A stretch of 64,000 bases of DNA from Heloderma charlesbogerti (lineage: Eukaryota > Chordata > Lepidosauria > Squamata > Helodermatidae). Numbering within the stretch: the stretch's first letter is position 1; each line of letters begins with the position of its first letter. A program made the translations under genes and the position numbers. Under the pieces are notes generated by a model, which was not told the origin of the DNA, made no database searches, and was given only the letters and a program-made list of their open reading frames with translations. Below, piece after piece: positions 1-64,000 of this stretch. The stretch lies in NCBI GenBank assembly GCA_026122225.1, contig JANEZZ010003061.1:868001-932000 (forward strand), given 5' to 3'.

Positions 1-904
1 TGTATAAATGCAATTGGTACAGATCTGTCATTAAAAAGTAGAAGAGAATGCAGCGATGAGTGAAATGTAACTTTTCAAAAGAAGAAAAATGGCCCCATGA
101 ATCAGAAGATTGCAGAGATTAAAGGTAAACAAAATGAATGTGGACGTAGAATTTCTTGTTAGTGGGCAAGAGTGGGTTTAACGATTATGGTAAGTATGCT
201 ATGGAGTTAGATACCCAGCCTGATCTTGGCTGCTTTTGTAGTGCAATTATCTGAGGCTGTAAGAGGTTGTGTGCAAAAAATGACCTACATTGATCTCTTA
301 ACTTAGAACCCAGTTCCCTTAGTCTCATGAAAAAAAGGGGAAAGGAGATAACCTAAGTAGAGCAGCACGAGGGAGAAGGTTTATTATGTTTATGAAAGCA
401 GATTTCAGCTGTGTGAGATAGCCAGAAAAGGATACAGTTCTCAGCCTCTGTGTGAGTATAAGGATAAGGGGAAATATGGCACATGGATCAGAGATGTGAA
501 GGGCCTTAGGAGAGGGTGAGCCATATTCTTTACCTGGCAAACAAACACGGTTTGAAGAATACAGTAGGCAAGAGCTTATCGTAATCTACCAATCACATCC
601 CAAGACTTCCTCCAGTCTGTACAAACAGTTATGCCAGCACAGTGTCACGTTACATGCTGTTAGGATGGTGGTACACAGTGGCATATGCCAGGGTCACAAG
701 CAGATAGGCTGGTACAAATGATTTATGATCTGCCTGACAATATGTTAACTGCAAGCTAAGCAGAATGCACATTATATTCTTACTTTAGAAGGCTTCAGAA
801 TAAATATCAGTGTGATTTCAAAATAAAAAAGAAAACAGAATGAAATTGAATGCGGGTTCATCTGGATCTCCACTGTCAGTTTGACACTCCTTTAGTTGCT
901 ACAG

Positions 905-1029
905 CAGCCTCCCTGAGCTTGGTGCCCTCTAGTTCTCCCAGCATTCCTGACTGTTGGCCATGCTGGTTGGGGCTGATGGGAGTTGAAGTCCAAAACATCT
1001 GGAGAGCACCAGGTTGGGGAAGGCTGTGC
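905..1029. mobile_element. Palindromic MITE of the 'ggtgccctccag / ctggagagcacc' family
   Basis: A foldback of roughly 125 bp: the left side gcttggtgccctctag pairs with the right side ctggagagcaccaggttggg around a centre of gccatgctggttggggc. No coding region. It lies in the 5' intron upstream of the first visible exon. Confidence 0.6.
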
Positions 1030-1382
1030 AACAGGATAAGAGAATATTTGAAAACTGGCTCTAACTTAAAGGCTGTAAGTTGGTATCTTAGGCTATGACG
1101 TTGTTGAATCAACAGCAGGAGACATATAGCAAAGGGTTTGTTCTTCAAGCATGGCAAAGCTCAAATATAGAAAGCACATCACTGAAGAAAACAGAATGCA
1201 TATAGATGGTCACAGGTGACACACACACACACAGGCACACATAAATGTTTCAGTGCTTGTACACTTGATGTAAACACAGCTGGGAAGTCATAGCTACTTG
1301 TGAATTTTCAGCACATCTCAGCACCTGCAATAAAACATGTGTAAGTGTGTTCACACCGGTGGCACACTAAGTGCATAAAGGC

Positions 1383-1568
1383 CTGGTTCAGACATAGCAT
1401 TAAGCCTTCCTTCCTCAACCTGGTACCCTCCAGCTTGGACTTCAACTCCCATCAACCTCAATCAGCGTGGCCAGTGGTCAGGAATGCTGTAGTCCAACAT
1501 ATCTAGAGGGCACCATGATGGGGAAAGGTAAGCCATAGTTTGTTTTAACCATGGTTTGCTGAACAAGC
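1383..1568. mobile_element. Two nested palindromic MITEs
   Basis: The outer element begins cctggttcagacatagcatt and ends ggtttgctgaacaagccagg, an inverted-repeat pair. It is interrupted at about 1408-1527 by a foldback with cctggtaccctccagc and tctagagggcaccatg. The outer sequence resumes after the insert, so the order of insertion is readable. Confidence 0.5.
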
Positions 1569-2150
1569 CAGGATCAGGCTCACAGACATTCAAAGAAACC
1601 GCAGTTCGTTTTGCCTAATGTTGATTTGTGAATAGCCAACTATTAAACTGCAGCCCATTCCATTGTCCTAAGATGGGCACGGCCTGACTGCAGTACCAGT
1701 GCTCATTCCATTGGCAGGCTGCAGAAATGCGGCTGGGAAAATGAGCACTCTCCTCCCTGGAAAACTTTGGCTGCTCTCCGCAGTTCCCTGAAGAAAAAAA
1801 AACAGTCCTGAAGTATCCCTCCCTTCCCCAATTCCTAGACACTCACTGTGAAGGCCCAATAGCCGTTTGTTCATCTTTTCCTCTGAATTCTCATAAAAAG
1901 CCTTTCTGCTATGGCCACCTTTTCAATGATAACACAAGAGGTTTTTTTCAGAACTGAAACTACCTGTAAGCAAGCAAAAGGAGCAAGTGTTAGCATTTAG
2001 GTGGAGATCTTTAAACATAAGCAATAAGGAACTTCCCAATGAAGATACTTTAAGAATCAGTGTGATGTTCTCCAAATGGCAGAGGGAAAAGGGATCATGT
2101 TCTCAGAAATGTACCTAATCATTTGAAGAGGCTGGGGAGGTGGAGAGGAA

Positions 2151-2330
2151 GGGCCATAGCTCAATGGCAGAGCACCTTCCTGACATGCAGGAGGTCCCAG
2201 GTTCAATTGCCAGCATCTCCAGGTAGGGCTAGGAAAGAATCCTGCCTGAAACACTGGTGAGCCACTGCCCAGTGTTGGCTATACTAGACTAGATGGACCA
2301 ATGGTCAGTATAAGGCAGCTTCCTCTGTCC
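2151..2330 (+). mobile_element. tRNA-derived SINE
   Basis: It has an A-box-like stretch (catagctcaatggcagagc) and a B-box (ggttcaattgc) about 40 bases later, then a tail with ctagatggaccaatggtcag and ataaggcagcttcct. The same tail occurs in three other copies here, at 6813, 24583 and 61967. Confidence 0.75.
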
Positions 2331-2622
2331 CTATTAGAGGAGAAGCTGGCGGTAATTTACAACAAAAATAATCAAAGGATGTTTGAGAGTGTTTTAGAAG
2401 TTAGGTGCTGTTTTCTCAATTGAAGGTTTTTAGAAACCCAGCAGTAAATAATGAAGCACATTGACCCTAAAGAGATAAAAATGCTACTTGTGCAATTAAA
2501 AAAACACACTATTTTTGGTGTTACCCCTGTATGTTTGTTGTATTGTCTAGCTTTGTTGAAACCGCTTTTTAACAATCCTTCCTCCCATGTGTCTTCCCCT
2601 TTCCCCGACCCTGTATTTCCAG

Positions 2623-2707
2623 AGCTCTCAGCATGGTGGTTCCTCTACCTCACTAGCATCTACCAAAGTCTGCAGCTCCATGGATGAAAATGATGCTCCT
2701 GGTGAAG
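2623..2707 (+). CDS. DCLK1: DCLK1 exon: Ser-rich linker before the kinase domain
   Basis: This 85-base exon follows a pyrimidine-rich acceptor ending ttccag and ends at donor gtaaaa. It encodes [15 protein letters not shown] followed by [13 protein letters not shown], which is the DCLK1 linker just ahead of the kinase. It leaves one base (phase 1) that joins aa of the next exon to make Glu. The linker is expected to be flexible, low in structure and rich in phosphorylatable serines. The exact first base could shift by a codon part because the previous exon is not visible. Confidence 0.92.
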
Positions 2708-2817
2708 GTAAAAGAAAAGAATAAAATAAAAATGCATTTCTGTTTGAAAATTGACATATACATTCTGAACAAAGATAGTAACAATATGACTGCCAGTCAA
2801 ATAGGTCACTTGTAAAC

Positions 2818-3830
2818 AGTGCAGGCTCCAGGTTTTTGAGGCCCCTAGGGCAGGGCACACACAGTGGGGCTCCTCCCTCAGTGAGTCTGCCTTCTCACCG
2901 CCATTGTCACCAGCTGTTATTGCTCCTCATCCTCTTTGCCGTCATTGCTACCAATTTTTTGCTTGACAGTGAGCAAGTATGCAGTGGCATCTACTGCTCC
3001 TAGGGGTATTGTGGTAGTCCGAGCGGGCTGTGGAGTTGAACGGACTGCCCCCCTGCTCAGCCTCCCAGACCCCATTTGCCAAACTGCCACATGCTTACTG
3101 GACCCATTCGCAAGCACTATGCTGTCCGTGAGCACCCAGCAGCTGCCCACCCCTTAGCAAGATGTCATTTTATTTAAAAATGGTGGCTCAGGGTTTTCCA
3201 AAAATGCAACATTACATAAATGGCAGCCATAAAGGGGCAGCCATAAAGGGGCCATTTCTGCAACATTACATTTCTGGAAAACCCCAAACTGCCATTTTTA
3301 TGCAAAATGACAGCTTGCTAAAGGGAAGGGCGGCCCCGTGGCACTCGCCGAGCTGTGCAGTGGCGAGCACGGCATGGCAAGCAGGGACAGGAGGTGGTTC
3401 AGCAAGATCTTGGCAAGCACAGATGGAGGTGAGTCCATCCATCCCTAAATGCTCCTCTTCCTCACTACCACCGTTGTCTAGGGACGGACGGACTCTCCCG
3501 TGCCTCACTTCGTCTGGCACTTGCCAAGCCACTGTCGCTGCCCACCCCTGCTTGCTGTGCTGCGCACACTTCGTCATAACCCGGCCTGTAATGTTGCATG
3601 AATGGCTCCTTCATGGCTGCCAATTACGCAACAATACCTACCTGGAAGCACTTCAGCCACCATTGTTGTGCACAAAGGCAGCTCACTAGGGAGGATGGGC
3701 AGCTGCTGGATGCTTGCCAAGCCATGGGGTGTTCACAAAGTGGATCTGTGAGCGCCCGGTGGTTCAGCAAGCAGGGTCCAGAAGGCCAGGCAAGCATGCT
3801 GAATTAAAACTACAGAATGGGGGCCTTAGA
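2818..3830. other. Unclassified GC-rich repeat-like region
   Basis: About 1 kb of GC-rich sequence differs from the AT-rich intron around it. It contains an inverted pair: ggttttccaaaaatgcaaca and its partner tgcaacattacatttctgga with ggaaaaccccaaactgcc. Open frames of up to 175 codons occur on both strands, but none has family motifs or a splice context. Probably a non-autonomous transposon with unclear ends. Confidence 0.35.
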
Positions 3831-4002
3831 TCTACAATACTGTGTAAAAAGCATAATGAAAGAAATGGAACTTGAGAAATCCCTTAATTTTTTGTTAAGT
3901 TTCTCCACCCAGTGCAGAACCATGATCTGGCAGCTAAATGAAGGTCTGTAGACATTTAGTCCTTACCTAAGTGGGACAAACTTAGTATGAATCCAACCCA
4001 TT

Positions 4003-4236
4003 GGCTCAGTTTGGATGTAATCTCACATACGCCGCCCCTTTCCTCTGGTATTTCCACTTCCATTTTAGGTTAACCACAGTTTAGCATTACGTCTGAACCC
4101 TAAACTGTTGTTACTCTTAACTGTGGTTAGTGAAAACAAGCCAGTTTCATAAACTGTGGTTTGACGTTGGCTTGCTTCTACTAACTGTATTTAAGACTAA
4201 CCACAATTTGTCTGAGTTCAGACATCACAACAAGCT
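4003..4236. mobile_element. Palindromic element, ttcagacat-type ends
   Basis: The left ggctcagtttggatgtaat and the right tctgagttcagacatcacaa are inverse copies. The interior repeats ctaaccacagtttag and its inverse several times. No coding sequence. Related ends occur at 1383-1568 and 35585-35667. Confidence 0.5.
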
Positions 4237-4364
4237 GCAGGTAGACTAAAGTGGAAGTAAAAGTTTCTGAACTACTCCTCACTGCTATGCCAGTATGTGT
4301 GTGTGTCGGGGGGAGAAAATACATGAGCTATAGCTTGCTCCAGTTCACTGTTGTAACGCTAAGC

Positions 4365-4745
4365 TGGAGATCTCCAAAATGGTGCCTGTGGGCACCGATG
4401 TGTCCTTGGATACTTCTCTTGGTGCCTACTAGGCTCCCTTTCCCCTCCTGATTTTTTTTTAAAAATGTAAAATATTAACTGGATGGCTGGCATGTTGCAA
4501 AGTGAAGCTCCAGTTCCATCTTTATTTCCAAGAATGCCTCTGAGTCCCACATCTCTCAGCCTCAACCGTTTGCCAACTGTGAAATAGAGCAGAAAAATGT
4601 GGCTTTGTGTTTTCGAGCTCAGACCCCACCTCTGCGATTTTGTAAAAGGGCAAGTGCCCCCATGGAGCCATTTTGTGAGAGTGCCCATGATACACTATCA
4701 ACATTCCAAATGTGCCCACAGACCCAAAAAGTTTGGGGACCCCTG
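4365..4745 (-). mobile_element. hAT-like element, opposite copy of the 16745 family
   Basis: The right end reads gtttggggacccctg, and internal parts such as aaaatggctcc and gtgggcaca match the 16745 copy in reverse. The left end (tggagatctccaaaatgg) is degraded. Flanks match at only 5 of 8 bases. Confidence 0.6.
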
Positions 4746-5098
4746 TGCTAAATCATGTTGAACACAGCCACTGTGAGTACATGCATGTACACACCTACGC
4801 AGAAAGATGTCTCTCCCTGTCTTATACGGCATATGATAATTGCCAGCATTTTATGTATAATGTGTACTACATGTTATAAATGAAAGTGTACAACAAACTC
4901 TAAGATGAAATAGAGGAGTGCATGTTGATCATTGCTATGCAAAATTGATCACGCTGTCTTGGTTCCATTCAGGGCTGGCACCAGCATGCTGGGGCAGCTG
5001 CTGGGCTCCAGGATCATGGCTGGGGCCTACTGCTGATGCCTGCCCTAGCCCCCATTTAAGTCTAGCCACCATTTAAATTCCCCACAATGCTCCTGCCA

Positions 5099-5272
5099 CA
5101 GTGGAGGCTGGTGGCTCCGATGTCAGTGGGGCGGTGAATCCGGTCTGGGTTTCAGTCAGAACTCTAAAGGAGCTATCCAAGGTGCGAACGTCTTTAGAGT
5201 TCTGACTGGTTCTGATGGAAACCCAGAGTGGATTTACCACCCCATTGACATCAGAGCCACCAGTCTCCACTA
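5099..5272 (+). mobile_element. hAT-like MITE, second copy of the CAGTGGAGG family
   Basis: The element begins cagtggaggctggtggctcc and ends gagccaccagtctccacta. Its interior (gtttcagtcagaact, ctttagagttctgac) matches the copy at 23031. The flanking octamers are too diverged to prove a target duplication. Confidence 0.75.
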
Positions 5273-6253
5273 CCCTCATATAATGTCACTGTGTGGCATA
5301 TAATGTCACTGTAAGATGGTGGCACCTGACGTGCTTGGAACAGCATTACCCTCCACTACCTGATCATTACACCAAGGTCCACTGATGGAGAAGGAAGCCC
5401 ACCACAGGACACCTTGCCCAGGCAAGCCCATTCAAACTGTTCCTGGTTCCATTGCTTTAAGGAGCAGGATGTTATGGGCAGGGGGAGATAGATGTTACTA
5501 TTTGAAAAGGCTGTTCCCAATATTGCAGTGGACCAAGCACAGTTCATGTAAGTGGGGGTTTATAGCTCCAGCTTTTTAGAAAATGTTATTAGACACTTGC
5601 AAACTGTGTCTTTGAGTCCTGTTTGAAGAATAATGGTACTCTAATGGCTACTAAAATACAATAACTAGAAAACCCTTTTCTTTATTGTTTTGACTTACTG
5701 TGATTTTTTAAAGCATCTGGTGCCCAGGTTGTATATTTTGGTGACATTATTGAGAACACTTGTTTAAAAACTAAATATTCAATACAGCAGGGAAAATAGC
5801 ACTTATCACATGAGCAATTTTATGGAAGTCTCAGTTTACAGGATGTAATAAAAGAAGTCCTCGAGTGTTAGGCTCCTTTTGTAGATAGATTTAATTGTGG
5901 TGTGTTGAACTAATCCAGTGTTCACTTGAGATTGGACTTCTCCTGAGCAGATCACAAAAAGCATCTGTTTTTTATTTAAAAAAATTAAAAATGGGTTATA
6001 CATGCAGCAGGATTTTTGCAAATGTGTAAAACTGGGTCTAGTGTCTAGAGGCTTAACTTTTCATACTTTATGTGGTGAAACTTGTTGAGTGTATGCAATA
6101 CCAGTGGTATGATTTCTCTGTTAAGCAAAATGTGAATGTTGATTCTGAATGGTTTCCAATTGTCTTAAACCCTAATAGAGGTAAAATATGTATTATGTGT
6201 CACATCTGTGTTGCCTTCTCTACCAATAAAAATGTACTAACGATTCTTTTCAG

Positions 6254-6362
6254 AAGTGTTGGAGGAAGGCTTCCAGGTTCCAGCCTCTATAGCAGAGAGA
6301 TATAAAGTTGGCCGGACTATAGGAGATGGAAATTTTGCCATTGTAAAGGAGTGTATAGAAAG
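6254..6362 (+). CDS. DCLK1: DCLK1 exon: kinase start and glycine-rich loop
   Basis: This 109-base exon lies between acceptor ttttcag and donor gtgaga. It reads [17 protein letters not shown] and then the ATP-binding glycine loop [12 protein letters not shown], ending ECIER with the Arg codon split (phase 2). The GxGxxA pattern marks subdomain I of the protein kinase fold. [13 protein letters not shown] is close to but not identical with mammalian DCLK1 as I remember it (FQIPATITERYKV). Confidence 0.96.
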
Positions 6363-6812
6363 GTGAGAGAGATTTCTTGCTTATTACTGTTAAAGCAGTC
6401 ACTAATGTTAAGCTTCTCCTGGATCACATCTTCATTTGCCGCACATATGGAAGAAAGTAATGTCTTAGCTCCATATGTACAAAATGGAAAAACAACTCTA
6501 GCTGTGTCTGAAAATAAGAGTTTTGCAGGAACAATCTATACATTTAATACTTTGATTTGTCCCATCCCTCCTGCCCATTCCTTGACTCTGCTCAGCACAC
6601 TCCTTCCAGGAGATTGTTAAATCTTTCTCATTGTACTAAAATAACACATTAGAAGTTTGTTTTCTTGCAATTGGAAAACAAATGCCTGCAGCTTTCTCTT
6701 TTGACTGCTCAGTAGAGGCTTCAGTCTGGTGTAGACCTAGAGTTACAGACATCGATTCTCATTTCTCTAACACGTTAGGAAAATGTTACCTGCACATATC
6801 ATGGCAGCATGG

Positions 6813-7001
6813 GATGTTGCCTTATACATGGTCTAATTCTTTGTCCATCTAGCCCAGTATTATAAACTCTGACTGCTGCTGGCTCTCAGGCAGAGGTCTT
6901 TCCCGTCAGCTGCTATGTGATCCTTTTCACTGGAGATCCCACAGACTGAACCTGGCAGCTTCTGCATGCAAAGTCTGTGCTCTGTCTCTGAACTATGGTT
7001 C
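6813..7001 (-). mobile_element. tRNA-derived SINE, inverted copy
   Basis: Read on the minus strand it has the tRNA-like head near 7000, then the B-box-like cagtctgtgggatctccag region. It ends in the tail complementary to gttgccttatacatggtc. Diverged but complete. Confidence 0.7.
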
Positions 7002-7422
7002 CAACCACAATAGGAATGGCATAAAGTTTCTGAAATGTTGACCTCCCTGCAGAACAAACAGTATTGCTAATCGACAGAACAGCTGGCTTCAGCATCATGG
7101 CAAAACAGGATGCCACTTAGCACTATTTAGTCTCTGCGTCAAAGTGAACAATGAGGTCCATCCTGAAGGAAACCCCTATGGACGCACCCTGTCTAGCTGT
7201 GTGACTATACAACTCAATCAAGCTGAATTTATGCCAGTCAACTGGTAGAGAAGGGAGAGTCAAAACTGAATCCAAAGCTCCCCTTCCTAAACTGCTGATC
7301 AGAGTTATCATCTGTTTTCTAACAGGGTTTCAGCATGCACAGTTCCAGCAGTTTGGTCAGGAGGGGGACTGTCCATGCAGCATCCATTTGCATGCACAGT
7401 TCCATATCCAGTTCGGAATTTA

Positions 7423-7945
7423 AGAGCATAAGAAGAGCCATGTTGGATCAGGCCAAGGGTCCATCTAGTCCAGTACTCTGTTCACACAGTGGCCAACCAG
7501 CTGCCCATGTGAAACCCATAAGTGGGACATGAGCGCAAGAGCGCCCATGTTCCCCAGCAACTGGTCTACTACCTCTGGTACTGGAGGTAGCACATAGCCA
7601 TCAGGACTAGCATCTATTGATAGCCTTCTCCTCGGGGAATTTGTCCGACCCCCTTTTAAAGCCATCTAAATTTGTGGCCATCACCTTATCCTGTGATAGC
7701 GAATTCCATAGTTTAGTTATGTGCTGTGTGAAGAAGTACTTCCTTTTATCTGTCCTGAATCTCCCACCAATCAGCTTCATAGGATGGTCCTGGGTTTTAG
7801 TATTGTGAGAGAGGGAGAAAAATGTCTCCCTATGCACTTTCTCCACACCATGCGTAATTTTGTACACCTCAATCATGTCTCCCCTTACTCACCCTTTTTC
7901 TAAGCTAAACAATCCCAACTGTTGTAACCTTTCCTCCTAGGAGAA
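7423..7945 (-). mobile_element. CR1 LINE 3' fragment with ORF2 C-terminus
   Basis: On the minus strand the end of CR1 ORF2 is readable: MIEVYKITHGVEKVHRE, then GGRFRTDKRKYFFTQHITKL and WNSLSQDKVMATNLDGFKRG. The 3' UTR tail follows (actagatggacccttggcct type) at 7425-7480. The 5' side is truncated. Confidence 0.85.
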
Positions 7946-8395
7946 TTGTTCCAGGAGTATGTGTGTGGAAGCTCAAGCAACTTGGCCTTTGCAGACATAG
8001 GTCAGCACTGTTTCTAGAATCGAATACTGGGCAGTATCCAATCTTGCCACTGTGCTCCTGCTTGGTCTGTTGCACAAGTGGGACCCACCCCTCACACAAC
8101 GGAAAGCTAGCAGGTCAAAAAGCAACCCAGGAAACAAGCAGAAATGCTTGCTCCAGGTCAGAACAAGTCAGCAGAGTTTCCTTCTGCAAGCTCCACTGAT
8201 GTGCCCCATTCCACTCATTTCAGGTTGCTTTTAGAACAACTACCTCCCTGTTGTGCTAGCAGTGAATCCCACTGGTCCTCAGGCGGGCTTGGATACTGCC
8301 CACAACATGCAGTCTATGTACTGTGCATGTATAAAGGATAAGAAGTATTTAAAAGGGTCACCAGTTGTTTTTTCAGTGGGCTACACTGAGGACTT

Positions 8396-8625
8396 TATTC
8401 ATTTATTACCTTTACCTTGCTTATTACCTTTATCTTGCCCTTTCTCCAAGGAACTCAAGGTAGTGCACGTGGTTTCCCGTCCCATTTTTATTCTGATAAC
8501 AAGCCTGTGTGTTAGGCTGAGAAGAAGTGTCTGTTCCCCAGGGAATTTCATGGCTGAATGGGCATTGAACCTGGGTCAGGCTAGTCAAAGACCCTGGCCA
8601 CTACACAACATTGGCTCTCTAACAG
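8396..8625 (-). mobile_element. MIR/CORE-type SINE
   Basis: On the minus strand the head has tgtgtagtggccagggtc (A-box type) and caggttcaatgccc (B-box type). The tail is complementary to ttgccctttctccaaggaac, the L2-like end of MIR-type SINEs. Confidence 0.65.
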
Positions 8626-9091
8626 GCAATAGATTAATTATAGAGGAGGAGGGGGAGGGGGAGGAGGAGGAATGCCTCCTTTTATTTTTGATATGCACCT
8701 TCTCCATATCTGTTTCACAACTGAAATGTAAAGTTGTGTATTTGGTGTTTAAATAAAAGGGGTCATGCTCAGGATTGGTTATATAAGTTTGAGCAAGCTT
8801 ATAGCCAAATATTTTGTAGTGAGGTGGGTTTATGGGGGAGAGGAATCGTTGCAGAATTGGCAGTACGTAAATTCAACTAGCATAATACATTTAACGTTAT
8901 TTAATTGTGTTTCTGCTTAGTGAGCAAATAGGTAATATAGCACTTGCATGATTTTCCTTATAGCTCCGCAAGTGAAAGATTTCCCTTTTTAAAAAATGAC
9001 ACCTGAACATCCAGGAAGGGGATCTAGAGTATGTGGCAACAGTTTGGAGCTTAAGTGGCATTACTGGAATCTTAATATGTCTGTAGTCTAA

Positions 9092-9225
9092 GGGCACAAT
9101 CCTATGCATGTTTAGACAGAAAAAAATCCCACAATTCCCAGTATGCCCCAACCAGCATGGCTGGCTGGAGGGATGCTGGGAGTTGTAGGACCTTTTTCCT
9201 TCTAAACACATATAGGATTGTGCCC
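9092..9225. mobile_element. Harbinger-like MITE, TAA target duplication
   Basis: The element starts GGGCACAATCCTATGCATG and ends GGATTGTGCCC, with TAA directly on both sides. Three-base TWA duplications are typical of PIF/Harbinger elements. The interior is largely palindromic (cacaattcccag / ctgggagttgtag). Confidence 0.7.
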
Positions 9226-10284
9226 TAAACCTTTTTTTTTAATATGTTATCTTTTGTATTTTTCACTGTAAATGATAGTCAAGTTATGCCTCACGTATTT
9301 AATAACTACTTGTATGGTGGTGTTCCTAAATTTCCTAAGAGGCATGTAAGAACAAAAGTTTTCCATTGCTATTGGTGATAAAAACATGTGAAGAAAAATT
9401 TATATAATTCCTATTATTTTTGGGATTCTGTTGTAAAATGTGAGTCAAACCTAAAAGCAGTTAAGTCATCATGTGCTTTTTGGGATAATTGCATATTAAT
9501 TCCTGTTGTATCTGAATTATTCCTTTTCTACAGTATATTTTTAGTATATAAAAACCTCCCATTTTAAATACTGGTTTTTAAAGTACGAGTTAATCTTTCT
9601 AGCAAGTAGTCATTCCCAGCCCAGCTAAAAAGCTCATTAGTTTGCTTTTTGTGACAGAAAGGATAACAAGGGTGTTTAGTTCACAGAACTTAAATGATTC
9701 TTAAAGAATCATATTTTATATGAATGTTTTCAGAATACGTTGCATGCTTATAAAGATAACATAAAGCTGTGTGAAGAAGCCCTCTAGTGGAGGAAACATA
9801 TGGATGGCTAAGTAAGACCAAATATACCATTGAGACTTCTTGGAACAGCCTTCCATGTTGCTGCAGCTTTTGAAGAACATGAATATGGCAAAGTACATGT
9901 GGTTCTCCCCTCCCCCCTTTTTGTGCTAAGTCATCACTTTAAATCTTGAATTTAATCTGCAGAGGTTTAATCTTTAAAATTATTGCTCCACTGCTGTTAG
10001 AAAGCAGAACACTGAACATTTTAAATTCATTGAAGCCATTATATACTCTGCCTCCCCAAAACTTGAAGTGGCTTCTAACTAGAGTAGAGTCAAAATTGCT
10101 CAGAAGACATTTTCTTTTTTTTCACCTGCCTAGAAATGGAGGTCACCAGAATTTCTTTAAATATTCTCCCTGCCTTTGGAGGTCAGGCGGGCGCCAGTGT
10201 TGTGTTGCTTTCAGCGCCTCCTGACAACATTGTTATATCGAGTGGCCTTCCCTGAGTGACCAGCTGCGGTTATTAACTTCCGAA

Positions 10285-10412
10285 TCTGTTCTTTAACATG
10301 TTTTAATTGTTTTAATTATGGGGGGGTATTCTTTTATCTTGTTGTTCACTGCTCCAAAATCTTTGATGTGGAGGGGTATATAAAATATTGTAAACAAACA
10401 ATAAATAAAATG
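10285..10412 (+). mobile_element. L2-type LINE 3' end
   Basis: The sequence ttaattgttttaattatggg is followed by a tail with ggtatataaaatattg and aacaataaataaa, the usual end of L2-like LINEs. Confidence 0.5.
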
Positions 10413-11055
10413 GGAGGGGGCAACCACCATTACTCCTATCCTCATAATGTCTTAGAACAGCACTAGATTCATGGCATTGTGGAGAATGCAAAATGGTGGT
10501 CAGGCTGACAACACAGTTGTTACTGCCGCCACTTGCAGGGGGAGCACACACAAAAAACACCTTAGGCTGCATTGTAGTAGAGCCAAAACTCACAGGATTG
10601 AAATGCTGGGATTTTTTTGATTAGTAGGATGATAGGGGGTTTTTTGCCACCCCCCTCAGGCTTCCCTGTTTCCTTTGAGTTTAGCTGTAATCCCCACAGC
10701 AGCTGATGAGTGGGGTAGACTTTCTCAGGAATGATATATTGTAAGCTATCCCTGTTGCAATGCAGAGTTTTTGGGGTGGCATGGACAATTAATTGCATGG
10801 ACAATTAAGACCCTTTGGCTTTTTTTAAAAAAAAGACTTGATCCTGGTGGAGGTGAAAACTGCTAGAACTGGTTTGATGATGTGGATCAACACAGCTGCC
10901 AGAATGTTTGCACTGTCCTTGGGATCATGGTTATGGGGACTGCCATGTTGAACACTTGCACCTCAAAACTTACCAGTACACTACTGACCTTAGGAAATCG
11001 GAAGGAAGCTCTGCTACTGCTAATGGTGAGCCCTAGTCCAAGGAAGTGTTGGAGA

Positions 11056-11120
11056 GTGATCTCGGAAGCTAAGCAGGGTCAGCCCTGGTTAGTACTTGGA
11101 TGGGAGACCGCCTGGGAATC
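11056..11120 (+). repeat. 5S rRNA-derived segment (Pol III promoter part)
   Basis: The segment matches the middle and 3' part of vertebrate 5S rRNA: gatctcggaagctaagcagg, then ctggttagtacttggatggg and agaccgcctgggaat. The internal A box, intermediate element and C box are all present, so it could once have recruited TFIIIA and Pol III. The 5' part of 5S is missing. It continues directly into a CR1 3' tail at 11121. Confidence 0.85.
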
Positions 11121-11214
11121 AGGCTTCCTGCATTGAGCAGGGGGTTGGACCCAATGGTCTTTTAGGCCCCTTCCAACCCTACTGTTCTATGATTCTATGA
11201 TTCTATGATTCTAG
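11121..11214 (+). mobile_element. CR1 3' end with (ATTCTATG)n, fused to 5S segment
   Basis: The sequence reads cctgcattgagcagggggtt, then a short diverged stretch, and ends in three copies of attctatg. That octamer repeat is the hallmark 3' terminus of CR1 LINEs. The same tail without 5S sequence occurs at 62365-62489, which fixes the junction at about 11120. Confidence 0.85.
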
Positions 11215-11369
11215 TTTCTCCTTCCTCTGGAGAAATTCAGTGAAATCCCCCCGCCCCATTTTTCTGCCCACAAATAGGGTAGAAATTTTCAAAAGGCCAT
11301 TTGGGCGCAACTCTACATTCCAACTGTAGCAAAGCAGTAATGCTGTAACATTCTCATTTATTTCCTACC

Positions 11370-11560
11370 TCCAGTACCAGAGGCAGTGAGCCTATGTACA
11401 CCAGTTCCTGGAGAACATGGGTGGGAGGATGCTGTTGCACTCATGCCCTACTTATGAGTTCCTGGTCAACAGCTGGTTGGCCACTGTGTGAAAAGAATGT
11501 TGCACTAGATGGAGCCTTGGTCTGATCCAGCATGGCTGTTCTTATTTTCATGTTGGTGGT
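11370..11560 (+). mobile_element. CR1 3' UTR fragment
   Basis: It contains cagaggcagtgagcctatgt, ctggttggccactgtgtga and ggtctgatccagcatggctg, the usual CR1 3' order. It lies 130 bp before the BovB insertion. Confidence 0.75.
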
Positions 11561-11707
11561 TTTTCCACTGGTTTCTCCCGAGCTTAAGAATGGAATAAAC
11601 CAGCATGCAAATAAAATCATTTTTATAAGATCACTTTGATTAAAGCTAAGAAGCACCATATGGCTGTTGCTTCAAAACAGTATGATTCCATCTTTTATCG
11701 TTTTTAT

Positions 11708-14700
11708 TTTTGTTGTTCAGTCGTTCAGTCATGTCCGACTCTTCATGACCCCATGGACCATAGCACGCCAGGCCTTCCTGTCCTGCGCACTCTCCTGGAG
11801 TGTGCTCAGGTTCATATTCGTTGCATCGGTGATGCTATCTAGCCATCTCATCCTCTGCCGTCCCCTTCTCCTTTTGCCTTCAGTCTTTCCCAGCATCAGA
11901 ACTTTTCCAGAGAGTTTTCTCTTCGCATTAGGTGGCCAAAATATTTGAGCTTCAGCTTCAGCATCTGTCCTTCCAATGAGCACTCAGAGTTGATTTCCTT
12001 TAGGATGGACTGATTGGACCTCCTTGCAGTCCAGGGGACTCGTAAGAGTCTTCTCCAGCACCACAGTTCGAAAGCATCAATTCTTTGGCGCTCAGCCTTC
12101 CTTATAGTCCAGCTCTCACAGCCATACATTACTACTGGGAAAACCATAGCTTTGATTAGACGGACCTTTGTTGGCAAGGTGATGTCTCTGCTTCTTACTA
12201 TGCTGTCTAGGTTTGCCATAGCTTTCCTCCCAAGGAGCAAGCGTCTTTTAATTTCATGGCTACAGTCACCGTCTGCGGTGATCTTGGAGCCCAAGAAAGT
12301 AAAATCTGTCACTGCTGTCATTTCTTCCCCTTCCATATGCCAGGAAGTGATGGGGCCAGATGCCATGATCTTCGTTTTTTTAATGTTGAGTTTCAAACCA
12401 GCTTTTGCACTCTCCTCTTTCACCCTCAACAAGAGGCTCTTTAGATCCTCTTCACTTTCTGCCATTAGGGTGGTATCGTCTGCATATCGGAGGTTGTTGA
12501 TAATTCTCCCAGCAATCTTAATTCCGACCTCTGATTCATCCAACCCGGCGTTTCTCATGATGTACTCTGCATATAAGTTAAATAAGCAGGGTGACAATAT
12601 GCAGCCTTGTCGTACTCCTTTCCCAATTTTGAACCACTCGGTTGTTCCATGTCTGGTTCTTACTGTTGCTTCTTGACCCTCGTACAGGTTTCTCAGGAGA
12701 CAGGTAAGGTGGTCTGGTACTCCCATCACTTTAAGAATTTGCCACAGTTTGTTGTGATCCACACAATCAAAGGCTTTAGCGTAGTCAATGAAGCAGAAAT
12801 AGACGTTTTTCTGGAATTCTCTTGCTTTCTCCATGATGCAGCGAATGTTGGAGATTTGATTTCTAGTTCCTCTGCCTCTTCAAAACCCAGCTTGTACTTC
12901 CGGTAGTTCTCGGTTCGCATACTGCTGAAGCCTAGCTTGTAGGATTTTGAGCATCACCTTGCTGGCATGTGAAATGAGCGCAATTGTGCGGTAGTTTGAA
13001 CACTCTTTGGCATTGCTCTTCTTTGGAATTGGAATGTAAACTGACCTTTTCCAGTCTTGCGGCCACTGTTGAGTGTTCCAAATTTGTTGGCATATTGAAT
13101 GCAGCACTTTAACAGCATCATCTTTTACGATTTTAAATAGCTCAGCTGGAATACTGTCATCTCCGCTAGCTTTGTTGTTACTAATGCTTCCTAAGGCCCG
13201 CTTGACTTCACTCTCTAGGATGTCCGGCTCAAGTTCAGTGACCGCACTATCATGGCTATCAAGGACATTAAGATCTTTCCTTTATAGTTCTTCTGTGTAT
13301 TCTTTCCATCTCTTCTTAATCTCATCTGCTTCTGTGAGGTCCCTGTCTTCTTTGTCCTTTATCATGCCCATCTTTGCACAAAACGTTCCCTTGAGATCTC
13401 CAATTTTCTTGAAGAGATCTCTAGTCTTTCCCATTCTGTTGTTTTCCTCGATTTCCTTGCATTGTTCATTTAAGAAGGCCTTCTTGTCTCTCCTTGCTAT
13501 TCTCTGGAACTCTGCATTCAGTTGGAGATATCTTCCCCTTTCTCCCTTGCTTTTTGCTTCCCTTCTTTCCTCAGCTACTTGTAAAGCCTCATCAGACAGC
13601 CACTTGGCTTTCTTGCATTTCTTTTTCTTTGGGATGGATTTCGTTGCTGCCTCCTGAACAATGTTACGGACCTCCGTCCATAGTTCCTCAGGCACTCTGT
13701 CTATCAGGTCTAATCCCTGAAATCTATTCCTCACCTCCACTGTATATTCATAAGGGATATGATTGAGGTCATACCTGAATGGTTTAGTGGTTTTCCCGAC
13801 GTTCTTCAATTTCAGCTGAAATTTTGCAAGAAGCAGCTCATGATCTGAGCCACAGTCAGCTCCAGGTCTTGTTTTTACTGACTGTATGGAGCTTCTCCAT
13901 CTTTGGCTGCAAAGGACATAATCAATCTGATTTCGATATTGACCATCTGGTGATGTCCATGTGTAGAGTCATCTCTTGTGCTGTTGGAAAAGAGTGTTTG
14001 CTATGATCAGCGTGTTCTCTTGGCAAAACTCTATTAGCTTTTGTCCTGCTTCATTTTGTACACCAAGGCCATGCCTGCCTGTTATCCCGGTGATTTCTTG
14101 ACTTCCTACTTTAGCATTCCAGTCCCCTATGATGAAGAGGACATCTTTTTTTGGTGTTAGTTCTAGAAGGTGTTGGAGGTCTTCATAGGTGTTGATCAAC
14201 CTCAGCTTCTTTGGCATCAGTGGTTGGGGCATAGACTTGAATTACTGTGATGTTGAATGGTTTGCCTTGGATTCATACTGAGATCATTCTATCATTTTTA
14301 AGATTGTACCCCAGTACTGCTTTTCCCACCCTTTTGTTGACTATGAGTGCTACTCCATTTCTTCTAAGGGATTCTTGGCCACAATAGTAGATATGATGGT
14401 CACCTGAATTAAATTTGCCCATTCCTGTCCATTTTAGTTCGCTGATTCCCAAGATGTCAATGTTCAATCTTGCCATCTCATGTTTGACCACCTCCAGCTT
14501 ACCTTGATTCATTGATCTGACATTCCAGGTTCCTAAACAGTATTGTTCTTTACAGCATCGGATTTTCTTTTCACCACCAGACACATCCACAGCTGAGTGT
14601 CCTTTCGGCTTTGGCCCAGCCGCTTCACTCTTTCTGGCGCTACTTGGAAATACCCTCTGCTCTTCCCCAGTAGTATATTGGACACCTTCCGACCTGAGGG

Positions 14701-14795
14701 GCTCATCTTCCGGCATCATATCTTTTAGCCTTGTGATATGTTCCATGGGGTTTTCTTGGCAAGAATACTGGGGTGGGTTGCCATTTCCTTCTCCA
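11708..14795 (-). mobile_element. BovB (RTE clade) LINE, near full length
   Basis: The element lies on the minus strand, with its 3' end at the left (gttgttcagtcgttcagtcatg, the familiar BovB tail) and its 5' end near 14795. ATCGTTTTTAT flanks it at 11697-11707 and 14796-14806, an exact 11-bp target duplication. At about 3.09 kb it is near the usual full length of BovB. BovB occurs in squamates and ruminants and is known to have moved between them horizontally, which supports a squamate source here. Confidence 0.9.
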
Positions 14796-14812
14796 ATCGT
14801 TTTTATGGACAA
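11729..14812 (-). pseudogene. BovB endonuclease-reverse transcriptase, broken by frameshifts
   Basis: The coding region is split into consecutive minus-strand pieces. At 14273-14812 the endonuclease starts with GTWNVRSMNQGKLEVVKHEM and LGISELKW. At 13969-14232 it continues with FIIGDWNAKVGS. At 13282-13809 and 12880-13107 are the linker and the RT entry with RTIALISHASKVMLKILQ. At 11896-12834 is the RT core with FCFIDYAKAFDCVDH, GVRQGCILSP and RYADDTTL. At 11729-11983 is the C-terminal tail in another frame. The catalytic motifs remain, but several frame changes make it inactive as read. Confidence 0.88.
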
Positions 14813-15849
14813 TCTCTAATAATGTTAATAATCATTTGCCCTTTTGAGGCAAAACAAAACATGAGAATGGAAACTCAGCATTTTGGGGCCATTTGGTTTC
14901 CCACATAAGAGATGTGTGTTGCAGTCATAAAGTATACTAATTTTGTCTCACAAATTTAATTTGATATCTTTAATGAAATACTTATTAACATCTATTCTTT
15001 TTAAATCTTTTCTTCCAGCTGAGATGTTTTCTACACAAATACAGTATCTCACAAATAAGTGCACACAACCCTCCCCCAAAATATGCTTATAACCTTAAGA
15101 AGCTATGATGCCAACTAATCTGTTTCTAACTGTGTAAAACAAGGCTAATATTATGTCAACAGAGTTTTAGAGCCAACTTAGATATGAATCAGCGGATCTG
15201 GTGGGGGGTTGCTTTGGAGCCTGGTGAGATGGTGTTCTGGGAGATGGAACATAATCCTTTCTTCCTGTGCCCTATTAGGGGTTTTTTGGGGTGGGGGGAC
15301 AGGTACAGATGGTGTAGCTATTGTTGTTTTTTCCTTTGTGACTAATAGAAATTCAGAGGGAGTGGTTTAGAGTGGGAGAAGATTCAACATTCTCTCTTAG
15401 GCCACCCCTAATCCTTGAAGCAATCAAATCGGGCTGCTAATTAATTGGGGAGCGGCACCATGAGAGATCCTAATAACAGATCTCCTGCATCCTCTCCGGT
15501 TTGGTTCCTAGTTAACCAAACTTTTGTCCTTTGATGTTACTATGTATCTTAGACGATTCCTTAAGACTACTCAGTAGAATTATCTTAGGTTCTTCTGGTA
15601 AAATGAAGCCTGTTACTTCCTTGCATTCTTTTTAACACTCCCCACCCCACCCCCCGCCGCACTGCCCCAAGATTTTGCCATGCAGAAAGCTACCTTCCTA
15701 GACACATTGCTTCCAGTCTTTCCCTTGAAACAAGTCTGAGTAATTGCTAGTACTGTATTTGGTGAAGGTAAATACAGTAATCTGTTTATTTGAAAATAGA
15801 ACTCACTATTTTATCATCCTTTACTTGTTTCTCTTTCACCTCTCATTAG
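14807..15849 (+). other. Intron, no recognisable element
   Basis: Between the BovB target duplication and the ALK-lysine exon I see only unique-looking AT-rich sequence and a C-rich run near 15645. The polypyrimidine tract of the next exon is at its end. Confidence 0.6.
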
Positions 15850-15907
15850 GTCAACTGGTAGAGAATATGCGCTGAAAATCATCAAAAAAAGTAAATGTAG
15901 AGGAAAG
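15850..15907 (+). CDS. DCLK1: DCLK1 exon: catalytic lysine (subdomain II)
   Basis: This 58-base exon has acceptor cattag and a strong donor gtaagt. It encodes STGREYALKIIKKSKCRGK. The lysine in ALK is the conserved ATP-phosphate-binding residue of protein kinases. KKSKCRGK is a DCLK1-type sequence; DCLK2 has a different run here. The exon is very short and sits about 9.5 kb after the previous exon, an intron that contains the BovB insertion. Confidence 0.95.
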
Positions 15908-16403
15908 GTAAGTACAGAAGCTCCACAGAGGGTCAGAATATTTATCTTAGAAAATTCGTGTTCAATTGTGTGTTGGGGGGAGTTTAGCTAGTCTGCCTTG
16001 TTGGTAGCATTTGAATGCACTCTGGCCCCACTTCAAATGAAATGCTGAGCCACTCCCAAGAGGTGAATAAGGCCATAAGCCTATGGAGGCCCAATGCCAT
16101 GCCAGAGACTACCCTGATTAGCTCTGGAAAGGACATTGTTGGGCAGCAGAGCGTATGGTTCATCAACAGAATCCCTAACCTTTCCCAGTCACCAGTGGAT
16201 ACACTCAAAGGATGAAGTTTATTGAATGGAATATTTTGATGAATCACTGCAGCACTGCCTGCTGTGCAACCCTACCTTATACATATATGATATAATTGCT
16301 CTGGATGTTAATAGTTGTATAACAATGATTTTAAAGAATAATATAGTTACCATTTCCTTTCTGTTTGAAACAAATATATTTTGCATTAAGAGAATCTGTA
16401 ATG

Positions 16404-16500
16404 TACTTATTTATTTATTACATTTCTATACCACCCAATAGCCAAAGCTCTCTGGGCGGTTTACAAAGAAAGAAAACCATTACAATTACATTATATGGGG
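16404..16500 (-). mobile_element. L2 3' end, antisense
   Basis: The sequence tatttattacatttctatac then ctctctgggcggtttacaaa is the same tail that ends the L2 at 21635. Only about 100 bases remain. Confidence 0.65.
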
Positions 16501-16524
16501 TAAGGGGTAAAATGACTGACAGTG

Positions 16525-16600
16525 TAGTCCTGTACAAGTCTACTCAAAAGCAAGTCCCACTGAGTTCAGTAGGGCTTACTTCCAGGTAAATGGGTATGGG
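16525..16600. mobile_element. Fragment of a short palindromic MITE
   Basis: The sequence caagtcccactgagttcagt followed by agggcttacttccaggtaaa matches the interior of the 50118 element. The ends are degraded. Confidence 0.45.
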
Positions 16601-16744
16601 TTAGAAACCTGAATGACTCTTCTATGCACTGAAAACATGAGTCCTTCCCCTGTTTCATATTCATTTTCCTCTACCCTTGGAGCAGTCATTGTAACAAGGC
16701 CATTGTCAGATTTCTGGTACTGGCTCTGGCCGTGATGTGTAGGG

Positions 16745-17129
16745 CAGAGGTCACCAACCTTTTTGGACCCATGGGAACATTTGGGAGTTTGAGAAACTGC
16801 TATGGTCACAACCACAAAATGGCTCCCATGGAGGATGTGGCTAGTGACATAATGGCTGCCTTGGGGGCCTGGCTAATCAAAAATGAGCTAAAGAGGTGTG
16901 TGGGGTGGGGGAGGGTGAAATAGCATGGCTAGAGGTGGAGAGGGAGGGGAAAATAGCAAGGCACAGGGGCAGAGAAAGAGCAGGGCTAGAGGCTAGAAGG
17001 AGAGAGAAAGAAGACTGCCCTACCATTTTCCAAGGTTTTTATTAAAAAATTATATTTGAATGGGGCAGTGTGTGGAGAGCTTTGTGGTGCTGCTGGAGGT
17101 CCCCACAGGTGCCATGTTGGGGACCCCTA
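16745..17129 (+). mobile_element. hAT-like element, CAGAGGTCACCAACC...GGGGACCCCTA
   Basis: The flanks GTGTAGGG (16737-16744) and GTGTAAGG (17130-17137) form an 8-bp duplication with one mismatch. The ends are imperfect inverted repeats of the caggggtcccc type. A diverged copy in the opposite orientation is at 4365-4745. No coding region is recognised. Confidence 0.7.
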
Positions 17130-17272
17130 GTGTAAGGGTTTTAAATGACCCAATATACATGTAGCTGTATTTTCCATCAAATAGTAGAGGTGGAAATGGA
17201 ACTGGATGGGTTTCTTCATCCATTCACATTTTTCATGTGTCTTTTTGTTTTGTTTTCTTTTCTTTGTGGCAG

Positions 17273-17392
17273 GAGCATATGATCCAGAATGAAGTATCTA
17301 TTTTAAGAAGGGTCAAACATCCCAATATTGTTCTTTTGATTGAAGAGATGGATATGCCCACTGAGTTGTACCTAGTCATGGAGCTCGTAAAG
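17273..17392 (+). CDS. DCLK1: DCLK1 exon: helix C and hinge (subdomains III-V)
   Basis: This 120-base, 40-codon phase-0 exon lies between acceptor gtggcag and donor gtatgt. It begins [18 protein letters not shown], where the Glu of NEVS is the helix-C residue that salt-bridges the catalytic lysine. It continues through [20 protein letters not shown] into the hinge, ending at VK. The long polypyrimidine tract just upstream supports the acceptor. Confidence 0.96.
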
Positions 17393-17811
17393 GTATGTAT
17401 ATGTAAAAGAAAGATTGCCTGCTTCCCCGTAGTTAGTCAACCATGCACGGGGCTTCCAATCCTGTGTGGGACCAAACTACACAACACTGATACGCTGATG
17501 TGGCTTTCTGTGGTCTTGGAAGTCAGTGAGGCCCTATTTCCTCCTTGGAAGCATGTCGCTGGGGAGGGCAAGAGCCTAAGCCCTAAGGGTTTAGCCCTGT
17601 AGAGATAGACAGGATGGGGGGAAAGAATCAGAGGTGCTCTCTGCATAGCAATATAGAGTTTAGTTTTTTGCTTGGTTGCTGTTGCCATTGTAATCTTTTG
17701 TGGTGGAGGTTTGTTGTAGCAGGAAATATGTATATAGTTTCCACTGGGGATGCACAATCAATCAGATTTCTGATTCTGTAATTTTGGGCAGATTTTTTAG
17801 TCTGGCCAGAA

Positions 17812-17918
17812 GTGGGGAACCAAGAGTGTTGGACTATATCTCCCATCACTCCTGACCATTGGCTGAGGCTGATGGTAGTTGAAATCTAACAACATTTAGA
17901 GAGCCATAGGTTTCCACC
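17812..17918. mobile_element. Degraded palindromic MITE
   Basis: The sequence ggggaaccaagagtgttgga pairs imperfectly with taacaacatttagagagcc and the following ggtttccacccc. The centre has actcctgaccattggctgag. Same family as 18128-18263 but older. Confidence 0.5.
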
Positions 17919-18127
17919 CCAGCGCAGGCCATTCGCCACAGCTGGATATGATTATCCAGCCTAGGAGATAAAATCCAGATCCGTCAAAGGGATCTGCGCG
18001 TGCAAGCCACATTCTACCTTCTTGCTTGATCTGTTTGCAGGGAGGTGGATGATAGAAACGTTAAACCAACTTCACTTCTTATGAACAGGCATGTGGAATG
18101 GAAACCATATGAAACTTCCTTCTATTG

Positions 18128-18263
18128 CAGGGGTGGACAACTTGAGGCCCTCCAGACATTTTGGCCTACATTTCCCATCATCCTTCACCATTGGCTATGC
18201 TGACTAAAACTGATGGGAGTTGTAGGCTAAAACACCTGGAGGGCCACAGGTTGCCCACCCCTG
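18128..18263 (+). mobile_element. Palindromic hAT-like MITE, CAGGGGTGG...CACCCCTG
   Basis: The whole 136-bp element is an imperfect palindrome, with caggggtgg/cacccctg ends and ccctccag/ctggaggg inside. The flanks TTCTATTG and TTCTCCTG agree at 6 of 8 bases. Related foldback copies occur at 905-1029, 1408-1527, 17812-17918, 39785-39905, 54969-55095 and 56307-56440. Confidence 0.7.
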
Positions 18264-18299
18264 TTCTCCTGGCTCTCCGATGGATAGACAAATTCATGT

Positions 18300-18351
18300 A
18301 GGGTAAGTCTATCAGTGCCTACTAGTTGTGATGGCTATATCAAAAGTTTCG
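18300..18351 (+). mobile_element. CR1 3' UTR, left half (split by hAT element)
   Basis: The sequence gcctactagttgtgatggct matches the CR1 3' UTR segment seen at 27870. Its continuation resumes at 19250 after the 882-bp hAT insertion. Confidence 0.65.
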
Positions 18352-18359
18352 GTTCAGAG

Positions 18360-19241
18360 TAGGGATGTACGAAAGTCACTTACCTTTTCGCAGGGGTGCT
18401 CCGTGGTGAGGGGGAGGCGCTTCGGTTCTCCCCCCGAAGTTCAGGCGAGCGGGGGGAGCCGTCCCGCCTCGCCCGGCCGAAATTCAGGCCAGGGGGGGAG
18501 GCTTCCCACCTCGCCTGGCCAAAATTCAGGCCGGGGAGAAGCACCCCGTCTCCCTGGCCGTGAAACAAAAAGTAAAAACAAACAAACAAACAAAAACCCG
18601 TGATAGGCTATGTAACAATTAACGTAGCCTATCACGGCTAGATTTCCAAAGTCAGCCGTGATAGGTTACGTAAATCGTTACGTAGCCTATCACGGGTGAC
18701 TTTGGAGAGAAAAAAAAAAGCGCGTATGCAAATGGCGGCGCTCTATGGGCGCCGCCATTTGCGTTCCTTATTTGGTCCCGGTAGTCTACGTAAAGATGAC
18801 TACGTAGACTACCGGGACCAAATAAGGAACGCAAATGGCGGCGCCCATAGAGCGCCGCCATTTGCGTACGCGCTTTTTTTTCCCCCCCAAAGTCACCCGT
18901 GATAGGCTACGTAACGATTTACGTAGCCTATCACGGCTGACTTTGGAAATCTAGCCGTGATAGGCTACGTTAATCGTTACGTAGCCTATCACGGTTTTTT
19001 TTTTAATATATATATACTTTGTAATGGCGGCGGCAGCAGCCGGTCAGAAGACCGGCTGCCGCCCCCACCCCCGACGAAAGGCCGACGAACCACCGCCGGG
19101 ACCCGCTGCCGGGAGGGACATTCGCCAAAGGTAAGTCCCATCCCGGGGGGGGCCGGAGAATTTCACCGCCGATTTCGGGGGGCCGAATGCGTTGGCGCTC
19201 AGCCCCCCGAAGATTTGGGGAGAAATTCTCTGCCATCCCTA
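18360..19241 (+). mobile_element. hAT-like non-autonomous element with nested palindromes
   Basis: The element runs from TAGGGATG to CATCCCTA and is flanked by an exact 8-bp duplication, GTTCAGAG (18352-18359 and 19242-19249). This pattern fits the hAT superfamily. The interior is GC-rich, has no transposase, and contains a giant inverted repeat at 18598-18994. It is inserted in a CR1 3' end whose two halves lie at 18300-18351 and 19250-19416. Strand is arbitrary. Confidence 0.85.
18598..18994. repeat. Near-perfect 195-bp-arm inverted repeat made of smaller palindromes
   Basis: The left arm (18598-18792) and right arm (18801-18994) are reverse complements around an 8-base centre at 18793-18800. 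Within the arms are 40-bp palindromes built on ccgtgataggctacgtaa (18598-18637, 18656-18695, 18897-18936, 18955-18994). Palindromes on gcaaatggcggc also occur (18728-18762 and its mirror). Both arms could fold alone or together. Confidence 0.9.
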
Positions 19242-19249
19242 GTTCAGAG

Positions 19250-19416
19250 GCAGAATATTAAGAAATACCAGTTGCTAGGAAGCAACAGTGGGAGAGGGCT
19301 ACAGCCTTCATGCTGTACTTGTGGACTTCACATTGGCACCCAGTTGGCTACTGTGAGAAACAGAATTTTGAACTAGATGAATGTTTGGTCTGATCCAGGG
19401 CTGTTCTTATGAAGCC
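19250..19416 (+). mobile_element. CR1 3' UTR, right half
   Basis: The sequence ggaagcaacagtgggagagg and ggtctgatccagggctgttc complete the CR1 tail interrupted at 18352. Confidence 0.7.
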
Positions 19417-20816
19417 ATTAGTTCATCTAACCCAGGATTGTCTATTTTGCTTGGAAGGGATTACGTACCTCGCTACCAGAGACTGTAAATGCCAGAGATT
19501 CAACTGGGAGGTTCTGCAAGCAAAGTTCTTCAACTTCCCTCCCCAAAATAATGTTTGCTTGTAACTGAATTGTGTGTGGGGTTTGAGGGCAGAGCGGGGG
19601 TGGGGCAGGCAAGCCTGGGGCAAGTTTCAGAGAAATGTGAAACTCAAGTTTCAAGTTGATACAAGTTTACAACTTGAAACTTGTATCAAGTTTCATATAG
19701 TACTATGAAAACTGTAGCAAGTTTTCATAGTTATGAACAAACCCAAAATGTCTGGGTTTAACAGGCCCTTTGCTGTAATAAAAGACAGTGGGAGCTGTCC
19801 CAAACTTCGTGACAATTTTATTCTGAATTAGTTGAATTAATAAACTTTTAAAGTTGAACAGACCTTGTTACATTTTATTTGTCAAATCTTGCAGCAAGTA
19901 TGTTTGGAAGGATTTTGAATCAACAATTCACAACTGCTGCCTGTATTCATTGCACAGCATGCCCCTGTACAATTGAGTAGCCGTCTGCTATCAACTGGCT
20001 TTTGAAGGCCTTAAGTTTAAATCATGTTCAAGTTCACAGATGGGAAAGATATTCAAGAGGAAAATGCTTGAGGGGGTAGAGCACCAGTTTTTAGCTAATA
20101 GCACATTGCACTAATTGGCAGAAAGAAGTTTGATAGAAGTGGGTGCCATTGCTGCAAACACATTCTCATTGCATGGCAGGCACGTCACTCGCTGCTGGGT
20201 ACAGGGGCTCGAGTGTGAGGAAAGCACTTCATAAATACAAATAAAAACATGTTGCAAGCAGTGCATGTGAAAAGGAGAAAAGACGTGGTTGCTGGCTAGC
20301 TGCCATTGTACATAGTGAGACCAAATTTTTATTCAAGCCTAGCACTGGTTTAGTTATTTTAACAAGCATGATTTATTATAGGGTTTCCTCCTGCTGTTCG
20401 AAGGATCTAATTTCAATTTCACATGAGAAAAAGAATGTTAAAGCATTTATGTTGCAAGCTAGTAAATAAATAATTGGTTACCGTACTTCTGGATTTCAGT
20501 GCATTATGCCTCTAGGTGGTAAGGTTTGGTTTTTAAAAAAGAAGAACATTCAGAACTTGCTGCTAGCCTGTCTTGATTCTAGGAAGGTGGGGGTGGGAGT
20601 GTGATGATAAAACTGAAATAGCATCCTTGAGCCACCCTCTATAATGCTGCAGTAATGACGGGTGATCTGTTATGTGAATTAGTAAGACAGAAACTGCCAA
20701 ATTTCAAGAAGCTTTAAGAAAAAGTAAAACGTTGAATTATACTATCTCCATGTGAGTTTCCTGTAAAGTTAACTCTTTAAGCCTTCACCCAAATCCCTAT
20801 GTTCAGTTTAAAAAAG

Positions 20817-20831
20817 CCTTCCTTCCTGCCT

Positions 20832-20871
<40 letters not shown>

Positions 20872-20920
20872 TCCTTCCTTCCTTCCTTCCTTCCTTCCTT
20901 CCTTCCTTCCTTCCTTCCTG
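20817..20920 (+). repeat. Compound tetranucleotide microsatellite (cctt/cctg)n
   Basis: A run of ccttcctgcctgcctg units flanked by ccttccttccttcctt units covers about 100 bases. It is likely length-variable among individuals. Confidence 0.95.
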
Positions 20921-21029
20921 TTACTGCTGTTATGAGCATTCTCTTCAAGTACTGGCAAAAGCCTGAGGACTTTTGTGTGTACTTAAAGTAAATGTTTGCC
21001 AAAAAAAATCATTTCCCTCCCCAAGTGAC

Positions 21030-21634
21030 AGACAACTCCTGGGAAAACTAGGAAAACCAGAGTGTAACAGGATGTTGGTTGCTCCCAAACTTCCTCCCAT
21101 ATCAGAGAACCTGAGTAGCCCTGGTGATAATCCCCGTAGGTTGAAGGTACTACTGCTGAATGCCAGGTCAGCAAATGGGGAAACAACAGCCACCCAGGAC
21201 TTGATCCTGGACGAGCATGCCGACCTGGCCTATATCACAGAAACCTGGTTGGATGAGATTGGGGGAGTAAATCTATCCCAGCTTTGCCCACTTGGGTTCT
21301 CCGTGTTTCCTGGGGGGTGGGAAGGTGGTGTTGCAGTGATCTATCATGATTCAATCCCCCTGTCCAGGTGCCCCATCCCACAGTCTTCCAATTTTAAGTG
21401 TGTGTCTCTGAAGATGGGTGTTTGGGGCAGAACAGGGATTCTGTTGGTGTACTGCCTGCCCCACTGCTCAACAGTCTCCCTTCCTCAGCTAGCCAAAGTG
21501 TCTCAGGTCTGGTGCTGGAATCTCCAGCAGAGTGGCTTATGCAAGGCTTATTACAACTCTACGGAGTTGTCTACGGAGCCCACTGGCATGAGCCATGAAA
21601 AACGGCAATCTGGCTTAGTGCCACCTCCACCATT
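21030..21634 (+). pseudogene. L2 endonuclease fragment, interrupted
   Basis: The translated sequence keeps RRLKVLLLNARSANGET, ILDEHADLAYITETWLDEIG and GGVAVIYHDS, the start of the L2 endonuclease. After about 21540 the frame decays. At 22590-22690 the endonuclease end (TDHYLVGFK) is found, so a later L2 insertion (21635-22588) split this copy. Confidence 0.75.
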
Positions 21635-22588
21635 CATTCATTCATTTATTTATTTATTACATTTCTATACTACCCAACAGCCGAAGCTCTCTGGGCGGTT
21701 CACAAAAATTAAAACCGAACGGCACACAATAAAACAATATAAAATATATAGAACATTAAACCACAATATAACAATATAACCATAATAAAACCTAGCAGCA
21801 GTGCAGGAATTTAAAATACAGATTTAAAACAGCAAAGATAAAAATATAGAAAGCTAAAATGCCTGGGAAAATAAAAAGGTCTTCACCTGGCGCCGAAAGG
21901 AGTACAATGTAGGCGCCAGGCGAACCTCACTAGGGAGCTCATTCCAGAGCCGGGGTGCCACAGCAGAAAAAGCCCTCCTGCTAGTAGCCACCCGCCTCAC
22001 TTCCTTTGGCAGGGGCTCACGGAGAAGGGCCGCTGATGATGATCTTAAGGTCCGGGCAGGCACATATGGGAGGAGGCGATCCTTCAGGTAACCTGGCCCC
22101 AAGCCGTTAAGGGCTTTGAATGTTAACACCAGCACTTTGAATCAGGCCCGGAAATGGACTGGCAGCCAGTGCAGCTGGAAAAGTACTGGCGTAATATGAG
22201 CTCGCAGGCCAGTCCCTGTTAACAATCTTGCTGCCCTATTTTGGACCAGCTGAAGTTTCCGGACTGTTTTCAAAGGCAGCCCCATGTATAACGCATTGCA
22301 GTAATCCAGACGAGAAGTTATCAGAGCATGGATAACTGTAGCTAGGCTATCTCTGTCCAGATAAGGGCGTAGTTGGTATACCAGCCTAAGCTGATAAAAA
22401 GTGCTCCGTGCCACTGAGTTCACCTGTGCCTCAAGTGACAGTTCTTGATCCAAGAGCACCCCCAAACTACGAACCTGATCCTTTAGGGGGAGTGCAACCC
22501 CCTCCAGAACAGGTTGAATATCACCTAGCCGGGCAGACGAACCACCCACTAACAGTACCTCTGTCTTGTCTGGATTGAGTTTGAGTTG
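21635..22588 (-). mobile_element. L2 3' half, antisense, inserted in another L2
   Basis: The minus strand encodes LALPLKDQV-type RT end sequence: SRLDYCNALYMGLPLKTVRK, LVQNRAARLLTGTG, then AFSAVAPRLWNELP after one frameshift near 22138. The 3' tail at 21635-21720 is the cggtttacaaag / ttatttattta end. It is 5' truncated at about 22588. Confidence 0.8.
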
Positions 22589-22589
22589 A

Positions 22590-22690
22590 GATGATGGTGA
22601 TCTGGGTCTGGAGGAACTTTCTATAGTTCCATTGTTATGGACAGATCACTACCTGGTGGGATTTAAAGTTTCTGGGATCTGTCTGTCCGT
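22590..22690 (+). pseudogene. L2 endonuclease end, continuation of the 21030 fragment
   Basis: The sequence tggacagatcactacctggtggg encodes the TDHYLVG motif that closes the L2 endonuclease. It is on the same strand as 21030-21634. Confidence 0.6.
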
Positions 22691-23030
22691 CCATCTGTCA
22701 TAAGAGAGTATTAAAGCTTCCAGGATGGGCAAAACATTTTTTCCCCGTTATTTCTTCTTCTCTTGCTACTGCTATGCTGATAGGTCAGCTTATCCTAAAG
22801 ATGTTGCCTTCTTTTTCAACATCAGTCCCTTATAGGATTCTTGATCAAGTTGCTTTGTTTATTGCATGCCACCAGATTCTTTTGTATGACCTCTCAGAAG
22901 TTCAAGTATTCCCCTTTTGCTTATGGATTCCCTCACTCCACTCCCAGGGCTTTTTCATGGGGCTTTTTTTTTTTTTACTCAGTCATGGCTCAACGTGCCT
23001 CAGTTTGTAGATAAATAGACTGATCTGACG

Positions 23031-23212
23031 CAGTGGAGGCTGGTGGCTCCAATGTCAGTGGGGCAGTGAATCTGCTCCAGGTTTCAGTCAGAACCACTCA
23101 GAACTCTAAAGGTGCTATCTAAGGTGCACCTTGCATAACTCCTTTAGAGTACCGACTGAAACCTAAAGCAGAGTCATTAACACACTGACATCAGAGCCAC
23201 CAGCCTCCACTG
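23031..23212 (+). mobile_element. hAT-like MITE, CAGTGGAGGCTGGTGGCTC ends
   Basis: The 19-bp terminal inverted repeats are exact. The flanks ATCTGACG (23023-23030) and ATCTGATG (23213-23220) are an 8-bp duplication with one change. Subterminal sequences are also partly palindromic. This is a hAT-type non-autonomous element. Confidence 0.8.
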
Positions 23213-23342
23213 ATCTGATGATTGTCAAAATGTTATTGGGGAAGAAAACCCTTTTGAAGATTGGGATAAGGGGTTTTGCTTTGTTAATAATATTGGATTG
23301 GATCCAGACTTAGTAATGTTTAGGGTAACCCTATTGGAATCA

Positions 23343-23384
23343 ATTTTCTTTGAGGACAACCTCTTTGTTGTCCTCAAAGAAAAT
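23343..23384. repeat. Perfect 18-bp-stem hairpin in intron
   Basis: The sequence attttctttgaggacaac, a 6-base loop ctcttt, and the exact inverse gttgtcctcaaagaaaat. It is 98 bases before the HRD exon. Confidence 0.9.
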
Positions 23385-23476
23385 GATACAGTTTGACATT
23401 ATGAAACTTCTCTGTAATCTCATCAATATTCCTCTCCATCTTACTAGAATGGTATTAATATGTGACAATTACTTGA

Positions 23477-23653
<177 letters not shown>

Positions 23654-23704
23654 TAGACATTTCTGTTCATATAGTTGATAATCTGTTATTGTTGTATCTT
23701 TTAT

Positions 23705-23850
23705 TCTGTTTTAATGCATTTGTTTTAATGCATTCATTTTATAATTGATTTAACCAAGTTTTATTTATGATTGTAAGCCACCTTGAGTTCCATTTTTCTT
23801 GGTAGAAAGGCAGGGTACAAATCCAATCAATCAATAAATATCATTCACCT
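23705..23850 (+). mobile_element. L2-type LINE 3' end
   Basis: It contains ttgtaagccaccttgagttc, ggtagaaaggcagggtacaa and an AATAAATA end. It lies 76 bases after the HRD exon donor. Confidence 0.55.
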
Positions 23851-24582
23851 ACCTACAGACTTCATTGAAATGTGGAAATTTTCATCATAAAAATATTTTC
23901 AGAGCCTAGCCACTATTACACACTCTATATGCCTGTAGAATACATATAGTTTACCTCTCTTTTATAGATACATGGATTGGGTATATGCAACATGGCTAAG
24001 ATGATGCCACTGGACAATTGCGCTGCTGAATCTTAGCAAGTAGTTCAGCATACCTTGTTTAACCTGTTTTAAAAGACAGTATATGAAATATTACGCTGTC
24101 CCACTGCTATTCTCATTACGATTATTCACAGATATAGAACAGTGTTGTATATCAATTGCATGAGAAACCACTTTGCTCTTTATCCCCTTGTGTTGTGGGC
24201 ACTATATATGTTACATAATTAGTAGTTTGTAACTCTTGCAGTTATGAACCTCTTTGGTAACTCTGGTCTGATTAGCCAACTACTCCGCAAAACCCACCCC
24301 AAGCAAGTACATTTACTAGCCACTGGGCATCAGGACTCTTCCCCCAGGCATTTCATGGTGCAAGCCAACTTTCTCAGGCTTTCACTGGCTTTGTCTTTGC
24401 ACCCTTTGGGGGGTTTCCCCAAAACACGTATAATAGTACCTGCCTTAAAACCAGAGCCCTTTGAGGTGTTTGAGAAGACTTGGAAAAAGAATTGCTTATT
24501 CCATAGAATCCGTAGTTCACGGTTGAGTATTTACTTCACTGATCTGCTCAACAACCATACAGCACTTCATCTCCAGTATTAC

Positions 24583-24762
24583 GGGGAGGGCTCTAGCTCA
24601 GTGGTGGTAGAGCATGTGGTTTGCATCCAGAAGGTCCCAGGTCCAAGCTTCGTCCTCGTCAGATAGGACTGGAACTGAGATCCTGGATAGCTGCTGCCCA
24701 TCAGAGTACACAGCAGATGGAACCACGGTCTGATTCGGTATAAGGCAGCTTCCTATATTCCT
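24583..24762 (+). mobile_element. tRNA-derived SINE
   Basis: The head ggctctagctcagtggtggt (A-box) and aggtcccaggtccaagc (B-box) are followed by the common tail ggtctgattcggtataaggc. It lies in the intron after the HRD exon. Confidence 0.75.
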
Positions 24763-25349
24763 CTAGCGAACTACAGATGAAGTTTGTTAAGGATAGGGTA
24801 GAAACAGTCAGCTATGATGGTGAAGATATGCAACAAAGGCTGCAGTCCCAAGAGCTACTTCAGGCTTGCCTGAGAAATTGGGCATGGCTAGTGGAATTTT
24901 TTAAAACTTAATGTTGTTTGTTTCATTGGTGGGGGCTGAATACCAAAGCCACATGCTGTACCATGAACTTCTCTCAGTTTCAAAAGTGGTTTGCCCATGT
25001 AGCATGTGTGACTGCTGTTCAAGAAACAGAAGACCAAAGTGCTGTTGGGTGCATGGGAACTGATCATGCAGATGTGTGGATGCAGATCATGTCTATTCAG
25101 CGAACAAAATATATGTTGTTTCTAGCTTCCGATTGTATTTCTAGAGTAAGGATGTAGTTGCTGTCTTCCAGTATGATCAAGATGTGGTTACTGGATTCTC
25201 TCTTTCATAGTAAGCTGCCTGTCATAGCATCTCTATCTCAGGCAAGCAGCTATAAGTATATCTTCAGCTCCACTGTTATCCCTAAAAATAACAATCTCTC
25301 CCCCTTTGAGATTGACACCCTTTCATTCTTTGCTCCCATCCTTGGGAAA

Positions 25350-25770
25350 CTTTTATTTATATGTTTATCATTTAATTATATGCCACCTTTTAGGGAAACC
25401 CTCCCAAGGCAGCACACAGAACTTAAAATGACAAAAGTAATGATAAAAACAATAAAACAATAATAACATCAAAATTAACCATTGAAACCAGATAACACCA
25501 CATACAAGGGCACCAATAAAGTCTTGACTCAGTAAATAAACAATTATTTAAGGCCTTGAAGGGTTGTAATGATGGGGCCTTACATGCATCAATTGGAACA
25601 GAATTCCACAAACAAGGGTCCACCACAGAGAAGGTCCTATTCCTCATGTTTGCCAACCTAATTGTTTTGACAGGTGGGTGTGCACCTGCAGGGTTCCAGT
25701 CACTTGATCTCAAGTGCAGGCAGGTTAGTATGGGTGAAGGCTTCCAGTAACTTTGTTGCTTGTCCCTTCC
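25350..25770 (-). pseudogene. L2-like ORF2 C-terminal fragment, antisense
   Basis: The minus-strand frame keeps RLANMRNRTFSVVDPCLWNS and PSLQPFKALNNCLF, the L2 C-terminus. The tail with tatatgccaccttttaggga is at 25370-25400. Confidence 0.65.
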
Positions 25771-26574
25771 TAATGACTCCAATGTAGATTCATTCTGCTA
25801 GGACTAAACTTTCCATCTAGGTATATTCCCAAGTATGACAGTCCATGACGTTGCTATGGTTTTTCTTATGCAGGCTCCTTTCTTACCTGGGCTGCTGCAA
25901 AGCATATTAGATTAGGGGAGAGGTTGAGGGTGAAACCAGATGTGATGGTGGCAAATTTCTATTTAAACACAGACATGCCCCAGTTATGTAGAATGGGCTT
26001 GGGTCCAACTTTAAAAGAAAAAGGAACATACAGGTAAGGAACCTAGTCAGCCACTCTTCCTGCTGGTTTTACCTGAGGGAAAGGCCAATGGAAGAGATTA
26101 GGTTTAGTTGCAGTATGGAACTAATATTTAAAATAATAACCTTTGCATGATGCATTCTTTGCAACATAGAAGACTTCATGTTAATTGTAGTGCTCTGCTG
26201 CATATATAAGCTTTAGCAATCATATGTCAAGATTCATTAGAATCTTGTTCCCTACAATGCCAGAGATGGTATCATGGGACAATGCTTTTCTAGTCAGAGT
26301 TTCCTAGAGCTGGAAAGCAGCAGCAGCTGGCCTGCAGTATTCCACTCTCCGTTTGGATTTTCCCCCCTCTTAAAATAGATCTTGTTGGCCTAGCCTGAGC
26401 AATTGCATTTTTTTTATTTTGTTAGTATATTTTTGCATTCCAGTCACATGCAGTAGTTCTGATCTATTGTTCACTTTTCATAGTGATTTTTGATACATTT
26501 ACCTAATAAGAAACTTACACACACACAAAACTTACACACTTAAACCAGGCAAAAATATATGAGAGCTTGTTGAA

Positions 26575-26665
26575 GATTTATTTATTTATTTGCAACATTT
26601 GTATACTGCTCCACATCTAAACAGATTCCAAAGCAGTGAATAACAAGAGATAAAATAAAGAAAAG
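26575..26665 (-). mobile_element. LINE 3' end fragment, antisense
   Basis: The sequence tttatttatttatttgcaac then gtatactgctccacatct resembles the reversed end of an L2-like LINE. Confidence 0.4.
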
Positions 26666-27601
26666 ATAAAATGAATGAAACATGATATTAAAATTATTCT
26701 TTAAAATAATTCTAAAATTATTCTGTAGATAGTTTTCTAAACATCTATCAATGGCAAGTTGAATAGTATCACACTCTAAACGCTAGTATGCTTCAATTTT
26801 CACTGAATTGGGCTGCTCAGATAGGCATCCTTTTAAAACAACAAAAACAACCAGAAATAAAATGGATACTAGCTAAAATCATACTGTTGCCTATACTCCA
26901 GTCCTAAACACATGGCATGGAAATAGGGTTCAGTAATTTCAAACAGACTCACTTCAAAAGGAGTTCTCTTAGAATCACAGCATTATATATCTATGTAAGA
27001 CCAGTTCACACATGTTAACAGTCTACACATAATCTCTTCCCAATCATCTACTAGTACAAAGGTTGCGTAGGGAAAGGTATCATCTGAACTGGCATTCCAT
27101 GGGGTCTCTCCCACTGCAATTTGTTGTTGTGGTAGTTTTAAATATAAGATATGGGGCCTGACCTGATATAGGAGGAGAGGAATACAGCTTTCAATTTTTT
27201 TTTTCTCACACTCACAATGAGAAACAGACCCCCACCCACTTTAAATTAATTTGGAGTGGGTGTAAATATGAGCAGAGATATTGGCCAAACATTCTTTCCT
27301 TGACATCCACGTTCAGAGTAGTGATGGATGAGTTCTCCCAGCCTTGAATCAAATTGGTTTGTATAAAGACAAGCTGTATCTGAGTTCGAGGAAATAGGTC
27401 AGCAGAGCTATGCGTGATTGATTTATTTACCTCAGTGTAAACATGCACTGGATTTGGATCAGGATCATGGTGCTTCAGGAGAGGAGGGTTTAAGCTTCCT
27501 CCCAAATTTTATCAACCCACTGCTGTTTAGTTGGTTGCTTTGGAGACTTCCAATTATGTGCTATACGTGACTTTGCAGCTCAAGCAATTGCTTAAGAAGG
27601 T

Positions 27602-28043
27602 CTTTCTACAGGAATCCAGACGTGTACAAAATTATGTATGATGTGGAGAAGGTGGATAGGGAGACATTTTTCTCCCCCTCTCAAAATACTAGAACCTGGG
27701 GTCATGCTATGAAGCTGATTAGTGGGAGATTCAGGACAGATAAAAAGAGGCCTTCTTCACACAATGCATACTTAAACTATGGAATTCATTACCACAGGAT
27801 ACAGTGATGGCCACCAATTTGGATGGCTTTAATTAGGGGTTAGACAAATTCCTGGAGGAGAAGGCTATCAATGGCTACTTGTCCTGATGGTTATATGCTA
27901 CCTCCATTATCAGAGGCAGTAAGCCTATGTACACCCGTTGCTGGGTTGTGTGGGAAGGAGGTGCTGTTGCACTCATGTCCTGCTTGTGGGTTTCCTGTGG
28001 GCAGCTGGTTAGCCACTGTATGAACAGAATGCTGGACTAGAAG
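27602..28043 (+). mobile_element. CR1 LINE 3' fragment (left part), interrupted by L2
   Basis: The remnant of the ORF2 end reads MYKIMYDVEKVDRETFF and KLISGRFRTDK, followed by the 3' UTR to gctggactag. The tail aaggacccttggtctgatcc continues at 31939-31980 beyond the L2. The CR1 insertion is therefore older. Confidence 0.8.
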
Positions 28044-28090
28044 CCAGGGCCTGCAGGAGAAGCCACCACCACCACCACTGGGGAAGAGGC

Positions 28091-28256
28091 GTGCTTGCTG
28101 CCGCTGGGCCTGCTGCTGCCGCCGCTGGGCCTGCTGCTGCCGCCGCTGGGCCTGCTGCTGCCGCCGCTGGGCCTGCTGCTGCCGCCGCTGGGCCTGCTGC
28201 TGCCACTGCCGCTGGGCCTGCTGCTGCCGCCGCCGCTGGGCCTGCTGCTGCCGCCG
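28091..28256 (+). repeat. 21-bp GC-rich minisatellite in L2 5' region
   Basis: The unit gctgctgccgccgctgggcct is repeated about eight times with small changes. It lies in the first of two related 5' monomers of the L2 at 28044-31932. Long open frames on both strands here (poly-Ala, Ser/Arg-rich) are by-products of the 21-base period. Confidence 0.85.
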
Positions 28257-28463
28257 TTGTCACCACCACCAGGCCTTCCCTGTGGACTTCTGCCTGGCGG
28301 ACCGCCAGTCCCTGCAGGACCAGGCCCCCAGGTACCGAGCCAGCTGTGCTGCTCCACCTGCCCCTCCCTGGAGAGGCTACATAAGCTGGCTGGCTGAGGT
28401 GGCCTGGGAGAGCCAGGGCCTGCAGGAGAAGCCACCATCACCACCACTGGGGAAGAGGCGTGC

Positions 28464-28552
28464 TTGCTGCGGCTGCTGCGGCTGCTGCGGCTGCTGCGGC
28501 TGCTGCGGCTGCTGCGGCTGCTGCGGCTGCTGCGGCTGCTGCGGCTGCTGCT
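28464..28552 (+). repeat. 9-bp (ctgctgcgg)n minisatellite in L2 5' region
   Basis: About ten copies of a 9-base unit lie in the second 5' monomer of the same L2. Both monomers begin with cagggcctgcaggagaagcc and a CCACCA run, and both end near aggccttccctgtggact. The two arrays therefore expanded independently inside a duplicated unit. Confidence 0.85.
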
Positions 28553-28662
28553 GGGCCTGCTGCTGCTGGGCCTGCTGCTGCTGCCGCCGCCACCACCACC
28601 ACCACCACCGCCATGAGGCCTTCCCTGTGGACTCCTGCCTGGCATTTTTAAGGGGATTTTAA

Positions 28663-31600
28663 TTGTTTTGTTTGTTTGTTTTATTTTGTTGGGGGGATTT
28701 TGTTGTGTTTTTAGGGGTGGGTAGCCTGCCTGATAGGCGGGAGCGAGGGGGCATGTGTCCACCTGATGGAGGCAGTGGGGGGAGTGTTGAGGGCCAGAAC
28801 ATACCGAGGCTGGGCGGCAGGCGCTGGCGGAGCGCTAGGGGCAGGCCATGCCAGGTAAGGGGAACAAGGGAGAGATGTGTAGTATCTGTCCCCTGCTCTG
28901 GGCCTGTCCAGAGCCAAAGGATGGCTAGGGGAGGCGTGATCCCATCTTCTGGCCTTCGTTTGCTGCTCTGCAATGCCAGGTCTGTTACCCAGAAAACCTC
29001 CCTCATCCATGACATGATCCTGGATGAGGGTGCAGACCTGGCATGTATTACGGAGACCTGGCTGGCTGAGGCTGCTGCTCCAACCCTTGCAGCCATGTGT
29101 CCAGCTGGATTTTTGTATGCACAGCAGCCGAGGGCTGGGGATCGGGGAGGGGGAGTGGCTGTTATCTACCGAGAGTCCTTGGTCTTCACCAGACCCCCTC
29201 TCCGGGAGACCAAGGTTGCTGAGTGCATGTACTGGAGGTTGGGCCCGAAGGGCAGTCTGGGGATTCTGCTCGTGTACCGTCCACCCCGCTGCACGACTGA
29301 CTCCCTGGCCGAGGTGCTTGAGGTGGTCTCTGATGTGTGTGTACAGTCCCCTAACTTACTGGTGTTGGGGGACTTCAACGTACATTCGGAGGCCATCCTC
29401 ACAGGAGCACCTCGGGACTTCATGGAGACCATGGCCTCCTGGGAGCTGCACCATATTCTAACTGGGCCCACCCATGTAGCCTGTCATGCACTAGACCTTG
29501 TGTTTGTTTCTGGAGAAGCGGGGAGTGATCTGGAAGTCGGGGGTATATCCACCACCCCCTTGTCATGGTCAGATCACTATCTGGTGACGTTGGACTTCTC
29601 GGTTCCACAACCCCTCCGCAGGGGTGGAGGACGCATTAAAATGGTCCGCCCCAGGCGTCTTATGGATCCAAATGGATTCCTGAACGCGCTTGGGGATTCT
29701 CTGGGGCATGCCAACGGCCACTCGGTCGAAACCCTGGTGGGTGGCTGGAATGCCGCAATCACTGGGGCATTAGATCGGGTGGCTCCGAAACGCCCTCTCC
29801 CCCTGAACAGGGCTAGGACTGCACCATGGTTCAATTTGCAGTTACGAGCTCTGAAACAGGAGGTGAGACGACTAGAGCGCCGGTGGCGGAAGTCTCGCTC
29901 CAAAGACGATCAGACACGGGCTAGAGCTGTATCTTCAGCCTATCACGTGACGGTGAAGGCAGCAAAAAAGGAATATTATGCTGCCTCCATCGCGTCTGCA
30001 GAGTGCTGCCCCAGGAGGCTGTTCCAAGTGGTCCGGAGCCTGGTCGGTCCTGTGGCTCCGGAACCACTGGAGCATTCTAAGGCCTCCTGTGAGGCTTTGG
30101 CAAGGCACTTTGCAGATAAAATTGATCAGATTAGGTGTGTTACTCTGCACACTGTGGATACAGTTAGTGAGCAAGAGGCGGCCTGTGGCAAACCCGTTTT
30201 GTGGGATTGGTTCCAGCTTCTTCCTCCTGATGAAGTGGACAAGGTGCTTTCATCTGTAAGGCTGACCACCTGCTTACTTGATCCTTGCCCATCTCGGCTC
30301 ATTATGAGCTGCAGAGAGAGGCTGGGTGAGGGGATCAAGGCGGTGGTGAACGCCTCCCTTGAGGAGGGAGTGATGCCATCAGCCCTCAAGGAGGCAGTGA
30401 TAAGACCGCTCTTAAAGAAGCCCTCCTTGGATCCTCAAGTTCTGAACAACTTTCGCCCAGTCTCAAATCTGCCATTTTTGGGCAAGGTGATTGAGCGGGT
30501 GGTGGCGGTGCAGTTGAAGGCACACTTGGAAGAAACTGATTATCTAGACCCATTTCAGTCGGGCTTCAGGCCTGGGCATGGGACAGAAACGGCCTTGGTC
30601 GCCTTGGTGGATGATATGAGGAGGGCTCTGGATAGGGGTGAATGCTCCTTCCTTGTTCTCCTCGACCTCTCAGCGGCTTTTGATACCGTTGACCACGGTA
30701 TCCTCCTGGACCGCCTGGAGGGGTTGGGCATTGGAGACACTGTATTGCGGTGGTTCCGGTCTTTCCTCTCCGGCAGGGACCAGAGGGTAGCACTGGGAGA
30801 GGAGGTTTCGGACCTGTGGCCACTTACTTGTGGGGTGCCACAGGGTTCCATCCTCTCCCCGATGCTATTTAACATCTATGTGAAGCCACTGGGGGCTATC
30901 ATCAGGAGGTTTGGGGTGCAGTGTCATCAATATGCGGATGACACGCAGCTCTACCTCTCATTCAAATCTTCACCAAGGTTGGCCATAGAATCCCTGTCCA
31001 AATGTCTGGAGATGGTGAGTGGCTGGATGGGGAGGAATAAGCTGAAGCTGAACCCTGACAAGACCGAGGTACTTTTGGTGGGAGACAAGAGGAGGCTGGG
31101 GGATGTTGACCTGGTGTTGAATGGGGTACGGCTACCCTTGAAAGACCAGGTCCACAGCCTGGGGGTCATTTTGGACTCCCAGCTGTCCATGGAGGCTCAG
31201 GTGTCAGCTGTGAGCCGGACAGCGCTGTATCAACTCCATCTGATACGGCGGCTGCGCCCCTTCCTTCCCGACCATCTGCTCCCATTGGTAGTACATGCCC
31301 TGGTCTCCTCTCGTTTAGACTACTGTAATGCGCTCTATGTGGGGTTACCCTTGAAGACGGTTCGGAAGCTGCAGCTGGTACAGAACGCGGCAGCTCGCCT
31401 GATTAAAGGCAGCCGCCGGCGAGATCACATCACTCCAGTGCTGAAGGAGTTGCACTGGTTACCAGTTGTTTTCCGGGCCAAATTCAAGGTGTTGGTTTTG
31501 ACCTTTAAAACCCTATATGGTTCCGGCCCAGCCTATCTTAAGGAGCGCCTCCAGCAGCACCAGACAGGCCGCTTAACAAGATCAGCCTCGGATGGCCTTC

Positions 31601-31779
31601 TCTCTGTCCCATCAGCCAGGACAGCTAGACTGGTGGGGATGAGGGAGAGGGCCTTTTCTGTGGTGGCCCCCACTCTGTGGAACTCCCTCCCTAGGGAACT
31701 CCGTCATGCCCCCTCTTTAATGAGCTTCCGTCGTGCATTAAAAACATGGTTGTTCAGGCAGGCATTTGGGGTGGGTTAG
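28663..31779 (+). CDS. L2-clade LINE ORF2: endonuclease and reverse transcriptase, intact
   Basis: One uninterrupted frame of 1,038 codons encodes the retrotransposon enzyme that nicks target DNA and copies element RNA into it. The apurinic-type endonuclease comes first: NARSV near residue 105, the ITETWL glutamate, GGGVAVIY, LGDFNVHSE, and SDH at residues 303-305. The reverse transcriptase follows: LNNFRPVSNLPFLGKVIER, LLDLSAAFD at about 666-674, GVPQGSILSPMLFNIYV, and catalytic YADD at 757-760. The C-terminal part has LDYCNALYVGLPLKTVRKLQ and LVQNAAARL, typical of L2. The first Met (28663) precedes 86 residues with no motif, and a second Met at 28921 lies just before the endonuclease and may be the real start. 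No frameshift or stop is seen, so the copy is young or conserved. It is in the same orientation as DCLK1. Confidence 0.9.
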   Translation: MFCLFVLFCWGDFVVFLGVGSLPDRRERGGMCPPDGGSGGSVEGQNIPRLGGRRWRSARGRPCQVRGTRERCVVSVPCSGPVQSQRMARGGVIPSSGLRLLLCNARSVTQKTSLIHDMILDEGADLACITETWLAEAAAPTLAAMCPAGFLYAQQPRAGDRGGGVAVIYRESLVFTRPPLRETKVAECMYWRLGPKGSLGILLVYRPPRCTTDSLAEVLEVVSDVCVQSPNLLVLGDFNVHSEAILTGAPRDFMETMASWELHHILTGPTHVACHALDLVFVSGEAGSDLEVGGISTTPLSWSDHYLVTLDFSVPQPLRRGGGRIKMVRPRRLMDPNGFLNALGDSLGHANGHSVETLVGGWNAAITGALDRVAPKRPLPLNRARTAPWFNLQLRALKQEVRRLERRWRKSRSKDDQTRARAVSSAYHVTVKAAKKEYYAASIASAECCPRRLFQVVRSLVGPVAPEPLEHSKASCEALARHFADKIDQIRCVTLHTVDTVSEQEAACGKPVLWDWFQLLPPDEVDKVLSSVRLTTCLLDPCPSRLIMSCRERLGEGIKAVVNASLEEGVMPSALKEAVIRPLLKKPSLDPQVLNNFRPVSNLPFLGKVIERVVAVQLKAHLEETDYLDPFQSGFRPGHGTETALVALVDDMRRALDRGECSFLVLLDLSAAFDTVDHGILLDRLEGLGIGDTVLRWFRSFLSGRDQRVALGEEVSDLWPLTCGVPQGSILSPMLFNIYVKPLGAIIRRFGVQCHQYADDTQLYLSFKSSPRLAIESLSKCLEMVSGWMGRNKLKLNPDKTEVLLVGDKRRLGDVDLVLNGVRLPLKDQVHSLGVILDSQLSMEAQVSAVSRTALYQLHLIRRLRPFLPDHLLPLVVHALVSSRLDYCNALYVGLPLKTVRKLQLVQNAAARLIKGSRRRDHITPVLKELHWLPVVFRAKFKVLVLTFKTLYGSGPAYLKERLQQHQTGRLTRSASDGLLSVPSARTARLVGMRERAFSVVAPTLWNSLPRELRHAPSLMSFRRALKTWLFRQAFGVG

Positions 31780-31938
31780 GGAATTTTAAAAAAATGTTTA
31801 TGGTAAAATTTTATTGTTTTAAATTGTTTTATGGTGGGTTGTACATCGCCCAGAGTGGCTGGGTGACCAGTCAGATGGGCGATTAATAAATTTAATAAAT
31901 AAATAAATAAATTCAATAAATAAATAAATAAATAGAAG

Positions 31939-31980
31939 GACCCTTGGTCTGATCCAGCATAGCTCTTCTTGTGTTCTCAT
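31939..31980 (+). mobile_element. CR1 tail (right part), beyond the L2
   Basis: The sequence gacccttggtctgatccagc and ctcttcttgtgttctcat is the terminal part of the CR1 started at 27602. Confidence 0.75.
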
Positions 31981-33850
31981 GTAATCCAGGGTCATTAGGT
32001 TCAAAATGATGAAAAAGCATAGCTTTAGCACTTACTAATGGTCTAACAGTGAGAAATTCCTGACAGTAATCAGAAACCATGTTTCAAGAACTCCTGCACT
32101 GTTAAACTTTCCACCAAAGATGAAAGTATGAACCTTTTTTCTGATGCTAATTGTTGTGCTAATTGTTGGGGGTGGAATATATGCTGAGAAATCTGAATGG
32201 GCTGCATCTGGCCTGTGAGCTGGAGGTTCCTACTCCTGCTGTTTAGCATTAGGACCTCCTTTGTTTCAAGGAGAGAAATAGAGCAGCCATTTGTGAACCA
32301 CCAAAATAGAGGCTAAAAGAGGACACCTAGTTGCATGAAATTTGCATGTTCTAATGTACATGTATTGCTGCAAATTTAGAAATAATTATTCTAATGTAAA
32401 TAGAGATGCAGTACATCTCACCATCCTGTGAAAGACTGTTACTGGCGGGCCTTGCTGTCCAGCTCCTAACTTTTGAAGGGCAACTTCATGGCTCAGGCCC
32501 TCTTTCTTATGCTTTGTTATCTTTATACTGGACTTGGAATGGGCAGCCCTTCAAATAGTGGAGGCCTTCAAACTACAGGACAGTCCTCTGGCAGCCCTTC
32601 AGACAGAGGACTCTCCTCTGTAAAAAGGGACACATGGCCACCCTAAGCAAGGAGCACTTTCTTCCTCTGTTTTTCCTCTGAGCAAAAAGCACTGACTTAC
32701 TCCAATTTTTCTGTACAGTGTGACATCTCATACACAATATCACACTTGTATTTTACCAGTTACTAATCTGGATATTTACTGTCCTTCATTCCAGTCATTC
32801 TTCTGGATTAAAACCTTAACATCATCTCTAAGGTTGTGTTGAAAGGGGAATGAAAAAATCTATACTTCACCACACTGTATATGTTACCACACTTAAATTA
32901 TACGGACTTTGAGTGTACTCCCTAACTATCCTGTCGTGCTCAAAGCTATGGACAATTTTGACCTGGATGAAGGCAGAGGTTGACACATGTTGGTGTACAG
33001 GGGCTACTAAACTGTGTAACCCCTGTACAACAACAGTTTTATTGCTTAGTTAAAACTATTTTGATTAGGCACCCTATTTTGACTTGGTCACACCTCTTTG
33101 TTGATTTATCCTGCATGGTATTAATATCACATTCCAATACACGTGCTGTTAATCAACTAGCTATTTTGCTGTTTTACTGAACCAAGCTTAAAAGGCCTTA
33201 GTAGATGGAATACTTTGCATATATAAAGGCTTTAATATTTCACCACTACATTCACTTCACGTGGTAACTTCAAGGCATGCCTTTCCCATTTTAATCGGAG
33301 CATATTTTCATAATTGCTGCTATTTAACATGATTATTTTGTCAAATCACGGGATAGCTTTATAGCCATATAATAAGCCCAGGAGAACAACTTCTTTGACT
33401 GTTGCCATCTGCAGCGATCACAAGAGCAGCTTAGAAAATATGGACAGTCTTTAGAGTAATAGGATACATATGGTAGCACACAATTATGTGTGGCTGGATT
33501 CAATTAGTGTTGTACAATTACACAGTTTTATTGCTTAGTTAAAACAGTGAAAGCACTACATAGTGGGTAATTTGCACTAATCCACATCTCTTTAATTGCC
33601 CTTCAGGGCTTAAAGGAAAATAGAACTTGTAAAGAGCTTACTTTCTGAGTAAGATGAGCTTTAAACGATCATGTATATTCTTTGTTCTTGGCAGGGCAGA
33701 CAGTTAAAATATTACTGCTTCAAGTTGGAGTCTTATTTATGTCTTCATTCTTACTAGCTAGGGGATTGGGAGGGGATATTGCCTGTTCCCCAATGTTTCT
33801 TTGTTTTCTTGTTTACAGAAAGAAATGGAGGGTTTTTTTTAAGAAAATAA
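31981..33850 (+). other. Intron, no recognisable element
   Basis: This is mostly unique-looking AT-rich sequence. The stretch acagttttattgcttagtta occurs twice (near 33028 and 33522), which may be a small old duplication. Confidence 0.5.
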
Positions 33851-33857
33851 ACTCTAA

Positions 33858-33961
33858 GGGTGCAATCATATGCATGTTTAGAGGGAGAAAAGGCCTACAA
33901 CTCCCAGAATGCTGGGAGTTGTAGGCCTTTTCTCCATCTAAACATGCATAGGATTGTGCCC
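33858..33961. mobile_element. Harbinger-like MITE, 104-bp near-perfect hairpin, TAA duplication
   Basis: The two halves, gggtgcaatcatatgcatg and its inverse ending ggattgtgccc, fold into one stem around aatg. TAA flanks both ends (33855-33857 and 33962-33964). It is a shorter, cleaner copy of the 9092 family. Confidence 0.75.
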
Positions 33962-33964
33962 TAA

Positions 33965-35200
33965 GAGAATTTAAGCAGAGAAAATACCTTCTTGATAAAA
34001 ATCCTAGCAAAAGGATAAATTGGTTCTCTTAATTGGCCTCCCGTAAACTTATTCAAATTATGATTCAAGTTTCCAAACTCTTTGCTCAATAACAATTTCC
34101 CCCCATGCACCCCTCACCCCCAGTAACACATGTAAATGCTTTTAAAAATAGCTGAGATTATTTATTAAGAAAGTTGACATGCTTCCTAATGTAGGTTCAG
34201 CCACTGAAGTCCAGCTTTGCTGTATGTGTCCCTGTCAGAACAACTTTAAAATGTCTATTGTGAAGCACATAATTCAAAGTGTTGTTGAAATATAATTTAT
34301 TGCTGCCACTTCAGTGAACACATTCTTGAAGTATTATAAACCAGATGTACTTAACAACCCATGTTTTTAATAATGGTGCAATTACACTTTTAAATATCCT
34401 TCTTCCCTGCCCTTATACATTTTGGTGCTGTCAGAGCCAATGTGTTGAGAACTTCAGATTGCTGGTTCTTTCTGAAGACAAGTTCCAGTTATAAGAGCTC
34501 ATTGAAAGCCAAACTAGGTCTCCAAATTTTAAACATTTTCTCAGAAAATGGTGCTTCCATTGCCATGCATTTAAAATATAGTGGCTTAGACAAAGGGATG
34601 ATCTCATTTTTATTTTTAGTGTAAACACATTAGGAAACATTCTTTATCTTTGCCTCACTGCTTACAGTGGGTTTGGGTGGCTGCCTAGCTCACAATTTAA
34701 TGAGTAAAGGAATGTCCTAGAAAAATGGAGAATCATGCGGGAAGCTGTTAAAAATCTTGTACATCTTTCCAGTGCTGTCAGTGGTCATGGAAATGCAGAA
34801 TAATTGGATTGGAAGCGCCTTATGGCATCCAGTCTATCAGCATGCTAAAAGTGGGTATTCATCCCTAAGGCAGTCAGAAGTAGTGAAAATACTACTTACC
34901 CTTCAGTCTCAGCAATAGACAACCTCTAATGGACAAGTGATGGACAAGCTGGAAGTTCCTTCAACTTTTTAGAACAAGTCTACCCAAACTAAAATGTTCC
35001 TTGAAAGTGCTCTCCCTTAAAAAAAATTATAGTTATGAATATTCTATGACCCAATCTGCATGTTCAGAAAAAAGGCATAAAGCCCACCCTTCCTAGGGAG
35101 AAGTCATGGGCAAGGACCCCAAACCCTCATCCTCAGAGGATCCCAACCCCTTGTCCTCCAAGTAGGCTCCAGAGTTAATGGCTCAGAGAGATAACTCAGC
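33965..35200 (+). other. Intron, no recognisable element
   Basis: Unique-looking sequence without clear repeats, splice-bounded exons or long frames. Confidence 0.5.
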
Positions 35201-35210
35201 CATGGAAAGG

Positions 35211-35590
35211 TGTCACGAGGCTTCCACTTCCCCAGGAGCCAGTTCACCAGGAAGGCCCAAGGAATTAAGCTCCCCTGTGTCCAGAGGAGGTTGCATTACC
35301 ATCCCTCAGACTCTTAGGAGTCAGGCCCTGAGGATCCTTAGGCCATGAGGACACTAGCATATCCCAGTCACTTCCACATCATCACAGCCTGAGATTGCTA
35401 AAATAGGCCAAGCCCCTTTTAGGAGGCCAAGCCTTAGTCAGCATGGAGGTAGGATCAGAGGTCAGACTAAATCCGGAAACACTCCTGTTTAAGCCTCAGC
35501 CTTACTCTGCTCCTTGTAGACGCAGACAACCCTGTCTAGCTTCCAGCCCAGCACTACCTGTAGCTTTCTGTAATGCTAATGTCTTTCCGG
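35211..35590 (+). other. Possible LTR-like sequence
   Basis: It starts TGTCACGAGGCTTCC after a region of unrelated sequence and is GC-richer than the intron, with a TATA-like tgtttaagcc near 35487. I cannot find the matching end or a target duplication. An unclassified repeat is equally possible. Confidence 0.25.
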
Positions 35591-35667
35591 CTGGGTTCAG
35601 ACAACATGCTAACCCACCATGGGTTGCTCCTGAATGTGAACCATGGTGGTTTAGCATGTTGTGTGGA
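35585..35667. mobile_element. Short palindromic MITE
   Basis: The sequence ggttcagacaacatgctaac pairs with ggtttagcatgttgtgtgga around the palindrome ccaccatgg. About 80 bp. Confidence 0.5.
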
Positions 35668-36206
35668 GTTTATTTCCTTTTTTACAGTTTCTAGCTTCCA
35701 CACACACAATCGGTAAGTTACCCAACCTCATTACCCACCCTCTGCAGAGTGGGTATGGGGTCCCAGGGTGGCTTACTGTGTCATGTGTTGGGCTCCCTGT
35801 GGATAAACACTCTCATGACCATAGAGACAGCCACCTAGAGCACCTGGAAATGCCAGCGAAACTCTAGCCTGTGTGGCTGAACTTGATGGTCACATAGCGA
35901 TGGCTGGAGCGGCTGGTGCGATCCTGTTACCATTGTGGTGGCCGCTGGGATACACATCTGCAGTGGCAGGAGAACCCTGCAACCCAAACTACATCACAGA
36001 GCATCATCAGAACCTACAGCCTGAAATGGTCCCGGAGCTTTGAGACATTTGAGGATTCCACATTCTGGAGAGAACCTACCTATCTGCAGCTCCTGAATAC
36101 ACCCTGATACTGTTCCAGAATCCACACTTCTCAAAATTATATGAGGTTTTTCTGAAGGCCATCTTTTAAAAAAGTTTATTTCCTTTTTTACAGTTTCTAG
36201 CTTCCA
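35668..36206 (+). repeat. 33-bp exact direct repeats bounding a 473-bp segment
   Basis: The segment from gtttatttccttttttacag to the end of tttctagcttcca occurs twice without a mismatch (35668-35700 and 36174-36206). The segment between them has no recognisable gene. A tandem duplication, or an insertion with an unusually long duplication, could explain it. Confidence 0.6.
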
Positions 36207-36789
36207 GGAGCCACTATAAAGTGTGGTGCTTCCTGTGTGCTTCAAAAATGTGTCTAAAAATACCCTCGAAGTGGAGATGCATCATGATGTCCTGTCCCTT
36301 CCTTGGTAATTGTATGGGGGAAAAGATGGCTGCCTCCATTGAAACATGAATATCTTTACATACTGCTGCTTCTAGGGCATTTTCAGATGCATGTTCAAGG
36401 TGCATGGGATATGTCAGACTTCATAATTGCTCCAAGCAGCTACAAACTGTGAAAGAAAGAAAAAAGAAAAAAAAAGGCAGCTTTTCAACTACCTTGTAAG
36501 TAGTTTTAAAAAATCTTTCAAGTTTAAAAATAGGTTAACGTATGCAGATTTTTAAGAAATGGCCTTGCCCATCAAAAAATGGCTGCCATGGTGGGCATGG
36601 TCAGTCACAAAACACTCATTTCTCAGAAGGCAAACTGGTGAGACTAAAAGGAAATTAACTTGTCCAGGATCTTAAGTAAAAGGCAGAGGTGGGATCTGAG
36701 CTCCAAAACACAAAACCACTCTTTTGAATCCAAATAAGAATGGAGCTGGAAGGCAGAACTTCACTTCGCATCATGCCATCTTCCCAGTT

Positions 36790-36970
36790 CTTTTTAAAAT
36801 AAATAACTTAAATAAAATAAGGATCTGAGGGGCAGGGAGCCTGGTGGACACCAAGAGAGGTGTCTGTGGGCACATGAATGCCCATGAACACCACGTTGCA
36901 GACCCCAGCTATAATGGCTGTAGGCAACCTGTTTTAGGGTTCCAGCGTCTTTACAGATAGAACACTGTGC
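36790..36970. other. Fragment of a hAT-like repeat
   Basis: The sequence ggtgtctgtgggcacatgaa and acaccacgttgcagacccc resembles parts of the 16745 family. Ends are not defined. Confidence 0.3.
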
Positions 36971-37205
36971 TTTATATTCAACCAAAATATTTTGGTTACT
37001 GTTTCATGTTCACTAAGTACAAGTTTAGTTCAAGTTCAGCCCCTTTATTCCCTATATATGTGTTCATCTCTGTTACTCTCCTCCTCTTCCCACCACCCAG
37101 GTTTCACTGTCACAATCACAATAGAATGTAAGATTGAGTATTAGAGAATTATCAGTTTTCTGTCATAAAGAAGGCACTAAATTGGAAGTCTCTTTGTTTG
37201 TTTAG

Positions 37206-37339
37206 GTTTATGAACACCAGGATGGAAGCAAGTCTCTGAAGCTGGGAGATTTTGGACTGGCCACCATAGTCGATGGACCTCTTTACACAGTCTGTGGGAC
37301 ACCTACTTATGTAGCTCCAGAAATCATTGCAGAAACTGG
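37206..37339 (+). CDS. DCLK1: DCLK1 exon: DFG and activation segment to APE
   Basis: This 134-base exon starts after tttag and ends at donor gtaaac, leaving a split Gly codon (phase 2). It encodes [19 protein letters not shown], with the DFG magnesium-binding motif. The activation loop [20 protein letters not shown] follows, with the APE motif, and the exon ends IIAET. The preceding intron is the largest in the window, about 13.6 kb, and carries the intact L2 element. Confidence 0.96.
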
Positions 37340-37830
37340 GTAAACCAGTTTGTAACATTGGATCTCATCAGTATGAAAATGAAATGTATTAATACTTAGC
37401 AAATTAAATCTCAAGAAGGTCACTGATAAATTAAGACCAAGGCAACAAAGAGTTATAATGTTTCTAAGGTGTTATTAATTATAACTGCCCACTGTTTATT
37501 GTTTATAATCTCCCTTCCTTTATCTTCTATTCTATTTTACTTAGCACCTATTGTGTAGAGTTAATATAATCTGGTGTAAGAGATCCAATATGTACCTGAG
37601 TTCTTGTGAATACTGGATGTCCATTTGGATAAAAATCATGCAATACTTGAATGTTTTATATCTTAGATTTAGTTCATGCTCCTCTAATTTCTGTAGCTTT
37701 GTCCTAGTATCATAAAAATGTGATATAAAATGCATCTCTTATTCAAATGAGATTATTTAATTTAATGACGGTCTTTGCCATCATACAATTTTCTTTTGGT
37801 TTTATTCTGTATAGGTCATACTAATCGTAA

Positions 37831-37935
<105 letters not shown>

Positions 37936-38229
37936 TGATATTCTGTTCATCTCTTAACAATGCACCTCTGTTCTGTCAGTGGCCCATATGTTTTATCTCT
38001 CTGTATATAACACTGGTTGCTCTCCTCCCCCTGCCCTGTCACATGATGTAATTTAATTTTACGTAAACATCATTGTAAAAGATGAAATGGCAATATCATG
38101 GGCTTATTTTTATTGATACAATTCTACAGTGGTAAAAAAAAAAAATCTCTGTCCTTTCCAGAATTTAAATACCATGTTAAATAATTTTAGAATTGTATAA
38201 AATGTAAATCTAGTATATGTTTAATGAAA

Positions 38230-38345
38230 GACATGGTCTGAACGCACATGAGGCAGCCACCTTGCTGAAGCTAAGCAGGTTTGGGTCTGGTCAGTGCTTG
38301 GAGGGGAGACCACCTGGGAACCATATACAGCCACCTTGAATTCCA
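38230..38345 (+). mobile_element. 5S rRNA-derived SINE with L2-like tail
   Basis: The segment gctgaagctaagcaggtttg followed by tggaggggagaccacctggg is a diverged 5S rRNA core with A-box and C-box parts. The 3' part agccaccttgaattcc and gggataaagaatg resembles the L2/MIR-type tail, not the CR1 octamer. It is therefore a different 5S-derived SINE type from the one at 11056. Confidence 0.7.
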
Positions 38346-38457
38346 CAAGGGAAGAAAGACGGGATAAAGAATGAAAGAAGAATAGAAGCGCAGCGCGATG
38401 CAGATGATGGAAATAATCTGATATGATGAATTAACAAAGGCAACCATTCCATGAAGC

Positions 38458-38516
38458 CCTTTCCTTCCTTCCTTGCTTCCTTCCTTCCTTCCTTCCTTCC
38501 TTCCTTCCTTCCTTCA
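38458..38516 (+). repeat. (cctt)n microsatellite
   Basis: About 14 ccttcctt-type units with one cttg interruption follow the 5S-derived SINE. Confidence 0.9.
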
Positions 38517-38566
38517 GATTTTGAATTCATGTTGCTTGGTAGACCACACTTGAGGCACTACAACAG

Positions 38567-39142
38567 GGGAGGGCAATCTCTGGCCTAGTGGCCTAATCCG
38601 GACCACGGGCCTAATCCAGCCTGCCATGGAGCCCAATCTGGCCCACAGAGGGTTGAGCACCCTCCGCAGGCTGACCCCGACCTCCCCAAACCCCACCCCT
38701 TTTCAGTGCAGCACATCAGAGAAAAACTGGAGATTCCCCCATACCACTCAGCTGGGGATTGCAGAAGCCTGCAAGCCCCAATCAGGATGTGAGCAGTGTG
38801 GGAGAGAGCAGTACAACTCAGCCAGTGTTTGCAGGAGCCTGCACCTGTGAGCCCCAGCCAAGTCAGACTCCTTTTTCCTGCCCTGATCATACCCTGACTG
38901 AGCACAAGTGGGGTGGGAAGGAGCCAGTCGACCTGGCTGGCACTTGTGGTAGCTGGCCGCTGCATGTGCCAGCCATTCCCTTCCTGCCCTGCGGAGCCCT
39001 GTGTCTCTCTCTACACAGAAAAAAAGAGAAAAAAGTGGGTGCTGCAGCACCGAGGATGTCTTGGGAGGGGGAGGGTTTCAGGTGGCCCCCCACCTCCTTG
39101 TTGTCATCTGACCCACCGGGCTTGGTCCAAAAGATGCCCCCA
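38567..39142. mobile_element. Possible hAT-like element, CAGGGGAGGGCAATC end
   Basis: The left end caggggagggcaatctctgg matches the CAGGGGTGGGCAA type. The right end gatgcccccaccccac is a rough inverse. The interior is GC-rich with several long spurious open frames. The borders are uncertain. Confidence 0.35.
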
Positions 39143-39275
39143 CCCCACATGGGATAAACAGTTTTTCAGGCACTTGACTTTAAGGGCAGAGTCTTATCAT
39201 TTTCTGTTTTTTTGCTTCTGTCAGTTTAATAGAAACAGTGATGGAAAATGATGGTTTTGTTTCCTTGCTATGCAG

Positions 39276-39372
39276 AAGCGGAGAAGACCAGGAAGTCCTT
39301 TTTGATCAGATCTTGATGGGACAAGTAGACTTCCCATCTCCATACTGGGATAACGTTTCTGATTCTGCAAAG
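39276..39372 (+). CDS. DCLK1: DCLK1 exon: kinase C-lobe, helix G region
   Basis: This 97-base exon has acceptor ctatgcag and a weak-looking donor, gtagat. It completes the split Gly codon and reads [20 protein letters not shown] then [19 protein letters not shown] is typical of the DCLK and CaMK C-lobe. The residue after the first Gly is Glu where I recall Asp in mammals, a conservative change. Confidence 0.95.
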
Positions 39373-39784
39373 GTAGATGTACAGAGTTTGCTGTTCTTTT
39401 TTTCTTTCTCTTCTGTCAGAGATCCCATTTATACACCTTTTCTGAGCATGCACACACTTCTGCGTTTTCCATTGCAAACATATTGGAAAGATTTAGCTAG
39501 CACAGATAGTACATGTCATCCATTTTATAAAGTAAGAAGAGTACACAGTTGCGTATAACAGAGTTGCGTATATCACCATTCCAGTTCCAGCACTTCAACA
39601 GCAAGTAGACTCCAAATCACTAGTACGGCCAGGTTAGTTTTTCTGTCAGTGCTAATTCCCATAGTTCATTCATTCATCCATCAGCACCAAGTACTTTTGC
39701 TGATTTTCAGTATATGCCCAGAATTTAAAGGTATTGTTCATGTAGCTGCATTTGTGCATATCCCCAGAATTGCGAAAGACATGC

Positions 39785-39905
39785 TTTAGGACAGTCATGA
39801 GGTGTTTTGGGCTTCAACTCCGATCAGCCCCAACCAGCATGGCCAATGGTCAGGAATGCTGGAAATTGTCATCCAAACCATCTGGAGGACACAAGGACAG
39901 GGAAG
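39785..39905. mobile_element. Degraded palindromic MITE
   Basis: The core caaccagcatggccaatggt with flanking cttcaactccgatcag and accatctggaggacac is the same foldback family as 905-1029. It lies in the intron between the exons ending at 39372 and starting at 42279. Confidence 0.5.
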
Positions 39906-40845
39906 GCTGCTTTAGAAATCAGAATCAGAATAACTATGATTATAGTTATGTTTGGGGTTATAGGCAGAATTATTTTCCTTGTGAGGTATGATCAATATAA
40001 TTCATCCATAGAGTATAAGAGAATAACATTAGTTAAGAAAAGAGCAAAAAGGTTTTTAAATTTTGTTCTCATTGATGACATTTTGGAGACTGGTTCTGCT
40101 GTAACCTTGCATTTTGCATTTCTTGAAAGCTGTTAATAAAGTAAAGTGATTTATTGTACCCACCCACACGCAAGCCTGGTTTGAGAGCACTTGATCTTTC
40201 CCAGTGCCCTACAATATATGAAGATTGTATGGAGGAGTATATTGACACTAAAATAATCATATGAAGGACAAGCCACATAGGAACAAAGTACATGATACAT
40301 GAAATATGTAGCTAGCAACTTAGCCTCTCTGTTTTTTTATTTACAAGTATACGTATGAACCCCGATTTGGATTGGGACCACTGTACGTAGGTAGCGGAGG
40401 TTTAAACCTTCCCCTCCCTGCCCCTTGTTTTCCTAAATTTGCCAAAAGCAAACCTCCATTGGCACCAATAGAGGTTTTTCTCCCTTTTTTTGGCCCCCAC
40501 AGGGGGTGGCAGAGGGGTGAATATAGGAAAACAAACAGCTCTGAGGGGAAGGTTTAAACCAGGCAAGAGTGGGGGGCTCCAGGGGCCATTTTACCCATCC
40601 TGGACTCCCCACCCCCATGGGTCTCACTCCCACTAGCACCCTGTGGAATTGCCCATGTGTCCTGTGGTGGCAGCAAAAAAACCTGCTATGGAGTGATTAT
40701 TAGGTCAAATTTAGCCTGTTCTCAAGCTACATTTGACATATTTACCATTCCGTAGTGGTAAGCATATGGAGATTTTTTAGCCGCTGCCATTGCCACACAT
40801 TTCAGTGGCAGGGCCACTCATGGGCCACATGTTGCCCACCCCGGT

Positions 40846-41237
40846 AAACTTGTGTAAAGAACTATTTCCTTTTATCTGGCCTGACTCTCCCATGAAGCTG
40901 ATTGGTGGGAGATTCAGGACAGATAAAAGGAAGTACTTCTTCACAGACCATATAATTAAACTATGGAATTTACCTACACAAGATGTAGTGATGGCCACCA
41001 ATTTGGATTCATGGAGGAGAAGGCTGTCTGTCAATGGCTACTAGTCCTGACGGCTATCAGAGAGTCAGTATGCCTGTGTACTCCAGTTACTGGACAACAT
41101 GGGTGGGAAATTGCTGTTGCACTCATGTCCTGCTTGTGGGCTTCCCATGGGCAGCTGGTTGGCCACTATGTGAACAGAATCCTGGACTAGATGGACCCTT
41201 GGTCTGATCCAGCAGGGCTCTTCTTATGTTCTTAAAC
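40846..41237 (+). mobile_element. CR1 3' fragment with an inverted start
   Basis: From 40896 the sequence is CR1 in plus orientation: ggtgggagattcaggacag, then a residue of FGFMEE and the tail ggacccttggtctgatccag. Just before it, 40848-40891 is the same region in reverse (actatttccttttatctggc), forming an inverted repeat around tgaagctga. Confidence 0.75.
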
Positions 41238-41239
41238 CT

Positions 41240-42278
41240 CCCCTACCCACACATAGTAGTCCCAGTGGGCATAGTTGTAAAGAAAAAGAGGCTAAGCTGC
41301 ACACTACATATTTAACTTATTGAGTAGTTTGACCCATAGACATTATCCCAAGTTGACTTGTGTTGGCATTTCCCTGGATAGGACTTGGAACTACCCACAT
41401 TCGACTGTACAAGTTAGTTAGAAACTGAAACATACCATGCTGGAACTGGTGGTTTTGTAATGAATGTTTAAAAAAAAGTTTCAGTGTGATGTTGGGTCCT
41501 TGGCATGTCGCCTTGTGAAATGAATGAGCAGCTCCTGTGTTTTATTTGAAAAAGCATCTTTCTCTAGACTAGAGATAGGTGAATGCAATCAGCGTAAATT
41601 GTTACAAAACATATTTGACTATGCTTAATTGACTGAAATACAGTTTTGAATTTGTCAAATGACTTCCCAATGCCACTGGCAAACTTGTGTCATGAATTAG
41701 CCTTCTCCTTAGCAAGCTTTTTCAAAATATCCCCTTTTGAAGCAGAATCCCAATTATCACCAACAAAAATGGACGTTTATACTTTATTGCCCCATTACCA
41801 TAGCTATTTGGCAATGAGGCAGTTAGTGGAAAAAGAAATGTATTCACTTCATTGTTGAGAAGACAGAGAAAACTGTGGACTACTTAACTCTAAGATGGTA
41901 ACTGAGTCTTAAAAAACTAGAAGTTGATTTTTAAAATATCTGTTATTTTTATGGAGAATCCAAGAGTGAGCCAAAAGCTAGGATTTCATGCTGCTTTCTA
42001 TTAAAACAAAAACCCCGTTATTTTACAAATTGGAAGATCATGTTCCCTTTTATTTACTATATTATGTAATAATTCCTTTCTGTGATATTTTAGGACTGCC
42101 ATCTGACTCTTTAAAGTATTTTAAACTATTGGTTTATGAGTTAGACTTAGAACATCTCCCCTTTGGTTATTGTTCAATGTATTAAACCATGTATTTTGCT
42201 GCACTAAGTTGCACAAAAATTTTTCTTAATGGATCCTGTTAGAATGAACTCATTGGGCCCAACTTTTTCATTCCACAG
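41240..42278 (+). other. Intron, no recognisable element
   Basis: Unique-looking sequence between a CR1 tail and the ELITMM exon. The short frame near 41646-41858 has no family features. Confidence 0.5.
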
Positions 42279-42359
42279 GAACTTATTACTATGATGCTTC
42301 AAGTAGATATAGATCAGCGATTTTCAGCTTTGCAAGTCCTTGAACACCCTTGGGTTAAT
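42279..42359 (+). CDS. DCLK1: DCLK1 exon: kinase C-lobe end (subdomain XI)
   Basis: This 81-base, 27-codon phase-0 exon lies between acceptor ttccacag and a consensus donor gtaagt. It encodes [20 protein letters not shown] then LEHPWVN. The Arg of QRFSA is the invariant subdomain XI arginine, and HPWV ends the kinase fold. Confidence 0.96.
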
Positions 42360-42745
42360 GTAAGTAACTTTTAGGGCTGCAGGTTTTATTTTAGCCCTGA
42401 TATCTTTTATTCCTTAGCTTGTCAGGTCTTTTGAAATGCTCTTTGGGAAGCAGAACATTTTAAAATATGCCACAAGTAAATGTAGACCTATTTTCAGTAA
42501 TATTTTTTCTCTCCTTGTATTCTGAAAATGCATCAGGAATGTGGCCAGAAAATGGCTGTACTATGACTTTGGAATGTGTTACTAGCTTTCTGGAGCTTTG
42601 CCAGTTCCAAACCTCAGACTTGTCACAGAGCTCTGATTCAGGACACACTTTTCTCCATTAAATATTAACTTCTGACATGGGCTTCTAAATATGCTCATTT
42701 CAAGTGCACTTCACCTACATCAGCAAGAAAGAGCTTGATATACAG

Positions 42746-42802
42746 TTGTACAACTTTAAGGCTGTATTGGATCTTGTACAACTTTAGGGCTGTATTCGAT
42801 CT
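42746..42802 (+). repeat. 28-bp tandem duplication
   Basis: The unit ttgtacaactttaaggctg plus tattggatc is repeated once with two changes. A smaller duplication (acttcgtactggaacaatt) is at 43498-43540. Confidence 0.8.
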
Positions 42803-43823
42803 TAAAGCCTCTGCATTGCAAGTCTTGTGACGCTCTCCCAAATCCTGAAATTATTAATGCATGAATGGGTATAATGTATCATACGGTCATGCCATGCCAA
42901 AGAACAGTAATGCCACAATACAATAGTTGGAGTTTGTATGTACAACAAGGGTTCAATTAAGATCCATCCATATTAGCTATATTAATGTATATACATGGCA
43001 TTATAGGAGTTACCAATGCGGGGGGGCATGTGGTTAAATTTTACTTGGAGTAAAAGAAGCCTTGATTTCCAGTAATATTGATAGAAGATACTGGGGACCA
43101 TACCACATATGTGTAACTCTGCATATTAAAATTTTGATCTTTACCTCTTGCCCATTCTTTGTCTCACCTGACACTTCTAAGTTTACTAGGGATATAATAC
43201 ATGGACACACAGAAGATTATATAAATAAGTACACACACACACACACTGAGGTGGCTTCTAGACCCACTCAGGTTACACCCACCAAGTACCATCAAAAGAT
43301 TATCCCCATGCTAGCACCGTGCTTCCAGAGCTTGATGTGATCTCAGCCTTCTGACAATACTAGATCTGCCCCTGTCCAAAATATTTTTGATAGTGGTCTT
43401 TTTGGATTTTTCCATAAGCAGATCATGGTGTTTTCACCCTGGAAGTCACATTCAAAGCTGTATCTGGAATTTTTCAGTATGTTTCTGTGACAGGGAAGAC
43501 TTCGTACTGGAACAATTGTAACTTCGTACTGGAACAATTCAGAGTTCCTTAAATCAGTATGCATTACTGAGCCAGTATTCCATGCCCCTTGACCCTGGTC
43601 TTATTCTGTAGCATTTTTTGAACTTATGTACTATATCTTTCTCAGTTCAGTATTTCACTACTGATGCATCCAGGAGATTTTGAAAATCTTGCCTCCTTCC
43701 AACTATAGACTTGAAACTATAGGTACTGTGTGAGAGCACAGGGGAAGAGAGGGGAAGACAGAAGCTGGCTTTTGGTCCTTGATCTTGTTATTTATACCTG
43801 CTGTTTACTTCATAATTCTATAA

Positions 43824-43950
43824 ACATGTCTATGGGCAGTATCCAATGCAATTGGCATAGCGCTAGTGTAAGCAACCTCTAGTGCAATGCCAATGGTGTA
43901 AGCTGGTGCAATGGGTTTTCCAAAGAACGGCAGCACTGGATACTGCCTGT
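43824..43950. mobile_element. MITE, GGGCAGTATCCA...TGGATACTGCC
   Basis: The terminal inverted repeats gggcagtatccaatgcaa and cactggatactgcc bound a palindromic interior with gcgctagtg and gtgcaatgcc. The ends resemble those of the GGGCACAATCC elements but the family is distinct. A second copy is at 56677-56850. Confidence 0.6.
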
Positions 43951-44248
43951 TGTCTCTAGTCCAGTTCAGTGCAACAGAAAATTATTGTTTATAATGGGAT
44001 ACACCAAGAGGGTTCTGTGTTTTGGGTTACCAAGCATAATGTTACTCCAATGTTACAGTATACTGGTGCAAACGTTGAGGATCATGATGTTGGAGTGTTG
44101 TTGCTATCTAAAGATACATACATGTCCAAAGCAGCTGAGAGAGGTCATAATCCTCAAACTTCTGTGGGACTACTCCAGTGCAGCTATTTTTAAGACTTCA
44201 GGTGTAGTTACAGGAAAATGAATTTATGTTACATATCACAGGGTTTTA

Positions 44249-44251
<3 letters not shown>

Positions 44252-44279
<28 letters not shown>
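44252..44279 (+). repeat. (tg)n microsatellite
   Basis: About 14 tg dinucleotides. A shorter (ca)n run is at 43230-43246. Confidence 0.9.
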
Positions 44280-44282
<3 letters not shown>

Positions 44283-44825
44283 TCTTACTGCCTAGTCGAC
44301 AAGAAAAGAGGCAAGGTTGGGAAATCCAGAGTGACTCTAACAACCACCATGGCCATTCTGTCTTGTATCATGTTTATTAATTACATATCCCATGAAATCA
44401 TCCTTGTGTTAGGATTCTCCAGGGCTATCTTAATAGCATATGAAAGTACCCAATAAGTTGATCTTATGATGCCTTACTTTTGGGTTAATGCCATTGTGTG
44501 CAGGCTGTTAAACTTCATCAGTGTCAACTTCAGTCATATTGGTGAAGCTAAGTGGTAATTCTTAAATACCATATAAAACTTGAAAGGCGATCTAGCCATC
44601 CTAATATTTCAATCACTTCACATGGGGTTCCGATCAGAAATACTTCAGTTTGTGATAATAAAAGGTGAGTCAACTATCTGTAATTTGCAGATTCACAAAG
44701 CCAATTAAACAACTTCCTCCTAGTTGTGAATATCATGTTAAATGGTGGTTTGGAAAGGTGTTACCAGAATTGTTCTTCAGTTCCTTATAGAAAGTTACTT
44801 ATAATGGCATGTTTTTGCTTTGCAG

Positions 44826-44939
44826 GATGATGGCCTTCCAGAGAATGAGCATCAGCTATCAGTAGCTGGGAAGATCAAAAAGCATTTCAACACAGGCCCT
44901 AAGCCCAATAGCACAGCTGCTGGAGTGTCCGTTATAGCA
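44826..44939 (+). CDS. DCLK1: DCLK1 exon: post-kinase regulatory tail
   Basis: This 114-base, 38-codon phase-0 exon lies between acceptor tttgcag and donor gtaagc. It encodes [20 protein letters not shown] then [25 protein letters not shown] is a basic helix immediately after the kinase, and in this family the C-terminal tail folds back and restrains the kinase. In other vertebrates alternative splicing starts right after VSVIA. Here the next visible exon is 13.4 kb downstream. Confidence 0.96.
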
Positions 44940-45669
44940 GTAAGCATCTGAAATACAATGCTTAAATTCCCCCCGCTCCTCGGTGTCTGTAGTATGATGA
45001 TCTGTGTCGAGAAGGTGCCACCCAATACTCAACAGATACATTCAGCTTTAATGCAGCATAAAAACAAATCTTCTATTATCCCATCAGTGATCTTTTTTCA
45101 ATTGCTTCATACTGACCATTGCTCTTTCACCCTAGGATGTTAGACAGCATGCACAATCCTATATCTTACTGAAACTCAATCTGTCAGTGGAAAAGCCCAA
45201 TCTACCTTCACTGATGTGACATTTGGGCTTGTGACTATTTACTTGCTCAATAACCATTCCATAGATTGGACCATTATTGTGTTAACCTGCAGGGGGGGAA
45301 ACAACTCTGATTAGAAGCAGGACTATGAGCAAATAAAACATACAAGAAGCACAATCACTTCTGGCATGCCAGTGGCTGCCTACACCAGCTGGTAGTGCCG
45401 TACTGCATGAATAGACTGTATACATGCCACTGCAAAAGCGCCAAAATGCCTGCTTGCTGTGAAATGTATAAAGCTGATCCATGCCGATTCTGTGTGTATG
45501 ACTGGCAGCTGCACAACCAGTTCAGCTTAAGGTATGAGTCCCGATATATGCGTAACAGTTATCATGCCGGAGGTGATTTTATGACTTGGCCTTAATTTAC
45601 AATAACTGTAGTATAATTTTAATAGCCTTAATGAATTCTTTTTTAAAGGACACTAAAGAGATTTGTGAT

Positions 45670-47520
45670 TTTATTTATTTATTTATTATTAAATTTATTA
45701 ATCACCCATCTGGCCGGTCACCCAGCCACTCTGGGCAATGTACAACAATAAAAACAGTTTATACAATAAAATTCAATATTAAAACCATCACATTTCTAAA
45801 ATTACCCTAGCCCACCCCGAATGCCTACCTGAACAACCATGTTTTTAATGCATGGTGGAAGCTCATTAAAGAGGGGGCATGGCGGAGTTCCCTAGGGAGG
45901 AGTTCCGCAGAGTGGGGGCCACCACATAGAAGGCCCTCTCCCTCATCCTCATCAGTCTAGCTGTCCTGGCTGATGGGACAGAGAGAAGGCCATCCGAGGC
46001 TGATCTTGTTGAGCGGCTTATCTGGTGTTGCTGGAGGTGCTCCTTGAGATAGGCTGGGCCAGAACCATATAGGGTTTTAAAGGTCAAAACCAACACCTTG
46101 AATTTGGCCCAGAAAACAACTGGTAGCCAGTGCAGCTCCTTCAGCACTGGAGTGATGTGATCTCGCCTGCGGCTGCCTTTAATCAGGTGAGCCGCCGCGT
46201 TCTGTACCAGCTGCAGCTTCCGAACCGTCTTCAAGGGTAACCCCACATAGAGCGCATTACAGTAGTCTAAACGAGAGGAGACCAGGGCATGTATTACTGA
46301 TGGGAGCAGATGGTCGGGAAGGTAGGGGCACAGCCGCCATATCAGATGGAGTTGGTATAGTGCTGTCCGGCTCACAGCTGACACCTGAGCCTCCATGGAC
46401 AGCTGGGAGTCTAAGATGACCCCCAAACTGCAGACCTGGTCTTTCAAAGGTAACCATACCCCACTCAACACCAGGTCAACATCCCCCAAACTCCTCTTGT
46501 CTCCCACCAAAAGTACCTCGGTCTTGTCAGGGTTCAGCTTCAGCTTGTTCCTCCCCCTCCAGCCACTCACCATCTCCAGACATTTGGACAGGGATTCTAT
46601 GGCCAACCTTGGTGAAAATTTGAATGAGAGGTAGAGCTGCATGTCATCCACATACTGATGACACCGCACCCCAAACCTCCTGATGATAGCCCCCAGTGGC
46701 TTCACATAGATGTTAAATAGCATTGGGGAGAGGATAGAACCCTGTGGCACACCACAAGTGAGCGGCCACGGGTCCGAAACCTCCTCTCCCAGTGCTATCC
46801 TCTGGTACCTGCTGGAAAGGAAGGACCAGAACCACCGTAATACGGTGTCTCCAATTCCCAACCCCTCCAGGCGGTCCAGGAGGATGCTGTGGTCAATGGT
46901 ATCAAAAGCTGCTGAGAGGTCGAGGAGAACAAGGAAGGAACATTCGCCCCTATCCAGAGCCCTCCTCATATCATCCACCAAGGCGACCAAGGCCGCTTCT
47001 GTTCCATGCCCAGGCCTGAAGCCCGACTGAAATGGATCTAGATAATTGGCTTCTTCCAAGTGTGCCTTCAACCGCATTGCCACCACCCGCTCAATCACCT
47101 TGCACAAAAAAGGCAGGTTTGAGACTGGGCGAAAGTTGTTCAGAACTTGGGGATCCAAGGAGGGCTTTTTTTAAAAGCGGTCTTATTACTGCCTCCTTGA
47201 GGGCTGATGGCATCACTCCCTCCTCGAGGGAGGCTTTCACCACCGCCTTGATCCCCTCACCCAGCCTCTTTCTGCAGCTCATAATGAGCCAAGAAGGGCA
47301 AGGATCAAGTAAGCAGGTGGTTGGCCTTACAGATGAAAGCACCTTGTCCACTTCATCAGAAGGAAGAAGCTGGAACTGATCCCACAAAACCAGTGTGCCA
47401 CAGACCACCTCCTGCTCACTAACTGTATCCGCAGTGCACGGAATAACACTCCTAATCCGATCAATTTTATCTGCAAAGTGCCTTGCCAAGGCCTCACAGG
47501 AGGCCTTAGAATGCTCCAGC
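45670..47520 (-). pseudogene. L2 ORF2 reverse transcriptase remnant, antisense
   Basis: This is the same family as the intact L2 at 28044. The minus strand has LNNFRPVSNLPFLCKVIER, LLDLSAAFDTIDH, GVPQGSILSPMLFNIYV and HQYVDDMQLYLS, where the catalytic YADD has become YVDD. A frame shift occurs near 47158 and the C-terminus is cut. It is 5' truncated at about 47520, where unrelated sequence begins in the same frame. The tail with AATAAA-type repeats is at 45670-45745. Confidence 0.85.
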
Positions 47521-47714
47521 TTGCCATCACTGAAAAGAATCTCCCACTTTCCATTCGGAGATACAGCTGTGCCTGTGGATTTATTCAGTTTGCATATCAC
47601 TCTTCTGTGCACAATTTGGCTAACTGCTTCCCTCCAGGCAGAAATTAAACTGGCCTGAGATTTAAACAGCGCTCCATACAAACCTTCCAGCATGCTGCAG
47701 ATGGAGTGTAGCAC
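47521..47714 (-). other. Unknown 64-codon open segment joined to L2
   Basis: On the minus strand, codons run without a stop from Met at 47714 (MLHSICSMLEGLYGALFKS) through SAWREAVSQIVHRRVICK to KWEILFSDGK. They then enter the L2 frame at LEHSKASCEALARHF. The intact L2 has a different sequence before LEHSK. I do not recognise the protein. It could be part of a host transcript joined during reverse transcription or an unusual L2 subfamily. Confidence 0.4.
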
Positions 47715-47869
47715 TTATTTGGGGTGGGAGAAGATTTTGGAGAGAAGCTCTGTTAAAATTTCAATTGCATATCATAACACAGATGGAACCACGTCAGGCA
47801 TCCCCTCCCCCCACATGGTTCCAGCAAGGTGACCAGAAATATATAAGAGTTAATAGTAGTAAAAATGTA

Positions 47870-48860
47870 TTTTTTCTACCCAAAAAAATGGCACTCAAGG
47901 TGGCTTATAGGCACAATTAAAACTGATTAAAAATAAAACAAAATATTCAAATAAAATACATGCATAGCAATTACAGAATGAAAAAATGAAAAAAGCACCT
48001 AACCCAACAGTCCCATTTATAGGCCAAATGTCTTCTTGAATAAAGTGGTCTTTTCCAACTGGCAGAAGGGGAGCAGAGAAGGAGTGAACCTAGTCTCCCT
48101 TGGGCTGGAATTCCACAACCTGGGAGTGGACACCAAAAAGGCTCTCTCTTGGGTAGGGATGGCCGTTGCTGGGAAATCTAATTCTTTTTTGGCTCGACGG
48201 ATTTCCATGGCATGTACAACTCGCTTTGCACCTGCAAGCCAAGCTGTGGGCTGTTACCAGAACTCTGGAACCTTTTCGTGCATTTTTGGGGGAAGGTTAT
48301 GCAATTCTCACATATTTTCTGAGAAATTTGCACAAATTATGGTCAAATGTGTGCAAATGTGGCTGAATTGTGGCTGAATTTGCGCAAAATCCCTGGAATA
48401 TCTGCAAACTGGCCCGACTCACTGCAGATGGAGTCAGATGCTGCAGCAGAAACCAAATGAAGTCCAGGGGGCCAAGCCTAGGAAAACCTATTGAACTCCA
48501 CATCCCAAACAGAATTCTCCAAAATCCCTACTTTTGGGTCACCACCAAACGTGCCTCTGAAGGTGGCGATCTCCAAAGAAGGGTCTCTCCAGAAGATCTT
48601 AAGAACTGGGCAGGCTCATATGGGAGAAGGCAGTCTTTCAGGTAGCCTGGTGCCAAGCCGTATAGGGCTTTATAGGTCATACATAACCAGCGCTTTGAAT
48701 TCTGCCAGAACCAGACCAGTAGCCAGTGAAGCTGTTGTAACAAGGGAGTCACTTGCTTCCTGTAACCGCCCCCGGTCAACAGTCTGGCTGCAGCATTCTG
48801 GATCAGCTGAGGATAGTAGTCATTTTTTTTAAAAGGTAGTAAAACATGTTTTTTCATTCC
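47870..48860 (-). pseudogene. L2 ORF2 C-terminal remnant, antisense, split by a hAT MITE
   Basis: The minus strand reads IQNAAARLLTGGGYRKQVTP, YKALYGLAPGYLKDCLLP and LLWRSPPSEARL, stops at the MITE (48154-48530), and resumes as ERAFLVSTPRLWNSSPRETR. It is more diverged from the intact L2 than the 45670 copy. Confidence 0.75.
48154..48530 (+). mobile_element. hAT-like MITE (TAGGGATG ends) inserted in L2
   Basis: The ends are TAGGGATG and ATCCCTA. The flanks CTCTTGGG (48146-48153) and CTTTTGGG (48531-48538) form an 8-bp duplication with one mismatch. It splits the coding remnant of an antisense L2 fragment, whose reading resumes on the far side. Same end type as the element at 18360. Strand is arbitrary. 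Confidence 0.75.
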
Positions 48861-50117
48861 CCCTGCACATATGCAGAAAACATTGCATTTCTATTAATTA
48901 ATATAATTGAGCAGTCACTTTTTTAAAAGTACACATCTTCTCCTTTCTTTATGTCTGTGTTTTAAGCTTTCTTCCATAAATGTGCCTCTTAGTCATGCTC
49001 CAGAGAGAGCCATCAGAATGAACGTAACCATTTACTATATCAGATTAATCAGTGTTTGTTCCCAACTTCGATGACCAACTGCAGGTGGTGCGACTGCCAG
49101 CGTGCCCTTTCTGTGTAGTTCTCCCACTTTCATGGAATGGATTTTGAGTCAGCATGAAGTCAGTTCAGCTCAGTTGGCCCAGTCTTGTCTGTCTGGATGC
49201 TTGCTCCAGAGCTCTTCAGTACTGCAAGTGTTTCATTTCAAGCTGTGCCTCCCTCACCCTCTCTCATCTTTTATTTCTTTAGCTGTTAAAATCAAATAAA
49301 TAAGCCCTGCCTTGACATGGAAGCTAATCTTTCCCTCATGCTTTCCTTAGGTTTGCTTTTTCTTTGTAATGTCATCAGCTAACATATGGTCAGCATTGTT
49401 TTTATTTTCATTTTTTTAAAGCAATAACAACTACAATAGCGTTCCCACCACTAAAACATCCCATTGTATGCATTCTTCATATGAAACGCCAGGTATGTTC
49501 TCACCTGCCCAGCTGAAAAACTTTTCAATTGGACTGCCAGCACGCTTGTTGTCCATGAGAAGAATTACTCAGGTCCTCTACTATACAAGGGGTTTCATAG
49601 CTTTTAATAGCTCTTCCAAATGCTTTGCTAGCCCTTTTTGCACCCATTCTTTGCCTCCTGTAGTTTTCTTTTGTTTTTGTAAAAAAAAAAAATACTTTGC
49701 ACCAATTGCACTGAAGTTGATTGCTTTTTGTAGCTGTAATATTTTAATTGAGAAAAGACATTGCAGTGCAGCTTCTCACTGAAAAACAAAAATGATATAG
49801 AAATATGAAACAAATATGCAGATCTTTGCATTGGGTTTAGCACTGTATTATATCTACTGAGTATTGGCACCCTATCTGTTTGCTTTTGGAGCTTTGCATT
49901 ATCCTGCTAGTATTCCAACACTTTCATTGATTATAAACTTGAACACAATCCCTGCCACTTCATCTAAAATGTAAAGAACTCATTCCTTTGTGCACATTTT
50001 AACAGGCCAGATAATACTAATAAATCTATACTATGCCATTCATCAACTTTACAGTGCAGAATCTCAATAGCAAAATCTCAGTAGCAATAAAATCTGTATC
50101 ACTTTCACTTCAAACTT
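48861..50117 (+). other. Intron, no recognisable element
   Basis: Unique-looking AT-rich sequence. One 104-codon frame (49468-49782) has no recognised motif and no splice context that extends the DCLK1 frame. Confidence 0.5.
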
Positions 50118-50212
50118 GATTAGCAGTTCAATCCTATATGTGTCTGCTCAAAAGTAAGTCCCATTGAATTCAGTGGCTCTTACTCCCAGAAGACTGGGTA
50201 TAGGATTGCAGC
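50118..50212. mobile_element. Short palindromic MITE (aatcctat...ataggatt)
   Basis: The sequence gttcaatcctatatgtgtc pairs with gggtataggattgcagcc, and the interior aagtaagtcccattgaattc is itself palindromic around gaattc. Degraded relatives occur at 16525-16600 and 54196-54255. Confidence 0.55.
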
Positions 50213-50599
50213 CTAAATCTAAGTTTAGAAAGGCCAGCTGCTAAAATTAAAATGCAATGCTAGGGATAATTGATTTAAAGCTAAAGAGGGTATTGTTTAT
50301 ATATTTTAACATTTTAAATATTCTATAGGTGCCATAATTTAGTGCTAAAATAAATGAATTAATTGGTCCCTTTTTTGTTAAAAGAGTATGTGCATGAATG
50401 ATAAGTTTAGGAATGAATGTTAGATAAGTGTTTAAATGCTGACAAGTTCTGTGTATGTGTTAGAAGAATGAGTATATATTTATCAGCTTTAGACAAAGTG
50501 GTGCTGAATTAAATTGGCTAAACCAACCAGGGTAATATACAGTATTTAGTGTCCAGTTTAGCCTTACAGGCATAGGCTGCAGTGGAGCACCAGACATAC

Positions 50600-50852
50600 G
50601 AGATGCAGTGATTGCCACTGACAGAAATGGCTTTTAAATGAGGGATTGCATACATTCATAGGGCAAGCATCTATTAGCCATTATGGCTGTATGGAAACCT
50701 CCATGTTCAGAGGCTGTCAAACATGCGCTACTGTGGAGCAAACAGTGGGAAAATGCTGTTGTTTTCATCTGGCTAGCCCCTGCTGAGAACAGGGTGCTGG
50801 ACGAGATGACTCCCCGGTTCTCCTCTGGCAAGTCTCATGTGTTCTTAATTAA
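50600..50852 (+). mobile_element. CR1 3' UTR fragment
   Basis: The sequence atggctgtatggaaacctcc, ttcagaggctgtcaaac and gctggacgagatgactcccc followed by tgtgttctta is a diverged CR1 3' end. Confidence 0.6.
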
Positions 50853-51528
50853 GAGCCATGCATCATCTCTTTTGTAATCGAAAAGGCCTTACATGTGTAT
50901 GGAGTTTCTTAGGTTGCAGTGGGAGCCCCCTGCACATGGTGGTGTAGTGGTAAATTTTGAAGTGCAGGGATCCATCATGACAGACCACATAGCCTTGTGG
51001 CGAGTCCAAAAAATGCAGGCGGCTGTGTTGATTCATATCAACAAACCAGTTCTAGCAGTTTTCATCCCCACCGGGAGCGGGTATTTTGTAAAGCTAATAG
51101 GTCTTAACTGCCTATTCAAGACCATCCCAAAATACGTTTCATTACAACAGGGAACAATATATTGTTGGGAGAATTCATCCCCCCCAACAGCTACTGCATG
51201 GCTTGCAGCTAAGCGCAGATGGAAATCAAAGATGGATGGCAGATGAGTCAGTGTCCCTGCTAATCAAAACAATGCTACATCCCTGCAAGCCCTGGCTCCA
51301 CTACCCCACCTGTTGGGTCCTGGGCCACAGCCATAACAGCCAGTCCAGAGCTCCATGACCACTGTTATATGCTCACTCAGAGCTTGCCCACTCACAAGAG
51401 CTTCTCTATTCCCTCCAAGAGATGGGGCAGTTTTGCTCACTTAGTCCCTTGTGTGCAAAGTTTTGCCATCTATTGAAGTGAATAGTGAGCCCTGGTGTGG
51501 GGTTAAAAGCTCCATGTGCACTGTGAAG

Positions 51529-51885
51529 TAGGGACGTATGGGAGATTCATTTCAGTTCATTTTTTAATCAGGATGTACCCAGTTTACACCTTACAAACCA
51601 AACACAGAGTCCAATGAAATCTGCAGTAGAAATAGTTCCGAGCTTGCTGTGATTCGCAGACCCCCCCCAAATGTGTTCGACAGCATGTGTTCATTTGAAA
51701 ATGTACATGAAAATGGTGTACTTTTGAATACATTTCAGAGAATGCACAAAAGTATGTATGGATTTTCATACATGAAAAAAAGGGGGGAAGCTTGCAATTT
51801 GATATTGTTTTGAGTCGGACCGAGCTTCAGGAGGGAATTTGGAGAATTTTGGCGAACTTGAATTTTGCTGATTCGCCCATCCCTA
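51529..51885 (+). mobile_element. hAT-like MITE (TAGGGACG...CATCCCTA)
   Basis: A 357-bp AT-rich element has ends of the same type as 18360-19241. The flanks CTGTGAAG and CTGCAGAG match at 5 of 8 bases, all differences being transitions, so an old target duplication is likely. No coding sequence is seen inside. Confidence 0.6.
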
Positions 51886-53928
51886 CTGCAGAGCTCCTGC
51901 ATGCTCAAGGAACTATGGGATCAAGGACATGGGGTTGTTTCAGGGCCCTAGCAGGTGGGATAGGGGAGCTTTTAAGATCCAGATTGGGGCCTCTGAGCCT
52001 GCTAAAAAAAAAAGATGTAGCTTCTAGATGCAGATTTAAAATAATGTCTGTTTTGGATCTCACTTGGGATGGAAAGATATGCCATGTCCAGTTCTGTGGA
52101 CCTTCTGCCATTCTTCACTCTCAAATGCATTCCATGGTGGGCTTTGTACGGATTTGTTTCACTCACATAAATCTGTACAGAATTTTTAGCAAATTTTTAA
52201 GTGTGCATTTTTGGTCCACATTTTTCAAATTGTACGCATCTTTTGTGAACATCCACCGGTCAACAAAAGCATATTTATGCACATTTTAAAAATGTATGCT
52301 TTTTTTCTTTACACACTTTCAAGAGGGAGTATCTCATCAGACACCAGGGTTTTGTTCCACAGAACACATTGCAAGTCCTGAAATGTACAGATTTTCAGAC
52401 AGAAAATCATTCGGTCTGTGTTGGTTTCTATGGACTGCAGAATTAAGAAATCTGTAAAAAATAAAAAAACTAAGAAAAACAAACAAACCATCAGTCACAG
52501 CAAATTCCTCCCATATTTCTAGCCCTCACTCATGAAAGAAACCCCAACAGAAAATATCAGGGAACCCTGTGAGTAGATTGTCATTTTGACAATCATGCAC
52601 ACATCTATTGCACTGCATGCACACACAGTGGGAAGCCAAGATGGCCTGAAGATTCCTAAATAGATATATACACTGGATGTATATGCAGCATAGTGCTCAT
52701 CCTTGATTTGTTGCCAGAAAAGAGGTCTGGCTCAAATTAGCATTCTCTTTAATTCAAGCAAAACAAACAAGCTAAGGACAGATTTAAGGATACCTGGCAT
52801 ATTAGATACAAAGTTTAAAGCTGCCTTTCCACATGGCCTTTGTAAAGGGACCTTTTTGCTCATGCCTTTAAACTCCTCTTGATACTTAAAAGAGCAAGAC
52901 GCATTTTGCCCAGTGAGTGTTACCCCTGGGGGAGGGGAAAGGGGAGGGAAGACAGTTGACATTTCTGGTGTGTTATTGGTGAGTTTTGTATCTCTCAGAT
53001 CCCATACGCCAGTTTGAAACATTTAAAGGAAAAAAAGAGTGACAAACTTTGATGACAGTTCTTGCTGTTGATACTTAGGCACTTTTCACTTCACATGCTA
53101 TTTGAGTAAATAAGAATTGATTATTACAGATGGTTTTAAAAATTTCTTTGGAAAATGAAATACCAGCTTTCAAACTTAGGGAGAAGTATGAATTTTTATA
53201 AAAGAAGACTGGACCCATACCCATCCTAATCTTAATTTTGTGTGTGATGTAGTTTGTATATGACAATCATACAATCTTCTCCCTGAGAGTTGTAGTTATG
53301 ATTTGATAGATAGGCAAGAGTAGGCAGTATCAAATAATGGTGCTTTCTTCACTTCATTGTTTACACTCTGAAGCCTGAAAAATGCTTTAAAAATAAAAGT
53401 AATTGCTTCAAGTCTATAAATGGATTTCTACCACTCTGTGGCTGTTTTCTTTGTGTGTTTCAAACTGGTGGCTTGACTGCACCCTAGAAGTGACGCCAAT
53501 CACTAAAGAGGAGGGCTGGCAATTATGACTTAACTGAACACAGATGTCTTGAAAGAGTTGCAGCAAAATGGCATTACCCTACAGATTTGACTAACAACAA
53601 GTTTCTGTTTGGAAATTAATGAGACCTCTTTATATATTAAAAATGCACAGCCAATTCAGTGTTCTAGCTAGGCATAGTTCAATGTATGTTCATGTTGTGG
53701 GTGTTAAAAGTGTTCTGTTGTGTGTGTCTTCAGATACTGTTGTGTGTTAGAAAAGGCTAATGATAACATTTTGCTTAGATTATTTGAGCTCCCTCATTTA
53801 GATAAATGAGCAAATGGCAATATGAGGTTCACCATAACTGATGAAAATGTGTGTCCTGCAACTGTCTAGAGAATCACTCTGGTTTACAGAAAAATTGATT
53901 CAGTAAAACTAAAAGTGGTAGTTAGTTA
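51886..53928 (+). other. Intron, AT-rich, possible degraded repeat at 52100-52500
   Basis: The part at 52100-52500 has several short internal repeats of the ttttcagacag and tttttagc type, like the AT-rich hAT MITE interiors at 51529 and 62948. The rest looks unique. Confidence 0.35.
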
Positions 53929-54053
53929 TTAGTTATTCAATTGTATTCTTAGGAATACAAATTAGTTATTTGTATTAGTTATTCAATTGTATTCTTAGGA
54001 ATACAAATTAGTTATTTGTATTAGTTATTCAATTGTATTCTTAGGAATACAAA
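53929..54053 (+). repeat. 46-bp tandem repeat, 2.7 copies
   Basis: The unit starts ttagttattcaattgtattc and ends ttagttatttgta; copies start at 53929, 53975 and 54021 with no visible mismatch. Each unit also holds the hairpin ttgtattcttaggaatacaa. Confidence 0.9.
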
Positions 54054-54968
54054 GTAATATGGTAAAATGCGTAAAAGGAAAAGCTAAGCTCTCTCCAGAT
54101 CATGAGCCACAAATTGTGTAAACTAGAGATCCTTTCTCTGTTTAAGTTGTATGACACTCAGGTCCAGCTAAACCAATTATCCAACTAAAGCTGAGACCCT
54201 ATGCGCACAATGGGATTTATTTTTGAGTAAATGTGCATGGGATTGCCCTGTAAGATCCACTGGCACAGTTACATCCCAGGATAAGGCCCTGGGGCAGTGC
54301 TCTATACAGTTCTCTCAGTGGCTTACTACATGGACAACGGTGCAAAGAGCCAAGGGTTCCCACTTCTAGCTCTAGCAGCTTCTCAAAGGCTCTGGAAGTG
54401 CAAAGTCAGACCTCCATGTATGGAGGTTGTCCCTTCCTCTTGGAATGTTTCCATACATACTCATATTGCAAACTGAACATGGGGTGAATGGGGCACCTCC
54501 TATATGCTCAGGGCTCCATCTGTCATGGAGCTACTGGACTGATACAAAATATGTTCAGGAGAAGGGTTTGAGGCTGTAATAAGTCTCAAAGCACATTGAC
54601 TTCACAATAACTCTCAATGTCTTCAGTAAAAGTGGGTAGTATACAAATGTGCCCCACCGCTAGAGCTAAACCAGTGCTTGCTACAGCAATGGGAACAGGC
54701 AGCAATTTGCCAACAAAATTTGTCACTGCTGCTGAAATTGGGTAAATTTCAGTTGTAAATCACTGCTTTTCTCATCGCCCTAGCCAGCTCTCGTTATGTC
54801 ACCTTAACCTTGAAGTCTCACTGATTCAATTGACCCTTACTAATTAACTAACCAAATGCAATTTAGTTGACTCGTAAAAGCTTGCAGGCACTTCTGTCTA
54901 CACAGTCCCTCCTGACTCAAACCCAGGTAGAGAACTGCAGAGAGAATGATGCTGTAGCATACTGCATG

Positions 54969-55095
54969 ATTAGGCGACCTAGTGCCCTCCAGATGTTTTG
55001 GACGACAACTCCCATAATCCCTGATCCTTGGCTTTCTGACTGGGGCTTATGGGACTTGTGGTCCAAAATATCTGGAGGGTACCAGGTTGCCTAGC
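54969..55095. mobile_element. Palindromic MITE
   Basis: The left arm cctagtgccctccagatgtt pairs well with the right arm aaaatatctggagggtacca. It is one of the better preserved members of the foldback family in this window. Confidence 0.6.
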
Positions 55096-55652
55096 CCTGC
55101 TGTAAACAGGTTAGCAGTAGGCAAGCAGCATGGGGCCCACCCCCAAAATCAGTCAGGATCTTTGAAAGACCCTTGTGACCACTCAAAAACATTTCAGGAG
55201 GCCTGATTCCCTCCTCCACCTGCTATCCCACAACCTCTGCCAAGCGAAAATATTGTTCACCTTGGGGAAGGGGTTGATGTAGCAGGTGGCAGAGGACTCC
55301 ATCCTCCTTCCCAGATAGAAGTGATTTAATAACCGGCAGGAGAATCTTGTGCCACCAAGGTTCATGGGGACTTGATCCCCAGCAGCAAAAGGCACTACCT
55401 ACTTCTGTATGGGAAGGAGGAGATGCCAGAGGGCCTCTGGAGTTCTCTGCCACCTACTATACCAGCCCCCTCTCCCAAGGTGAGATCTTCATCTTGGATG
55501 AAGGAGATGGCATAGCAGAGCTGGGCAGCAAGCTGAATCAAGGCTTGGTCATAGCAGGCTCTGCCTACCTTGATTGTGCTCACAAGAATTCAAGCAATAG
55601 TGCAGTGTGGTCAAGCACCCCTGCTTTGAATTCTCACCCTATCATTAGTAAG

Positions 55653-56170
55653 TGTCATGCTTCCTCAGGGAATCCATCATCTGTCCTGGGTGATTGCTCA
55701 GGCAAGGAGACTCAGTGGGGTCAAGATGGCTGGGTCAAGTCTGGAACTGCTGTTAGGTTTCAGGACCTTGGTCAGCAATCCGAAAGCTAGAAAACTAACA
55801 AGTAACTCAACAGAGTTTGGAAGCAACTGGCAGGCTTTTATAGAAAGGCCAGGAAAGTCTGGAAGCTCCACCCCTTCAGGTGCTGCATCTGGCTGTTAAA
55901 GAGCCAGCAGCCTTTTTCTGCAGGCCTTGAATTCTCCTAGGGAATGAAGGTTGGAGAAGGGGGGAGCCAACTGGGGACTGCTCCTCAGGGTCTCCCTGTT
56001 CACTAGATGAGTCTGAAGTCCACTCCTCAGAGTCAGAGGGAAGTAGCACTTCCTGGGGGTTGTGTGGACAAGGCACTTCAGAAGGACCAGAAACGGGCTC
56101 TGATGCCTGCCCAGAGTCGCAGTCACTGGAAGCTTCATTCTCTGAGGGATGCGAGGCCTGGGCCATGACA
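55653..56170 (-). mobile_element. Solo LTR, 518 bp
   Basis: Read on the minus strand it starts TGTCATGGCCC and ends CATGACA, so it has TG...CA ends within a 7-bp inverted repeat TGTCATG/CATGACA. The flanks GTAAG (55648-55652) and GTACG (56171-56175) are a likely 5-bp duplication. A TATAAAAG box occurs at the complement of about 55835-55842. No internal retroviral genes are next to it. Whether it is Gypsy- or ERV-type cannot be told from the LTR alone. Confidence 0.65.
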
Positions 56171-56306
56171 GTACGGGTACATTCTGCTTTGGTTGCAACT
56201 AACTCAGAACTTCCAAAAATGTTGCTGTAATTGCAGACATATCAGGAAATCTGCCTTGAGTATTTGTCATTACTCACTGCTGGCTCACAGTTTACATTTC
56301 TCTTTG

Positions 56307-56440
56307 ACATGGATGGAGAATGCATATCCCTCCAGATGCTGTTGGAGTGCAAGTCCCATCATCCTTTACTATTGGCAATGCTGGCTGGAGCTGATGAGAG
56401 TTGTAGTCTACCAACATCTGCAGGGCCATGCGTTCCCCAC
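56307..56440. mobile_element. Degraded palindromic MITE
   Basis: The left part ccctccagatgctgttggag and the right part ccaacatctgcagggccatg are imperfect inverse copies around ggcaatgctggctggagctg. Confidence 0.5.
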
Positions 56441-56676
56441 TGTTTCTATGCAGATACCTTACCCTGGGTACTGCTGAAAGGGATCAAATAAAAAAAATGC
56501 AGAGAACTTGTTCACGTGAATTGCCCCTAGTGTGCAGCCTAAAGTGAACTTGGAATTGCCCCACTCATTAGGAGCTATGGGGGGAAAATCAAGCTGTTGC
56601 TTAGGCTCCTCATTTACTGTTTGGTTTTCTGCTTCCTTCTAGGTGATATCTGTAATCTATTTCTTTCGCTTACAGG

Positions 56677-56850
56677 GCAGTATCCAGTGCAACAGTAACA
56701 CCAACATAAATTACATTGCGCTAGCATAAATGACCTCTGGCGCAATGCCGGTACAATCAGTTTCCCATTGTGCCAGCAAGCACTATTGGCATTATGCTAC
56801 GCTAGCACAACATAATTTACGTTAGTGGTAGTGTCACACTGAATCCTTCT
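56677..56850. mobile_element. MITE, second copy of the GGGCAGTATCC family
   Basis: It begins agggcagtatccagtgcaac and ends gtgtcacactgaatcc. The middle is a foldback with cgctagcataaatgacc and tgctacgctagcac. Confidence 0.55.
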
Positions 56851-58327
56851 CATATTGTTTCAAGTAGCTCAGATGTTGAATTTAGCAAATAGAGAAAAAG
56901 TATGTGTAATATCTAATGTCAAATTCTTCTCCCCATTAAAATAATTTGAAAATTCAAATGATGTTTTGGTTTGAAATCTCTTAGAAATTTGGCTGTTCTG
57001 TATTACAAGCTCATTACACTAGTATGCCAGTAGATGGCAATAGTAGATCAGTCTTCTTGGGAAGAACCGACAGTAATAAGGCCTCACATTTTCAACAGGA
57101 AGAGTTCAATAATTTGGGATATTTTAAAATATAAGACAAAACATGGATTGGTGAAACAAAATAAACAAAGCAAAATTTTACTTCATGCCTTGTGGATTCA
57201 GAGTCAAGATGTGTGCTACATTAAGTAAATAGCTGCTATTTGGAAATGTACCAAACTGCCTCTTGTAATTTAAATTATAAACTTTTGTCACTATGTCATT
57301 GCGTTATACTTCTAATGCAGCAAACAAAAAGAAAGAGTTCCCTGCCCCAATTTTTATAGATTTAAATGTAAACACTATGGTAGTCTACAGTATTAAACTG
57401 CAAAGGGTGCCCCCCCTCTGAAGGACTTTCTGCGCTAAAATAGCATTTAATTACCTGTTAAGTGGTCCCCCAGCTATATGTCAATTTACTGTGGAAAGGT
57501 TAGAAAAATAACACCCTTTGTTGCTATCCCAGTCTCAGCGCAACTGCAAAACTAAATAGAAGATATGCTTCCTTCTTCAGATGCATATATAGCAAGATAT
57601 CCCCCCTTCAAAAATAATTATAATAAAAAATTAAGATAATGGCTTGAATTTTGGTACAAGTTAGAATTATTTTTTTGCAATGCAACCTTGTACTCATTTA
57701 TTTTTATGCTTAATGTGTACAATGCAGCAATACACAGTTATCTAGGACTTCTAAGTAGCTCTTGTCTCTAAGATTAAAGCCATTTTTTATCCAAAAGTCT
57801 GAGTTACAAAGATTGATGGGAATGTCAAAATGTGATTCTTTTCATCTTTGTACATTTCCACAAATATGAAGAAGCATAACTAATCACTGTGTAATCTGGT
57901 CTATTCTGGTGCTTGGAATGCTACAATTGTTTTTTAGTTGTTTTTTTTTAAAGAAAGAAACACCCTTTATTACAAAACATACTTATGTGGAACCTAAGAC
58001 CGCCTACTTGGTTTCACTACAAGCAATCTATTTGTCAGAGTTTGAAATAAATGCATTCTGCTGCAAGTAACTGTTGAAAGTAAATGAGATTCTAATTTAG
58101 CCAGGTAGACGATATTAGAGGTAGTTTCTTCTTTATTATTTGTTCATTTTCTTGTTTTCCCATTTCCAGTCCATAGATTTTATTTTTTATTTTTTTAGAA
58201 TGTTAGAGTACTACCTTGTGAAACTGAACAATAAATGTGCACTAAATAAGGAACAGTTTGGGTCTGGAGGTCTTAATTCTTTAGCACAATGTCGATCCAC
58301 TGAGTTGCCCCGTTTCTCTCTGCTCAG
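56851..58327 (+). other. Repeat-poor intron before the alternative exon
   Basis: No transposable element is recognised in about 1.5 kb leading to the alternative exon, which is unusual for this locus. Several AT-rich stretches and a long T run near 57940 are present. Confidence 0.5.
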
Positions 58328-58401
58328 CTGGACCACGGGTTTACCATCAAGAGATCAGGGTCTTTGGACTACTACCAACAACCAGGAATGTATTGGATAA
58401 G
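58328..58401 (+). CDS. DCLK1: DCLK1 alternative C-terminal exon (frame-switching, 74 bases)
   Basis: This exon follows acceptor ctgctcag and ends at donor gtatga. It reads LDHGFTIKRSGS, then LDYYQQPGMYWI with a split Arg codon. I recognise this as the alternative tail exon of vertebrate DCLK1. Its length is not a multiple of three, so including or skipping it moves the last exon (outside the window) into different frames and gives two unrelated C-termini. A sequence like an RFX X-box lies 30 bases after the donor. The flanks, about 56860-60230, are nearly free of recognisable repeats, unlike the rest of the gene. Confidence 0.93.
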
Positions 58402-58431
58402 GTATGAGATGGTACAGCTCCAACAGTCAGT

Positions 58432-58445
58432 GTTTCCATGGCAAC
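58432..58445. promoter_or_regulatory. X-box-like palindrome in intron after the alternative exon
   Basis: GTTTCCATGGCAAC fits the loose X-box pattern RYYNYYATRRNRAC bound by RFX factors. Its right half GGCAAC is a perfect half site and the left half is imperfect. It sits 31 bases after the 58328-58401 exon in a repeat-poor stretch. A 14-base match can occur by chance, so binding is only an inference. Confidence 0.3.
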
Positions 58446-59548
58446 GTGCTGGCAGTCTCCATTAACCAGTTCCTTCAGTGAATAAACATGTTTTTTTTTA
58501 TTTGTTATCCAGTCCATATGCTGCTTTATCAGTTTCATTTTAATCTTGATTGAGATGCCACCACCACCCCTCATTCCCTTTCTTCACCCATTATTCACAC
58601 TGACATTGCAAGCTTTTTCCTCATTGCACATGATCAGTATCAAGTTATCCCTATAGTTAAAAGGACAGTGTATACAGAAAAATCAAATGGACCTGCTCAA
58701 GCAATATTTTCTTTTACGTTTATGGTGTTCAGGCATCTACTATCCTGTGCTGTTCTGCTTTTGGCACATGGAATAGCAACAGGATATCAGTAGCTATGTA
58801 TATACATTTATATTTCTTTTCTCTATGAGATCTGAAATTATATACTGTCATTTTAAATTCCTCCCTCCCAACCACAATCCTTACCTTATAGATTGAACAA
58901 TGCATTGACATAACATAGTACTTAAAAGCTTTTCCCAGTTCAGTGAAATATAATGCATTGTATGTGTGCTGGTAAGCTTGTGTTTTCAAAGTATGCACAT
59001 TTTTGTTACCTTAAAAAAAAAAAAGCAGTAGAATTTTTAAAACTATATTGCATGGATCTCTCTCTCTCCTTAATATTATCCTACCATGTATAATGTTGAT
59101 AGGATTGTGATTGTGAGTTCTTATCAACTGGAAAATGGGGTGCTTACTTGCAATTATGTTTTCTATTAAAAAGGTATCATTTGCTACAAAAATGGACGTT
59201 AACCCTTCCCTATTTAAATCAATCACTTGTTCATCTATTCAGTGGTTGTTTAGTATAATTTAGTATATATGTTCATCAGGTCTGGTTGTGATTTTTGGAA
59301 AGATGCAACGGGTTTTAACTGAAGATTGTCAAATGCATTTCCTTTAAAGGATATACTTTCAATGGAGTGCATTAAAACGGAATCTTGCAAATGTTACCTT
59401 CATTAGCATACTGGTGGCAGCAGTCATTGCAAGCGTTTACAGTAAATTAGATATCTTCCTTCATATAATTTAACTGCAATTCATAGATCAGACTGCAGTA
59501 GACTAGGCCAGAAGAAATAGTGTTTCTCCTAATACTTATTCAGAAGTT

Positions 59549-59597
59549 GCTGCTGCTGCTGCATCCTCCTCCTCTTCCTCCTCCTCCTCCTGTTCCT
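59549..59597 (+). repeat. Trinucleotide run (tgc)n(ctc)n
   Basis: The sequence tgctgctgctgctgcatcct then cctcctcctcttcctcctcc is a short mixed triplet repeat in a repeat-poor intron stretch. Confidence 0.85.
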
Positions 59598-60230
59598 CTC
59601 TAAAAAATCAGAGTGGGTGCTTTGTGATGGAGTAGAAGAAAGACTTAATTTTCCTTTGTTGGTATAAGCCTTTTCACTGATACTTAAAATGCCATCTGTG
59701 TGTCAGATATTTTAAGTCTTTAATTGGCATTTTTCTGATTGCATATGTTAGAAACTGATCATGCACATTTGTCTGGAAGAAGAGTCAAGACTTAAAAATG
59801 TTTTACACTTCTGCAAAGGGCAACTGCTGATACCAGATAAAATTATTAGCTGTATACTAGTGATGGCAGTGACCCAAGCGACTGCTATAACCATAAAAAT
59901 GTATTTGCACCATACGTACGAATTTATCACCTGTTGTATACTACTAAGCACAACATAGTTGTATTTTTGTATGAAATTAAAGAGTAAATTAAGATTTAAC
60001 AGGATGTCAGTCTACACTCATTTAGGTACTGATTCTAGTACCTAAGGAGAAAGAAACTATATTTCCAATGAACATAGAACAGGACTGTGAAAAGCATTAT
60101 TGTGTGAATGTGCAAGGGCATTTTGTGTGAATATTCACACAAATAAGGGTATATTGTGTGAATATAGTGTGAATATGCAAGGGTGAATTGAACATTCTGT
60201 TCTGTTACTGTTCTAATTTATGAAAACTGT

Positions 60231-60627
60231 GGCCTGGTTCAAATGTAATGACAATTCCTGGGTTGCTTAATCCAGGAATTGTCAGAGCTGAGCAGCAGCA
60301 AGCAAGTGTGTTGCCTCCTGTGCGTTCAGCGCTTCTGCTTTCGATCAACAACCCAGGAACGCCATAACCTGGAATTCTGGGGTTGTTTAGGGTTCACGTG
60401 ATAATAAGCCATGGGTGATTGTTGGGTTACCTCTGGGTTGTTTAACCCCTAAACAAGCCAGAGTTCCAGGTTGAAACGTCATGGTAACCCAGGAATGAAG
60501 CGTGCCTGGGTTGTTGATTGAAAGCGGAAGCAACAAGCACACAGGAGGCAGATCATTCGCTTGTGCTTGGCCCCAACAATCTCTGGGTTAAACAACCCAA
60601 GAATTGTTCTTACGTGCAAACCAGGTC
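60231..60627. mobile_element. 397-bp foldback element, imperfect long inverted repeat
   Basis: The left arm from ggcctggttcaaatgtaatg and the right arm ending ttacgtgcaaaccaggtc align over almost their whole length. Matching blocks include tgcctcctgtg with its inverse cacaggaggca, and gatcaacaacccagg with its inverse cctgggttgttgattg. It has no open frame, and the flanks show no clear target duplication. Confidence 0.65.
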
Positions 60628-60667
60628 TATGTTTGTTTGTTTGTAGAAAATAACTGCATGCTTCCTA

Positions 60668-60856
60668 CTAACTGAATCCAGAGGTGTAGCTGTGTCAGTC
60701 TGTTGCAACAAAACCAACAAAGAGTTTTGTGACACCTTAAAGACTAACGAATTTATTAGGCATAAGCTTGCATGGATGAAGTGTACTATAATCCATGAAA
60801 GCTTATGCCATAATAAATCTATTAGTTTTTAGGGGGCCACAGCACTCTTTGTTGAT
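60668..60856. mobile_element. Palindromic DNA-transposon remnant
   Basis: The sequence aacaaagagttttgtgacac followed by cataagcttgcatggatg pairs with atccatgaaagcttatgcc and ccacagcactctttgttg. This hairpin repeat is one I associate with sauropsid genomes, but I cannot give its superfamily. Confidence 0.55.
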
Positions 60857-61966
60857 TTTGCTACTAACTGAAGTTCTCGAGGCAGCTAACACTGTATTTG
60901 AAACACAATAAAATAGTCAGGATGGTAGGGTCCATTACTGAGCAGGGCTTCCTGCTGATGTCTCCTGGCTCCTCCTCAGACTCCTAGCTCCTATCCCTCA
61001 AGGGGAATGGGGAGGAGAAAGACACAGAAGTTCGAAGTCATCATCTCAGCCCCACTGGCCTCAGATATTTGACCTGCCCCTCTACTACCTAATCTTGGAC
61101 CACAGGTATGTTTTAGAGATAACCTGCTCTAAAATGCATTTGAAGTATATACCCAGTACTGGCATTAGCTGTGAATAAAAGTGATAACATAGATCCTCCT
61201 TCTCACAAAAAATGCATGTTGCCCATTACTTTCCATGAATCATAGTAGCAATATGATCATGGGATAAGTAGAGTAGGTAAAACAAAAAGAGGAGAGAGTC
61301 AGCACTTGAAGCTAAGCATGTATCAGGGCCTTGCAGTACACGTGTTGTAGCAGCTGGGTCAGAACATTAAAGAACTACTACATGGAAAGGAAATCTCTGA
61401 AGGCATTAACATGCAACTTACATGTAGCATGCTGTCCACATAACAGCTATGCCTGTTAGCTTGTCACTCCATGCATACGCCATGTGGATGGCCTTGGGAA
61501 CCATTGCCAATGGTTTCCCAGTGTGTGTACACAGCATGTGCACAGCATGAAAAATTGAAGCGCGTGATCATCTTCTAGGTTCCACAGTGCATGAAGATGG
61601 TGACCAATTGTGGCTTCCCGGATCACGCACACAGAATTGGCTAAAATATGGGCACCATTGCCACGTTAATCCCTACACAGGATTGTCTCCCATGTAGGGA
61701 TTTTATAACACATGAAGCAGCAATAAGCCGTGCCCATGATTTAAGGCAAAAAGTCATTTTATGTCTCTGCCCTTTTTTTACTTCCTTTTTCGGGCTTTCC
61801 GTGCTTTATGTGTGTTTCTTGAACAACGGGCTTTGCGTTATGGTAAACCGCAGTCTTTATGAAGTGCTGTGTCTAGTATAACCAAATATAACTGGTTACA
61901 AGCAGTGATCAATAAACAAAGCAAGTGCCTTTGGTATTTTAAGTAAAGTAGCCTTTCTTTTCATAA
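60857..61966 (+). other. Intron, unclassified palindromic sequence at 61400-61780
   Basis: Weak inverted repeats (catgtggatggc, catgtagggatttt with tccctacacagg) suggest an old foldback element, but the ends cannot be placed. The remainder is unique-looking. Confidence 0.3.
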
Positions 61967-62135
61967 GTAGCTGCCTTATATTGAGTCAGACCTTGAGCCA
62001 CCTAACCCAGTACCGCGTATTATGCTCTGACTGGCAGTGGCTCTCCACTCCCACCGCTCCTACTTGAGATCCATTAACTGGAGATTCCAAGGAGATATAA
62101 ATATATAGTTACCACTAAGCTGTGGGCCCTCCCCA
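61967..62135 (-). mobile_element. tRNA-derived SINE, inverted copy
   Basis: It starts with tagctgccttatattgagtc and ends with accactaagctgtgggccc, the inverse of the tRNA-like A-box head. The B-box area is damaged. Confidence 0.65.
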
Positions 62136-62309
62136 GAATGAGAAGCATTGGGCTTGGAGGAAGAAGTGCCATTAAGACCACTGAATATATATTAACTAAA
62201 CATTTTAGGATTGCAATACATTACTGTAAAAAGATGCTGTGCAAGTAGTATATAACTACAACTATGTAGCTACATGCAACTGTATTTTTTAATATGGGAA
62301 ACAGACTTT

Positions 62310-62572
62310 GGGTGCAATCCAATGCATATTTAGACAGAAAAAAGTCCTACAACTGCCCCCCATACTGGAGGCCTTCAAGACGAGGCTGGACAGCCATCTG
62401 TCGGGGACTTGGATTCCTGCATTAAGCAGGGGGTTGGACTCGATGGCCCTGTAGGCCCCTTCCAACCCTGCTATTCTATGATTCTATGAACTTCCAGCAA
62501 TCTGCATGCTGGGTGGGGAATGCTGGGAGTTGTAGGACTTTTTTCTGCCTAAACATGCATAAAATTGTGTCC
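62310..62572. mobile_element. Harbinger-like MITE interrupted by a CR1 3' end
   Basis: The left end is gggtgcaatccaatgcat and the right end is aacatgcataaaattgtgtcc. Between the arms, 62365-62489 is a CR1 tail, so the MITE is older than that CR1 insertion. The flanks TTT and TTA fit a degraded TWA site. Confidence 0.65.
62365..62489 (+). mobile_element. CR1 3' end with (ATTCTATG)n
   Basis: The sequence ggaggccttcaagacgaggc followed by cattaagcagggggttggac ends in attctatgattctatg. It is inserted in the Harbinger-like MITE at 62310-62572. Confidence 0.8.
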
Positions 62573-62947
62573 TTAACTGCTTGATAGTTAACTTTAAAAA
62601 CTGTTGTTTACATCCTATTTAAACATCCTATTTAAGTCTCAAACATTACCAAGTCGTCCTCTACAGTCGTCCTCTACAGTCGAGTGACCTGCTTTGGATG
62701 CCAGAGGTTTCCTGCATTAAATTATAATAGCTTCCCTGTCATTTCAGTGGATCTATAGTTTCCATTGAAATGACGATTACTTTCATGCAAACTGGAATTT
62801 GATATATGTATCAAGGTTCATGCAGAACTTTTGGAACAGCTAAATCAGAGCTAAACTGCACATTTAGAAATACCCTTGCAGGATTTTACCACTACAGAAT
62901 ATAGGAAGGGGACCAAAAGCTCTCCCATATTAAAATACCCAACTCAT

Positions 62948-63340
62948 TAGGGATTGGGGAGAAATTTGTTTGGTTCACATTTTAACACCAACTTATATAA
63001 GTTGCACTCCCCAAACCAATATGTGACCTGGAACTTCAATATCCACACTTTTCTGAATGTTGTGATGAAGCTCTCCAATCAAAAAATGTGGACAAAAAGG
63101 CATATATTAGGGAAATTGTGCACAAAGAATGCATATGTTGGTAATAATAACATACAAAAATGAACTGTATTCTGGAAAATTGCTTGCAAAAATGCAATTA
63201 GGAGACATGGATGAAAATGCATACAAATTTTTGGATTTTAAAAAGAATCCCAAACTGGTATGGAAACTTACAAAATGAAACTAAAGCTGGAAAAATGAGA
63301 AACTCCGTGAAACTAAAATTGACAGATTAATCCATCCCTA
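62948..63340 (+). mobile_element. hAT-like MITE (TAGGGATT...CATCCCTA)
   Basis: A roughly 390-bp AT-rich element shares its end sequence and some interior motifs (gtgcacaaagaatgcatat) with the 51529 copy. The flanking octamers CAACTCAT and CTCATCAT agree only partly. There is no transposase. Confidence 0.5.
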
Positions 63341-63348
63341 CTCATCAT

Positions 63349-64000
63349 AGCCTAGCATTTTGGGGGAGGGAGTGGAGAATTTTAGCCTAACCTTCTGCCC
63401 GATATATTTGATTTCTGTGTGCAGAGAAAATTCTGTTCTTTTCCAATGTAGGGAGCATTTCCAAAGTGATGCAATATTGGGAGACCCTTACCATTCATGA
63501 TATTTCTGAACACGTCGTTTGCAACGATTTAACAGATATAGAACTGCTTTTGTGCTGATACACACTATTGCCCTTTTTAGGAGGCCAAAAGGCACAGTAA
63601 GAAAGCTAAACATGGGGAAAAATAAGAGAATGAAGGAAAAGCATTGTTCTCTTGAGAAAAAGAACTGACAGTATTTTTGTAACTCTTCACATTTTCATTG
63701 TATTTCCTACACCTCACTGAACAAGTATATATCAGTATTTAACCATCCTTGAACTAAATATAAATAAAATAAATAAAATAAAAGTAAATATGTTACTTTT
63801 AACATATTTAACATCTGGATTTTAAATTCACTTTGACTTCATTCTGATAACCTCGTTCTATTGTTTTCATGAATATTAGCAGCAAGTACAGATGTGCAGT
63901 GACTTTTTTTCTTAACAGTGGAATGCTTGCACTGTGTTCTGTTCAGTGATCTTCCCTAAAGTGTAATGAAAGTAATATAATAAGCAAATGTATAGAAAGC
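63349..64000 (+). other. Intron, no recognisable element
   Basis: Unique-looking AT-rich sequence with an (aaat)n run near 63755. The last DCLK1 coding exon is not found before the window ends. Confidence 0.5.

Follow-up and report, generated by a model that had tools for sequence, protein, structure and literature searches.

A nested palindromic Ac-like hAT element between DCLK1 exons of Heloderma charlesbogerti is one copy of a very large non-autonomous family whose arms appear to evolve in concert

The window, that is, the whole 64,000-nucleotide stretch of Heloderma charlesbogerti DNA analysed here, carries an 882-bp insertion that is located between two DCLK1 exons, because exon motifs on the strand of the element occur both upstream, at 17273, and downstream, at 23483 (Table 1). 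Two further motifs on this strand lie downstream at 37299 and 37909. The 40-aa peptide of the upstream exon has DCLK1 as its best match among solved structures, and the exon motifs, including GGDLFDAI, are those that we take to be characteristic of DCLK1. Placement of the element in DCLK1 pre-mRNA, as the original prediction had it, is borne out by the + strand motifs at 17273 and 23483. Just upstream of the element, the segment 18130-18265 contains a short inverted-repeat element (GGGGTGGACAACTTGAGG ... CAGGTTGCCCACCCC) that by eye is an unrelated MITE. The segment 11055-11115 resembles the 3′ part of 5S rRNA and is probably a 5S-derived SINE; Rfam returns no match for it at the gathering score, and likewise returns nothing at gathering scores for the DNA of the palindromic element.

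The insertion begins with TAGGGATG, finishes with CATCCCTA, and is flanked by an exact 8-bp direct repeat, GTTCAGAG. Its core is a main palindrome that is detected as two inverted repeats (131 nt at 94% and 81 nt at 99%), which jointly cover 18588-18792 and 18801-19004; counted from the start of inner palindrome P1 to the 8-nt centre, the arm is 195 bp. Palindrome P (40 bp) occurs twice and palindrome Q (35 bp) once in each arm, and the 46-bp palindrome C at the centre is shared half and half between the arms; the element in total has four 40-bp, two 35-bp, and one 46-bp central palindrome. The ends, the exact 8-bp duplication, the arms of about 195 bases, and the 40- and 35-bp palindromes had all been described in the original prediction, and each of them is confirmed, the coordinates given for the element being exact. 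The element folds far more stably than its shuffled versions (z = -37 as DNA and z = -34 as RNA; none of the 20 shuffles reaches this stability in either case), and its CpG observed/expected ratio is 1.14, versus 0.26 for the window. Its ORFs are short: those wholly or mostly inside the element encode 64-91 aa, and one ORF of 139 aa extends beyond the element end.

Table 1. Coordinates of the element, its parts, and the neighbouring DCLK1 exons in the window.
Feature	Position	Strand	Basis or remark
Upstream DCLK1 kinase-domain exon, part, 40-aa peptide	17273..17392	+	Motif and structure match
Left target-site duplication GTTCAGAG	18352..18359	.	Exact repeat
Whole element, palindromic Ac-like hAT family member, 882 bp	18360..19241	+	Duplication, ends, further copies
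Left terminal inverted repeat TAGGGATG	18360..18367	+	First 8 bp equal to the Ac/Ds ends in the accessible part of PMC3260210
AAAGGTAAGT, outward-pointing, near left end	18378..18387	-	
Main palindrome, left arm, 195 bp	18598..18792	+	
Inner palindrome P1, 40 bp	18598..18637	.	Located exactly
Inner palindrome P2, 40 bp	18656..18695	.	Located exactly
Inner palindrome Q, 35 bp, subfamily B loop (CT)	18728..18762	.	Located exactly
Central palindrome C, 46 bp	18774..18819	.	Located exactly
Main palindrome, centre, 8 nt, altered in the window copy	18793..18800	.	Usual family centres AAAGATTT, flip AAATCTTT
Main palindrome, right arm	18801..18994	-	
Inner palindrome Q′, mirror of Q, also subfamily B state	18831..18865	.	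Located exactly
Inner palindrome P2′, mirror of P2	18897..18936	.	Located exactly
Inner palindrome P1′, mirror of P1	18955..18994	.	Located exactly
AAAGGTAAGT, outward-pointing, near right end, sense to DCLK1	19127..19136	+	
Right terminal inverted repeat CATCCCTA	19234..19241	-	
Right target-site duplication GTTCAGAG	19242..19249	.	Exact repeat
Next DCLK1 exon found, part	23483..23629	+	Motifs GGDLFDAI and a 13-residue one

The maize elements Ac and Ds have the ends C/TAGGGATGAAA and TTTCATCCCTA and are flanked by 8-bp duplications, according to the accessible part of their description (PMC3260210). The ends of the window element (C/TAGGGATG...CATCCCTA) match 8 of the 11 bp of the Ac repeat. 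The window family shares with Ac/Ds the 8-bp duplications, the C/TAGGGATG start, and the CATCCCTA finish, and with Ds also a short, non-autonomous build, whereas the terminal repeats of Ac/Ds (TAGGGATGAAA) are 11 bp long, versus 8 bp matching here; the nested mirror palindrome present in the window family is not mentioned in the accessible text on the maize elements (PMC3260210). The earlier designation of the element as hAT-like is supported by these Ac-type ends and the 8-bp duplications. With a length of 882 bp, short ORFs only, and 21,440 exact left ends in the genome, the element has the features of a MITE. Animal hAT MITEs, such as Mar of Drosophila, are likewise short and non-coding with terminal inverted repeats, but the part of the report that is accessible makes no mention of a nested palindromic core with concerted arms (PMC3517528). 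The terminal repeat of the window element is 8 bp, and its main palindrome starts more than 200 bp inside the element. In foldback elements of the Galileo type the repeats reach the element ends; those repeats are terminal, whereas the palindrome of the window family is internal, and the element is not of the foldback type. Galileo does share with it long inverted repeats that are able to fold back (accessible part of PMC4168063).

A search of the same genome (2.30 Gb, 3,246 contigs) returned 11,148 first-look candidates, 40 of which were scored; the 39 places fetched besides the window copy are ranked as the most like that copy. The 8-bp duplication is exact in 23 of the 40 places and has at most one mismatch in 26, and these 26 duplications all differ in their letters. 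Duplications made by hAT elements have the consensus nTnnnnAn; among the 26, T occurs at position 2 in 9 and A at position 7 in 13. The 25-bp left end of the window copy itself has 21,440 exact copies in the genome (10,729 + 10,711), and a 19-bp right end, taken in the version that prevails in relatives and that the window copy lacks, has 30,888 (15,394 + 15,494); the reversed-pattern control is 0 for each. The element is one copy of a huge non-autonomous family in its own genome, and a single copy without relatives, an outcome that would have counted against the original prediction, is excluded. Searches of vertebrate-free collections returned 2 stretches in viral contigs (16-mer) and at least 119 in genome contigs (14-mer), with the longest similarity to the element among the best matches listed being 33 nt at 82%.

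An alignment of 37 copies leaves out L150, which is the L149 locus on another contig, and the rearranged L167 and L168. L167/L181 (2095-2968) consists of the left end, an arm, an arm, and the left end again, without a matching duplication, and L168/L182 (2109-3306) has four arms with its duplication intact. At L172 (2019-3683), two family elements adjoin, with the 8-bp duplication GACCTGAC at all three sides, as if one element had been inserted exactly at the duplication of the other.

A second, content-blind sample comprises 40 of the 21,440 left-end places, drawn from those listed first (20 on contig C1 and 20 on C2-C11), all with an intact 25-bp left end; the duplicates L204 and L218 are omitted, which leaves 38 elements. 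A right end (at most one mismatch) with a matching duplication (at most two mismatches) is present in 22 of the 38, and for the remaining 16 the first 1,000 bp were scanned for modules. All 38 carry Q and either P or C modules, whole or half. With half modules counted, the orders Q P Q C R C Q P Q and P P Q C R C Q P P are common; the window type has the order P P Q C Q P P. Module strings are strictly mirror-image in only 3 of the 38 at the cut-off used, and self-alignment gives at least 100 paired columns in 27.

A preference for insertion into the palindromes of the family itself was considered and rejected, as it is suggested by the ranked places and absent in the left-end sample. Relatives occur in the 300-bp flanks of 14 loci among the 39 ranked places (L149/L150 taken as one, and a 16-nt match in L160 excluded), and the L158 duplication falls within the palindrome of another family copy. 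In the left-end sample, relatives occur in one of the 38 upstream flanks and in none of the 22 downstream ones, against a background of 2 of 59 segments (low-complexity filter on). The clustering in the ranked places is probably an effect of search ranking.

Palindromes are hard to assemble, and the loci of the pairs L149/L150, L203/L204, and L217/L218, which lie on different contigs or on a single one, seem to be duplicates of each other, as would result from uncollapsed haplotypes or from duplicated stretches of the assembly. An artefact in which the palindromes have been collapsed or wrongly folded is nevertheless extremely improbable as the source of arm identity: the copies lie on many contigs with different 8-bp duplications, the 299,622 fetched bases contain zero N, and each of the 37 aligned copies has a difference between its arms (indels counted) within 48 alignment positions of the centre.

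The consensus of the 37 copies is 876 bp long, and the copies diverge from it by a mean of 3.2% at non-CpG positions and 14% at CpG positions. Neutral rates are about 1-2 x 10^-9 per site per year. At such rates (the host's own may differ), 3.2% would correspond to some 15-30 million years, and the insertion in the window is therefore probably not very recent. The proposal of a recent insertion, made from the similarity of the arms, thus holds only in part.

In the majority consensus, the 195-bp arms differ by no substitution, and their sole difference is the length of a poly-A run. Such identity could be maintained if gene conversion continued to act between arms after a copy had been inserted in the genome, and raw non-CpG arm divergence is indeed lower within copies (0.0242) than between them (0.0305; 37 copies, 0 of 10,000 permutations). 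However, this raw effect stems from two columns that are diagnostic of subfamilies and is gone without them: within-copy divergence is then 0.0235 versus 0.0238 between copies, with 1,431 of 10,000 permutations as low. CpG sites give 0.2087 within and 0.2157 between copies (1,011 of 10,000 permutations as low). With the diagnostic columns removed, no post-insertion arm conversion is detected in the 37 copies, and for the sampled age class ongoing conversion is very unlikely. As far as is detectable, the arms of inserted copies drift independently, and homogenisation, which these copies do not detectably show, is a matter of the source lineage or of amplification itself. The idea that the arms are kept similar by gene conversion accordingly fails for inserted copies (0.0235 versus 0.0238) and survives in spirit for the source lineage, in which the arms change in concert.

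The two diagnostic columns belong to the loop of Q, where two adjacent bases are GC in subfamily A and CT in subfamily B. Left and right loops read GC/GC in 13 of the 37 copies, CT/CT in 15, CC/CC in 2, and mixed states (CC, CA, or a gap) in 7; the discordant combinations GC/CT and CT/GC occur in none. The agreement between arms is significant (Fisher p 2.7e-8, 28 concordant copies), and because the subfamilies are assigned from the arms themselves, what is informative is this between-arm agreement together with the absence of other separating columns: only four alignment columns, which form two mirror pairs, separate A from B (frequency difference at least 0.6).

It might be supposed that the palindrome is static, its arms having been made once and recently by inverted duplication and being too young to have diverged. 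The equality of within- and between-copy arm divergence, two columns apart, is what drift from identical arms predicts. Derived changes at mirror positions in both arms, found in both subfamilies, argue against such an origin, as do more distant members of the family. In nine diverged relatives, of 16 examined, the two arms agree with each other against the main family at 177 sites and differ at 121; shared sites outnumber differing ones in four of the nine, equal them in two, and are fewer in three, these relatives being single old copies in which later decay adds differing sites. Separate histories of left and right arms would be expected to make arms of the same side more alike, whereas same-side identity is 0.865 and cross-side identity 0.864 (27 of the 38 left-end-sampled elements, 241 of 351 pairs); of these 241 pairs, 125 favour the same side, 111 the cross side, and 5 neither. 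A static palindrome is on this evidence quite unlikely. A nearest-neighbour test, in which the partner arm is the best match for only 22 of 54 arms and the other 32 match an arm of another element on either side, is by itself no proof of concerted evolution, and the same-/cross-side pairs are the better test. Taken as observed, the two arms seem to have undergone concerted evolution in the source lineage, with repeated homogenisation. This is the arm homogenisation expected of template switching, and the data on the nine relatives agree with it in total, not element by element.

Selection for pairing would also give matched arms, if elements with mismatches do not transpose or are not tolerated and compensatory double changes accumulate with no copying between arms. 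The persistence of paired arms between elements about 10-20% apart and the recurrence of the same modules in all 38 sampled elements are consistent with selection of this kind. In 14 left-end-sampled elements, mismatches amount to 13.1% in the inner hairpins versus 7.9% in the outer arms (1,622 sites), a comparison based on the best self-alignment, which favours outer matches; for this reason the same-/cross-side test outweighs it. In these 14 elements, 89 of the 213 inner-hairpin mismatches are mirrored in both arms, which is predicted by copying and not by selection acting hairpin by hairpin. Selection for pairing also leaves the flips of the centre, described below, unexplained, and we regard it as an unlikely explanation.

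The centre of the main palindrome occurs in two orientations. Among the 37 ranked copies it is of the AAAGATTT type (GA) in 11 and of the AAATCTTT type (TC) in 15, while the remaining 11 have a centre that is altered or was not located; the ratio of 11:15 describes the ranked sample most like the window copy and is not a genome-wide ratio. Extended palindromic centres are found in L132 (AAAGATTTACGTAAATCTTT) and L138 (AAAGATTTAAATCTTT). Under a looser rule, both orientations occur in both subfamilies (4 GA and 9 TC in A; 9 GA and 7 TC in B). In contrast with the 2-bp centre, the six inner loops are essentially fixed in orientation (37, 37, 37, 35, 36, and 37 of 37 copies), the exceptions in the alignment columns being one flipped loop and two of other length; inversion of the spacer, as expected of template switching, is seen at the centre. 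In a second subfamily, comparison of four elements by eye shows that the centres of L192 and L219, once reverse-complemented, read like those of L202 and L217. A left-anchored count over the genome yields 1,285 GA (control 0) and 149 TC (control 3), in which some places are counted more than once and the GA number is inflated by relatives that have the C hairpin elsewhere than at the centre, as in L219. A 50:50 flip-flop is not claimed, because 11:15 comes from the ranked sample and the left-anchored counts mix in non-centre C hairpins.

The probable reading of these observations is that the family is an Ac-like hAT MITE in which hairpin-templated synthesis copies the palindrome anew from arm to arm. 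Since the element has only short ORFs, its transposase must, by inference, act in trans; hAT transposase supplied in this way would cut and move the element. A young, near-perfect palindrome would fold into a hairpin or cruciform, either while DNA is replicated or while a gap linked to transposition is repaired, and DNA synthesis may then switch from arm to arm, so that mutations would be copied and the centre inverted and sometimes extended. As a copy drifted, its arms would pair less well and arm-to-arm copying would stop. The rearranged loci L167/L181 and L168/L182 fit such a template-switch process. Template switching between the arms of inverted repeats homogenises the arms and inverts the spacers, according to the accessible part of PMC8604942, and both effects are shared with the window family (accessible parts of PMC8604942 and PMC8794818). 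The yeast arms in the former are 7-16 bp long, versus 195 bp here, although it also cites earlier reports of homogenisation of long repeats (PMC8604942), and the latter, in its accessible part, concerns RNA stems and not 195-bp transposon arms (PMC8794818).

By analogy, the palindromic core could itself be a part of the life cycle, with each round of amplification templating one arm on the other, proof-reading it, and flipping the centre; this extension of hairpin-templated copying is a speculative and rather doubtful one. The terminal hairpins of parvoviruses are nested palindromes that occur in flip and flop forms. The window family shares with them the nested palindromes and the centre in both orientations, but the parvovirus hairpins are terminal whereas its palindrome is internal, and the likeness drawn here is one of description. 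If the idea were true, amplification via a hairpin or cruciform would be a chromosomal analogue of flip-flop hairpin replication.

An autonomous partner would be expected to have the end pair TAGGGATGTACGAA / CATCCCTA and matching 8-bp duplications. The hAT transposase profile PF05699 gave 150 scored matches among 871 candidates in the same genome, with several open frames near 880 aa. No matching end boundary is present in the 1.0-1.2 kb of 3′ flank at nine transposase places, and no transposase partner with these ends occurs among the flanks read. By eye, five of the nine flanks (L223-L226 and L231) appear to represent the same young two-gene hAT, two copies of which are 98-99% alike over the flanks read; their outer flanks are homologous to their limits, which places the ends of this element beyond the stretch read. 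The two-gene hAT (L223-L226, L231, L232-L235) has frames of about 879 aa with PF05699 and, on the opposite strand, a Myb/SANT-like gene (PF13837, E 5.4e-9). The sequence TACATCCCTA, about 190 bp past a transposase stop, resembled a left end and was ruled out, as L223-L226 by eye continue alike beyond it. At L224, the two-gene hAT carries an insertion that looks like a right end of the family to which the window copy belongs. The partner of the family may be the two-gene hAT, another element, or one that is extinct.

The ingredients, namely hAT MITEs, palindromes, and template switching, are known singly. Their combination, with more than 21,000 exact left ends, palindromic modules, concerted arms, and an invertible centre, was not found in the open-access literature among the matches listed. 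No description of the family occurs among the matches listed in that literature (subscription papers and Repbase being outside its scope), and four sequence strings of the family are absent from the open-access texts searched. The original prediction was aware of no common family built in such layers; in its own genome, this family is in fact very common, and no publication on it occurs among the open-access matches listed. Long near-perfect palindromes are expected to be unstable, and despite this the genome carries tens of thousands of ends of palindrome-built elements. Because its many independent copies have arms, inner hairpins, and a centre with polarity, the family is a natural record in which copying between arms in the germline of an animal can be counted, and with this family it can be tested whether palindromes help a DNA transposon or merely burden it. 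As a caution, identity between the arms of a palindrome need not imply recent insertion.

Two smaller features recur within the element. AAAGGTAAGT at both element ends is what we take to be the full 5′ splice-site consensus. Its left-end occurrence is present in all sampled elements by construction of the search pattern, and 19 of the 22 elements sampled to their right end have GGTAAG within their last 300 bp. The right-end AAAGGTAAGT, which is sense to DCLK1, could be a candidate cryptic donor or a transposase-binding motif. Five ATGGCGGC/GCCGCCAT cores, which resemble the YY1 motif, are located at 18732, 18751, 18835, 18854, and 19024, with one in each half of each Q palindrome.
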